From assembly GCF_000004825.1 (NCBI RefSeq), contig NW_008805074.1, positions 496,001 through 560,000 of the forward strand: a stretch of 64,000 nucleotides of DNA, written 5' to 3'. The notes beneath the pieces are model-generated. The model was not told where the DNA came from. It was given only the letters and a program-made list of their open reading frames with translations, and searched no databases. This DNA is from Heterostelium album PN500. Its lineage: Eukaryota; Evosea; Eumycetozoa; Acytosteliales; Acytosteliaceae. Positions 1-64,000 of this stretch are shown here, piece by piece (positions within the stretch are counted from its first letter, which is position 1; each line of letters begins with the position of its first letter). Position numbers and translations under genes: made by a program.

Positions 1-1107
1 AAAATAAGATTTGAGAGTGTGTGTTTTTTGTAATAATAGTTATACAAACCGACATCATAATATCATTTTCAATTGATTGTTTATTGAAAACAATCTTTTA
101 TCTTGTCAATCATTTTTAAAACGAAAAAACAAACCATCATTTAAATTATTTTCTTTTCTTTTCTTTTTTTTTTAATTTTATTTTAACTTTTTTTTTTTTT
201 TTTTTTTTTTTAAAACAATCACCAATAATCATTTTCTTTTCATTCTACTACTATACACCTATCTATACTTCAAATTATTATTATTTTTTAAATATAATTT
301 CCTTTATTTTCACTAAAATTATATTTATCTATCTGTATAAATACTCCACATACTTTTAAATTAATTTTGAAAGTTTGTTTTTTCCAATTTAAAAATCATC
401 GTCTGTTTTTCCTATCACAATAGATAGTGCCTCATTGTAAAATTATATCTATTCATATTATATATTTTCTACCAATCTTCATCATATTTAAAAATTGTCA
501 TCTGTGTTCTTTGTCAACTACCACCACACAAACTGATCAAAACTTAAAAAAAAACCAAAAAAAACACACAAAACTCTGAGTTTGTTTTCATATTTTTATC
601 TCTTCCCAAGTGCAACACTATTTAACCACCATACATCCAACTTCTTATCTTTACCCCCAGCTCTCATCAAAATCTTATTTTTATCACCCATTTATATCAT
701 ATATAAAAATATATTAAATCATACCCCTAACTTTATGATCAAATTCTAATTCTTTTATTAAATATTTTTTTACTAGCTTCTTCTTCTTTTAAAATATTTA
801 TTTCGGTATCAAATCTTTCTAATTGTGTTTTTTTGGTTAGGTTATAATATAATTCTGAACCAAAAAATTAAATTGTATATAATTTGCACCAATTTTTGTA
901 AATTTTAATCAAACAAGTCAAAATTCAGTCAGTTAAGATTTAGAGAGAAGGATCATTTTTTATTTTTTTAATATTTCAATATATTTATTTATATATAAAT
1001 TTTTATAAGTGGCCAAACAAACAATTTATTCATTTTTCCAAAATCTTAGAGATTTTACCTTTTTCCTATTTAATTTCCCTACATTGATAACTATCGAAGA
1101 GAGAAAA
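1..1107. other. AT-rich upstream region, no gene seen
   Basis: Very AT-rich DNA with T-runs (for example 190-210) and no convincing reading frame on either strand. It lies directly upstream of the F-box/Kelch gene, so it probably holds that gene's promoter and 5' leader. The window edge may also cut a neighbouring regulatory region. I see no RNA gene or repeat element in it. Confidence 0.5.
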
Positions 1108-2716
1108 ATGGAATGTCTCACCAGTGGCAATGATCATGATGGCGGTGCACTCATGTTTGGTAGTGCAAGTGTCGACGCAGCCACCACCACATTGGCTCAT
1201 GTTGCTATTTCACCTGACCTTTGCACAGCGATTGCACCATACTACAATGTAGATTCGAATCATCAGTCCCTAAGCAGAATGTTGGAACTCCCCAATGAAG
1301 TAACACTCAGAATCCTAGCAGAGTTGGAACCATCGGATCTAAGCTCAGTTCAACTCACTTGCCATACATTCTATCGTTTCTGTGAAGAAAATACAATTTG
1401 GAAAGCAATCTGTAAAAGAAAATGGTCAAGTTCACCTGTTTTCAAAAGAAGACCTCTAACAAGTTGGAGACAATATTATTCAAGAAAATTATCTTTATTA
1501 GATAGTAATAGTATGTTTTAATAATTTAATAATTTAATAATTTTCTCGTAAATAGTTTTATTAATAATTATTTCAAAATCTTAGATGGATTATGTTGGAT
1601 TGAAATAAAAGCTTCTGGTGAAAAACCATCTCCAAGATATCAGCATACAAGTACTGTAATTGGAAAATATATTTATTTAATAGGAGGACAAGAATTCCCT
1701 GAAAAACGATTTAATGATATTTTTAGATATGATACTGGTATTTATTAAATCTATTATTTTCTTTATTTCTAAAGAATAGCATATTAATGAATTGATTATT
1801 AAATGAAAAATATAGAATCATATACATTTGAAAGAATATCACCAAGAATGGGAATACCACCAAAATTCGCAAGACATAGTGCTGTTGCTATTGAATCAAA
1901 AATCTTTACATTTGGTGGATTCAATGGATTCAACAAACATTTTAATCTATGTGTCTATGACACAATCGAAGATTCTTGGGAATATATTGATTCAAAAGGA
2001 GAGATTCCTATTCCAAGAACCAATCATGCAGCTTCTGTAATTGGAAAGAATATGTATATTTACGGTGGAATGTACAAAGAAGCAAATAATGAATTAATTT
2101 TCTTGGATGATTTAGCATGTTTTAATTCTGGTAAGTAGTTTCTCTGTTTTTATTGTTTTTTTTGTTTAACAATTTTATTAATTTTCGCTATTTTCACAAC
2201 AAAGAAACTCATACATGGAAAAAATTAAAACCAACTGGTGATATACCTCCTGCAAAGTGTGGACATAGATTACTTACTTTTGAAAACAAATTGTTGTTGT
2301 TTGGTGGTGGATTCGGTTTCCAATGGGAAAAGAAATATAATGATGTTCATATCTATGATCCTTTAGTGAACAAATGGTCAAAAGTCAATGTCAAAGGTGA
2401 AGCACCTGTATGTACATTTAGTACATGCTTTAGTGCAGGACCTTTCCTATTTGTATTTGGTGGTCAATCTATAAAGTCGGATTTGCTTACCAACGATCTT
2501 TTCATGTTGGACACTGTCAATATGGAATGGACCAAGATCGAAACACAATGCCCTCCATTCCCAAGAGATATGGGTTCTGGAAGTATTGTTGGTTCTAATA
2601 TGTACATCTTTGGTGGATATATGTCGCAAGCTATCGATGGCTTCGATTGTCTTCAACTCAAGGGAAAACTTGAGTCTTTGAATCATCAATTTCCAAGTTT
2701 AAGTCCACTCTCATAA
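1108..2716 (+). CDS. F-box and Kelch-repeat protein
   Basis: Predicted 460-aa protein from four exons: 1108-1510, 1585-1737, 1816-2130 and 2205-2716. All three introns are short GT-AG introns and the phases join cleanly. The N-terminal third has an F-box (about residues 58-106, starting LELPNEVTLRILAELEP). The rest is a row of Kelch blades with repeated GG and a spaced Trp, such as IFTFGGFNGF, MYIYGGM, LLLFGGGFGF, FLFVFGGQ and MYIFGGY. F-box/Kelch proteins usually act as substrate adaptors in SCF (Skp1-cullin) ubiquitin ligases, with the Kelch propeller binding the target. That role is inferred here; the target is unknown. I chose ATG 1108 because the frame upstream offers only a GTG, which a nuclear gene would not use. 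Confidence 0.88.
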
Positions 2717-2788
2717 AAATATTTGAATAAAATAAATTTATAATCCCAGATTGATGTTTAATTAAAATCCAATTTATTTGAATTTTGT

Positions 2789-3415
2789 TTAAGATCTTGG
2801 ACCAGTTCCTGAACCAGTACCAACCGATGATTGGGCAGATGATTGAGCAGATGAACTAGTGCCGACCGATGATGGACCTGGATGAAGTGTACTTAGAGCA
2901 GTATAAGGGTTGTAGGTGGTTGGACTAAATGTTGGATAGTAGGTAGTAGGATTAAGTGTTGGATAGTAGGTAGTTGGATTAAAAGTAGTTGGGTAGTAAG
3001 TAGTCGGATTAAAAGTAGTTGGGTAGTATGTGGTTGGTGGATAGTAAGTTGTTGGATTGAAAGTGGTTGGATAGTAGGTAGTTGGATTAAAAGTAGTTGG
3101 GTAGTAAGTAGTCGGATTAAAAGTAGTTGGGTAGTATGTGGTTGGATAATAAGTTGTTGGACTAAGTGTTGGGTAGTAGGAAGTTGGATTGTAGGAAGTT
3201 GGGTAGTAGGTAGTTGGATTCAAAGTTAAAAGTCCATTTAGCAATTCGGAAATAAGAACCAAAGTTTTCTTTGGAGTTTCAACCTTTAAAAAAATAATAC
3301 ATTGAATTAATTATTATTTAAAAATTAACAAATAAAAATTAATACTTGCATTTTCTTCTCCAAACGAAAAGGAAGAAAAGATTACCAAAGCTAAAACTAA
3401 AATATGTTTAAACAT
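2789..3415 (-). CDS. Secreted Pro/Thr/Tyr tandem-repeat protein
   Basis: Predicted 186-aa protein from two exons, 3415-3350 and 3283-2789. The first exon encodes a signal peptide (MFKHILVLALVIFSS, then FSFGEEN). The second encodes a short linker, then about 100 residues of near-perfect repeats built from TTYYPTTFNP-type units, and a Ser/Gly-rich tail. The exon-2 frame has no ATG of its own, so an upstream exon is required. The two exons join in phase only if the intron starts with GC (GCAAGT) and ends in AG; the alternative GT two bases further on gives an immediate stop. The repeats suggest an extracellular structural or wall/matrix role, but I recognise no named family. The next gene (3824-4499) has the same plan: same strand, signal peptide ending before an E-E pair, one early intron. 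Confidence 0.7.
2915..3222 (-). repeat. Coding minisatellite (PTTYYPTTFN units)
   Basis: About ten copies of a 24-30 bp unit encode alternating PTTYYP and PTTFNP blocks in the secreted protein above. The plus strand shows the recurring word GTAGTTGGGTAGTA and variants. Such arrays change copy number easily, so the protein length probably varies between strains. Confidence 0.8.
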
Positions 3416-3823
3416 TTTTTTTGAATTAATGAATATATAATAAATTCACAACTCATTATCATCATCCATCTTTTTAGTAGCAATAAATTAATTTAATTTC
3501 ATACATATAGTAATAAATATTTGGTGGTTCAAGTGTGCATATAAGTTTAGGGTTGAATTCATTGCATATGTTTTTTCATCAGTTACAATGGGTTAGATTT
3601 TAGTGGTAATAGCCACTATTGATGTGACTCATTAAAGTATTTGGGAATGATTTTTGATAATTAATTGATAAATTTGGATTATATGGACATGTCTGGATAA
3701 TAAAATTGATATCAATAATATTTTTATTTCTTTCAATTATTTTATTTAATATTGAATATTAAATAAAATGTAAAAAGCACCTCAAATTAGATTGGTAGCT
3801 ATATATGAACCAATTGGATTTGA
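3416..3823. other. Intergenic region between two minus-strand genes
   Basis: AT-rich, about 0.4 kb, with no reading frame of note. It contains the 3' flank of the glycine-rich gene and the promoter of the tandem-repeat gene. Confidence 0.5.
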
Positions 3824-4499
3824 TTATTGGCCAGTTGTTTGTTTTCCAAGGTAGATTCCACCACCAGTGTATCCTGGTACACCAGTACCGCTATTGGGGT
3901 CTAGTTGGCCAGAGCTTACTCCAGCGCTGGATGTTTGCGGATTGTTATTACCGGTTGGTCTGCCAGGGAATACTCCACCTCCGGAATATCCTGGAATACC
4001 ACCGTAATATCCATATCCCCATCCTGGTGGGATAGTATTTGGAAGGAATGGGAAGTTTCCTGGATATCCAGTTGGTGCATATGAGTTGTATGGCAAACCA
4101 TTTCCAGCACTGAAATAATTCCATGGACCACCGATGTAATCAGAGTAATAGTTTCCACCGTAACCTCCACCTAGGAATCCACCCAACAAACCACTTAATA
4201 AACCTCCTCCACCGAACACACCAAGGAGTTTATCAACTTTTTCTCTTTCTCCTTGTTGGCTTTGTGCAGCTATATTCTGAAGATTTAGTAAAATCTTTAG
4301 AATATTTGCCAACTCTTGGTCATTTTTATCCTAAAAAAAAAATAAACAACAATTATTTATTAATTATTTTATTTATTTTAACCTTCACTTTAAAAATAAT
4401 TACACTAGGACCATATTGTGGTGAAGCTGCTTGTTCTTCAGCAAAGCAAACTGAAATAAATACTAACAAAAATAAAGAAAAAAATAGTTTTTTAGACAT
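3824..4499 (-). CDS. Secreted Gly/Tyr/Pro-rich protein
   Basis: Predicted 207-aa protein from exons 4499-4383 and 4330-3824 (GT-AG intron, phase 0). The N terminus MSKKLFFSLFLLVFISVCFA is a clear signal peptide, followed by EEQ. A short helical stretch (LANILKILLNLQNIAAQSQQ) comes next, then a Gly-rich segment (GGGGLLSGLLGGFLGGGYGG) and a Tyr/Gly/Pro-rich tail. No catalytic domain is visible. By composition it could be an extracellular matrix, sheath or spore-coat component; this is inference. Its neighbour at 2789-3415 has the same gene plan on the same strand, so the two may be ancient tandem relatives or share regulation. Confidence 0.78.
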
Positions 4500-5333
4500 T
4501 TTTATCTATTACTATCAAAATTAATGATAATAAATGTGATAAGTGATATATATGTGATTATAATTAATTTCAATATTATAATTATGTTTGAACCAAAAAG
4601 TTACCACTATACCTATTTTCATATGAAATCAATTGCATATCTGATTCATTGCACCCCAAAATCATTCAATGATGATGTTTGATTATTTTTAAATTTATTG
4701 TTGGGGTTTATTCAAGTATCTGATAACATAACATCATACATTGAAAGTAAAACTTTGAATAAAAAAGCAATTAGTTTGATTCTGCATAAAAAAATTCTAT
4801 TTAACTAAACTGTTATTTTATGATCAGATCCTAAATCTTTTTAAGAAAAATAAACCTAATAATATTTGATAGTTTATTTATGTATTGATTGATTGATCAA
4901 ACAAAATTACATACATTTTTCCTATTGTGTAATACAAAGATGATAAAAATATATAGTCTCTAAGATTCTTATTAAACAATTTTAAAATTTACAATAATGA
5001 AAGAGACACCATATGATTTGATAATCAAATATAGAATCTATCTGTAATCGAAACAGAAATAGATATAAACAAAAAAATAAATAAAAAAATTAATTTTAAT
5101 GTTTTCAAAAAAAAAAAAAAAAAAAAAAAAAACAATAATTATATTAAATTTTAAATTTTCACTTATTTTGTTTGACTTTGTTCTCTGACCAGATTAATTA
5201 GTTTGTTTTGTTTGTTATTATAATATATTTATAAAATAAATAATAAAATTATAAGTTAGAAGAAGATAGATAGATAGATAACAGCTATTGTTGTAGTAGT
5301 AAAAAGTTAAAAAAATAAAAATAAATAATAATA
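4500..5333. other. Divergent promoter region
   Basis: About 0.8 kb between a minus-strand secreted-protein gene and the plus-strand Gos28 gene. It is AT-rich, with an A-run near 5108-5131 and a short GATA repeat (GATAGATAGATAGATAA near 5266-5281) just before the Gos28 start. No gene or stable structure was seen. Confidence 0.45.
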
Positions 5334-6385
5334 ATGAGTTCTAGACCAACTTGGGATAGTTCTCCAACGATGAATCGATCGATGAGTGGTAATGGATTGA
5401 GTAGTATCGGTGGAGGCGGTAGTAGTAGTAGTGGTGGTGTACCTACGACAGTGTCAGTCGATAGCATTCGAAAGGAGATAAGAAAATATGAAGTCGACGT
5501 CGACACCAAGCTGAGTGCACTCTCATCGCTCAACGACAAAGTACAACGTGATACCGCCTCTGAGTACATTGATGATAGCTATATAGAATTTGATGTATTA
5601 ACATCTGAATTAGATTCAATATTCAAAAATGTAAATATCAAACAAACAAAAAACAAACAACCTAAATAAACAATCAAACTAAACTATTAAAATTTTTTCA
5701 AACAATAAACTAAACAATATAAACTAAACAACAATAGTTAACACGTTGCAATGAATTACTTGCAAAAGAACAAAATATCAGTATATCAATGATACAGCAT
5801 CACAGAGATAAATTAGAGGATTTTTTGAAGGACTATAAGAAATATAAGAAAAATATCACCTATTCATTGGAACATAGTGAACTCTTGTCTGGTTCAACGT
5901 ATGTATACCCATTCTTTATAACTAACTACTGACTAGTTGTGTTTTATACTAACATCTTTAATAATAATATTAGATATAAAAATAAAGATACAGAGATACC
6001 AATGAATAATTTATTAAGAGAACAACAATCATTACATAATTCAAATTATGTTGCCGATTCAATTTTAGGGTATATATATATATATATTATGATAATTAAA
6101 CCAAAAAAAAAGATGATGAATTATTAACTAATAATAATGTTATATATATATTTTGTTGTTGGATACATATATAGACAAGCAAGACAAGCACATGAAGCAT
6201 TGGAAAATCAAAGAAAAATATTAAGAGGAGCGAGTCATAAGATTAATAATATGACAGGTATATTTGGTGCAATCGATGGTGTTACAACAAAGATTAAGAG
6301 AATGAAGAGTAGAAATATGATGGTTCTCGGTGGTCTAATTGGAATATGTATTTGTTTCATTATATATTATAGCTTACATGGTTAG
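5334..6385 (+). CDS. Golgi SNARE Gos28/GOSR1
   Basis: Predicted 254-aa protein from exons 5334-5630, 5738-5898, 5974-6069 and 6175-6385, all GT-AG and in phase. It has the layout of Golgi SNAP receptor complex member 1 (Gos28, yeast Gos1). There is an N-terminal coiled region (SVDSIRKEIRKYEVDVDTKL), a middle helix (MIQHHRDKLEDFLKDYKKYK), and a Qb-SNARE segment near the end (LENQRKILRGASHKINNMTG). A C-terminal membrane anchor follows (MMVLGGLIGICICFIIYYS) with only three residues after it. Gos28 acts in ER-to-Golgi and intra-Golgi membrane fusion. The first 30 residues are a Ser/Gly-rich extension. Confidence 0.88.
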
Positions 6386-6564
6386 CGTTATTAAATCGAT
6401 CGGTTGTTTTTTATTAAATGGAAAGTAAATTAAAAAAAAGAGTAAAATATATAACAAAACAAAACAAAACAAACAAAACAAATATGTTCAACAATACTTG
6501 ATTATATATTATATATTACAACTAAAAGTTTATTTAATTTTAGTATTATTTATCATTATTGTTG

Positions 6565-8315
6565 TTACTTTTTGATTATATTTTCTTTTTTTTTCTTTTT
6601 TTTTAAAGTATTTGGCTGTTGTTGTTGTTGCTGTTGTTGGGATTGATCTTCGGGGATTGTAAGATTCCATTCTTCAGCGGTTTTCGGCAGTGGACTCCAA
6701 TGTTTGAGTGTCGATTTCGATGGCATACTACCCATCATTGTGATGATCATGTCATTGACTTTGACTGGTAGTGGTGGCATCTCGTTGCTCTCTGGTGCCC
6801 AGATCATCGTACTCTTCAACGCCTCTGATATATTGTTTTTGTATTGCTCGAGTAAATCAATCTTTGTCGATCCTGTATATATGATATCCGATCGAATCTG
6901 ATCGATCAGCGATGTATTTCTCTGTATAAGTTGATCTGCTTTGCTTGGATCGAAATTTAAATTATGTATAGTTGGTTCTCTCTTTTGTTGTTGCTGTTGC
7001 TGTTGTTGTTGATATTGTTGTTGATTAGAATTTGATTTATTATAGGATGCTGATGATGCTGCTGTGGATGGCGGTGTAATAGGAAATGGTGGTAATCCAC
7101 CTGATTTCTCGGGTGTATCTTTCTTTCCTTTCTTTGTTGCCGCTTGTTTAGCAGCGGTCTTGGCAGTGGCCGTAGACTTTCTCTTTCCTTTTGCTCCGCT
7201 TCCGGTGCCGTCATCTACATCTCCAACATCTATATTGTTATTATTGTTATTGTTAACTGCAACATTTGGTTTCTTTGGTATCAAACTCTCTAACATCTGA
7301 TTGTATCGCAATGCAACTGTTTTAGGTGATATTCCAAGTTCTTTCGATATCGCTTGCCATCTTGAAACACTGCTGTATCTCGTGGATGGATATTTGGTGA
7401 GTGCGTCATCCAGTCGTTTCTGATCGTCCAACGACCATGGTTCACTCAATATCTTCAAATCTTTCTTTGACTTTGGTGCGCCACCAGATGAATCATCTAC
7501 CGCACTACTGACTGGCGTCGCCGCCGCCGGTGGAGTTGTTGTCGCCGCCGCAGAAGCAGCAGGTGCCATCTTTGGTTGTAAAGAAGTAGGAATTGCATGT
7601 GATGCCAAATGTAAACTTATCTTTCCACTACTTGTTGGTGTTCCTGTTGGTGTTGTTCCTGTTGTTCCTGTTCCTGTTGATGCTTGTTGTTTTGAAGGTG
7701 ATGAAGGTATTGTCGGTGTAAGTGGAGGTGAAGACGAGAGTGAGGGTGACGGCAGTGGTGAAGATGCACCAAGTGTTGTTGGCGACGTTGACGTCAAAGG
7801 ATCGCCAGACAACGAATCCAGCACGCCCTTGAAGAGATTGGTCGTCAGATTCGACATGAATGGATTCGATTGAAGTGTTGTACTCGTTTGCTTATTACAA
7901 TAGTTCTTATAGACTCGAAGATGTACCTCTACCTGCTCTTTCGTTCTACTTGGCACTGCACTGGCAACCGTATCTATATCGTTGGGATCACTCATATTCG
8001 CCAGTACACTATGAAACAGAGTATGTTCATCCATTGACCATGCTTTAAAAGGACCCAAACTAGTTTATTTATAGTTCAACTATTTCATTAGTATTGTTTT
8101 TTCTCACCTATATAATAATCATCATCATTATCAATATCATCATTATCGTATGGTTAATCCTACTTTTTACCGACTCTACTCAAATTGAAATATTCAAACT
8201 CTTCATCCTTATTTATTCTAGACTGAATTGTAATAATAACAAATAATATTAATATGATGATTATGACAATAATATGATATGTATAGATACTTACAAGCTC
8301 TGCTGTATAATCCAT
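6565..8315 (-). CDS. Protein with two SANT/Myb domains
   Basis: Predicted 524-aa protein from exons 8315-8295, 8222-8164 and 8059-6565. The first two are tiny exons (MDYTAEL, then SRINKDEEFEYFNLSRVGK). The donor of intron 2 must be GTAGGA at 8163; the GTAAAA just before it breaks the frame. The first SANT domain is near residues 32-85 (AWSMDEHTLFHSVLA). The second, better one is near 233-285 (EPWSLDDQKRLDDALTKYPS ... RWQAISKELGISPKTVALRY). Between them is a Ser/Thr/Pro linker, then a basic KGKRKS-type stretch, a Gln run, and a predicted helical tail ending in a Lys run. The second domain resembles those of ZZZ3-type chromatin proteins, but no ZZ finger is present. Likely nuclear and DNA- or histone-binding; the exact orthologue is not resolved. 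Confidence 0.78.
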
Positions 8316-8925
8316 TTTAAGTATTATATTATATTAGTTAATTAATTCGTGTGTGTTCTTGTCGAATTAATTAATAAGCATAACAAAATTTTGAAATTGA
8401 AAAGTTAACAACAATTGTTGAAAAGGAAAGTGAGTGTTTTGCAAAAAAATATGATAAATATGTGAAACAGATAAAAAATAGTTATTCTGGTTAGACGATG
8501 GTGTTTGACAGGTAATAACTGTTTTTTAATAACCAGTCACAAATTTCTGGTGATATTTTTTAGTTTTTTTAGTTTTTTTTTTTTTTTTCAATATTAAAAT
8601 CTACTTTAATAACACTGTGTGGATGAATCGAACGATTTCTGTCAAGTAAAAGAAAATTGATTTTAAAATAATTGGTGGTTTTTTATAAAAAAAAAAAAAA
8701 AACAACACTTTTTTGGGTGATATCATTTATGTTGTTTTTTTTGAACAAACTTAAACTTTAATTGACTTTGTTTTACTTTAATTACTTATAACATACCAAA
8801 CAATCATAATAACAATAATAAGAATAGTAGTAATAATTATATACATATATTTTTGAAATAGTAAACTTATTATTATCTTTATTATTTATTATTAAAACAG
8901 TAGTAGTAAACTTAAAGATTTAAAG
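8316..8925. other. Divergent promoter region
   Basis: About 0.6 kb of AT-rich DNA between the two-SANT gene (-) and the LvsF-like gene (+). It has poly-T and poly-A tracts near 8574-8588 and 8689-8701. No other feature was seen. Confidence 0.45.
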
Positions 8926-11900
8926 ATGTTTACTGTTAATAAACCAAAGTTTAGATTCAACTTGATCCTTATGGATGAAGGTGAATACTATTTCGATGAT
9001 TACAGTGCATCCTATTATCCACCTGCCGAAACAGATGAAGAGTCATTTCAAAAGTATGTGTTTTAAAACAGACAGATGACGGACGGAGATTCAATGAATG
9101 GAGAATGAATGGAATCATGATACTAACTAAACAAAACAATGTGATTATAAAGAAAAGTAAAAGGTAGAATTCTAGTTTGTTCAAATTCGATATTCTTTGA
9201 ACCCGATGATGTGAAACAACCTATATTGAAATTTCCATTCAAGGAGGTGACGAATATCGATCAGTTGATATACCAATTGAATGTTGGTGCTCCAAGTGTT
9301 ATCGGTGGATTAGGTGGTAGTGGTGGATTCTCACAGCAACAACAACAACAACAGCGTTCAACACGCTCTATCAATCTGCCAACCAATACACTGGCGTCAC
9401 TTGCACGCACAGAGATATTCTTTATACAAACGAATCAGGTAGTCGAGATGAAGGAGAACAACGTCAATGCACCGTACAAGTTTATCAAGGTGACACGCGC
9501 CAACTTTAGATTCTCACTGAACTACGTCAACCTCGATGCGATACTGATGAACATGCGTGACTTGCTCACCTACTCGAAACAGGACCGACAGGATCACGAC
9601 CGTCTCATCAAGTCGCTGATAGAGGAGCGTGAGAATCGGCTGCAACTCGATTACTCGCTCCTCGTCGACATGAACGAGCGGAACATGCTCGAAATGAAAT
9701 GTTGCAAGATATCGCCACTCGTCGAGAATCCCGGAAGATTCCTCGTCACAAACTCACGAATCTACTTCCAACCGATGAACAACATCGAAGCTCAACGAAT
9801 CAACCACTTCAACCTCGATTCAATCATCAAGATACTCAAACGTAGACACTCACTCCGCGAAATCGGTTTGGAAATATTCTTTGACGATGAATCATCGCTA
9901 TTCTTTACATTTAAAAAGTAAGTAGTAGTGGAATTAGCACTATCCAGTTGTTGCAACAACACAACATTTGTTAACAGTCAATCCTTTTTCACTTTCATTC
10001 CATTCCAGTATGCAATCTAGAAATCAAGTTTATAATCTTTTGAATAGTGAATGTAAGAATATACCGCATAACAATGAGCAGAAGAACTATTTGTTGCGTT
10101 GGCAAAATGGAATACTATCAAACTATGAGTATCTTTTGTATCTGAATAATTTGGCCGGTAGAACCTATAATGATTTGACGCAGTATCCAGTGTTTCCATG
10201 GGTGATTAGCGATTATACCAGTCAGACGCTGGACCTCGCCAACACGGCCATCTATCGTGATCTCTCCAAGCCGATTGGCGCGTTGAATCCGACAAGACTC
10301 TCGATGTTCCAGGAGCGATACCACCAGATTCCAGACCCACAACCCAAGTTCCTCTATGGAACTCATTATTCGGCGCCAGCGTACGTTCTCTACTACCTGG
10401 TGCGTCAGGCGCCAGAGTATATGCTGCGACTTCAGAACGGACGATTCGATTCGCCGAACCGTATGTTCCATTCACTCGAGGAGACTTGGAACAGCGTCTA
10501 CAACAGCACGAGCGACGTCAAGGAGCTGATACCAGAGTTCTACGAGCCTGGCGACCGCGGCGAGTTCCTGCTAAATCGCGAGTCTCTCGAGCTCGGAGTT
10601 CGCCAGGACGGAAAGGTGTTGGGCGACATCATCTTGCCGCCGTGGGCAAGCAGTCCCGAGCAATTCATCATCACAATGCGAGAGGCACTCGAATCCGAGT
10701 ACGTCTCACAGAATCTACACAATTGGATCGATTTGATTTTCGGATTCAAACAGCTCGGCGACGAATCGGTCAAAGCCAACAATGTATTCTATCATCTGAC
10801 GTACGAGGGCAGTGTCGATATCGAATCGATAACCGATCCATTCGAGCGACAAGGTCTGGAAGCGCAGATCAACGAGTTTGGACAGACACCTCGCCAACTC
10901 TTCAAAACACCGCATCCACAGCGACTCCCGCTCGCTCTGCGAAACCACAATCTATCTGCTTCTAGCACCAACGCTATCATCGACCAAGCGAATCTCTCTT
11001 TCAATGTAGACGACAGCGGTGGATTCAACAGCAGCGGCAGCACCGCCAACAGTTTAGCAATGAGCAGTAACAGTAATTTCTCGACATCCAGTAACAACAG
11101 TAATTACAATAGCGATAATAATATACCAGCATTACAAAGATCAATGAGTGGACTCTCATTTAACAATAGCAATAATAACAGCAGCAACATGAACAAATCA
11201 CAATCCAATTCATCAACTACTTTAAGAAGTTGGGGATCAATTGCAAATTTACAACTTAAAAATTCATTCAAAAATCACAAAGAGTATGTTTGGAACACTA
11301 TACAATACTATCATCATCCTTTAAAATGATATTAACTCCATCTCTTTATATTTATAGCAAAGTAACATCATTGTATTTATCAGAAAATTCCGATATTATT
11401 TATTCAGTTTCACAAGATGCTTCATTAAAAATTTATTCATCAAAAGAAAAGAAACAAGTAAGATCATTAAATCTATGTGAACTTGCATTATCTTCATGTC
11501 AACTTTCAGGTGATGAAAAACATATTGTTATAGGATCATGGGACAATAATATGTATGTATAAATCAATTGGTTGGAAAGTTTAGTAAACATAAAGATTTC
11601 TAATATTATTTATTCTTTTTCTATATAGATATATTTATTCAGTTGATAATGGAAGTATTCAAGAGACATTGTGTGCACATGACGATGCTATTTCTTGTTT
11701 GAAATTAAACAATGATGTGCTGGTTTCAGGTAGTTGGGATTCGACGATCAAGGTTTGGAAGGTGATGCCTTCCTCCGTGGGAATCAACATTGGTAACATC
11801 CCAATTGCCGATTTCATCGAGTCGGAATCTGAAATTAGATCGGTCGATATCAGTCCCAACGGTCTGATGTGTATAGCCGGATCGGAAGACGGCACCCTTT

Positions 11901-12295
11901 TCACCTATGATCTCAGATCGTTGTCTCTCATCTCGAAACAGCGAATCTACTCTGATGCAATCTCGTGCGTCAAGTTTACGCCCGACGGACTGCGAATCAT
12001 TGCATCGTCGACCGACGGCAGCATAAAGATGATCGGTATCGAAGGTTCCGAGATCTTCAATGGTTCAATCGATGACCAAATCAACTGTTTCGATACGGAT
12101 GGTATCTCAATGGTGGTTGGTTGTGAGAATGGACTGCGTCTGTGGTCGTTGTCCAGTGGCAATGAAATCAAGGATCTTTCTTCTGTCAACAGTGATTCTG
12201 TCCAATCGATAAATGTTTCTTTCAATTCAAATGGCAAGGTTACACTCTTAACAGGTGCAGGTAGTGGAACCATTCATTTGTGGGAAACAAACTAA
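8926..12295 (+). CDS. lvsF: FAN/NSMAF-like BEACH-WD40 protein (LvsF-type)
   Basis: Predicted 1004-aa protein from exons 8926-9053, 9168-9917, 10009-11283, 11358-11552 and 11629-12295. The N terminus (RFNLILMDEGEYYFDDY, then NSIFFEPDDVKQPILKFPF) matches the start of FAN, the factor associated with neutral sphingomyelinase activation. A GRAM/PH-like domain (GRFLVTNSRIYFQPM, about residues 222-300) is followed by a full BEACH domain (about 321-597; LNNLAGRTYNDLTQYPVFPW, FLYGTHYSAPAYVLYYLVR, NVFYHLTYEG). After an Asn/Ser-rich linker come C-terminal WD40 repeats (about 700-1004; VSGSWDSTIKVWK, GSGTIHLWE). BEACH proteins act in vesicle and lysosome traffic, and the FAN-like member in Dictyostelium is LvsF. 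The exon-2 acceptor had to be the AG at 9166-9167; the AG four bases upstream leads to a stop. Confidence 0.88.
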
Positions 12296-12525
12296 ATCCT
12301 CCCCCTCCCAATAATCACAAAAAATAATCTAACCATTATTTTTTTTTAATAATATTAACATTACATATATTTATATCAATATTATCTCCTAATCTAAATG
12401 AAACATCACTATAAGAGTCAAAAAGAATTAGGATCTAAATAAAATAATAACAAAAACACTTCTCTACTATTCCTTTCATAAAAAATATTAATGTTTAAAA
12501 CGAAATTACTTTGTGTTAGTTTAAT

Positions 12526-13626
12526 TTAGATTTTAGAAAAGATTGTTAAACCTAAAGCATTTGGAATGGTACTGTGACGTCTGATCTCATCGATCTTGAA
12601 TCCTGATTCTTTGGCGAGATACTCCAAATCTTGAAGAGTTCTCTCCTTTCCATTGCAAACCATCAGCATATTCAAATCGTTCCAACCAGTTGGATACTTC
12701 TCATTCTTGAGATTCAAGTCGTTGATTAAATCATAGACATAGATCTTTCCACCTGGTCTAATGGATTTGTTGATTGTCTTAAAAATACTGATTGCAGATT
12801 CATCGTTCCAGTCGTGAATGATATTCTTTAAAACATAACAATCTGATTCCGGAACAGAGACAAAGAAATCACCTGATTGGTCTGAATATCTCTTATCCAA
12901 GTCTTCACCATGATGATTGTTTTCAATAACAATCTTCATGTCAAAGTTGATTCCTTCCTTAATATTTTGGTAGTTTGTCAAAATAATCTTTAAAAACCTT
13001 GATAAAAAAATTTTAATAATTAAAAATTGTTTGAATCAAAATATTTTTTACACTTACAATCCTTGACCTCCACCCAAATCAACAACTTTTTCAAATTTAG
13101 AGTAATCGCTGAACGATAGTAAGATGGGAATATACTGGTTTGTCAAACCAGTCATTGATCTGTTGAAAATTACTTCCTCTTCTTTGTGATCTTTTAAATA
13201 TTCCCAAAAGTTTGGATAGTTTAGTGTCTCTTGATGGTTGGATATTCCAGTCTTTACTGAATTGAGTAGTCCATCCCATGAAAGTACTTGAAAAGGTGAT
13301 ACTCTCATTTGTATAATATCTCTAACACCTTGATCTCTGAGACAGAGTGACAATTGAGTATGTTTGAAGATACCATGCGTCTTATTGGTATCAGTAATCT
13401 CCTCTTCGTGGAAGAAACCTATTGATGTGAGTGCTCTCATGAATCTGTAGAGAGTGTCTTCATGAACCTGTAACTCTTTTGATAACTCACCAACGGATTT
13501 CGATGATTCCGGAGCAATGTGTTCAGCGATACGCAACTTTGTGCAAACCTCCACAGCCTTACTTTTTTGGTGACCGTTCATAATGGTATAAAACTGTCTG
13601 ACAATTTCAAAACTTGGGCTGCTCAT
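12526..13626 (-). CDS. SAM-dependent O-methyltransferase, copy 1
   Basis: Predicted 346-aa protein from exons 13626-13058 and 12997-12526. It belongs to the plant-COMT-like family II that includes the dictyostelid DIF methyltransferase DmtA and its relatives. An N-terminal winged-helix dimerisation region (VCTKLRIAEHIAP ... HEDTLYRFMRALTS) precedes the SAM-binding motif VVDLGGGQGL, which is cut by the intron. The motif IIHDWNDESA carries the His that acts as catalytic base in the family, and RPGGKIYVYD follows. The family methylates phenolic hydroxyls of polyketide-type small molecules; the substrate here is unknown. The gene is a close paralogue of 43693-44794: same exon lengths (569 and 472 nt), same intron phase, and roughly four in five residues identical by eye. 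Confidence 0.9.
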
Positions 13627-13733
13627 TGTTTATTTATTATTATTATTGTAATAACTATTTTATTTATTAAATGATTTAAATTTAATAATTGGGGGTTGTT
13701 TAAACTTAACTTTTTTCCTTTTTCAAAAGAACC

Positions 13734-13749
13734 CAACCCCTTTTAGAAA
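13734..13749 (-). promoter_or_regulatory. Upstream element shared with methyltransferase copy 2
   Basis: On the minus strand this reads TTTCTAAAAGGGGTTG, about 110-120 bp before the ATG of copy 1. Nearly the same word, TTTCTAAAAAGGGGTAG, lies at 43503-43519, 174-190 bp before the ATG of copy 2. The GGGG block is unusual in this AT-rich flank. It could be a retained regulatory site or simply leftover similarity from the duplication. Confidence 0.35.
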
Positions 13750-13981
13750 TTTATTCACAGTTTAGTTCATTTTATTTTTATTGTTAATTTCTTTGAGTGC
13801 TAGTTTATACTTCAAACAACTAAATAATAGATTTTTAAATGTTTTTATCTATTTAGGAGATCTGATGCTTATCCATTAAAATAATATTTTCTTTATTAGA
13901 ATTTAACTTAAGTACTCACTATTATTAAATTGTTGTCAAGGATTTGTAATATCACAAGTTACAAGCGATGGATAATATGCC

Positions 13982-14269
13982 TCAACGTAGGTGATAGAGA
14001 TGCAAAGAGTATCTGAACTTCAGGAATCTAATCTGGTAACTGTTAGAGTTTGGAATCTGAACAAATTTCAATAGTTGAGAGTCTGATGTGGGATTGGTTT
14101 CTGGTGCGGTCGAAAGTGGATGAGAGACACCTGCAGGTGTAGGTGGGTTATTGACCAATCTACTCAGGTCAAGATTAAATGGTGCTGGTAGACTGATTGA
14201 ACCACCTATGAGATCCCATTCTTGTGTATTGTAGAAAATAAAAACGGTGGTGAGTGATCTTTTATTCAC
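13982..14269 (-). other. Orphan coding-like fragment
   Basis: The minus strand keeps about 90 codons open, with protein-like composition: EWDLIGGSISLPAPFNLDLS, then PPTPAGVSHPLSTAPETNPT and NSNSYQIRFLKFRYSLHLYH. The frame has no ATG at its start (only a GTG) and I find no convincing upstream exon. It is more GC-rich than the surrounding intergenic DNA. It may be one exon of a decayed gene, or a remnant carried next to the inverted-repeat element that starts at 14281. I do not recognise the family. Confidence 0.3.
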
Positions 14270-14280
14270 TCAAAAAGAAA

Positions 14281-14570
14281 TTTTATAAACAAATAATCAA
14301 ATTATATACCAAATGCTTTTTAATAATTAAGGTTATTTATTTCTTTTTTTTTAAATTTAAGAATCTGGAAATGTAAAACTAATTATCTAACTTTTTCTAA
14401 ATAGAAAAAGATGATACAATGCTTATTTTTCTTTTGTTTATTAGATCAACAACGAATTCGATAACAATGAAAATAATTGAAAGTAAGTGTATGTGATGAT
14501 ATGAATATATATCTTTATTAAAAAGCATTTGGTATATCGTTTGATTAATTATTTATTTGTTTATAAAATA
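14281..14570. mobile_element. MITE-like inverted-repeat element
   Basis: The left arm (14281-14325, starting TTTTATAAACAAATAA) and the right arm (about 14516-14570, ending in the complement, TTATTTGTTTATAAAA) are inverted copies. They match at nearly every base, apart from a 7-nt insertion in the right arm and two changed bases. The inner ends share ATATACCAAATGCTTTTTAAT. The spacer is about 190 bp, AT-rich and non-coding. Arms of 45-55 bp around a short non-coding core fit a miniature inverted-repeat DNA transposon, or alternatively a hairpin 3' region. No clear target-site duplication was found. The right arm overlaps the stop codon of the next gene. Confidence 0.45.
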
Positions 14571-16274
14571 ATTTGTAAATTAATATTGTTTCCAGATGAA
14601 GTGGTGGTTGTTACAGTAGATGGACCAGTGGTAGTTGTGGTGCATGGAGAGGATGAAGTAGATCCAGAACCAGATATCGATGAACCACTGGTGGTTGGAC
14701 ATCCACATGATGTTGTGGTAGTGGTTATGGTAATTGGGCCAGTGGAAGTGGTTGTGGTAGCAGAGGAAGTGGTGGTCGAAGATGGTGCACAATTGGTGAA
14801 GTTGACCAAAAGTTGGTTGGCGGTGAACATGTAGGATGCACAGGTTTGCAAAGCAGTGTTGAAGTCGGTGCTATTGCTTGAACGAATGTTTACACGAAGG
14901 GAACTGGAGATGGCTGGTGTTTGGCCGAATGAAATCAATGGGATTGCACCGTTGTAGACATTTGGTTGGACATCAATATCGATTGATCCACTTAGAGTTG
15001 CGAGTTGGGTGATATTTAAATGGCTGTAGGAAGTTGGGCTGCTAACTCTGAATGAGATGGTGTTGGCGGTGTTGAGTGAACCGTTGATGACCGAGGCACC
15101 GAACACACCGATGTTCGATCCAGAGTTGGTGGTCAATGTGAAACCTGGCATTTGGATGGAGGAATTGTCGAGAGTGAGATTGACTTGGTTAACAACAAGG
15201 TTGTTATTGTTGGAGAGTTTACTTTGAACCAAGGAAACGTTGGAATTGGTGATTTGCAGATCAGTGTTGGTGAATGTTAGTTTGGATCCAGAGAAACCAA
15301 CGATCTTTGAGTTGCTCAAGTAGAAACTTCCACCATTGCTAACAAGATTGGAACCGAGCAAATAGTAAGTTGAGTTGACGTTGTTGATGGCTGAGTTGAT
15401 CAGACTGACATTTGAATAATCGAGATCCAAAGTGGAACCAGTAACCAAACTGACACTTCCAGAAGCAAAGTTAAAACTACTGTTGAATGATCCAACTTCA
15501 GTCAATGAAAACATTGTGTAATTCATAGCACTTGTTGAACTTAGGAAATCAATTGATCCACCTTCAGAATTAAAATTCTAAAAACAAAATAATAATGATA
15601 ATTGATTAGCAAATTATAAATATGACCAGTATTATTAGTTAACTTACAACAAAAGATGGAGTGGCAGTGTCAAAGAGAATCCAAGATAAATATCCGGCAA
15701 TATTGGATTGATAGTTTTGGAGGGTATCGATGTAGAGTCTTACACCGGAAAAGACGGAATCACCACGGTTAATGAATTTTTGGATTTTGCTGAATTCACC
15801 GATGTTGGAGCTGGCACGTTCATTTACTCTGATGGTTTGGAAATTGTTGTAGACATACCATGTTCCCCAGCTTTGAGTGATCAATCTTCCGTATGGTTGG
15901 ACAGTGATTGGACCGTAGATTGTCGAACCGTTTACAGTGAAAGAAGCGTTGTTGTTGATAAAGATACCGACACTGGCAGTGATCTGGGCGTTGGTAGAGA
16001 TTCTAAGAGATACATTGTTGCTGATGGCACTTGGCGAACCTATGTCGAGTGTTTGGATAGAGTTGACCCAGCTGTCGGATTCAACATTGGAATGAGGTCC
16101 TGCAATCAGTGCAGTGTCCGATTCAGTTGGAACCCATCCCTCTTGCCAATTGGAATAGAGATTGTAACTACCATAGAGATTAGGTCTGAAGTTTCTAGCT
16201 GCTCCAGAAACAAATACAGTTGTACCACATACTAGTGACAGTACTACTATTAATAAATATTGTTGTATAAACAT
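14561..16274 (-). CDS. Thr-rich extracellular protein, beta-helix-like
   Basis: Predicted 547-aa protein from exons 16274-15648 and 15577-14561 (phase 0). A signal peptide (MFIQQYLLIVVLSLVCG, then TTVFVSGA) leads into a domain with WQEGWVPTESDTALIAG, a type seen in large secreted dictyostelid proteins. A long stretch follows of short Ser/Asn/Leu/Val repeats with the rhythm of a parallel beta-helix (LTFTNTDLQITNSNVSLVQS). Many N-x-S/T sites suggest glycosylation. A Thr/Ser-rich stalk, with Cys in CGCPTT and SSPCTT, ends in SSGNNINLQIIL. Such stalks usually precede a hydrophobic GPI-anchor tail, but here only about seven non-polar residues follow before a stop codon that lies inside the inverted-repeat arm. 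Likely a cell-surface or matrix protein; no named orthologue recognised. Confidence 0.78.
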
Positions 16275-17260
16275 TATTATTAAAAGGTTGTTTAAATAGA
16301 AAAGAAGTTAATTATTATTTAATTGATTGATAAGATTACTAAATTGTTTTGATTGATGAACTTACCAATTCTAAACTATGTCTATTTATATCTTTAACAA
16401 CATCATATTGTAATGAATATACATATAATTATTTACTCTGATAGTATTCCCAAAACTTTAAACTATTAAATTAATATTCTCTTATTTTGCTAAATAATGA
16501 AATGACTCTGATCTTAAATAATAGCAGTGATTTTGAATTGAAATCGGTGAATTTGATCTTTGAAAATTTTTGTGTTTTTATTGATAAAGTCATTATGAAA
16601 AAAAACTTTGCAATCAAACAGCAAAAAATATAAGAAACTAGTTTTCTTTGACGTTACAAAGTGTTGGATTTTTAAAAAAAATTAACTCAATAATTAATTA
16701 ATTGAAACAAATATATTTTGATTTTTTTGTAATGTTGGTAATTTTTTATAATATTTATAAAGTTAATATTAGAACTTCCAATATAACTTTATAAAATTTA
16801 CCAAGCTTTACACAATTTTCTAAGATTTATTGTAATTTACATAATTTTTTTTTAAAAATTAAAGACAATCATATCAGTCAGTAGGATAGACATGAAAACA
16901 TTAATTAGAGTATTTTGGGGGGAATGGAATGGATTTGTTTTTTGAATGCAATATCAGTCGTAGATTGGTCTAGTAATAAAACAAAAGGATGGATGAGTAG
17001 TAGGTAAGGTAGGACCCATTTTTCGATTATATTTTGAGCCTAGTCTTGAATGAATGAATTTTGGACCAAAGTATTTGAAATGATTTTGATTTGATTTTGA
17101 GTTTGTTTGTTTTGGTTTGTTTTTTTTTGTTTTTTTTTTATATAAAGATTGATTTTTTTAATAAATATTATATTGTTTTTTTGTTATACTTTGTTTTGTT
17201 TGTTTGTAAATTGTTGGGTTGAGTTATATTTGTTGTTTGTTGTTGTCATTATGGGGATGT
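16275..17260. other. Intergenic region between two minus-strand genes
   Basis: About 1 kb, AT-rich and T-rich on the plus strand (for example 17101-17160). It holds the promoter of the Thr-rich surface protein and the 3' flank of the Myb gene. No RNA gene or coding frame is supported. Confidence 0.45.
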
Positions 17261-19204
17261 TTAATGGTTTGACTGAATTGCTAAATTCGGACGGAAAGGA
17301 CATCCCTTTGGACATTTTTGGTGTTCACTACGATGTTGCTCACATGCTTCGGGTGGACGACCTATCGGCTTTTTAAATTTGGGTTGGATTTGTGAAACTG
17401 GTGTGAGATTGATTGTGGTTGTTGTGGTGGTAGTTTTGTTGTTTGAATTTACATCTTGTCCAATCGCACGGAAAGAACTATTGGCTGGGTCACTTTGGAA
17501 TACTGTGTTCATTTTATGTTGTTGTTGTGGTGTAAAGTAATATTGACTGGTTTTATTATTATTATTATTTGATTGTTGTTGTTGAATTTGTTGATGTTGT
17601 TGTTGTTGATGTTGTTGGTGAATTTGTTGATGAATATGTTGATTTTGTAGTTGATGTTGTTGTATATGTTGATGTGGGGTTGATTGAAGATGTGATAATT
17701 GGCTAAGATCAATCGATGCTAAATATTGATTATTATTGTTATTGTTATTATTGTTGTTGTTGTTATTACGTTGATGATTATATGGTGTTGATTGATAATG
17801 TATTGGGATTGGTTGTTGATGTTGTTGTTGTTGTTGTTGATTTTCATGAGGTGGAGATGAGTTTGGATGTCCAATCATTACTGGTGTTGGATGGATGATC
17901 TTTTGCTCTTTGAGTGGCGATGGGAACGATGAGGACTGTTCGAATCCACCCTTACGTTTCTTCTCGTTGGATTCGATCAATTTGGAGATGGGATGCACCG
18001 ACGATGTCATTGGACGTGGCGACCACTTGTTCATCAAACGCATGTATTTCTTACGGGTCGAGGTGACTGTTCTCCCCAGTGCGTTGGCAATAGCACGCCA
18101 GCGCTGTTCACTCTCCTTGGAGGTGACCGACTGTGGATCCTTCTGGAAAACCATCTCCAAGAGTTGACAGCACTCCTCCTGAGACCAGAGTTTGCGAGTG
18201 GTGGTTGGGAACTCGACTGGCGATACACGGCCAACACAGGTGTCTGGACAACGCTTCTTCCACTTGCTGTGTTTGGTGCAGGCGAGTGAGCGTGGACCAA
18301 AGGTTGGCGAGTTCGATTGGTCTTCGGAATCAGAGTTTGGTGAGCCTGGCGAGCTTGGGAATGAGTTGGGGTCGTCGCCGTAGCTATCCATTCCGTTGAG
18401 GTCGCCGCGTGGCGACAAGAATGGTGAGCTATTCACAGAGGAACCAGAGGGTGTGGTTCTCAGTGAATCTTGTTTGGGTGAGCCAGCTGGCGAAAGTTGT
18501 AATTTACTGGGTGAAGAAAGTCCAATTGAATGACCACTGAAAATTGGAATCTCATCATCACTCTTTGTACTTGGACGAAGTAATAAACTTGGTGATTCAT
18601 TAAATGGATTATAACTATAGTTATTATTGTTGTTATTTAACAGTTGTTTATGATCATAATTCTTATAGGATATAATATTTTTAATTGGATGTTGTTGAGG
18701 TTGAAGACTATGTTGTTGAATCTGGTGAAGATGATAGTTATGAGGAGTTGTAGGTGATGAAGATGGTGCTGAATTTGTATTTGTTGTTGTTGTAGTAGTA
18801 TTTAAAATATTCAAAGTTGGAATTTTGATTGTATTTAAATGACCTCTATTATAGTTGTTGTTATTGTTATTGTAATTATTATGAAGGTCGTTAATAGAAG
18901 AGGAATTTGTTGTTGGTGAAGAGGTAGTTGGTGTGGCAATCTTTGAAAGGATCAACACTCCATTCTCGTCGTCTTCCTCGACCGAGTGATGTACACGTTT
19001 GAGTCCACCACCAGTCATTTGTTGTTGGTAATGGTGATGATGATGTTGTTGATAAAGTTGTTGATGTTGTTGATGTTGCTGTTGTTGATATAACTTATAT
19101 TGTTGGTGTGATAACGTAGGTGTATTGTTTGCAGAAGAAATGTTTGGTATAGAATCGGCTCCACTCATCATATATTCAATTTTCATTCGGTCCGCTACCA
19201 TCAT
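17261..19204 (-). CDS. Myb/SANT regulator with two C-x2-H-x6-C-x3-C motifs
   Basis: Single-exon, 647-aa protein. The first 300 residues are Gln/His/Asn/Ser-rich, with several S-P sites. A Cys/His motif at 309-323 (ACTKHSKWKKRCPDTC, C at 309) is followed by one SANT/Myb domain at about 336-393 (RKLWSQEECCQLLEMVFQKD ... RWRAIANALGRTVTSTRKKY). A long Gln/Asn-rich stretch comes next. The C terminus has an AT-hook-like KKPIGRPPE and a second Cys/His motif (ACEQHRSEHQKCPKGC, C at 621). Both motifs have the same spacing, C-x2-H-x6-C-x3-C, and could each bind one zinc ion. Likely a DNA-binding developmental regulator. It sits below a 9.4 kb gene-free region. A TTTGTTTGTAG acceptor-like site just upstream of the start hints at an untranslated 5' exon further away. 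Confidence 0.82.
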   Translation of the reverse strand: MMVADRMKIEYMMSGADSIPNISSANNTPTLSHQQYKLYQQQQHQQHQQLYQQHHHHHYQQQMTGGGLKRVHHSVEEDDENGVLILSKIATPTTSSPTTNSSSINDLHNNYNNNNNNYNRGHLNTIKIPTLNILNTTTTTTNTNSAPSSSPTTPHNYHLHQIQQHSLQPQQHPIKNIISYKNYDHKQLLNNNNNNYSYNPFNESPSLLLRPSTKSDDEIPIFSGHSIGLSSPSKLQLSPAGSPKQDSLRTTPSGSSVNSSPFLSPRGDLNGMDSYGDDPNSFPSSPGSPNSDSEDQSNSPTFGPRSLACTKHSKWKKRCPDTCVGRVSPVEFPTTTRKLWSQEECCQLLEMVFQKDPQSVTSKESEQRWRAIANALGRTVTSTRKKYMRLMNKWSPRPMTSSVHPISKLIESNEKKRKGGFEQSSSFPSPLKEQKIIHPTPVMIGHPNSSPPHENQQQQQQHQQPIPIHYQSTPYNHQRNNNNNNNNNNNNNQYLASIDLSQLSHLQSTPHQHIQQHQLQNQHIHQQIHQQHQQQQHQQIQQQQSNNNNNKTSQYYFTPQQQHKMNTVFQSDPANSSFRAIGQDVNSNNKTTTTTTTINLTPVSQIQPKFKKPIGRPPEACEQHRSEHQKCPKGCPFRPNLAIQSNH

Positions 19205-21926
19205 GATTATAAAACTAAACTTTCTTTTGTGGGGGTCTAAAACTCTACAAACAAATAGGAGAAGTACGGATTTTTATAAACAAACTAAATCAATATAATG
19301 ATTTATTGGCTAATGATAATAATTAATTTGTGAATATTAATATTAAACTGTTATTGTTAATTGGATTGATTATTGATCAGAAAAATAGTAGTAGAGTAGA
19401 ATTATAATTGAATAGAATGGTGTTTGTTTTAAAACCTTTGTGAATGAATTATAAAGTGAGGATGAATGGATATGATTGATTGACTGATGAATTTAGATAT
19501 TAATTTAAATAAATGTTTACAAATAATGAATATGAAAAAACAAAAAAAGAAACAAACAAACTATTTTAACCAAATTTATAAATTTGTTGCTGATTATTGT
19601 TATTGTTAATTATAATTAATTTGGTAATAGAGAATTATTGTGAATTTGAAATTGATTTTATAAAATAGTTTGTTATTGTATTTGCTTGTTGTTTATTTGT
19701 TTTTGTTTGGTTTGCTTTGTCGTTGTTAGAAAGAGTTGGAAAATCCAATAATTTGATGGATGGTGGAGGAGGTAGGTGGTTGTGGGATTAATATTAATTT
19801 GGTTGGGAGCAGAGCAAGATGATTAGATATGTATAGGAGGTTTTTTTTTTTGGTTAGAGGATATTATTTGATTGGTTTGGTTTGGTTGGTTTGGATTGGA
19901 ATTTGTTTTGATGATGATGTTGTGATTTGGATTTTTTTTAATATATATCTTTTTGATGATGGTGATGGTCAACCTTATAAAAAGTTTATAACTAAAATGA
20001 AAAAATGCAACAACCAACAACAACAACAACACACCACAACAACAGCAACAACAGCAATATTTCAATAACAAACACTTAACACATCTGCTAAGTATAAAAG
20101 AAGAAGGTGTAGAGCACTTTCATAGATTAACAGACGCAAAAAATGTGAACAGGGAGAAAGAAAAGTGAGCTGAGCTGAGCTGAATTGAACAGAGAAAGAA
20201 AGAATAGAAATGAAATGAAAAGAAAAGATATGAAGAAGCAGTGGTGGTGGTAATACCTTCGCTGACATCCATCCATCACCATCACCATTCACCATCACAC
20301 CCTCTTCCTTTCAACTTGTTCTCCATCAACAGCTTTCATCTGATGTTTATTGTTGTTGTTTGGAATACATTGCTTGAAAACAAAGGTTATCAAGTAGTAC
20401 TACTTGCCTATGTGTGTGAATATATGAGTGTATGTATATGTATGTGGTTTGTTAAGAGTTGGTGTTTTGGTGTTGTTATTACTGTTGGTTTATGTGTGTG
20501 TGTGTGTTTGATGATGTTGATAATAATGGTGAATGAATAGATAATTAATATTGGTTGGTAATGATCACTAATGATGTGATTAAAAGTAACACCATCATTA
20601 CCACCAAGCACTAAGATGAAAGAGTTAAAGGAATGTGCTGTTGATGCCAACCAATAATGTGGGCAAACAAAAGGATTAGATATATAGAAATAAAAAAAAA
20701 TAAAAGAACAATCATAATCTAATCCAAACCAATCCAAACTCTATAATCAAATAAATCCAAATCAAAACCAAACAATAACAATAGCACTATGTGTACACAC
20801 TCTCTATATATAGTTATAGTACATATATATATATATATATGTTATGCTTCATTATTTATATAATATGGAGTTATGATATGAACAATTTCCCACTGATACA
20901 TATTTAATTAACACTAACCACTAATATATCCCACACACCAACTAGTCATTAAAAACAATTTTAAATTTAAATGACAAATGAGATATCTAATGTGTGGTGT
21001 GAAGTGTATGTGTGTGTATGTGTGAAGCGAAACGTTGATGGTTGTGGGTATACCATATGTTGGTTACATCAGTGATTGTGGAATGAAAAATAACATTTAA
21101 ATGTGTCTCTTGGTATTGGGATGTTTCGTGATGATAGGAGTGAATATCATCAAGCACATCCACAAACAACACACCACCTTTACATAAAATACAACCACTT
21201 ATAAATTGAAAAAAAAAAAAAAAAAAAACAATGATATGAATATATTGCTTTTCCTCCTCAACTTCTTCTGCATGTTCTTATTATTAATTAAATATTAAAA
21301 GAAATAATGGCACAAACACACACATAGACTGAATTGTTGTGGTGTTATCAACAATTTTTGTTTTAAAACAAAAATATGGTGTTGGTGGGTTGGATTATGG
21401 GGCACTAATATTTATGTTTTGTTATTTTTGTGTATGATGGTATCAGTGATATATCTAAATTGGTTTCGTTTTGATAGATCCTACCCTATTTAAAAATACC
21501 GAATTTGAATGGTGGTAAAGATATCTAAGGTATTGTCACTGTTGCTTTCAATTTATTATATTAAAACAAATGAAAATCACAACCCAACTTATCCGGATAG
21601 GTTACTACACAGGATTGATGGTTTTCAATGTGATGGATGGTGATGATGGTGATGGTGATGATAATAATATCGTTTGGAACACATTCCAATTAGGGAAAGC
21701 ATTATTATGTTATTAGATTGATCAAATAGAAGTGGAGGAGTGAGTGTTACTGGTTGAAATAATACATATTCTTCTTTTCTTTTCATTTTTATTGTGTTGT
21801 TGTTATGATAAACCACCAACAGTGAGGTGAGTGTTTAGTTGTGTGGTGGTAGTGATAGACTTTTGTGATTTATAAAGTTGTGTAACAGTATTATTACATT
21901 ACTATTGATATAACTGGTGGGATGGA

Positions 21927-22032
21927 TCATGTTGATTTGATGTTGGAAAATTCGATAAACATGTCCAACGAAGTGTTCAAACAACACCCAAGCTGAAACC
22001 CGACCGCCGGCGGTCATGTTGATTTGATGTTG
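21927..22032. repeat. 19-bp direct repeats beside a GC palindrome
   Basis: TCATGTTGATTTGATGTTG occurs exactly at 21927-21945 and again at 22014-22032. The 68 bp between them end in the perfect 14-bp palindrome GACCGCCGGCGGTC (22002-22015), which runs into the second copy. That palindrome is among the most GC-rich words in the whole gene-free region. The arrangement could be a small insertion with a duplicated target, or a regulatory site. Confidence 0.6.
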
Positions 22033-24259
22033 AAAGAAGATTTAAAAAAAATAAACAAATATTGCTAACCTTTGTTTTTCTAAACGTCCGTTTGATTTTA
22101 AGTTTATCAAAGGTGTTGATGTGAGGTGTACGATGTTATTTAACATCAACCAACAACAGTATTTAATTAATACTCCATAGGTAAATTGTGATGATGGTGA
22201 TGATGTTAAAATTAGAATCGAATTTGTATCATCAGTATTATATTAAAATACATTAATTGGCAATAAGTGTGAATTTACTCCATATGGAAATAGAGTAAAT
22301 TAATTTACATTCAATCAAAACAAATAGGAGAGTTGATGATGTATTCAAAGTGGTACCCAAAAAAGAATTAATGGGCGACAATAATATAAATGGAAAGAAA
22401 GAGAGATATTAAAATATAGATATATTGTTATTTTGGCACTTACTTTATGAAATATACTTCAAATATTTGAAACTGGATTGAAGGTGAATAGTATTGATAT
22501 TCCTCTCCAAAAATAATTATAACTGGTTGTTGTTGTTGTTGTTGTGAAAGTAGTATGTATATAATTATATATATATATATAATAAATTACTATTAAATAA
22601 TCTAGGAAGTACTGACTAGGTTTGTTTTGCTCTTTTGTAATTGATGATTTGATTGAATTTAAATATTTAGCAACGAATATTTAAATATTGATTTCAGGAC
22701 AGGCTACCTGATGTTTAAACTTTTATCTGGAGGGATTAATGGGTTTTTGTTAGTTTTTGGTGTTCGTTGGTCAATCAATAGGTTAATAAGTTTTAAGTTG
22801 TTGGTTTTTTGATGTTGGTTGGAATATGTTTTGAATTTGATGATCAGAGAGAGACTTTGAAAAAAAACAAAAAAGAAAATATAATTATTTCTATCTTTAA
22901 AAGTTAAATGTTTTTTTTTCCAAAATATTTGGTTTGTCAGAAAGACGATTAATGTTTGTTGGAAATCTGGATTCCAATGCTAATTTGCTAGTATAATTTT
23001 TTTGTTTTTTTTTTCTTAAAGTATGTGCGGATGTATGTTTATGTGTGTGAAATCATGATTGATTGGCTGTTGGTTTATTATTTTTTTTTTGAAAATGTTA
23101 ATAATTTAAACACTTGTGAAGATGTGTGTGGGTGTGTGTGGAAATTGAAGATGTTTTACATATATAAAATGTGTGAATCTATGTTTGTTTGAATTTAAAG
23201 TAGTTGTATTTAATATTATCTATCAAATGTATGTATGTATCTATCTATATATCTATGATGATGCTTATCTGTATATATGATAAAAACATATTACAAAGAA
23301 TCAATGATTGGACTTTTAAATAAATTTAGGTAACAGAATTTCACCAGTGGAAATGATAAATAATGATGGTGGTTAAATTTTAATAATGATAATAATAAGT
23401 GGGACCCGTCTTTGTTGTGGTTGGTTGAGTTAGTTGTTCTGTTGTGTGTTTTGGTTGATTCAAAGATTGATCAAAAGAATCACAAAGGAATGAAAACAAC
23501 TGATTGTAGTAGTGCTTTTAAAAGATGATTGTTGTTTAAAGTAAAAAAATAAAAAACAAAAAAAGAAACAAGATGTAATGTATGGGTCTTTGGAAAATAA
23601 AGAAGGAAGGTGTTTGTTGTTCTGCTATCTTTATCTGTGTTTGTGGGTATAAAAGTATAGATGCTGTGACGTTGAGTGTGTGTGGTGTTTGTGGGTGTGT
23701 TCGTAGTGGTGATGGTGATGGATGTGTGAATCGAAAAACAAACATAAATATTTATTGGTATCTTTGGGAATGTGTATGGATATGTATAAAAAAAATAAAA
23801 TAGATAATGAATGCATCGGAAATGGTTTGGTGTGTTTTCTTGATCTTGAAAGATTGTGGTATTGATTGGAAGTGTGTGGAGTAATCTAAAGAATGGAATT
23901 GGTCGACGACTGTCTATTATTTGGCAATCGCAAAACCAAAACCAACACGAACATCTATCATCAAATAATAATTTGATGATTAAACTAAACTCCTATTCTT
24001 ACATGATGGTTGGTTGGTTGGCTGGTTGATGCTATTCTAATTATCAATGTTAAATGTGTTGTTAGGTTGTTGTTGTTAGGTTGTTTAACATATCTATCTA
24101 TCTATTTTATTCTTTTCTTTTAATTTTGAAAAAACAAAATACTAGTATTTTTCAAACAAAATAAACAAAGAAAAAGAGAAATCAAACAACACAACAATAA
24201 TAATATGCAACAGCAGGTATAATTATACCTATCCAAACAAGCAAGCAATAAGCAGTGGA

Positions 24260-24365
24260 AGGCAATTTTGCGCCACCCACACACACCACTTTAAAATAGA
24301 GTGGTAGCTTGTGCAACCCCCATTTGACGACGCGTCGATTGATTGAAGCATCGAACCAAAAAAAT
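24260..24365. other. GC-richer structured patch
   Basis: Within AT-rich DNA this 0.1 kb patch holds three things. There is a C/A-rich box, GCCACCCACACACACC (from 24272). There is an 8-bp hairpin with a 5-nt loop, ACCACTTT-AAAAT-AGAGTGGT (24285-24305). There is also the perfect 10-bp palindrome CGACGCGTCG (24328-24337). It resembles either a regulatory cluster (the CA-rich word suits a G-box-binding-factor site) or part of a small structured RNA. No known RNA family is recognised. Confidence 0.35.
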
Positions 24366-26040
24366 AAAGGATGCCAATGTGATGGCTTGGTGGTTTTTTT
24401 TTGAAATTTTTGTAAATTTATGAAAAAAAAAAAAAAAAACCTGTTCAATCTTTGAATTTTTCAAAGTTGGATTTTGATAGGCAGAGCTACCACCATTTTT
24501 GACAAAAACACAATTTAAATTAGGAAAATGTAAATGTTAGGTGTGTATATGGAGTGTGGGGGAAGTTTAGTTTGCAATAACACATCACAAGAAAAAAACA
24601 AAACAAACTGAAATAAAAAAGAAATTGAATGTTAAGCTTAACAAAAATAAAATAATAAAACACACTCCTCACACACATGTCATGGAAATATTGTTTGTTT
24701 ATCGATTTTAAGCCCAATCGCTGGACAAATTCAAACAAAAAAAACTTATGGGTAACCCTTGTACAAAGGTTGTTTTAGATACAAGAGATCCACCAATGAC
24801 TGTGCAACGGTCGAAATATGTGTGTTGACATCATGTCGATTGTGATATAAAAAAGTGTGTAGTACTAAGAGGTTGGTAGACAGGTGCACACAAAAGACAT
24901 AAACGGAGAAGTTATTTTATCTTGTTGATGGTGATGATTATCCTCCAGCCAAAAGATACAAAAATTGTGAGCACAAATGGAGTTTTGTTTAGTTTTGTTT
25001 GTTTTTTTTTTTGATTTGAAAGATCTTTGTTTTGAGGGACCGACGGTCCAAAATAAATTTGACCAACAAGCCCACACACAACGTTTTTATCAACAAACAA
25101 ATTAAAATAAAACAATAAAACAATAAAATAATAAGAGAAAGAGGAATGAATGGACACTCCACATAATAAAACATGAATATTTATATACTAAACTACTTGA
25201 CTTTTAGACAACATAGTAACCTATTGGTTATAAGAAATTCCAACGAGTGAATAAAGAGTCAGATGTAGAGATTATGATCAAATGGTAGTGAAATATTCTA
25301 CACCAAAACTTGAATAAAATAAAATAGATGAGATGATTGATGATTTGTTTGATTCTTTGTTTTGTTTAAAAAATAAAAGGTGGAGCATTTGTGATATAAT
25401 GTTGTTTTAACATCAAACACTTTCATACTTTGAATTTGTTTTGAAATCTGAAAATAAAAACTGATATGTTCGGTCTATCTTGATAATTAAATTTAATATA
25501 CAAATTATAAATATATATATTTAAATAAAAAAGTGGAAAATATGAATGGATTATTGTTTAATATTATTAGTTGGTTGTTGTTTTGGTTGGAATGTATGTC
25601 ATTTGACCGTTTTGAATACCAGAACGATCTTTTAAACAAACTATAATTTTTATATTCGATGAAATTTATAGATTTTTGTGGTTGGGAAAATAAATGGAGT
25701 CAAGAGTATATGAAAAAAAAAAAAGAACTAAACTATAGTTATAAGGGTAGCGTGACGGGTAGAATGGTGATAGTTGGGTGGTTGCCCATTGTTTTCGATC
25801 ATTTTGAGCATCGCAATTTCAGACATATAGAGAGGCATCTCTCGATCGGAAGAATTTGAGTTTGTTTTTTTTTTCTATTCGCAAAGATCTGATTGAAAGT
25901 TGTGGGGTGATTAACTTTTTTTTTTTTTTTTTTTTTCAATTTTTCAAACTAAATTCTATCTTTGCACAGTGATGATTCTCTATTTAGTTTCAGTTTAAAA
26001 ATAAATCACCAAAAAAAAACCTGAAACTCTCTTGGTTTAC

Positions 26041-26072
<32 letters not shown>

Positions 26073-26935
26073 GATTTGCTGGTTGGCTGTTGCCCTTTTG
26101 CAAAAAAAGAAAAAAAGAAAAAAAAAAACAAACAAAAGGAAATGAAAATATTTTTTAACTTTCAATCTTTTCCTGTCTGTCTGTGTGTCATAACTAATAT
26201 TTCTAATGATTGATAGTGTTTGTTTACTTTACAATTTGATGTGTTATTGCTTTCATATGATTTGAATTATATGATTGATATGAAATGTTTTTGAGATGAT
26301 AGAGTACTTTAAACCTGTTCTTAATATAATACCTGAATTATTGTTTGATTCTCTGAAACAAATCAGAATCCAATCCAAATGAAAATCTATTTCTCTATAT
26401 CTGTACTATTCTGTGTTGCTATTTTTTTTTCCAAAAAAAAATAAAAATAAAAAAAAGTCAAAACAAATTTGATTGTGGTCAAAGTTTGACCAATGTTCTA
26501 GAAATTAAACTATACCGATCTAAACTGATCAACTATGTGAAAATGATTAGTTAAATATAATATATAAATAATCTAGAATATGCGAATATAATAGAACTAA
26601 TTGAAAGGTAATGAAAAAAAAGTACAACAACTGATGGTTGAACAAATTTGTTGACAACGATAGAGGAGGGAGGAGAGTCTGATTTCTTTCTTTCTTTTTT
26701 TCTTTTTTTTAAATGTGAAAAAAATATATGATTTCTGACAGGTGATGCGATGATAGGTACTTACATGTATGAATATTTAGTGTTTTTAGAAGTGTGCAGT
26801 TTTGGAATCAAATAGAAAAGATGTACTCTTGAAACACAAAGTCAGGGTAATTTGTCAGGAGTGTGGATTCACACACACATAAACACGCGTACCCACTCGC
26901 TATTGATAACTTGGTAAATGTCAGGCGATCAATCC

Positions 26936-26954
26936 AATAGTTTGTCAAACTATT
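26936..26954. repeat. Perfect 19-bp palindrome
   Basis: AATAGTTTG-T-CAAACTATT: two perfect 9-bp arms around a single base. It lies in the gene-free region between the Myb regulator and ZNF277. It could be a binding site for a dimeric transcription factor; no known site is matched. Confidence 0.5.
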
Positions 26955-28667
26955 TCACATGCAAGAGTTGGGGGAATGCATGATGTTGTTGGTTCAGTGG
27001 GGTAAATATTAAAAATGTTTTTGGTGCAACTGGGTGGTTTTTGTTTGTTGTTGTTTTGTTGTTGGTTTGTTTATGTTCTGTTGTTCTCAAAAAAATAGAC
27101 CACAAACCAATTCATCGAACACACACTACGTCCGATCCTTTCGAATCAATCGAAACCTAAAAACAAAGGGCTATCACATCTATTTACCCTCCTTTCTTGT
27201 GAGGTCTGATATTTAGTTACTGGGAAAATTCTTTTTTGATATGGACATGAACCAAACAAACTAATTTATTGACCTAAAAATATTAAACTGTGTGTGAGTA
27301 GCAATTTTTTTTTTTTTTTTTTTATTTTATCAATCATGTCAAAATATTGGTGACCTTAAACAATTTTTTTTTGATGGTAATCCATACTTTTTTTATTAAA
27401 AACTAAAAAAAAAAATAATCGTCAACACTTTTTTTTTTTGTCAAAACCATCCATAATTATAATTAGTCTTTTTTTTTTTTTTTCTATTTTTTGCAAACTT
27501 TTGACCAAATGATCATCATGGTTCTATTGGTGTTTGTTTAAATCTTGTGAGTCATTTATTTTTTGTTTCCCCTAAGACATCATTCATCGAATGGAATATT
27601 CGGTGAATAATGAAAGGAAAAACAAATTTTTGTAATTTGGTGGGTGTGGTTAGAGAGACTTTACTATCCTCAAAATTAATGCCAAACTATGCTGCATGTT
27701 AATGATAATATAATTAACAATTCATTTAATAAAACTAATTTTTTTTTCTCTATACAAACCAAAGGGCATTTTTTGGGTGGTGGTTGAAAAAAAGACCACC
27801 CACAATTTATTTTAATTAATTTTTCTACTGACCAGCCGGCTTTTGAAAGGTGTTTTTTTTAATTTTTTTATTATTAACACCATAGATCTAAGAGATTACA
27901 AACAATTTGATTTAGTTTAATGGGGGGTTTGATTGTCGACCAAAAGTTCAATTCATTGGATTTTGATTACATGATAGCAATCATAATATTATCACAACGA
28001 TAAAGCAGCAAAGTTTCTTTCTGTGGAAGCTGGTCCAAAAAGATGAACATCAATCAAGTTTATTTTTTTTGGATAGTAACTTATCATTTAGATATGTTTG
28101 CCAACCTTACTTTTGGGTAAACTTGATAAATGAATCAATCTGATACCATTCACAAATTTGTGTTACTAGTAATACAAGCTTTGCAAAACTCAAACTCACC
28201 ATCAGGAAGTACACTACGGCTTTAAAATAAGAATAAATATCTATATGATTTGATCAATCAATCATTAGTTTTGTCCATTATTATTATGCTTCGAAAAAGA
28301 TTACTATTTTTGGAAATTCTCATTCAAATCAAACAAACAACAACATTATAAATTGTGTATCATTGTGATATGGTGGGTTAAAGATTAATGGGTGTGTGTT
28401 TCTGTTTCTTCAAAGAAAACCAGAGATGCACTGCACTACTCAGATTTGCGACATACACTCACACACATTTCAGATTTCCTTCCTCATCGGTGTTTAGAAA
28501 AACTTTGTATTTATTGGTTTTAGATCTAGATTTTCTTTTTTTATAAATAGATATCTGTGTGGATTGGGTTGATTTGGTTTGTTGTTGTTCTCTTTTTTCT
28601 TATTACAATACATTATGGTTGTTTATTGTCTTATTGTTTTGCTTCTTTTTTTCTTTTAAATTGATGG

Positions 28668-30267
28668 TTATATACGCACATTGCAACTTGCGAGCTTCTC
28701 CATTATCTCCTCTCGTTCATGTTTAAGTTCGTCAATCAGTTCATCTCTGTATTTGTGTTCCGATTGTTCATAGTCGAGATCTTCGCTTTCATCAAAGTCT
28801 TCGAACGATCGCAAAAGACTATCATTTTCGTAAGTTGGTAAAAGGTATTGGGCATCGCGCCATACATCCAATTGGCGATCGACCTTGTGATGACCTTCAT
28901 CCTTTTGATGTTCTTCCAACAGTTTATCACTTTCAAACTTTGTACCACAACAACAACAGGTCTTTTCATATTGATGTCTACGAATAAAGTTTATCATTTT
29001 AACGCTTTCATAATAATCAATATCTATACATTTTTTAAAAAAAAAAGAAATAAAATCAATAGATTTGATTTAGTAGTTTAGTATTAATAATTATTTGTTT
29101 TTTTTTGTTTCTAAAGTATTATAAACAAACTTACTCCATTCTTTTCTTATATTGTGGAAATCAAATTTATGTGTTGTAGTCATATGGTCGAATGCTACTT
29201 GTGAATCGTCGAATTGCGATGGACAAAATAAACAAACTACTGTATCTTCTTGTTCATCATCATCATTTTCTGTCCAATCATCCCATTGTGAACTAAATAT
29301 TATTAAAAAGTAGTTAAATTGATTAGTAAGGATATGAATATTACTATTATAATTAAAAAAGGTTAGTTTTAACATACGAAACATGTTGTCCTTTTGATTC
29401 AGTTTCTACTTGTTTTAATATATCAATGTTATTGGTGACTGGTTCGACGGTGGTATCTTCTTCGTCTTCCTTTTTGATTTGCTCCCAGTTCTTTCCGGCC
29501 TCCAAATAGTTCAAGAGGTAGAAACGATCGTAGATGTTGTTCTGTGGGTTGAGACGCATGTGTTTCTTCTTTTTCATGTGTTGCTTCATTACGATGGAAC
29601 TCTTGAAAATCTTCTCACAAAACAAACATTGATTGGCATCGAACTTCTCTCTGAGAATCTCTAGCATCTCGTTGATATTCACCAAATTGTCTGGCAAACC
29701 AACGTTGAAGTTGTGTTGTTCAAAGAGATGGCTGGACACCGCAGATCTATCGCCACGGAACTCCGTAGGACACATTGGGCAGATCGATTCAAAGTTGGGA
29801 TCGGAACGCTCGTGATGCTGCTGATCCAGGACAAACGCCAGACGCTCGGTCTGCAGGTTTCTGCGGAGTGCTTGGTCCTCGGGAACGATGTCAGAAAGCA
29901 GGTAGTAGCTGGTTGGCTCGGCATCCGGTCCGTCGGATTGCGCTTGAATCATCGAGGTGTAGGTGGTCAGCGGTTTGTCGGCCATCAGCTTTCTCCAGTG
30001 ACCGAGATACGCCGAGAGATTCGCAATGTGATTGACTTCGCCAATGACAATCTTGTGTGAGTTAAACAGATGTTCCAAAATCGGTCGACTCTCATACTCG
30101 ACGTGTTCACACATCAAACATGGATACTCAAAAGGTTTCACCTGTGGTTCGTCGAATGAGAAACTGAGTGGATGTGCCAAAGGTTGAACTGATGGCCAAG
30201 ACTTTCCAGCAGCAGCACGACCATTATCATTATTATTTATATCTGGACTAATAATTTCTGTGCTCAT
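28668..30267 (-). CDS. C2H2 zinc-finger protein, ZNF277 family
   Basis: Predicted 467-aa protein from exons 30267-29378, 29292-29135 and 29023-28668. Five C2H2-type fingers are visible, starting CLMCEHVEYES, CPMCPTEFRGD, CLFCEKIFKSS, CLFCPSQFDDS and CCCCGTKFESD, with their paired His residues (such as HMKKKKH and HQKDEGH). The segment NIDYYESVKMINFIRR, created by joining exons 2 and 3, matches the conserved LNFYQQVKLVNFIRR of animal ZNF277 and fixes the acceptor at 29024-29025. The acidic tail (DFDESEDLDYEQ) and length also fit. ZNF277 is reported to bind ribosomal protein uS5 (RPS2) and has been linked to Polycomb complexes in animals, so a role near ribosome assembly or chromatin is likely but inferred. 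Confidence 0.87.
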
Positions 30268-30794
30268 TGTTGTTTGTTGTTCTTTTAAAAATATCTATAT
30301 CTGTATGTTTTAATAATATCTATATCTTATATCTATATCTGTAATAATAATAATAAAAATTGAAATAAAACGAAAATAATCAAAAATGAAAATTTTAATT
30401 TAAAAATGATTAGAAATAATAAAGATATAAAAATAATTACGAGTTTTTCGTTTTTTTTTTTTTGTTTTATTTTTAATATTTAATTTTTATGTGTGTGGTT
30501 TTAGAGGCTTGTCATATGATTTTGTGACGAACTTCGACACACGCACACTCACCAATCAAATTCACAACCAAATAAACACACATTTTACGTAATTGCGTTG
30601 AATTTAATTTAGATCAGACAAACACACACACACACACACATCTTAAAATATATTATATTTATTTATCTAATAACATTTGCAATGATATAAAATCTAAAAG
30701 AAGAAAATATTTAGTTTAGTTTAGTTTTAGTTTAGTTTAGTTTTTATTTTAGTTAGTTAGTCAGTTAGCAGTTTGGTATTTGGTTGAAAACAAC
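30268..30794. other. Divergent promoter region
   Basis: About 0.5 kb between ZNF277 (-) and the dynamin-like gene (+). It has repeated ATATCTATATCT words near 30290-30340, a short CA run near 30620-30640, and a TTTAGTTTAGTTTTAG run just before the dynamin-like start. No gene was seen. Confidence 0.45.
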
Positions 30795-31185
30795 ATGTTG
30801 TCAAGATACAATTCGAGTAGTTGTTGTAACAGTGGTATATTATGTAGTTTATTATTACAACAGGAGTTGCAATTGTTTCAACAACATAAAAGGTTACATC
30901 AACAACAGCAACAACAGTTGAGTTTTAGTAGTGGTAATAAGAATAAAAAGAATGTTGTTGCTGCTGGAAGCGATGAAAAAGAGTTGAATCAAGCTTTGAA
31001 GGAACATCATGACTATAAAGAGTTTAGATATACACTCAAGAAATCCAAACAATTCAATATCAATCGAAGTGTAAAAGAGCAAATGGGATTACAAGACAAT
31101 CAGACGCTATCAAAAGATGAATTACATGAGAAATTTCTACAACGTTTAAATAAAAAACATCCAAAAGAATCATCACATCAACATC

Positions 31186-31217
<32 letters not shown>

Positions 31218-33751
31218 AAACAAGAATTACAATTACAACCTAATCAACAACAAAAACAAGAACAACAACAAATGCTATTACAACAACAAATATCACAACA
31301 ACCGGAATTGGTTGAATCGAGATCGACCGACGTCATCGAGTATCTCTATAAGCTGTTGAATTTCAATGAGTATCCCAGTTTCGGAACGGTTGCGTTCATC
31401 GGGCTGGAAGGATCGGACAAAGGCACTATCATAGATGGTCTGCTCGGCTTTGAGTTGCTCGGTCGCAAACCAAAGTGGCGCTCGATCTCCATCCAGTGTG
31501 TGCGCACGCGCGGTGAATCCTATTTCGAGTTTGCAGACGGTGGCTGGGGCAACTCTGGCCGGATCTACGAGCTCGCCACGCTACGCCGGAAAATCGATGA
31601 GAAACTGGCGGTCTCCACGCCAAAGGAGTTGCTCAGCGATTCACCCCTCGAGATTGTTGTAGCGGGCCCGCACATGCACAATATCCGACTGATCGATTTC
31701 CCGTCATTCCGCACAGCCGCCGACTACCGCGAGTCTGGCCAACTCATTCGCAACTCGATCATCAGTACGATGACACTGCAGGTGCCCTACGAACACCAGA
31801 TAATAGCACTCTGTATGGAGCCGGTTGGCGCGCCATCCGAGATCGATCACCACACCACACTCAATCTCGATCCACACGGCATCTCGACATTCGGAGTGGT
31901 AACCAAACTCGATAAATTCTACCTTTCACCGGCCAATACAACGGAGCTTCTCTCCAACAAGAAGATTCAATTGCCAAACGGTTGGGTTGGATTCCGTGGT
32001 TTGAAGTCCACAGAGTTGGGTTTGCCACTCGATCTCAACACCCTCAACCAAGAGGTGAAGAAAGAGATACAAACTCTCTACAACTGTACAGTTACATCCG
32101 GACCAAAAGATATGTGGAATAAGATATTCAAGGTAAGTACTACATATATGTAATGATAATAGAGTAACAACAACAACTTATTAATTAACCAATTTCGAAA
32201 ATATTCTATTTAGATTTATTTAAAGAAAAATAGAGATAGTATTTTAAGTTTGATACAAAATAGTCTTAGACAGTTACATAAGAGAACTTTGAATGTTTTG
32301 GCGTTGAGTAGTGAGAGTACGGGTGTTTCAATCAATAGACTCAGTCAGAACCAATCGCTATTCTTTAAAGCTTTGACACATCCCAATTCGGTAGAGTCGA
32401 TCGCGATGAATATCTTTATAAAGAAGAATCTGGAACAAGAGATATTCAAGGTGTTGGAAGAAGCAATGACAGAGCAATTCAAAGTGAAAACAACAGCAAC
32501 AACAACAACAGAACAACAACATTCTAAAGATAAAGAGAGAGATAAAGATAGTAATAGTAGTACAGCAATGAAAGATAAAGAAACATCACATATAAAGAGA
32601 TACAATGAAACCGACTATCTCAAGCGTTTTGAAGATCTAACTGGATTCCTTTCACATCCCGTTCCGATAAAGATAGCAAGCGCCGTACATCCAATCGATT
32701 ACTCTCACTACGGACAGGAATGGCTGCAATTGATTCGCTCGCCAGGCATCACAAACGAGTCGCATCTCTTTGACCATCTACATCACCAAACCAGTGGATT
32801 GAAATCAAGTTATCAACTCTGGCCAGAATCAACAACAGAAATACTATCATCATCAACAATAAAGAAAGGAAGTGGTACTGGTAATAGTAGTAATAGTAGT
32901 AGTAGTAGTAATAGTAATAATAGTACAAGTAGTAATAGTAATAATAATATTAGACAAACAGAATTTGAAAGATGGAATGCAAATTATAGAAAGGTAGTAT
33001 CACGACTCATAAAGAGTAAGTGGTATAAGCAGGTACCACGTATCGTCTCACAGGGTGTCAATCGTTTCTTTAGCATGGGAGTGGCACCCAACTGTGCAAA
33101 CTATATAGAACGATACTTTATCAACGAACACTCTCAGCAGATCTCAAACAACATCGATACCAGCATCTTTATGCATCAGATCTACAAAGAGCAGACACCA
33201 TCCATCACCTACGAAGAGTTTAGAGTTGTACTCAAAGACATCCTACCAAACAACAAAGATCAAAAGAAATTAATACCATTATCAAGTAAGTTACTTAGTT
33301 AGTTGGTTTAAAACTTTTTATTTAGTAATATTAACATTTTCTAAAATTAATATTAGATGAATGGACAAATATATATTTAAGAGCAGTTTCGATTAGAATT
33401 GCTAATGATATATATAGGTGTGCATTACATAATGTAAGTTTTATTATTATTATTATTATTATTATCACACAAACGTTAGTAGATGTATGTATTAATTATA
33501 AATTGTTTTGTTTATTATAATCAAAGCTTATAATACCAAATATAGTTCAAACAAATCATTCGATGTTAAAATTCTCGAGTGAGTCGATTCGTTCACAGTT
33601 GGTTGCGTTGGAGAACATTGTCATTCCAAAGGAAGACGCAGTAGAGAACATCAAAGAGATATGTGGATTCGATCAATTAAAATCAGATTCATTATTACCA
33701 AAGATATCAGATGCAATCTCAAAATCCGATAACAACAGCAATCAAAAATAA
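30795..33751 (+). CDS. Dynamin-like GTPase, ARC5/Dlp-type, altered P-loop
   Basis: Predicted 903-aa protein from exons 30795-32132, 32214-33285, 33357-33433 and 33527-33751. After a Gln-rich N terminus comes a dynamin GTPase-like domain. The P-loop region reads GLEGSDKGTIIDGLLGFELL (from about residue 203), where canonical dynamins have GxxSSGKSS: the Lys is kept but the usual GKS is not. LLGFE matches the LMGFQ of the ARC5/DRP5 clade. The switch-2 region is IRLIDFPSF and the G4 region is ISTFGVVTKLDKF, a good TKLD match. The middle and GED-like parts follow, with an Asn/Ser/Lys-rich insert in exon 2. Dictyostelium has such proteins (DlpA, DlpB, DlpC), and DlpA and DlpB were linked to cytokinesis. 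GTP binding may be weak or lost. Which Dlp it corresponds to is not resolved. Confidence 0.78.
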
Positions 33752-33976
33752 ACAAACAACATCGCATAAACAAAACATAACATAACAAAACATAATTACA
33801 GGTAATAATATTACAATTATATATATTTCGAAGAAATTTTTGAAATTTTTTTGAATTCGCTGACCCGCCAAAAACTAAACATATTTGAACTTTTTTTTTT
33901 TTTTAATGTTAGTTTCATTTATTTTATTTTTTTACATTTTTAAAACATAATAATAGATATATAGTCACAGATAATA

Positions 33977-34503
33977 ATGGCAGAATATTTTTTTATACAA
34001 AGAGTACAAAGAGGTACATTCTATACAAACTATCAAAATTGCAAAGCTGGAGGTGAACATATCGATCGTATGTTGATGATAGAGAGAATCGAGAAAAAGA
34101 CACCAAACTCTCTGCAATTCACTATTCCCATCTTGCAAGATGGAACTTCAAACGAACAGATGATGCCATTCAACGCAGAGGCCAAGCATGATTTATTACA
34201 GAGTGTTACAGAGGGTGACATTGCAGAGCTAAATCTCCATCTGACCCCCGATGGTAAATTAACTGTTGCAGGTTTAAAGAATTTCAAAGATAAATTCAGT
34301 ATGTATTACTATTATCATTATCACTATCATTATAAATTCTAATTTTGTAACTCTTTAAAGATTTGGAACAATATCATACTGTTATGCCACTTGCTGAGAC
34401 CGATTCAACACTATTCCCAAACTATGATATGGTCTCTTTGTACAACGAACAAAAGAAACAACAGCAACAACAACAACAGCAACAGGGTGGAGATGATTCA
34501 TAA
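33977..34503 (+). CDS. Small conserved-looking protein, function unknown
   Basis: Predicted 154-aa protein from exons 33977-34298 and 34361-34503 (phase 1 intron). It starts MAEYFFIQRVQRGTFYTNYQ and has a compact, well-mixed globular body, including the segments MLMIERIEKKTPNSLQFTIP and LNLHLTPDGKLTVAGLKNFK. It ends in a Gln run and GGDDS. There is no signal peptide or membrane segment. The body does not look like low-complexity filler, so it is probably a real folded cytosolic or nuclear protein, but I do not recognise the family. It is transcribed in the same direction as the dynamin-like gene, with about 0.2 kb between them. Confidence 0.68.
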
Positions 34504-34742
34504 ATTTAATAGCTTAATATAAAATATAAATAAAATTTGTAAATTTTTTTTTTAAAATCCAAAAAAACTGCTGTGTGATCGATCAACGAAAACACACAAC
34601 AAGTTATTTCATTTCATTTTCTTATAATTTTCTTTGTTTAGTAATTTAAACTAGTTTAGTTTATTTATAAATTTTAAATAGCTGTGATAATGATTTAAAC
34701 ATTTATTTATTCTATTTATAATAATTTAGCAATTACAAAAGT

Positions 34743-37489
34743 ATGGATATAGAAATGGAGTTAGACTATAGTAAACTATTGGAATTAGATCAGATTTTAA
34801 AGTATTTAATTGAGAATAGATTGTCGTTTGAGTGGCTAGCCGATGATCAAAGAGATAATCTTTTAAATGAAGATGATACTCCTCAATTTATTGATGAAAA
34901 TGTAAATATTTATAATTAGAATTTATAAATTAATTTCTTAATTATTTACAATTAATAATCTTTAGAATATCAAATATTTCAATTATGATAGAGAGTCAAT
35001 TGCAGAGAGATTCGAATTATTAAAGAATGGAACGAATTTCTATCCTATTAAGCCATATTATAAACATGTATGAATTATTATTAGAATCTAATTATATTAA
35101 TAACACGACTTTACTTAAAATAACTTGATTAATATAGATATCAATGATATTAGTAGCTTGGTATAAGCTTGGTCGATATCCAAATAGAATGGTTTCACTA
35201 CATGGTTTGAATGAAGTCAGTGATTTTGTCGAGACCCAAAAAGCATGGGAACAACAATTTTTGACCAACATAAATTCTCTGTTCAAACAATATGATTCTC
35301 TTAGAACATGTAAAATAGATAGTAATGATAATAATGATGATAATAGTATAGATATTATAACTAATAATAGTAATGAAAATAATGTAAATATTGAAAAAGA
35401 AACAATTACAACAAATTGTTGTAAAAACGAGAACATTGAGAAAAGTAATGAGAATAAAGAGAATAGTACAGAGAGTAATAAAGAGAGTAACAATGAGAAT
35501 AGTGTTGAAGAAAAGAAGAATTATAAAAATAATCAGTTCATTGATAATAATAAACTGTTGGTTGATAAAGTTAAAGAGTTGATTACGAGTCAGTTGAATT
35601 TGGATCGTTTGTTGAATATGTTGGGCATGAGAAAGACAGTTGGATCGAGTAGTGCTATTCCGCATGGACCTGTTAGATTGATGAACAGTGCCAATCTTCC
35701 ACATACACCGGGATCAGCTTCGAGACTCTCAGTGTCGGCTCGTGCCTTCTGTAAGCATGCCAACCGATCGGAGAATTCATTCTGGGGATCTGGAAAGGGT
35801 CCAGAGTTGGATAAAAATCAGAGATCAGAGAAGACAATCATTAGAATTCTTCGTGACTCAACATGGATCAATATGCATGCATTGCCTGTAAGTAGATTGA
35901 TTACACTCTCAAATTATTAATTATTTTAGTTATTAATAATCAAATCAAATCTATTGGCAATAATGATTGTTAACTTAATTACTTGCTTTTATGATTAAAA
36001 TACATACTTTTAGCATAATATTATAATTTTGGAGGTTCGATGTAGTGAGAGCTATGGATTGAGATGGGGTTGCGATGGAAATTTCTTTAGAGGAACATTA
36101 GAACCAATGATGGAGAGTAAGTACTTGTTGTTATGATCATTATTGCAATTGTAACACCATATTTGTGTTTGTTATTATTCATGATGATAATCATCATCAT
36201 CTCTTAAAATCCACTCCACTTACTTTCTTTTTGTGTTTGTTCTTGAATTGGTTGTAAATCTTAGATTTAACTCTAAATTACACAAATCAAACACCCACAC
36301 ACATATTCCATTCTATCGATTATTCATTTAAAATAATAATGTAACATTACATTACAATATAATTCAATTCTTTACCATCCAATCAGTCAATTAATCAAAC
36401 AAAACAAACAAACAAACAAATAACAAACCCATTGTGGCTGGTTTTTAAAAATAACAAACAACCTTTTGAATAATAATATAACAAACAAACAAATAACCAA
36501 TCATAATCTATTTAACTTCTCCTTTACAAAAGTTGTTATATTTGTAATATCTTCATACCATCAGTAACAATACACCCATACCCTATCCATGGATTTAGAT
36601 ATCTATATCTATATCTATACTAAAAACAAAAACACCAAAAAAACATTTATATTCTTTTTTTCATACTCAACTACAGTCAGCCACACCACTCCCTTTCGTA
36701 AAAGGAATGAAAATGGAGTGTGAATAAGTGTGTGTTCGTGTGAATGACCCAACCCATTAGATTGGAAAGCTCCAACTACAAATGGTTGTTTATAATATAA
36801 TATTATATATTGTCAATAAGAGACACCTCCTTGCTCACCTACTTGGTAGAGTAAGATGAAGATTATAGGTAGAGAGTTTTCATATATCTACATGTTTACA
36901 ATATTTTAATAATTGTGTTGCTTTCCTCTAATTCTGAATATATACACACACATATATATAAATATTGTAATAAATAAATTTACTTATTTCTTGTGTTTAA
37001 CAACACCATGATTGATCTATCTTCCGCTTAACACACAGCCACACACTCAAATCAATTCAATCCAATTAATAAATCCACCAACTTTACATTAACATTTATA
37101 GCAAATTTAATTTAAATATTTAAATGTATCGAGTAGAATGATTTCCATTAAATTCACACACACAGTACCAATCATTTTATCATTTTTATTATAAATATTT
37201 TTTTCTCATTTGCAGAGTACCAATCATCATTTTGTGGCACATATAATAATTTGTTTTTGATTGTATCCCACATTCGTCATCTGAATGGAGAGAAGTAAAG
37301 GTACCTTTACTCCACACACACCACACTATTATATCGCATTAAACACACACACACACACTAATCAGAATATATACTTAACATCATATATATATAAAATTTA
37401 AAATTACTAACATTGTTATTTATTTATTTCTTTCACTTTTTGCATTGTCGCTTCATCCAGATGGTCATGCCAATGGGTGGCACCACTAA
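34743..37489 (+). CDS. UPF0652-like protein with distant last exon
   Basis: Predicted 380-aa protein from exons 34743-34901, 34966-35067, 35138-35887, 36014-36116 and 37461-37489. It begins MDIEMELDYSKLLELDQILK. The core has YPIKPYYKHISMILVAWYKL, an Asn/Glu/Lys-rich insert, ARAFCKHANRSENSFWGSGK and RILRDSTWINMHALP. The C terminus is ILEVRCSESYGLRWGCDGNF, FRGTLEPMME. In the UPF0652 family, as I remember it, EPQME is followed by DGHEKGWRH and the stop. Exon 4 would otherwise run into SKYLLL and a stop at 36136, but it contains a perfect donor (GTAAGT at 36117). An acceptor at 37459-37460 in the right phase opens the nine codons NGHANGWHH plus stop. This gives EPMMENGHANGWHH, a close match to the family ending. 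The function of the family is unknown. Confidence 0.75.
36117..37460 (+). other. Unusually long intron of the UPF0652-like gene
   Basis: 1,344 nt between donor GTAAGT (36117) and acceptor CATCCAG (ending 37460). Nearly all other introns in the window are 60-115 nt. The interior is simple A/C-rich sequence with CAAACAAACAAA and CACACA tracts. I see no nested coding frame and no RNA gene of known type, although an intron-hosted small RNA cannot be excluded. Confidence 0.6.
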
Positions 37490-37705
37490 GTGCTTCTCTC
37501 ACACACTATGAGAAGAAACAAATAATATTATTAATAAACCAGACAGTTTATGGGTGTTGTTGTTATTTAATATAATTTAATTTAAATTAAATTTAAAACA
37601 AGGCATCACAAAAGCAAAGAAATAGAGAGAGAGTGTTAACACAACACATTCACTAAAATCATTTTTCCTTTTTATTACATTGGCACTGTTAATTTTTAGT
37701 TAAAG

Positions 37706-37740
<35 letters not shown>

Positions 37741-40126
37741 TAACAAGTTAATCAAAATCAAATCAATTTTTAAATAATTTAATTAAAATAGGTTTTCTAT
37801 GGTTGGTTCTTTCTTTTTTAGTGTCAGTGTTTATTATTATTATTATTATTGTTGTTGATGTTGTTTTTTTTCTTTCCTATTTGGAAATTTTAATGCAGTA
37901 TATATTTTTTTATTTATTTTTATTTGTTCTTTACGTGATTGATTCAAATACTTTTACTTGTAAACAACAACATTAAAGAACACTAAATACATCAGAGTCT
38001 CTCTCTCTCTCTCTCACTCTTATTTTTCAGAAAAAGTATGGTGGTTCTACATCTCATACTCACACACACTTTGGGAACAACCTCGTATATCTATATCTTT
38101 TAGAGAATTGTGTCATATTTGGATAGGTTGAATGCACATTCCGGAATGTGGCACTCTATGATTGTTACCATACTTGCTATTTTGATTTTCAAAACAACAT
38201 ACAATTAGCTCATCGTGTTGTTGGTTCTAATATCAACTAAAACACAACACTAACTCACATATACATACACACACAATTAATAAAATAATTATAAAATTAT
38301 ATATACACTACACTATATATATATGTATAAATTATGTTGTTGTTGTTATTTGACTATTGTTATTGATTTCAACAACACACAAACACCACCTCATTAAATT
38401 TTTTCATTCTAAGTTAAAGATTTGTGTATAATCAAATCTGATGTGTTAATATTATTTATACGCGTGTGTATAACTAATATATATATAAAGTGTTGTGTGT
38501 TTAAATGATTAATCACAATATAATAATTATTATTATATATAAAAAAGGTGAATTTGGGCCTACAACCACACCTTGTGATTTTGGGATGAGTTCAAAGTCG
38601 ACTGACTGACCCCTTCAGTTTCAGTGTGTTTGTGAGTGTGAGAATTTATTTTGCATCGCCATTTTAGCTCCACTACATATAGGAATTATCTTTGTTATAC
38701 CACTCCATCATTAACACTACCTCTACCAACAACAACTCCACACACCCACAATACCATCCCACCAACCAACCAAACAAACCAACCAACCAAACATTCAATT
38801 GAGTTGAGAAAGGTGATTGAACCACTTGACTATTTCTCCCGTTCGATATAACAATACCCCCATTCGAACTGTTGCCTCCTCCTATCTATACAATATATAT
38901 TCTTTCGCACTCCACTCACTTGCGCATCAATTAGAATGAATGTGTGCGCAAGTGAGTGAGTTAGTGAGTGATTGATCACTCATATTGAAAACACACCCAG
39001 AAATTCCCACATAAACTCACACACTCAATACACACACTGGCACACTATAAATAAATTATAATCAAAAACACTCAACCCTCACTCCCAAACTCATCCAACA
39101 ATCAAAAAACAACAACAACAACATCAAATTTGTAAATATAGAATTCAAAAACAATCTTGAACAAAAAATAAAAATAAAAATAAATAAAATTAATAATAAT
39201 AATAATAAAATAAAATACAAATAAATAAAAACAAATAAATTAAATAAATAATAAATAAATTAAATTAATAATATAATAATTACATCTTTTTTATATAATT
39301 TTCTTAAATAATTGTAAATTACCAATTCAGTCAATCAAAAACAACAATAATAACAACAACAACATCTCCGATTAACTACTACCCAACAAACAACAACAAC
39401 AACAGTCATTTACATAACTTACTTTTTTTTTTTTGTTAAAGTGTTTGTTTTTTTTTTAATTTATCATTTTTTTTTGGTCAGCCTGTCAGTCCATCAGAAA
39501 TAAAGAAAGAAAGAAAATAAAAAAAGTATACAAGTAAGCCAGCCAACCAATTAGCCAGCTCCTCCTCATTTCCCTCACTATTCTCACCTAATTAGTGAAT
39601 ACATATTCTTAAACACCACTTTGTAGTTGTTTTTTATTTTTTTATTTCCTGACCCAATTAAATTTAATATTATTCCTGATTCCAATTTATTTATATGTTG
39701 TTGTTGTTGGTTTTCTTCCAATCCAATAAGCACTAGTTATTACTAAAGCCAAAATTGGACACTTAAATCTATGGTTTATTAAATCAATCAAAAATTTCGA
39801 ATTCTTTTGTCTGTATTGTTTAGTTGTTTTTACTATTCTTTATTCTTCACCTTTGTTTTTACTTTATCAAATTTATTTTTATTTATATATGCTAAATTTT
39901 ACCAAAACATAATCTGGTAAAATATTTTCAACTTTCCATTTAAAATTTGTTTTTTTAAAATATATTTATTTAGAATACAATCAGTGAAAAATAATCTTTA
40001 TTAGACAAAATAAAAATAATAAAAATAGAAAATTCAAGACAAAATTAGTCAGTTAGGTGGAGTTTAGTATTATATTATTATAGTTGATAAAAATATTGTT
40101 CAAATATCAATCAAAACACACACTAG
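37490..40126. other. 2.6 kb gene-free region
   Basis: Contains the 3' flank of the UPF0652-like gene and the upstream region of the ASXH-like gene. Sequence is dominated by A/C-rich simple repeats on the plus strand (CAACAACAACA, CACACACA, AATAAATAAAT), a (GT)n microsatellite and short AT runs. A 66-codon frame near 38651-38851 is made of Thr/Pro/Asn-rich simple sequence and is not credible as a gene. The region probably holds promoter elements and perhaps a long 5' leader. Confidence 0.55.
37709..37739 (+). repeat. (GT)n microsatellite
   Basis: About fifteen uninterrupted GT dinucleotides. Likely polymorphic in length. Confidence 0.95.
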
Positions 40127-41523
40127 ATGTTTCAACAAATCAATTATAATAGTTCATTGATGGATTGTGGCGCCAATAGCTATGACCTAACAGGAGGTGT
40201 CGATATCTCAAAGTCTCAATCTATATATTTCAATAGCAATGGAAGTTTGGTCGATCAACAACAACAACAGCAGCAATCATCTCTAGACTACGGAAATCAA
40301 TTTCTATCACAGACATCTTATTTCATCCCTAAACCACCTCCACCACACTCCCCAACAAATCATCAAGTTCCAAAATTCTCAACACCCGTTTCAAATGGCA
40401 ATATAAATAGCAGCATCCCTATTGGACATATCAACAGCAATAACAATAGATTTTTAAATATTAACAAACGAAAGTTGGAAATGAATATAACTACAAACTT
40501 TCAAAGCAACAACAACAATAATAATCAATCAGTTGTTCAAACAACTTCTCAACCTCAGTATATTTTCAATAATTTTCAACAACAACAACAACAACAAAAC
40601 TCTGTTGTTACCAGTAATTCAACTGTCGATATTAATATGAAAATATTGAATAATCAGATTACACCAACTTCGGTATGTAGTCAGGTGCCTTCATCACCAA
40701 GAACCGATAAAAAAGATCAAAGTATCAAATTCGATAGACAAAGCTCATGTCCAACTTTTTCCACTGTTTATATCCAACCTGGTGCAAATGGCAGTGGCAC
40801 TACTCAAAGCAACGACCTCTCAATACAGCCAAACTCTGCCAACAGTTCACCAAATTCATTTCCATTCGCCACCACTCTGCCAAATGAATTCAATACAAAG
40901 GTTGAATTCTCGCCTATTTCCATTTCGCCAACTCCTACTTCCTCTGACGATAATCCAACTAGCTCAGGGAGCAGTACAGCCTCTAGTTCTTCCTCTTCCG
41001 GTAAAACATCGACACCAAAAAAGAAGAAAGGAAAATCAAAATCATCATCATCAGCATCATCGACATCGACAACTTCAACCTTCACTCCAGCCAATGCAAC
41101 TACAACAACGAATACAACCACAACATCTTCAACATCTTCTTCCTCTTCTCAATCATCGACACCTTTGAACTCTTCATCAAGTATTCCTAACCCGGAATCA
41201 ACAGCAGGCTCACCAATAGGAGCTACATCACCTTCATCTGAAAATCTTATTATTTTCGACTCGCCAAGTTCAAAAAAATCAAAGAAATCAAAGTCCTCTT
41301 CAGGAGGAGGAGGTGGTGGCGGAAGAGGAGGTCGTGGTTCTAAATCTTCACTTTCCAGATCATCATCATCAAAATCTTTACTAAATTTAAAATCGAACAC
41401 CGACACAGCCAAAACAACAGCAACCGCAACAACTACACCGACATCTGTTACATTAAATATTGACCCAACCAAATCAACTTCATCTTTACCAATGCCGACT
41501 ATCAGCGAACTACCAATGACACT

Positions 41524-41561
<38 letters not shown>

Positions 41562-42886
41562 AACAACAACCTTTAAATCAACAACAACAACCACAACAGC
41601 AACAACAAGAAATGTACTTATTTCCACCTGTACAAATGTCATATGATAACTTTGTAAATTCAGCATGCACTAGATTCAATATCTTGATTGCTGAACTCTC
41701 ACCGTTACAAACCGTCAGATTTATCAACTATGTACAAACAACACTCCTAACTCATTATCCAAATCACACTCCATCTATAATGCGTGGTTTTGACGATCCA
41801 ATGGTGATCGGTTCAGTTCAAAACTATGATACATCATCGTCATCTTCATCTTCATCATCGTCATCACTTTCATCACCAATGAACTTACAACAACAGCAAC
41901 AACAACTACAACAACAAATCCAACCAATGGAAATAATAACACCGACTGATTTAAACAATAATTGTTTGCAACCAATGATTGCACAACCAATCACAAGCTA
42001 CACCACCATCACAAACAACAACACCACCACAACCACCACCACTGATAAGAAATCAAGTCTTAAATCAAGTAACACCATACTACCACCACCACCAACACAA
42101 TCAAAAGCACTTACTCTACCAAGTAAGCGAAGTGCTGAATCACAATCATTTCACAGCGGAACTACAAAGATTAAAACAAAGCCAAAGAAGAAAAAGCAAG
42201 TCAAGAGATCAAAGGCACCCAACACAATCGCCAACGATTTCGTCACCAACAAAAGATCACCACTTGCTTCTGTTGACATATATGTAAGAGTTATTAATGC
42301 TATTTCAAAAACGCAGCTGCAATGGTTGTTAACAAACTTTTGATAATTTTCTACTACCTATAGAATGTTTTAACTGAATCTGTTCTGAATACTTTAAATA
42401 TTGAAGAATTAACTAAACTTTCAACGTTATTACCATCTGGGTATGTATTATTAACTATAATATATAGTTACAACAACTAATTAATAAGTTATTTGATAAA
42501 GTGAGAAAATTGAAGATATCTTTAAGAATAAATACTTTATGGAATCGTTGGGAGTTTATAAGAAAAACTTGGAACTTGGAACCTACGATGAATATGAAAT
42601 TCCAAAGATGATACTTGAAACTGAAGTAGTGACTCCAACCTCAACTACTACTTCAGCTTCTTCTTCTTCTTCTTCTTTGGATTCGACCAATACAAAAGCG
42701 AATACAAATGACACCAACAACGCCACCACTAATACCACAACTACTAGTACATCAACAGAAACAACAACAGAATCAACAACTACTGCTGATGCTGCTGCTG
42801 CTGATATTACTACGAATAATTCAACGACATCTTCATCATCATCACCACCTACAACACCAACACCCATGAATACATCAGATACTTAG
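40127..42886 (+). CDS. Large Ser/Thr/Gln-rich protein with possible ASXH/DEUBAD domain
   Basis: Predicted 872-aa protein from exons 40127-42283, 42364-42440 and 42502-42886. Most of it is low complexity: Gln, Asn, Ser/Thr and basic KKKKGKSKSSSS-type tracts, plus a Gly/Arg patch GGGGGGGRGGRGSKSS. Two parts look folded. One is FVNSACTRFNILIAELSPLQ and the segment after it (TVRFINYVQTTLLTHYPNHT). The other is across the exon joins: VDIYNVLTESVLNTLNIEEL, TKLSTLLPSGEKIEDIFKNK, YFMESLGVYKKNLELGTYDE. The second fits the pattern of the ASXH/DEUBAD domain (LLP..D, NxFF, a W/Y position, L..GEF) found in Asx/ASXL and plant GATA proteins, where it binds BAP1/UCH-type deubiquitinases. That match is by eye. 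Likely nuclear; no DNA-binding domain is evident. Confidence 0.62.
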
Positions 42887-43692
42887 TTGTGGATAAATAT
42901 CGCCAAGCTAGCAGAAAAACAACAACAAAAATCCAAAAAAAAAAACACCAAACAAACTCTCCAAAACATGATTATTAATTTGGAATCTATATATATTTCA
43001 TGTAAATAAAAAGACAAAAGCAAACCTACAGAAACAAACGATGTAACCTAACAGTAAAGTGTGTGTGTTTATCTAATTTGGTTTTCTATAGAATCTAAAA
43101 CAAACAAGAGTAATATGCAAACACAGAAAATGTAACCAATATATATTCTTATGTTATTCACAACTTATCTTTATCGATGATGTAAATTATCCATCACCAA
43201 ACAAACTATTGTTGTATTGCCGATTCATAAAAATATCTATACCTCGAAATAAACTATTACAATATAATTTTAGTTTAGTTAATAAATATCTTTGTTTATA
43301 TGCTTTGCTTAATGATTTAATCACTTCTTTGCAAAGGCAATAACATATCACCTCGCTATCTATCACGATGTCGAAACCAAAAATAAATCTATATTAATAG
43401 TTTGAATTGCAAGATGAAAATATTGACTTAAACAAAAAACATAAATATAGATTACGTTGTTGTTGTTGAAGTAATTGTGATGTTTACCAAGGTGTGAAAA
43501 TCTTTCTAAAAAGGGGTAGAAAAAGGTCCAATTTCCCCCACCTTTTAATTAATATAAAAATTTATATTTTTTTAAAAAGGAAAAAAATATAAATAAGGTT
43601 CACCCCAATGAAAGGAATATATTAATCATTACTTAAATAAACAAATATTTTTTAATTTAAAATATCTAGTAATAATTTCTACTAAATAAACA
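42887..43692. other. Intergenic region
   Basis: About 0.8 kb between the ASXH-like gene and methyltransferase copy 2, both on the plus strand. It is AT-rich and holds the 3' flank of the first gene and the promoter of the second, including the GGGG-containing element at 43503-43519. Confidence 0.5.
43503..43519 (+). promoter_or_regulatory. Upstream element shared with methyltransferase copy 1
   Basis: TTTCTAAAAAGGGGTAG, 174-190 bp before the ATG. It matches TTTCTAAAAGGGGTTG upstream of copy 1 (13734-13749, minus strand). Confidence 0.35.
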
Positions 43693-44794
43693 ATGAGCAA
43701 ACCAAGTTTTGAAATAGTTAAACAGGTTTACACCATTATGTCGGGTGTCCAAAGAAGCAAGGCTTTGGAGGTTTGCACAAAGTTGCGTATCGCTGAGCAC
43801 ATTGCTCCGGAATCATCGAAATCCGTTGGGGATCTATCGAAGGAGTTGAAAGTCCACGAAGACACTCTCTACAGATTCATGAGAGCACTCACATCGATGA
43901 GTCTCTTCCAGGAAGAAGAGATCACCGATACCAATAAGACGCATGGTATCTTCAAGCACACTCCAATGTCACTCTGTCTCAGAGATCAAGGTGTAAGAGA
44001 TATGGTACTGATGAGGGGAAGTCCTGGTCAAGTTCTCTCGTGGAATGGACTGTTCAACTCTGTGAAGACTGGAAGAACCAACCATCAGGAATCACTAAAC
44101 TATCCGGACCTCTGGGAGTATCTGAAAGATCACAAAGAAGAGGAAGTACTTTTCAGTAAAGCAATGACTGGAGTTACCAACATGTTTGTTCCCGTCTTAC
44201 TATCGTTCAGCGATTACTCTAAATTTGAAAAAGTTGTTGATTTGGGTGGAGGTCAAGGATTGTAAGTATACAATATTGAAGAATATATAAACCAATCTTA
44301 TTAAAATTCTATTAATATCAAGGTTATTAAAGAATATTTTGGCAAACTATCCAAATATTAAAGAAGGAATCAACTTTGATATAAAATCTGTTATTGAAAA
44401 CAATAGTCATGGTGAAAATCTCGATAAGAGATATACTGACCAATCTGGTGATTTCTTTGTCTCTGTTCCAGAATCAGATTGTTATGTTTTAAAGAGTATC
44501 ATTCACGATTGGAATGATGAGTGTGCAGTCAATATTTTCAAGACAATCAGCAAATCCATTAGACCAGGTGGAAAAATCTATGTCTATGATTTAATCAACG
44601 ACTTGAATCTCAAGAATGAGAAGAATCAAGCTGGTTGGAACGATATCCACATGTTGATGGTGTGCAACGGAAAGGAGAGAACTCCTCAGGATTGGGAGTA
44701 TCTTGCCAAACATTCGGGATTCAAGATCGATGAGATCAGACGTCACAGTACCATTCCAAATACTTTAGGTTTAACAATCTTTTCTAAAATCTAA
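43693..44794 (+). CDS. SAM-dependent O-methyltransferase, copy 2
   Basis: Predicted 346-aa protein from exons 43693-44261 and 44323-44794. Exon lengths and intron phase are identical to copy 1 at 12526-13626. The winged-helix part (HEDTLYRFMRALTS), the SAM motif VVDLGGGQGL and the catalytic-His motif IIHDWNDECA are all intact. Differences from copy 1 cluster in the middle of exon 1 (MVLMRGSPGQVLSWNGLFNS against IIQMRVSPFQVLSWDGLLNS), near the expected substrate pocket, so the two enzymes may prefer different phenolic substrates. Both start in the same context, AATAAACAATGAGCA. This copy lies 30 kb away in the opposite orientation, with unrelated genes between. Confidence 0.9.
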
Positions 44795-45333
44795 ATAATT
44801 GCTTGTCTCAACTTAAAATCTCAAATCTATCACATGTAAATTCAATTAAATAAATAGAATTTATAAAAATAAAACAAAATAATAAATGATCATTAAACCA
44901 AATTTATTTGATTTTGCAAAAGTTGAAGCTATCGGGCATTTATTTATTCACGTGACCAATACCTATACCTTTACTTTTTTACCAAATCACAAAAAAATAA
45001 AAACATTTGATCAGAGCTTGTTATGAGTGGCTTTAATATATATATTAAACTAAATATTTATCCTTAACTGTTGTCATAGTCTTAAGATATCTATCTCTTC
45101 AAGTGATGATGATATATCAACAATATATTTTAAAATACAAGTATTTAATTTTTCTTAATAGTACATTTAAGACAATGACAGAGATAAAAATAAATTTGTA
45201 GTTTTAATTGTATATAAGTCATAATTATATAGAGAGGTAAGTCAGTAGTCAATTCAACATTTAGACAAATTAATATTAAAATTAAATTGTTATAACTAAA
45301 AAAAATATAGAATGTATTTTATTTATTTAACAT
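44795..45333. other. Convergent intergenic region
   Basis: About 0.5 kb between the 3' ends of methyltransferase copy 2 (+) and the large unknown gene (-). AT-rich; nothing recognisable beyond 3' flanks. Confidence 0.5.
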
Positions 45334-48243
45334 TTAAACTGAAATTTGTTGTTGTTGGTGTTGTTTTTCAAATTTAATAGTTTCATTTGGACTTTCGATT
45401 GATTCAATTACAATCTCTGGAATATTGAATTTTACTTGTTGTGGTGATGATACTGTTTTTATTGGTGTTGCTGTAATATTATTGTTGTTGTTGTTGGTTG
45501 TAGTAGTAGTTGTTGTTGTAGTAGTAGTAGATGATGTTGTTGAAGATTTGTTTAATACAGGTTGTTTAGTGGAGGAATTAGATGCTAGCGATGGAGAAAC
45601 AATGGTTGTAGTTGGAATAATAATTGCTTTGGTTGGATGATATTGAATTGGTGAAGAAGAAGAAGAAGAAGAAGAGTTGGATCTGTTATGATGATTACTA
45701 TTATTATTATTGTTGTTGTTGTTGTTGTTGTTTGAATTATAACGATTTGAACTTTTCAATGGTGATCTCTTTGTTTCAATGTCATGCCAACATTCAATTA
45801 CAGTTCTAAGTTCGTTTTCAATACGATAGAGACGACCGAATATCAAACCGGAGATCGGTATGATGTCGGATTCATAGCGACGGGCGTCGTCGTAGCTGCT
45901 GTCGACAATCGAATTCTCAAGACGCACCATCTCAGTGAGATACTCACTGTCTTTGATCATACGTTTGATCTTGGCGATGTTGTCACTGGAGAGCGTTGCC
46001 AAGTTCTTGGCGAGTGCCGCGCCAAAGTCGATGTATTCACCGTCCTCTTTGAAGTCAATGTCCAGCCACTCACAGAGGATGTAGCGGATGCAACTGTTGA
46101 AATCTTCGATCACCGGGTAGATTGCATCTTTCAAACGACGGACCAAATCGATTAGCTGAGGATCGATCGAGCATCCCGATGGCAAAGCATTGTGGAGCAC
46201 AACGAGATTGTCGGCCACCACTTTCAGACTGGCCGGTGGAGTCACCGTGTAGTCGGCGGGAACAGCATCCGGTGTGAATCCACGAGCTTTAAGATAATCT
46301 TCTACTTGTTCTTTGATCAACGTTAACCACCAATTGACAACACGAAGCTTTCTGGTTCCGTCGAGTATCTCGAGTTTCGCTGATATCAAACGACCGACTG
46401 CATTCTCACAGAGGGAACGGAGTGTTCCTGCTCTTGACTTGAGTTGCGAACCTCTTATCTCATGATAACGTTCCAATCCATCGAGAAGAGTTCTTCTTGT
46501 CGGTGTGTAGAGAGTTCCAATGTCAACGGTACTCAAGAATCTACCGACCTCCGCTGCCACCATTCTCGAGACACTGCCAACCAACTCAATCGGTAGATTC
46601 GAACTGAGTTGCGAGAGAATAACATAGAGTGATCGCAATTCTCTAAGATCCTTAAGAGTTATTGTGTAATTCTCAAGCTTATCCAATAGGCTTGGTGAGA
46701 CAGAACGAGTGGACAAGTAGTTTCTAAGTAGCTCTTCCTCTTTGACTTGTATTATTTTCTGAAGTTTCAGAGTTGGACACTCCACCATTGATCCCATCTT
46801 CTGAGCGTTTGTCAGTTGTTCCATCATCTTAAGCTGGTTGGTAAACTTGAAGATGTCATCTCGCTTGATCCAAATCCACTCGGTTTCAGTTGGGTTGGTG
46901 TAGATCGAGAGATACTCGGTGGCGGGGACCGATTCTCTGACCTCGGTGTTGGGCGAATCGCAAATCTGTCCGGTGAAACGACCGAACATGTATTTTGGTT
47001 GGCTTCCGCAGTCTTTACTTGGGTATTTGAATACTACGAGATCACCTTTGTTCAAATAGGCGGTTTCATAGTTGGCACAGTCATCATCGTCACCGCCATG
47101 ATGTGCCTGAACAAACTCACGAAGTTCATTGGCAAGCTTCCGATCGGACATCTTTGACCAACGCGATAACAAATCAATCATATAGAGTGGATCGTTTAAA
47201 TCCTTCGATTGTTTCAATGATGAAGAACTAGATGATTTAGTCAAATTGTTGGTGGTAGTAGAGGTAGGTGTCTTTTTGTAGTGATTGACAGTGGTGGAGT
47301 TTGACTTGGTCAAACGATTGGATGAACCTCTTCTCTGTGCAGCATGATGAATGATCTTAGCATTTGGAGATTGATAGGAGATTGCTCCTTTTAACTTTGC
47401 AATCTTTGATAAACCAGGTGAAGATGTTGATGACGATGTTGATGATGATTGAGATTGTTGTGAAGATGATAGATTGGAATGAGAGTTGTTACCATGACCA
47501 TGATTATGACCATGATGACCAGATGAAAAACAAAGAGTACCAGCAATATTATGAGTATTGTTGTTACTACTATTGCTATCAATACTGAATTCCTTTATTA
47601 ACTGATTTATAGAGTTCAATCTACGATAGGTTAATTGACCGGCTACCGATGGATTAACAGTGAAACCAATTAAAGAGTTATCGACATCCAAACAGTGTGT
47701 GGTGACATACTCCAACATTCCTTCTGCCACAGCTTGACAATCGATTGTTGTTTTTGTTTCCAAACTATCTTCAGTACCTTCACGTTCACGAACAAAAGAT
47801 GAATTTGAAGCAAAAGAAGCAGATGATGTATAGTTTGATGATTGTCCATTTGTATTATTACCATTGATGCCATTATTATTTCCATTTGATGATTGAGCTT
47901 TAGATGAACGTTTCTTACATCCAACTAGATAGTGACGAAGACATTCTGTAACGTGAAGTAAGAGTGTTGGTGACATCAGCTCTTCAGATGATTGCATTCT
48001 ACTATGGAAGAAATTGGTCCAACGTCTTGCATTTCCACCACCCATCATCAAACCGTTGAGTCCGCCATTGGCAGAGGCAGCAGAACTATAGGATTTAGTG
48101 ATACGATCAGCAATCTGAAGGCAATGGTCCATCTGTGCCATAAACAACTTCCATTCGCGCTTATATCCTCTGGTTGACCATCTAGATGGACGTGGTGGAA
48201 TTACCATCTTTTTTATTTGTTGAAACCAATCTATTTCTTTCAT
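45334..48243 (-). CDS. Large protein of unknown function, 969 aa
   Basis: Single-exon gene. The N terminus (MKEIDWFQQIKKMVIPPRPS, RWSTRGYKREWKLFMAQMDH) and residues 80-110 and 165-215 are well-mixed and probably folded. They are separated by Ser/Asn/His-rich linkers. Around residues 398-467, KGDLVVFKYPSKDCGSQPKY, MFGRFTGQI and TEWIWIKRDDIFKF look like a small beta-barrel that might resemble chromatin-reader folds (PWWP, BAH or Tudor-like); this is only a shape impression. Residues about 470-830 are mostly predicted helix with conserved-looking character (RYILCEWLDIDFKEDGEYID, LIFGRLYRIENELRTVIECW). The last 140 residues are Asn/Ser/Thr/Gln runs. No signal peptide or membrane segment. I cannot name the family. 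Confidence 0.75.
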   Translation of the reverse strand: MKEIDWFQQIKKMVIPPRPSRWSTRGYKREWKLFMAQMDHCLQIADRITKSYSSAASANGGLNGLMMGGGNARRWTNFFHSRMQSSEELMSPTLLLHVTECLRHYLVGCKKRSSKAQSSNGNNNGINGNNTNGQSSNYTSSASFASNSSFVREREGTEDSLETKTTIDCQAVAEGMLEYVTTHCLDVDNSLIGFTVNPSVAGQLTYRRLNSINQLIKEFSIDSNSSNNNTHNIAGTLCFSSGHHGHNHGHGNNSHSNLSSSQQSQSSSTSSSTSSPGLSKIAKLKGAISYQSPNAKIIHHAAQRRGSSNRLTKSNSTTVNHYKKTPTSTTTNNLTKSSSSSSLKQSKDLNDPLYMIDLLSRWSKMSDRKLANELREFVQAHHGGDDDDCANYETAYLNKGDLVVFKYPSKDCGSQPKYMFGRFTGQICDSPNTEVRESVPATEYLSIYTNPTETEWIWIKRDDIFKFTNQLKMMEQLTNAQKMGSMVECPTLKLQKIIQVKEEELLRNYLSTRSVSPSLLDKLENYTITLKDLRELRSLYVILSQLSSNLPIELVGSVSRMVAAEVGRFLSTVDIGTLYTPTRRTLLDGLERYHEIRGSQLKSRAGTLRSLCENAVGRLISAKLEILDGTRKLRVVNWWLTLIKEQVEDYLKARGFTPDAVPADYTVTPPASLKVVADNLVVLHNALPSGCSIDPQLIDLVRRLKDAIYPVIEDFNSCIRYILCEWLDIDFKEDGEYIDFGAALAKNLATLSSDNIAKIKRMIKDSEYLTEMVRLENSIVDSSYDDARRYESDIIPISGLIFGRLYRIENELRTVIECWHDIETKRSPLKSSNRYNSNNNNNNNNNNNSNHHNRSNSSSSSSSSPIQYHPTKAIIIPTTTIVSPSLASNSSTKQPVLNKSSTTSSTTTTTTTTTTTNNNNNNITATPIKTVSSPQQVKFNIPEIVIESIESPNETIKFEKQHQQQQISV

Positions 48244-50087
48244 TTTATTATTATTCTTTTTTTATTATTTATTATTAGAATTAATTATTATTACTAAAAT
48301 TGAAAAAACAAATAAACAAACAAACAAAAGTTTTAAAAACACAAATATATAAATATATATATATGAAACAAAAATAAATTATTATTTTTTTTAAATTAAA
48401 TACAAATAATATAATTAAAAATAAATACTAAATTTATTATTATTAGTATTTTTTATTTTCTTTTAAGAAAAAAGGAAATGGAAAAGGATTATAATATATA
48501 AATAAAAATACTATTACTATAATAAATAAATAAATATTAATTTAGAAACAAATGATTTAAAGTTTATAGGAAAAGGTGTTGAATATTTAAATAGTTTAGG
48601 CGATTTGAAGTGGATTTTGATTAGTCAATCAATGAATTAATATTGATTGATTGTGTGCAAATATTATGAATTTGGATTTTTTTGCTACCTATGAAATCTG
48701 CATGTGTATAAATTAATCACAATGTCATACCACTTTTGATATCAGCTCTATATATGTACTTAGTAATTGATTGGCGTTTCTTTAGAATTAATTAAAAATA
48801 AAGTAAACACCTTTGGATTGTGATTGTGATTGTTGGTGGTTTGGTTGGTGTTTTAAAAAGTTTAGAGGTGAGCGTGTGTGTGTGTGTAATGTTTTCAAGA
48901 AAAAGGGAAAACTTTAAAAAAAGATGGGTGGTAGGGAAATCAAAAAGAAAGAAAGAAAAGGAAAGAGTGGAAAGAGCTAAGTGGTATGGAAGAAGTATTT
49001 TTGATCTATTAAAAATAATTATAAATAAAGAAATTATATAAATATAAATTTACTATTACTTGTTTTAGTGGACTAATTAATATTGGTAAGTGTTATTGGA
49101 AATATATAATGAATAAATGATTAGATTATGTCTTTCTCAAAATATAAAGATTAGATTCTCATTGTATTAAATAAATAGAAGGTGAGTATTGAATGACTTA
49201 ATAAATAAATAAATAATATTCAAAAAACAAAAACAATACGTAAACTAAATATTAGCTAATTAATAATGTGTTTTTAATATTTATTTAATTGATTGATTGA
49301 TTGTTGATTGTTGATTTGATTGTTTGCTGTTAATTTTATTTTTGATGATGTATGATTTGATATCATTTAAAAAAAACAAAAAAAATTATATCAAAATAAA
49401 CATAAATAAAATTAAAATTGTATGTAAGTAAGTAGAGAAGGTAGGTGATAGGCAGTTTTATTAAATCAATTAATATGTATGATGTGTAATTTCTAATCAA
49501 GAAATGAACAATTGTTATTGTTGACAATAAATTAAAAATAATATGTATTTTATCATTTTATTTTAACAAATATTTTGCTTAATTTTAAAAAATTAACTAC
49601 AAAATATTTGTATTTAATCAATAACTAAAAAACACTCAATCAAATAATAATATAAACATTAATGGGTTATCAATTAAAATATTAAGGATATGTATTTTTT
49701 TTAATCTTTGGGTTAGTGATTTAATTGACTGATTAAAATCGAAAGATTATCTATTTTATTTATTTATTTTTAAATTTATTTTTGCAATATATTTTGTTCC
49801 TTTATTAATAAATAATATAATATTTTTTCCTAATTATTTAATAAATGAATTATCGATTGGAAGAAAAACTAAAATTAATCAATACAATCGAAAAATGAAC
49901 AAACCAAAAAAAAAAAAAAAAAAAAGATAAAAAAAAAAACTGGTTCATTCATATTTTTTAGTTGTTTTTTATTTGATTTGATAATATTTAATATATATAT
50001 ATCATTCAAATTAATCAACGAAAAACGATTAATTAATTTTATTTGAATAACTTTATATATATATATATTTATATTAAGATATAAAGA
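48244..50087. other. 1.8 kb divergent intergenic region
   Basis: AT-rich DNA between the unknown 969-aa gene (-) and U2A' (+), with poly-A and TAAATAAATA tracts. A short Arg/Lys-rich frame near 48820-49041 is purine-rich simple sequence and not credible. No RNA gene seen. Confidence 0.5.
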
Positions 50088-51160
50088 ATGAAACTTACAG
50101 CTGATCTTATTTTGAGATCACCCGATACTATAAACCCATGTAAAGACCGTGAATTAAACTTGAGAGGTATGTTGAATTCATTATAATGCTTATATCTATA
50201 TCATATATATAGAAATATCAAAAAGAAAACAATGATCATTCTAATTAATTAATGTATTTTAATTAGTTTAGAATAGAGTCAGAGTCTATATCTTCATATT
50301 ATTATATGTGTGTCTGTCTCTCTCTTTCCTTATATATATATATATGCATATAAACAGTGTTGTATAGGAGGGTGTGTTTAGTAGTGTGTTTAGTGTCTAA
50401 AGAAGCAAAGATAAAGAAAGTAACACTTTCTTTTTTTAGATAAAACAGAAAAAGAAGAAGAAGAGAAAATGAAAGAAACAACAACAACAACAACAACTAA
50501 AACTTACAATATCAAAAACAAACTGAAAGAATAATACTAATAAAGTAAACTTTTAAAAACAACACTTTAATGTGTGTGTTATTATTGTTATATATTTATA
50601 TTTATTTATTATTTATATATTTAACATAAACAATGATAATAATAATAACAATAATGTAGAGAATATGATATCTGTAATAGAGAATATAGGTGCAACAAAA
50701 GATCAATTCGATACGATCGATTTTTCGGACAATGAGATTACTAGACTTGAGAATATGCCACCTTTGAAACGCTTGAAGACTCTGTTTTTCGCCAACAATC
50801 ATATAACGACGATCAGTGAGGATTTTTGCACGTCGCTGCCCGCACTGACAACACTGATACTCACAAACAACAGGTTGGTCGATCTCGCTGATCTCGAACC
50901 ACTCACAAAGCTGCCGTCACTCAAATATCTGTCTCTCATGGAGAACATCTGTACAAAAAAGAAGAACTACCGTTTATACCTCATCAACATCATGCCACAA
51001 CTAAAGATTATCGATTTCAAAAAGGTCACACAGGTCGAGCGTGACGACTCTAGAGCATTGTTTGGTCCATCGAGAATCGCTAAATTGAAACATCAACAAC
51101 AACAACAACAAAACAACAGTAGCAATGGTAAAACAATTCACTCCTGGTGAAGGTTTATAA
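50088..51160 (+). CDS. U2 snRNP protein A' (U2A'), frame change near the end
   Basis: Exon 1 (50088-50166) encodes MKLTADLILRSPDTINPCKD and RELNLRG/E. Exon 2 starts at 50660 after a 493-nt intron and begins ENMISVIENIGATKDQFDTI. The leucine-rich repeats match human U2A' closely (DFSDNEITRLENMPPLKRLK, LTTLILTNNRLVDLADLEPL, NYRLYLINIMPQLKIIDFKK). U2A' binds U2B'' and U2 snRNA stem-loop IV in the spliceosome. The open frame stops at 51150 with NGKTIHSW (189 aa). One frame over, from the A-run in GGTAAAACAA at 51130-51133, the sequence reads KQFTPGEGL and stops at 51160. This matches the conserved KTFNPGAGL of human U2A'. The end is therefore frameshifted by one base, in the genome or in the assembly. 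The protein is shorter than the 255-aa human one. Confidence 0.88.
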
Positions 51161-52464
51161 TAATAATAATAATACATTAAATAATAAATAAAATAAAATA
51201 ACTTTAACAAAAGTCACAATAATGACATTCTTTCTTTCTCTTTCTTTCATTGCATTTTTGTTATTGTTTAATCAATAACTAACTAACATTCGATTCGAAT
51301 GTGTATCTTTTAATTAAAAGCAACACACAACACATATCACATAACACTTACAAACAATGTTTGTTTTTCAAAAAAAAAAAAAAAAAACAATTAAATAAAT
51401 AAGGGTGTGGTAATATGAAATGAGTAGAACAAAAAGAGATGAGTGGAGTGGTAACTATGTTAATTTAAAATAACATTGTTTTGTATTTTTATTTATTTGT
51501 TTTGTTTTGTTTTTGTTTTTTTTTAGTGTTATTGTTAATATTTATATTACTTTATTTCATTATTAATAATAATAATAATAATAGTCCTAATAACGACTAC
51601 TATTTAAAAACAATTATATATTTAAGGTAAAATTTTAGGACATCCATTCATCATCCATCTGCAAATATATAATAATATCTTATAGCAGCAATTAAAAATA
51701 ATCATAAAAATATCTTATCAGATAGATTTACAAGCTATTGTTAGATAATAAATTAATTAATTAATTACATTTTTGCAAATTAGACCAAAACCAACTTGGC
51801 TAAACAGGAAGAAGACTTGGAGAATTCAATATCATCAAAAAAGCAAAAACAAAAAAAACAAAAAAAAACCAAAAAACCAGACAAAAACAAAAAAAAAAAA
51901 AGCAAAAAAAAAAAAAACAACCAATTAAGAATAGTAAATTATAAATTTCATTTTGTTTTCTTACCCTTTTGTTACCTTTTCATTTCATTTTCCATCCTAA
52001 TCAAATCAAATCATAAAACATTCGTGAAATCAATCAATCACTATTAATTTATAAATGAACTGACTTGTCACTTGGTATTATATGATTGATCATAAATATT
52101 AAATATTAAATCAATTCAAAAACAAAACAAAACAACTCATCACATATTAACTAAAGCAGCAGTATAATATATAAATATAAATATATATAGTAAATTGATT
52201 AATTAATTAAACACATCTCTGTTTCTGTTTCTGTTTTTTTTTTGTTAAAACAATAACAACACTATTTTTTGTAATATAGTATTAGAAAAAGAACAAAATA
52301 AATTAAAAATAACTAATATGAATATATTTAGTTAGTTTATTTATAGTTAATTAATTATTCAAGTTTGGAAATTTAAAGAAAATAATATTATATATAATAG
52401 TTAAAGAGAGTAAATAGTTAATAGTTAGTAGTTTACAACAATCTCAATAAGTTTCAATTCAGAT
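51161..52464. other. 1.3 kb intergenic region
   Basis: AT-rich DNA between U2A' and the AFF-like gene. It includes a strongly A-rich patch (51835-51920) that reads as a Lys-rich frame without an ATG start; this is simple sequence. Probably promoter and leader of the AFF-like gene. Confidence 0.5.
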
Positions 52465-55400
52465 ATGATGGTTGAAAAACCAAATGGTGGTAGTGGATCT
52501 ACTTTAGTTTATAATGGCAACACTCATGGTAATGGCAATGGCAATGGAAAGTTGAATAGATATGACGAAGACGATGAAGAGATGGAGGAGGGCGAAGAGA
52601 AATCGACTATCGATTTGAGAATGTCGAAACTGAAGAATCAACATGAATCGGTGATCACCGGTGCCCACGGTTCCTTCCTGATGGACTGTGATCATCGTCC
52701 CAATCATATCTGTTCATCTTCGACATGCAACGGTAATCCCGACAAGCAACATCATCATCACCAACGTCAAAATGGTAGTAGTAGTAGTAGTCATTCGAAA
52801 TCATCGTCATCATCATCATCCTCATCGTCATCATCATCAAAAGTTAAAAAGTAAGTAAAATACTAGTTCAATTTCAATCAATAGTATAATACAATAAACT
52901 AAACATTGCACATTCAGTGATTATAAACAACCATTGCCTATTACAACTAAACAGGAGGGTGCAACCAATGGACGTATGCCAAGAAAGAGTGGATCATCGC
53001 AACCTTCGATATCGACTATTGTCAAGACGATGACCAATCCAATCACTCCGATGTTGTCGCCTTTCAACGAAACCATAGTACAGAGTACATCGATATCTGA
53101 ATTTGGTGAAAATGACAACAGTAATAGTAATAATGATCAACATAAATCAAATGGTGTTACCACAACAACAACATCATCATCATCATCAAAATCAACAACA
53201 AGCAATAGCACCAATTGGAAATCAAATAAATATAGTGATGAAGAGAATGATGATATGGTTACAACAACAACAACAACTACATCATCATCAAATAATAATA
53301 GCAATAAGAAAGATGTTAAACAATCCACTACTAGTAATAATAATAATAATAGTAATGTCAAGAAAGAAACAGGAACAACAGAACCAAATATTAAGAAAGA
53401 GGAATCTAAAAAAGATTTAAAGATTACTATTAAACTTCCTGATAAACAGAAAGCAAAGAATCAACAATCAACTACAACAGCAACAGCAGCATCGGCAACA
53501 GCAACAGCAACTTCAACATCAACTACAGCCGCAACTACTACAGCAACTACTACAAATTCAAATTCATCAAATATAATAGTTCCACCACCACCATTACCAG
53601 ATTCAAAGAAGAGAAAACAAGTTGAATCAAATTCGTCAATGACAACAACAACAACAACAGCAGCAACATCAACAAGCAACAACAATACAAATACGAATAT
53701 GACTGAAGATGAAAGTACAAAGATGGATATATCCGATGAGGATGAAGATTTATTTGGTGATAAGGAAATGGAGGAAGATAACAATAGTATTAATAATAGC
53801 AGACAGAAAGAAGAGGAGAGATCATCAAAGAAATCGAAACCAGATAACTCCAAACAATCTAACAAGTCAACAACTCCAAGAGATAGATCAACTGATAAAG
53901 ATAAAAACGATAAAGATAAACGTTCAGATTCTCCAAGGAGAAATAGTATAGATAATTCAAAGAACAAGGATAAGGATAAAGAAAAGAGTGGAAAGAACAT
54001 CAAGAAGGACGATAAGAGAAACAGTTCTTCAACTGCGCTTGCTACTGATGTCAACGGTGGTGGAAGTGGAAGGGGTGATAGAGATAGAAATGAAAGAGGT
54101 GACAGAGATAGAAGTGAGAGAAGCGATAGAGGTGAAAGAAGTGGTGGCGGTGGTGATAGAAGTGATAGAGGCGATAGAAGCGATAGAGATAGTAGAACTG
54201 ATAGAAGCGATAGAGGTGAGAGAAGCGATAGAAGTGGGGGTGATAGAGATAGAGATAGCAGAGAGAATAGCAGCAGCAGCAGCAACAACAGAAAGAAGAA
54301 AGAGGAAGTGTTCAATCCATTCTCTGTTTCAGATGCCGATAGAAAGCAAATAGATTCGGAAACCAACACTACTACCACGACTACTAGTAGTAGTAGCAAT
54401 CAGTCAAAGAGAGGAAGCAGCGGTAATGAGAAGAGTAGTAGTAAATCCAGAGGAAGCGGCGGTCAAGACGACAAAGATTCAAGAGAAAGAGATCGTGACA
54501 GTAGAGACCGTGATAGGGATAGAGATCGCGATAGAGACAGAGATCGTGATAGAGATAGAGATAGAGGTGGCGGTAGTGGCAGTGGCGGCAGTGGTGACCG
54601 TGACAGAAGAGATCGAGATCGCGATAGAAGTGAACGAAGTGGCGGAAGTAGCGGAGGTGATAGAGATCGAAATAACAATGATAAAGATAAAGATAGAAAT
54701 AGAGATAAAGATCGTGCTTCTTCAAGCAACAATAACAATAATAATAACAATAACAACAATAATAATAATAATAATAGTAAACGTGATAGTGTTGATACAT
54801 ACGAAATGGAATCAACCAATCGTCCAAAGAAAACAAAAGAAGAAGAGAAACAGATTAGAGCAGAGATTGAAGAGCTAAAACATGATGGTAAACGTTTGAA
54901 GACATCGGCACTATCTCTACAGGAATTAGGTGAAGTCGATTGCTTAGATATCTTTTTTCAAGTTGGACTTAAATATATACAATCTGCTTATTTAATGATT
55001 GTAAGTCATACTCATCTCACTCAAATTACTATTACTATTTCATTGTACTAATTAATAATTATATTCATTCATTCATTCACTCAAAGGATACTGAAGGTGC
55101 AGTAAAAGCATCAAATTGTTTCTCATCGGCAGGTGCTTTCTTTTTCGGCATTGCAAAGCTTGCTGGTAGTACTTTCAAGTTAGATGCTATATGTTCATTT
55201 TTGTAAGTAGCGCTACAACTATTTGTACTGGTGTTGCATATCTTGGTTAACTAACATATAATATATATTTAATCAGCTTTAAATGTGCATCATATTGCTA
55301 TGCAAGATCATTCTTGATAAAGAAAGATCAACTAAGACATTCGAGAAGAGAGTTGGCTACTCATTTCCCAATGAAGTCGTCGACCCTCACCGTACCTGGT

Positions 55401-55799
55401 GCACCCAATTTAAATAATCTACATATCAATTCACAAACACTACCTTCGACACCAACTACCGGTCCATCTTCACCATTGCCATCACCGAGAGACCATCATG
55501 TTGGTGCTACCGGTAGTAGCAGCAGTAGTAGTGGAGGTGGTAACTCATCTACTTCTACCACCTCTACGACCACCTCTACATCCAACACACAACACAGTCT
55601 GTCAACCAACTCAAAAGTATCACTCTACGTTAGAGACACCGAGGATATCTTCACCTACTTTGATTGCAATGAACGTGCCAACCGCATCGCTGCAAACAAC
55701 AATCAGTGTATGGTTTTCGAAGATCACTTTGTAACTTCATGTCCTGTGTTTATTGATCTCGTAAAGAAGGAATATGATAGAGTATCCAAACTTCACTAA
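52465..55799 (+). CDS. AF4/FMR2-like protein (super elongation complex scaffold candidate)
   Basis: Predicted 1035-aa protein from exons 52465-52850, 52918-55000, 55087-55202 and 55277-55799, all GT-AG and in phase. Residues 1-760 are disordered: Ser/Thr/Asn tracts, acidic SDEDEDLFGDKEMEED, Lys-rich regions and long Arg-Asp/Arg-Ser repeats. The C terminus looks like the AF4/FMR2 C-terminal homology domain. It has IEELKHDGKRLKTSALSLQE, VGLKYIQSAYLMI, AGAFFFGIAKLAGSTFKLDA and CASYCYARSFLIKKDQLRHS, then RRELATHF. These match the animal pattern of AKxLKHxAD, ALxYIQC and FRLKKDxxxKYSRxLxxHF, followed by a Pro/Ser linker (TGPSSPLPSPRD) and a last helical part (FVTSCPVFIDLVKKEYDRVS). In animals AFF1/AFF4 hold P-TEFb and ELL together to release paused RNA polymerase II. 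The family call is by eye and from memory. Confidence 0.65.
54482..54567 (+). repeat. Coding Arg-Asp (RD) repeat
   Basis: Imperfect 6-bp repeat (GATAGA, GATCGT, GACAGA) that encodes alternating Arg and Asp in the AFF-like protein. Synonymous codons are mixed, so selection may act on the protein repeat and not only on the DNA. Similar RD/RS-type repeats lie nearby at about 54070-54260 and 54600-54720. Confidence 0.8.
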
Positions 55800-55933
55800 T
55801 AATTAAATAATAATTGTTATATTATATTATATAAATAATGTACATGTTGTAATAAACAATCTTTAAAAAACAAACAGCTTCTACTACTACTATTTGTTAT
55901 AGATATTATTACAATATTAACTCTTTATTTTAT

Positions 55934-56976
55934 TTATTCCTTCTTATTCTCTTTAAAAGTATTTAATGCCAACAAAGCAGCACCCATACCAGCTGTACAT
56001 TTAGGATAGACTGGTACTGCATTTGGTAGCTCTTTAGCAAGCTTCTCCTTTAGTTTGTCACTGAATATACAGTCTCTCTCAATATTTCCACCGGCCAATA
56101 CCAATGGAACTTCTTTTTCATTCAATAAGTTTAACTTTGTAAATACACTTTTAATAAATTTCTAAAGGTGAAAGAATAGATAGAAACATAAGTTAGATTA
56201 GATTATCATTGTGAAATACTTTTAATTAATATTAATATTAAACAACTTACAACTAAAGCAGATGAATGATGATCGAGAATACTAATGGCAACTTTATCAC
56301 CTTTGAGTGCACATTCAGTTGCAAGCGGTGCAAGTTCAGCGACTCTGTGCCAACCTTGGTTTTTTGGGTCGTATGCCCAAGTGATAAGTTGTTCCTCTTT
56401 GGTGACCTGGAGTTTATCGAGTAATGCTTGGGTGAGGAGTGTCTTATCGTTGGTTTCATCTTTTGCCATGCAAACGTACTTGAGCACATCGAAACCAATT
56501 TGATATCCGCTACCGTCGTCACCAAGTGCCGGTCCCCAACCAGCGGATCTAGTTTTATTTCCGTGGTGATCGATACCGAACGATATACATCCGGTGCCAC
56601 TGATCACTACGACACCAAACAATTTACCCATGGTACCAGAGGTCAGAGCAACGACGGCATCATTGAAAATCTTATATTGAGCATTCGGTAGCAGCGAACG
56701 GATCCATCCACCAACCAACTCGATATCCTCTGGCCGATCGACACCACTGATACCCAAACAAATCTCTACTACATCCTCAAGACTGCCACCGGATTTCTTG
56801 ACAGCCTCAGAGATACTCTCGTAGATTGCTCGCTTGGCTGCCTCTTCACCAACGCTATGATAGTTGCTACAGGTAGAAACGAATTTGCCTAGCTCATTAC
56901 CGTCAGAGTCAACCACTACAGACAATGTTTTTGTTCCACCACCATCTAATCCTACAAATAATTGTTGCTTTTTCAT
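55934..56976 (-). CDS. N-acetyl-D-glucosamine kinase (BadF/BadG/NAGK family)
   Basis: Predicted 317-aa protein from exons 56976-56251 and 56161-55934 (phase 0). It has the sugar-kinase/actin-fold ATPase motifs: phosphate-1 loop VGLDGGGTKT near the N terminus, IFNDAVVAL with the Asp expected near the sugar site, phosphate-2 GVVVISGTGCISFG, then GWGPALGDDGSGYQIG, and the adenosine-side VPLVLAGGNI. Length is close to the roughly 340 aa of animal NAGK. It phosphorylates GlcNAc at O-6, salvaging amino sugars from glycan breakdown, which suits a bacterivore feeding on peptidoglycan-rich prey. I chose ATG 56976 because the frame extends upstream without another ATG. It converges with the AFF-like gene, 134 bp between the stops. 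Confidence 0.9.
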
Positions 56977-57359
56977 TCCTATTTCTTTGTTTAATTTAAT
57001 TTTCTGATTGTCAGCCAAAAAAAAATGCTTTTGAACATTCAAAAATATCAAATTTTTATTTTTTGAAAAGGTAAATTTTAAAATACCACAACAAGATATT
57101 TTTAAATTCCAATGACTTTTTTATATCAGTTGGTTACCATCATCGCTTAAAAATTAAATATTGATGTTTTTTTTTGGGGAATAAAATTGAAACAATCTAT
57201 ATTAACTCATATGAGTTCCTATCAAACTTTTATTGCAAGATTAAAAAAGTGTTTTTTTTGTAATTTTCTTCAATTGAAGTATTTCCAATGTTTACAAAGT
57301 TTGAATAAAATAGAAAATTAAATAAAATTAAAATTTAAAAGACTGAAAAAAAAAAAGAT
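56977..57359. other. Intergenic region
   Basis: About 0.4 kb between the GlcNAc kinase start and the 3' end of the NIPBL-like gene, both on the minus strand. AT-rich promoter and 3' flank only. Confidence 0.5.
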
Positions 57360-60300
57360 TTATGAACTTTTAGTATTTCTCTTTCTTGTTGTTGTTGTTG
57401 TGCTTGTTGTTTTACGCTTCTTGGTAGCTGCTGCCTTTTTCTTTTCATTAGCATTGTTGGTTGTAATGGTTGAGTAATCGACATTGTCATCTTTCAATAG
57501 TAATTTGAATGAGAGGAACACTCTCTTTTGAATATCGTCTTGTGATAGCTCTTCTTCGGTTGGTAACACAGTGAATGGATAGTTACTCTTGGTGAATGTC
57601 TGTGTCTCTGGGAGTGTGATTTGTAGTTTATCGGAATTCTTTCCGTCCTCCAAGTAGGCTTTGGCACGTTCCTTTGTGATATCGTAGGTCTTAATGAGAT
57701 AGCGTTTCAGTTCCACGAGCAGAGTGACAATCAATGATGCCAGGAACAGCGATTTGATAGTTTCATCCAACTCTGCAGAGTCATCGTCGCCAGTCTTCTT
57801 TCGTTTGGACATCGACGACTGAATTTCGGCCATACACGAACTGCCCTGGAGTGAAACGATCTTATCTATGGCAACGACAATCTCAAAGATCTCATCCATA
57901 TTGGAATAGGGCAGCGACGCGAGTATCTCCACGAGGAATCGACAGTACTCCAAATTCTTATATCTATAGGTCTTATTGGTATTTTCAAACTGTGACATTA
58001 TATGATTGATAAACGTTGTTCTCGATTGTTTTAGATTTCTAAAGAGTAAATAGAATTTCGATAATCCTTTAGATACACTATTATAAGGTGATTCTAAATA
58101 ATAATAGAGATTCAAATGTTAATTAAATATTTCTTTTTTGGAAAATGTTAATAATATTATTAATTTTAAAACTTACTGGTTCCTAAACCTAAATGGAATC
58201 TGTAGCATAATCTAATACTTTCAATAACACGTTTGAATAGAGTTGAAGAATGTTTTTGATTGATGAATTCCAATACTCTATAGGCTACCTCTGAAATCTC
58301 AGGACTGGTATCGGTAATCAATGTAATGATCTCAGGAACTGCTTCAAGTGGATTGATTATTCCTTGTTTTACAATTAACTCTACAGTTGAAACCGTAAAG
58401 AATCTGACTGATTGCTCGGAATCTACCAATAATTTACAAAAAGTTGAAAAGAATTTCTGAATTGATGATACTAATGATCTATATATTTTTGGTTATTAGT
58501 TAGTTAGCTAATTAGTTTGTTAAAAATAAAAAATACTTACTCTCCATTAATATCAACATTCATAGAAATAATAGGTCCTCTCTTTTTTTTCTTTTTCTTA
58601 TCGCTGTCATCGTCATCTTGATCATCGTCATCATTCTCACTTACACCAGAGTGATCGGTTGCACTCTCTTCAGACTCTGACTTTTGTTGGTTGTCTTCTG
58701 CTTTGGTGACCGGGTTCTTCTTTTGGAGAGTTTTCGCTTCTTTCTTCAACAGCTTGAGATAGACTTTCAAAATGGTCTCTTTTATCTTTGTCTCCAACGT
58801 CAGTGATTTCGCTATGATTCCACGTATAGAATCTTGATTTAAAATCGGTGGTGACGATATAATGATGTTTCCAATCGATTCCAACGATGTCGAAATAACA
58901 TCTTTATCCTTGGTGTACAAAAAGAGTTTGGTGAGGATTGCAGTGATGTCTGAGATGATTGATTTGTTTGGTTGTTGCGGCTGCTGCAGTTTGAGAGATG
59001 CCGGTACATCAATGGTGAACGGACGCTTCTCAAAGTGATAGTAACGCACCAACAATCCGGTGACATAGAGCGATCGAAGAATTTCGGATTTCGTTCGGCT
59101 ACTGCATGATTGGAGCAGAAGAAGGTGTCTACAGAGCTGTTCCTCCAACAGCCGATAGTTATGACTGGTACTCTCGATGATGATACTCAAACACTTGATA
59201 CATTGATGAACCAAAACCGAACCCTGGGTCAATATCAAAGTAAGCAAATCCTTTTCCAACACTGCCAAGAATTGTTTATCGATATTCTCAATCATTGGAA
59301 TTGTCTTTTGTAAAATATAAGTAACAATTACAAATATCTTTAATTCTTCACTGTTGATTGTCTATTGGAGCAATCGATTAATATCGTTGTTTTGTTTTGG
59401 TTATGAATTATTTAACTTACTTTGGTTGATAATTTAATGTATGGATGTAAAACCTTGACGTAGGTTGTCAAAAAAGTTGGATCTATCTTACAAAAGATTC
59501 GTAGACACTTGAAGATTGCAAGGAATTCAGGGAATTCTTTGGTTCGTCGCTTCTCGTCGAATGAGATCAACATGTCGATGAGATAGGAGCAGATTTGCTG
59601 GCAAGTTTCTCCGATTGATTCTGCACTCTTTTGTTGCTTGGTTGCACGTTTCGATGGTTTGCCTTTGTCTGTCAGTTTATGAATGAGTCCGACGAACCAT
59701 TCGTCTTGATTGAGTTGCTTAACAACTTCGACAATCTGTTTCGATTTTTGCATGATTGTTTGTTCGTGTTCGCCAAACCAGAGGTCTTTGAAAGTGTTTA
59801 TGACCAGCTCTCGAATCGATTCGTCGTCGTTGATTCTACTCACTAGAACCTTGCAGAGTTGCGGTATCTTTGGGTGTTGAATCTGTGAGAGACAGACGTC
59901 GTGTAGCGTCTTGACGACACGCTTCCTCACACTGATTCCCTTGTCGCCAATCAACTCACAGATGAGATCGACGTATCGCCATGTCAAATCCGGTTTCAGC
60001 AGGATGTACTTTCCGATGAGGTCGACGGTGTGTTCACGCACAGCAATAGAGTCGTCAGAGAAACGATTCTTGATGGAGGTGTGAACGAATTCATCGGCTA
60101 GAACAGAAGGATCAACTTCGACAATGGTAGAGAACGACTTCATTGCTTTGGCTCTTGCCAATTTCGAGCTATCGTAGAGCACCGACAGTAGATTGTAAAG
60201 AAGTTCATTGACAATGTTGAACAACGATCCTTTGGTGTGAATGGAGAGCACTCTAAACAACTTGGCTGCCATCTCACCACCGAAAGTATAGCATTTGAGT

Positions 60301-63300
60301 GTCGAGTTGATGTTACCTTCCTGTGGTTGCTCCCATTGCGATAGAATATATTGTTTGCTCTGGACGGTCAGCTTTGAACTCAGAAAATCATTGTCCAGCC
60401 AACTGGCAATGAGAAACTGTCTGGAGCAAGTCAGCCAACGTTCACTCTGTGACTTGGAATTGAGGTAGTTCAACATCAAGTGAATGAGAACATTGTAGTC
60501 ACTGTTCTTTGGAGGGGGTACAAACTTTTTAGGTCTTTCTTCCTTGCTACTACTACTGGTACTGCTAGTTGTTTTTAGAATATTAAAACTATCTTGTACA
60601 TCTTCATTATCAGCATTATCATCCTCTGGAATTGTATTCATTTTCTTTCTTTTCGAGAATGGTAATTTTGATTTTGTTGATTTTGAAGAAGTGGAAGTGC
60701 TGTTGCTGCTGCTATTTGTTGTTGTTGTTGTTGTTGGTGTCGATGAAATTGGTGGTTGATAATCATTCACTTGATTCAATATTCTACAGGAAATACATTG
60801 CCAATCTAATTGCTGATGTTGTTGGTCAAGACTGTAGTCAGGTGCACACAGATCGTGGAAGAGTTGGTTGCACTGAGTGCACTTGGTAGTGAACGATCCA
60901 ATCTTGAACTTTCCACATTGACAAACAGGTAGATTACTATTCTCAATCAAGGTGGAAGTGGAAGTGATTGAAAGAGTTGGTTGTTGTTGTTGATTGTTGA
61001 TATTATTACTCTTAAGTCTATCACCATATTTCTTTTCGAATTCCTCTGCCAGTTCCAAGTCGGTGGTAATCAACGATTCGATATTCTCATCTTTATGATT
61101 AACACGTTCGGGTGACAATGATGTTTGAGCTGTCGATGATGATGTTGATGATGATGATAACGTTCCTGTTGTTCCTGCTGCTGTTGTTGATGTTGTAGTT
61201 TCTTGTGAGATGGTCATGAGCGATAGTAGATCGCTAAAGTGAAGTGGTAGACTCGATAGCTCCTCAGCAGATGCCATACACTCTTGTTTCAGTTTGGTAA
61301 TGATTTGACCTAGTAAATCAATAGCCATCATCTTGAGAATGTCGGAACTGCCAGACTTGTTCTTATCCTTGTCACCAGCACCAGCACCTCCACCAAGGAT
61401 TCTACACAATGAAACCGAGAGTAAGTGCAACAACATATTGGCAGCTGGCCACTCTGGATTATTGACAAGCACCAACAAATCAGCCAAGAAGTTATCGAGC
61501 AACGTACGATATTCACAATCCTCACTCTTTGTCGAACATTTGTTGATAAAGTAGAGAACAACCATCGAAGCATTATCATGAGCCAACTTCATTGGTAGTG
61601 TAGTCGAAGTTGTCGAGAATGTTGTTGATTTGTTGTTCAGCTCTGGAAGTGAAGGTGAACTTTGAATGAGTTGTAAGAATAGCGCTGTTACATTCTGGAT
61701 GGAACGGCTATCCTTGAGTTTGTAGGTTCTCAAATTCTTCTTGAGAGCCGGTGTCTTTGAGAGGTTCGAGAGTGTCTGCTCAAAGATCGATTCCTGTATC
61801 GCTGGATATCGGCTATAGGTTGATCGCAGCAACTCGATTGCACTCAACTGAATGAAACTAATGCCACCGATAAACAACGATGGAATAGCTATATCCACCA
61901 ACATCGTTGGGAATGGATCGGGTGGTGTATATATCGATACCAACTGTGCCAAACCATTGAATATCTCTGTCACTTTATTACAAGTATAAAGATAATAGTT
62001 ATGTCCACGTCTATTGAATAGATTTATTAAGTTAATAAAATGTATATGATTGTCCAATTATTGAGATTGAAGGTACTTACTTTTTAAACTTTAAAGATGA
62101 GGATTTTGATTTTGATTTGGATACAGATGATCTTTTGGCTGAGGTGGTTGATGACGTCTTTTGTTTTTTCTTTTTCTTCTTTGTTGATGATGATGATGAT
62201 TTGTCCTCTGATTCAGAGTTATCAACATCAGAATCATCGTCGGAATCATCTGAATCGTCGGAATCAAATTCACTGTCATCTTCATCATCCTCCTCTGCAT
62301 CGGCATCATTATCTTCCTCCTGACTGCCGACACCACTATCTTTCTTCTTTGTTTGTTTCTTTTTTGACTTTGATTTAGAGTTTGCTTCATTCTCATTTAT
62401 GGCTGTCACTGTTGTGTTGAATCTTGTCTTAAAAGATGGATCTAAATGACCGAGTACATTCTCTGTGTATTGCGTCTTGAAGAATGATACCAACTCTATC
62501 AGTTCATCGTCGATAAGCTCACACAACGAAAGACCAACCATCGGTATGTTTAGAATCTGAAGGATTAGAATGGACGATTCCAGAGAGAGTTCGAGTTTGC
62601 GCAACTCCAGAAGTTCTTTATCACTCAATTGCTCACTGAATGTCAGTGAGTGAACATCCTTTGCCTCTTTGACATACTTCAATAGCAGTTGGAAGAGATT
62701 GGCATACTGCTCGAGCGCGACAAGATCTTGCAGTTGACCGAGTGAGTGACTGACCATCGATGCCAGGTCGGAGCGCAGTGTCGACACCGTCTGGAGCAAC
62801 AGGTCTATACTACCGACAGACTTTATGGCAGCGCTCACATGACCGACCACTTTGGCATCGTCGATAAACTGTTGAACTGACTGTTGAAACTTCTCGATTG
62901 GAACGACCTGTACCACCTTGTTGTGAATGATTTGATCCAGTTGATCTTGAATATGTTGATCCAAAGGTGTCTGAGCAGATTCAATATATTTATCCTTTTC
63001 TTTTTCCATTTCCTTTTCCTTTTGTGCTTTTGATACTCTTGGTTTCTTTGTCGTTGTAGTTGCTACTTTCTTTGTTGTTGTAGTTGTTGTTGCAGTATTA
63101 TTATTATTACCATTAACTCCATTTGTTCCATTTAAATACGATTCAAATTGATAGTTTGGTTGTGGAATATATTGTTGTTGCTGTTGTTGTTGTTGTTGAT
63201 ATGTATTTTGTATGAATTTATTATCGTTTAATACAAATACATTTGAAGGATTATGTGGAATTGTCAACATTGGTTCACTACCAATATTGTATTGATAGAA

Positions 63301-63640
63301 TGGTTGACCTGTTTGTTGTGCATGTTGTTGTTGCTGTTGTTGTTGTTGTTGATGAATATTTATTGTTCTAAAATTATCTTGTTGTTGTTGTTGTTGTTGT
63401 TGTTGAAATTGTAATTGTTTCATTAACATCTGTTCTTGATATTGATGTTGTTGTAATGTTATCGATGGTAATTGTTGTAATATATTATTTAAAATAGGTG
63501 TTGGTTTTATAAAATAATAGCCATTATCTTGATTATTATTTATATTATTATTAAAACAATCATTCTTCATTGATAGATAATTAACATTTGTTTGAGCTAA
63601 TCTATTATTTATATCTTTAAATATATCATTATTATTTATA

Positions 63641-63707
<67 letters not shown>

Positions 63708-63930
63708 GATTTAATAACTCCAATGTATTATTTAAAACAAGAGTATCTTGTAGTTGCATAGATACGGATCTCTCATTTCTATAGCAAGGCAATGGTAATT
63801 CATGAACAGGATCACCTATTTGTGCAAGATTACTAAAACATCCAAATGGTAATTGAAGTGATTGTTGTTGTTGTTGTTGTTGTTGTTGAAATATGTTCTC
63901 TTTGTTTTGATAGTTATCATTATAGTTCAT
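57360..63930 (-). CDS. Cohesin loader NIPBL/Scc2 with PHD finger
   Basis: Predicted about 2,072-aa protein from exons 63930-62081, 62010-59421, 59304-58541, 58457-58177 and 58093-57360. A Gln-rich N terminus contains FGCFSNLAQIGDPVHELPLP. A helical region follows, then an acidic Asp/Ser/Lys tract and a PHD finger at about residues 980-1025 (CQCGKFKIGSFTTKCTQCNQ ... WQCISC, C4HC3). The HEAT-repeat core matches NIPBL well: ARAKAMKSFSTIVEVDPSVL, DDSIAVREHTVDLIGKYILL, GISVRKRVVKTLHDVC, INDDESIRELVINTFKDLWF and QSVRFFTVSTVELIVKQGII. It loads cohesin on chromatin with Scc4/MAU2 and activates its ATPase. The start of exon 4 is uncertain. The in-phase acceptor is at 58458-58459, but an upstream acceptor (58480-58481) would add the family-like SLVSSIQKFFSTF if one base of an A6 run (58438-58443) were absent. 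Confidence 0.87.
63641..63708 (-). repeat. Polyglutamine-coding CAA repeat
   Basis: About 22 consecutive CAA codons (TTG on the plus strand) in the N terminus of the NIPBL-like protein. Almost pure CAA with no CAG interruptions, so likely length-variable. Several shorter CAA runs lie nearby (about 63170-63200, 63328-63352, 63380-63404 and 63860-63890). Confidence 0.95.
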
Positions 63931-64000
63931 TTTTAATATTATAGTTAATTAATAATAAAATATAGATATATCAAATTAATGATTATCTAAAACTAAAATT

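Follow-up and report, generated by a model that had tools for sequence, protein, structure and literature searches.

A probable distant AFF-type C-terminal domain in a low-complexity protein of the social amoeba Heterostelium album

The social amoeba Heterostelium album PN500 encodes a protein of 1035 residues that, judging from its sequence, is probably a distant member of the AFF/THD family. Most of what is known of AFF scaffolds comes from animals, via leukaemia and HIV transcription. The explanation as a whole, which we favour with a confidence clearly above even, is that of a dictyostelid AFF/THD member that would be dimeric and would gather elongation factors in a simple elongation complex; for the role of elongation scaffold in itself, the chances would be a little better than even.

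Gene structure and predicted protein

The analysis covered a stretch of 64,000 nucleotides, hereafter the window, to which all coordinates refer unless otherwise stated. AFF4 helices, loops and interface residues are given here and below as in the published structural description. The gene and the proposed AFF-type C-terminal homology domain (THD) comprise the following features:

52465..55799, + strand: gene, with ATG at 52465 and stop at 55797-55799; 1035 aa encoded by four exons, which three GT-AG introns separate
52465..52850, + strand: exon 1, encoding residues 1-128 plus the first two bases of codon 129
52851..52917, + strand: intron 1, 67 nt, GTAAGT..AG
52918..55000, + strand: exon 2, from the remainder of codon 129 through residue 823; low-complexity front and start of the C-terminal domain
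53417..53437, + strand: LKITIKL, residues 296-302, resembling the AF4 strand that binds the AF9 AHD, with a matrix score within chance
54060..54720 (limits approximate), + strand: RD/DK-rich repeats of the front
54824..55796, + strand: proposed THD, residues 765-1035, split by introns 2 and 3
55001..55086, + strand: intron 2, 86 nt, GTAAGT..AG
55087..55202, + strand: exon 3, encoding residues 824-861 plus the first two bases of codon 862
55203..55276, + strand: intron 3, 74 nt, GTAAGT..AG
55277..55799, + strand: exon 4, bearing the Pfam AFF4_CHD match, which the genome search puts at 55269-55712
55311..55313, + strand: F874, counterpart in the alignment of AFF4 F1014, on which dimer core 1 is centred
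55368..55610, + strand: Pro/Ser/Thr-rich linker, residues 893-973 (81 residues), located where AFF4 has its flexible loop
55626..55628, + strand: Y979, counterpart in the alignment of AFF4 Y1096, on which dimer core 2 is centred

The preliminary description had given the gene exactly these limits, and they are borne out by a complete open frame in which each intron runs from GTAAGT to AG. When nearby GT/AG site combinations were tried, the frame stayed open in two models, of 1035 and 1033 aa, and the former was adopted because all its donors read GTAAGT. The motifs that had been claimed for the tail are all found, namely KHDGKRLK (residues 783-790), YIQSAYLMI (815-823), FFFGIAKLAG (841-850) and YARSFLIKKDQLRHSRRELATHF (870-892). 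The long RD-rich front that had also been described is present as well: residues 1-764 are of low complexity (17.8% S, 11.6% N, 11.1% D and 10.2% T) and contain RD-rich tandem repeats, SR-like repeats and S/T/N tracts. At E 1, the genome yields no paralogue: the gene's own exons account for all three matches.

Several other frames of the window carry recognizable domains. The convergent neighbour (56206-57051, - strand) matches the BadF/BadG ATPase family at 134.7 bits and probably encodes an N-acetylglucosamine kinase. Farther along the window, the frame at 59412-62057 (- strand) contains Cohesin_HEAT (43.5 bits) and looks like part of the cohesin loader Scc2/NIPBL; it also carries a PHD-finger-like Cys/His motif, CQCGKFKIGSFTTKCTQCNQLFHDLC, and Pfam lists no PHD finger at E 0.001. 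A PHD finger occurs in SCC2 in plants. For the next frame (62077-63930, - strand), which may be the start of this Scc2/NIPBL-like frame, Pfam gives no match. At the other end of the window, a frame at 9968-11326 (+ strand) includes a BEACH domain (393.2 bits). The GC content reaches its minimum among the 64 one-kilobase steps, 16.3%, at 49001-50000.

Match of the tail to the AFF4 profile

The last 270 residues had been described as showing the layout of the AFF C-terminal homology domain, and a significant profile match had been set beforehand as a test. Such a match exists: scanned alone, residues 761-1035 reach 30.0 bits against Pfam AFF4_CHD (PF18876; curated cut-off 24, E 4.7e-7) and exon 4 alone reaches 29.9 bits. 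Residues 861-1007 are aligned to profile positions 105-227 of 264, which correspond approximately to helices alpha4-alpha6, the dimerisation part of AFF4. The claim stands to this extent, the tail alone exceeding the Pfam cut-off and a weaker match outliving the linker swaps described below. However, the match falls short of the whole domain, the profile positions outside 105-227 being unmatched; residues 761-862 and 761-892 scanned alone have no Pfam match, and in pairwise comparison the tail resembles human AFF4 marginally. Nor does Pfam list an AFF match for the last block alone, which COX6B matches better (16.9 bits, below the cut-off of 26). The families that compete for the tail, CytochromB561_N (18.4 bits, E 0.0011), COX6B and Herpes_capsid, all remain under their own cut-offs.

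A Pfam scan of the full 1035 residues does not list AFF4_CHD, probably because the filters of HMMER react to the biased composition. The genome (32.9 Mb, 39 contigs) was searched exon by exon with profiles; the first pass with AFF4_CHD forwarded a single candidate, and the gene, with 28.7 bits, is the single match in the genome even at E 10. No AFF4 chain was listed up to E 10 when PDB sequences were searched with either the tail or residues 761-892. When residues 767-896 were compared with a collection of viral contigs and one of genome contigs, which together cover viruses, bacteria and archaea, 21 and 131 pattern stretches, respectively, were obtained, with no confirmed relative among them. 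The AlphaFold prediction for exon 4 alone, from a single sequence, has a mean pLDDT of 35.2.

Contribution of the linker and of the helical blocks

Against AFF4_CHD, the linker of human AFF4 by itself reaches 32.7 bits, which indicates that the profile rewards linkers. An unrelated helical tail with a Ser/Pro-rich linker could therefore be rewarded by the profile, a spurious match that we consider quite improbable. Masking of the amoeba linker with X is in line with it, as AFF4_CHD is then listed for none of three constructs; X-masked AFF4 retains 325.2 of 406.4 bits, and removal of most of the amoeba linker leaves 11.2 bits (E 0.25). However, AFF4_CHD is unlisted for the native amoeba linker alone. 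Furthermore, when the native helical blocks were combined with six replaced or shuffled linkers, AFF4_CHD was listed every time, at 12.9-18.9 bits (individually 18.9; 15.7, 18.0, 16.8, 17.7 and 12.9), all below the cut-off of 24; it was the top family in five of the six constructs, and the register was 108-226/227 in four. By contrast, only one of seven constructs in which both blocks were shuffled had AFF4_CHD listed, at 7.5 bits and over the linker, and the single construct with both blocks reversed did not. Shuffling of one block with the native linker kept gave 19.5 and 18.8 bits. These swap, shuffle and linker-alone scores imply that each helical block and the linker contribute to the match, for which the linker alone is insufficient. 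A rewarded linker would also fit poorly with the genome, which is rich in S/T/N tracts and gives no second match to AFF4_CHD at the permissive threshold used.

Direct comparison with human AFF4 and the dimer core

The human AFF4 CHD/THD (PDB 6K7P, 6R80 and 6KN5; PF18876) is, like the amoeba domain, C-terminal after a long low-complexity front. Both have the same block order, a Ser/Pro-rich linker between the blocks, a CxSxxYxRxFxxKK block and the dimer-core positions F1014/Y1096. They differ in that identity amounts to about 31% and this in the best block only, the front halves being barely alike, and in the spacing between the two aligned blocks, which is 84 residues in the amoeba protein versus 61 in AFF4.

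Using the letters of the PDB chain, the best block aligns AFF4 1004-1032 with residues 864-892 (score 44, 9/29 identical), a score reached by none of 5000 shuffles. The likeness is weaker for AFF4 936-961 (4/26 identical) and 1094-1120 (4/27), whose scores were reached by 467 and 187 of 5000 shuffles, respectively. With gaps and under three settings, the local score of residues 765-895 against AFF4 was reached in 6, 9 and 24 cases out of 2000 shuffles; the corresponding counts were 1204, 1126 and 362 for the last block, which is chance level, and 5, 13 and 10 for both parts together. BLASTP of the tail against human AFF4 gave a marginal E of 0.005 in a single comparison, and this marginal pairwise likeness is what a spurious match would also produce.

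Against a window-wide set made of 1853 window frames and three tail constructs, the front part of AFF4 ranked the gene's place first, at E 2.3, and for the last part of AFF4 the gene's place was missing among the matches listed. In a phmmer search started from AFF4, the tail without its linker ranked top of the window at E 0.87, the best reversed decoy having E 1. A linker-free profile made from two AFF sequences, one of them provisional, placed the native core second of 2001 in one build and outside the top six in the other.

According to the structural study, F1014 and Y1096 are at the centre of two hydrophobic cores by which two copies of AFF4 pair through alpha4-alpha6, and replacement of either residue by alanine breaks the AFF4 dimer, AFF1 having required more changes (PMC7026398). 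In the ungapped blocks, F1014 corresponds to F874 and Y1096 to Y979. Among the 14 interface residues of AFF4 that lie within the aligned blocks, 6 are identical (F1014, K1018, L1028, Y1096, V1097 and T1100) and 8 are different (L1011, A1021, Y1024, S1025, V1099, F1103, L1104 and T1107); H1090 falls outside the blocks. As the match covers alpha4-alpha6 and core residues are retained, the dimerisation part is the best-matched part of the domain, and the amoeba protein likely dimerises.

AFF landmarks in the front and a possible other nuclear role

Unlike AFF4, the amoeba protein has no detected AF4 N-terminal family or P-TEFb segment. PF05110, the AF4 N-terminal family, is absent from the Pfam scan of the whole protein at E 1. 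The best ungapped score of the P-TEFb-binding segment (AFF4 32-67) in the protein was reached by 142 of 400 shuffles; taken separately, the strand of this segment was reached by 129 and its helix by 385 of 400. The heptapeptide LKITIKL is no more than suggestive of an AF9/ENL AHD-binding strand: a loose pattern, picked after viewing the sequence, occurred in 38 of 5000 shuffles, and the matrix score was reached by 185 of 400.

The chief rival to an elongation scaffold starts from the same domain. The tail would be a true THD, an old dimerisation module reused in nuclear proteins, and the RD-rich protein would have another nuclear task; we regard this as unlikely, albeit less so than a spurious match. 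It would agree with a front rich in RD and SR-like repeats in which no AFF partner motif is clearly above chance. It is also favoured by a provisional AFF-family sequence that weakly reaches another Pfam family named THD, THD_CWZF3-5-7 (PF24756; 17.8 bits, cut-off 27, E 0.0028), so that THD-like domains may exist outside AFF proteins; the AFF4 chain is unlisted for this family in the same scan. This weak match suggests that the domain may be older still. However, THD_CWZF3-5-7 is unlisted for the tail and, at E 10, unmatched in the genome of the amoeba, and the genome encodes EAF, which speaks for the elongation scaffold that we prefer.

Elongation factors encoded in the genome

EAF was found at 51.4 bits (E 1.6e-13, cut-off 26) after its exons had been joined by hand. 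An unjoined exon remains just under the cut-off, with 24.4 bits in the genome search and 25.2 bits when scanned alone. The gene is in short coding pieces (locus L002, G000:C8:18233-21361, 1133-1720); at their first junction, which lies next to a run of A, a clear splice site is missing, and either an error in the sequence or an intron of unusual type may be responsible. The frame that follows the pieces is rich in Ser, Asp and Glu.

ELL was sought with two profiles. PF10390 gives nothing in the amoeba genome up to E 10 and nothing in any control genome. PF07303 matches three places, all below cut-off, and gives weak matches in 4 prokaryote controls as well; two of the three candidates were read, L003 lying in a frame that reads like an SNF2-type remodeller and L004 in one that reads like a coiled coil, and these two were rejected as ELL. 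Neither PF05110, for which this is a weak negative, nor AHD is found in the genome at E 1, and both are missing from the control genomes too. As the searches for PF10390, PF05110 and AHD were made exon by exon and were silent in every control, they do not show absence. PF00526 (Dictyostelium CTDC repeat), which we take to be a dictyostelid family, is matched 150 times with a score in this genome and never in the 14 control genomes, as would be expected of a dictyostelid. YEATS matches occur at two places; neither is established as AF9/ENL, and one frame resembles GAS41/Yaf9 by its coiled coil.

A possible ancient elongation scaffold

Ebp1 is the Ell1-binding protein of fission yeast, and its complex is reportedly a rudimentary super elongation complex, which makes it the nearest precedent. 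The likeness proposed here is that both would be distant AFF-like proteins of unicellular eukaryotes having EAF; the Schizosaccharomyces pombe system differs in that ELL was not found in the amoeba genome. An AFF protein in Dictyostelium is named in none of the titles and starts of abstracts found; subscription papers lay mostly beyond the search, so a precedent in print is possible.

The proposed mechanism takes as its starting point the observed gene structure, profile match, retained dimer-core residues and EAF in the genome. The last 270 residues would fold as a TPR-like helical domain with a handle, through which, given the retained handle residues, two copies would pair. The long low-complexity front would present short binding sites for partners, the likeliest of which, by analogy with AFF4 and with Ebp1, would be the EAF of this genome and a still unseen ELL. 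The protein may thereby bring elongation factors together on RNA polymerase II, forming a simple elongation complex.

Since no other AFF landmark tested is clearly above chance, the claim of an ancestral elongation scaffold rests on the domain and on EAF. A stronger version, to which we tentatively give slightly less than even weight, is that a rudimentary super elongation complex, built with EAF on a dimeric AFF/Ebp1-type scaffold, is at work in dictyostelids and that this scaffold predates the amoebozoan-fungus-animal split.

The domain was seen when the tail was scanned alone and missed in the full low-complexity protein, so automatic annotation could overlook such proteins. Homologues of NELF-A and NELF-C are reported in Dictyostelium discoideum (PMC4940160). 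With an amoeba that has EAF and an AFF-type tail, and with these NELF homologues, the pausing and release of RNA polymerase II could be studied outside animals. Globally, the weak but credible match of the tail to the AFF4 domain hints that such a scaffold is older than animals and fungi.
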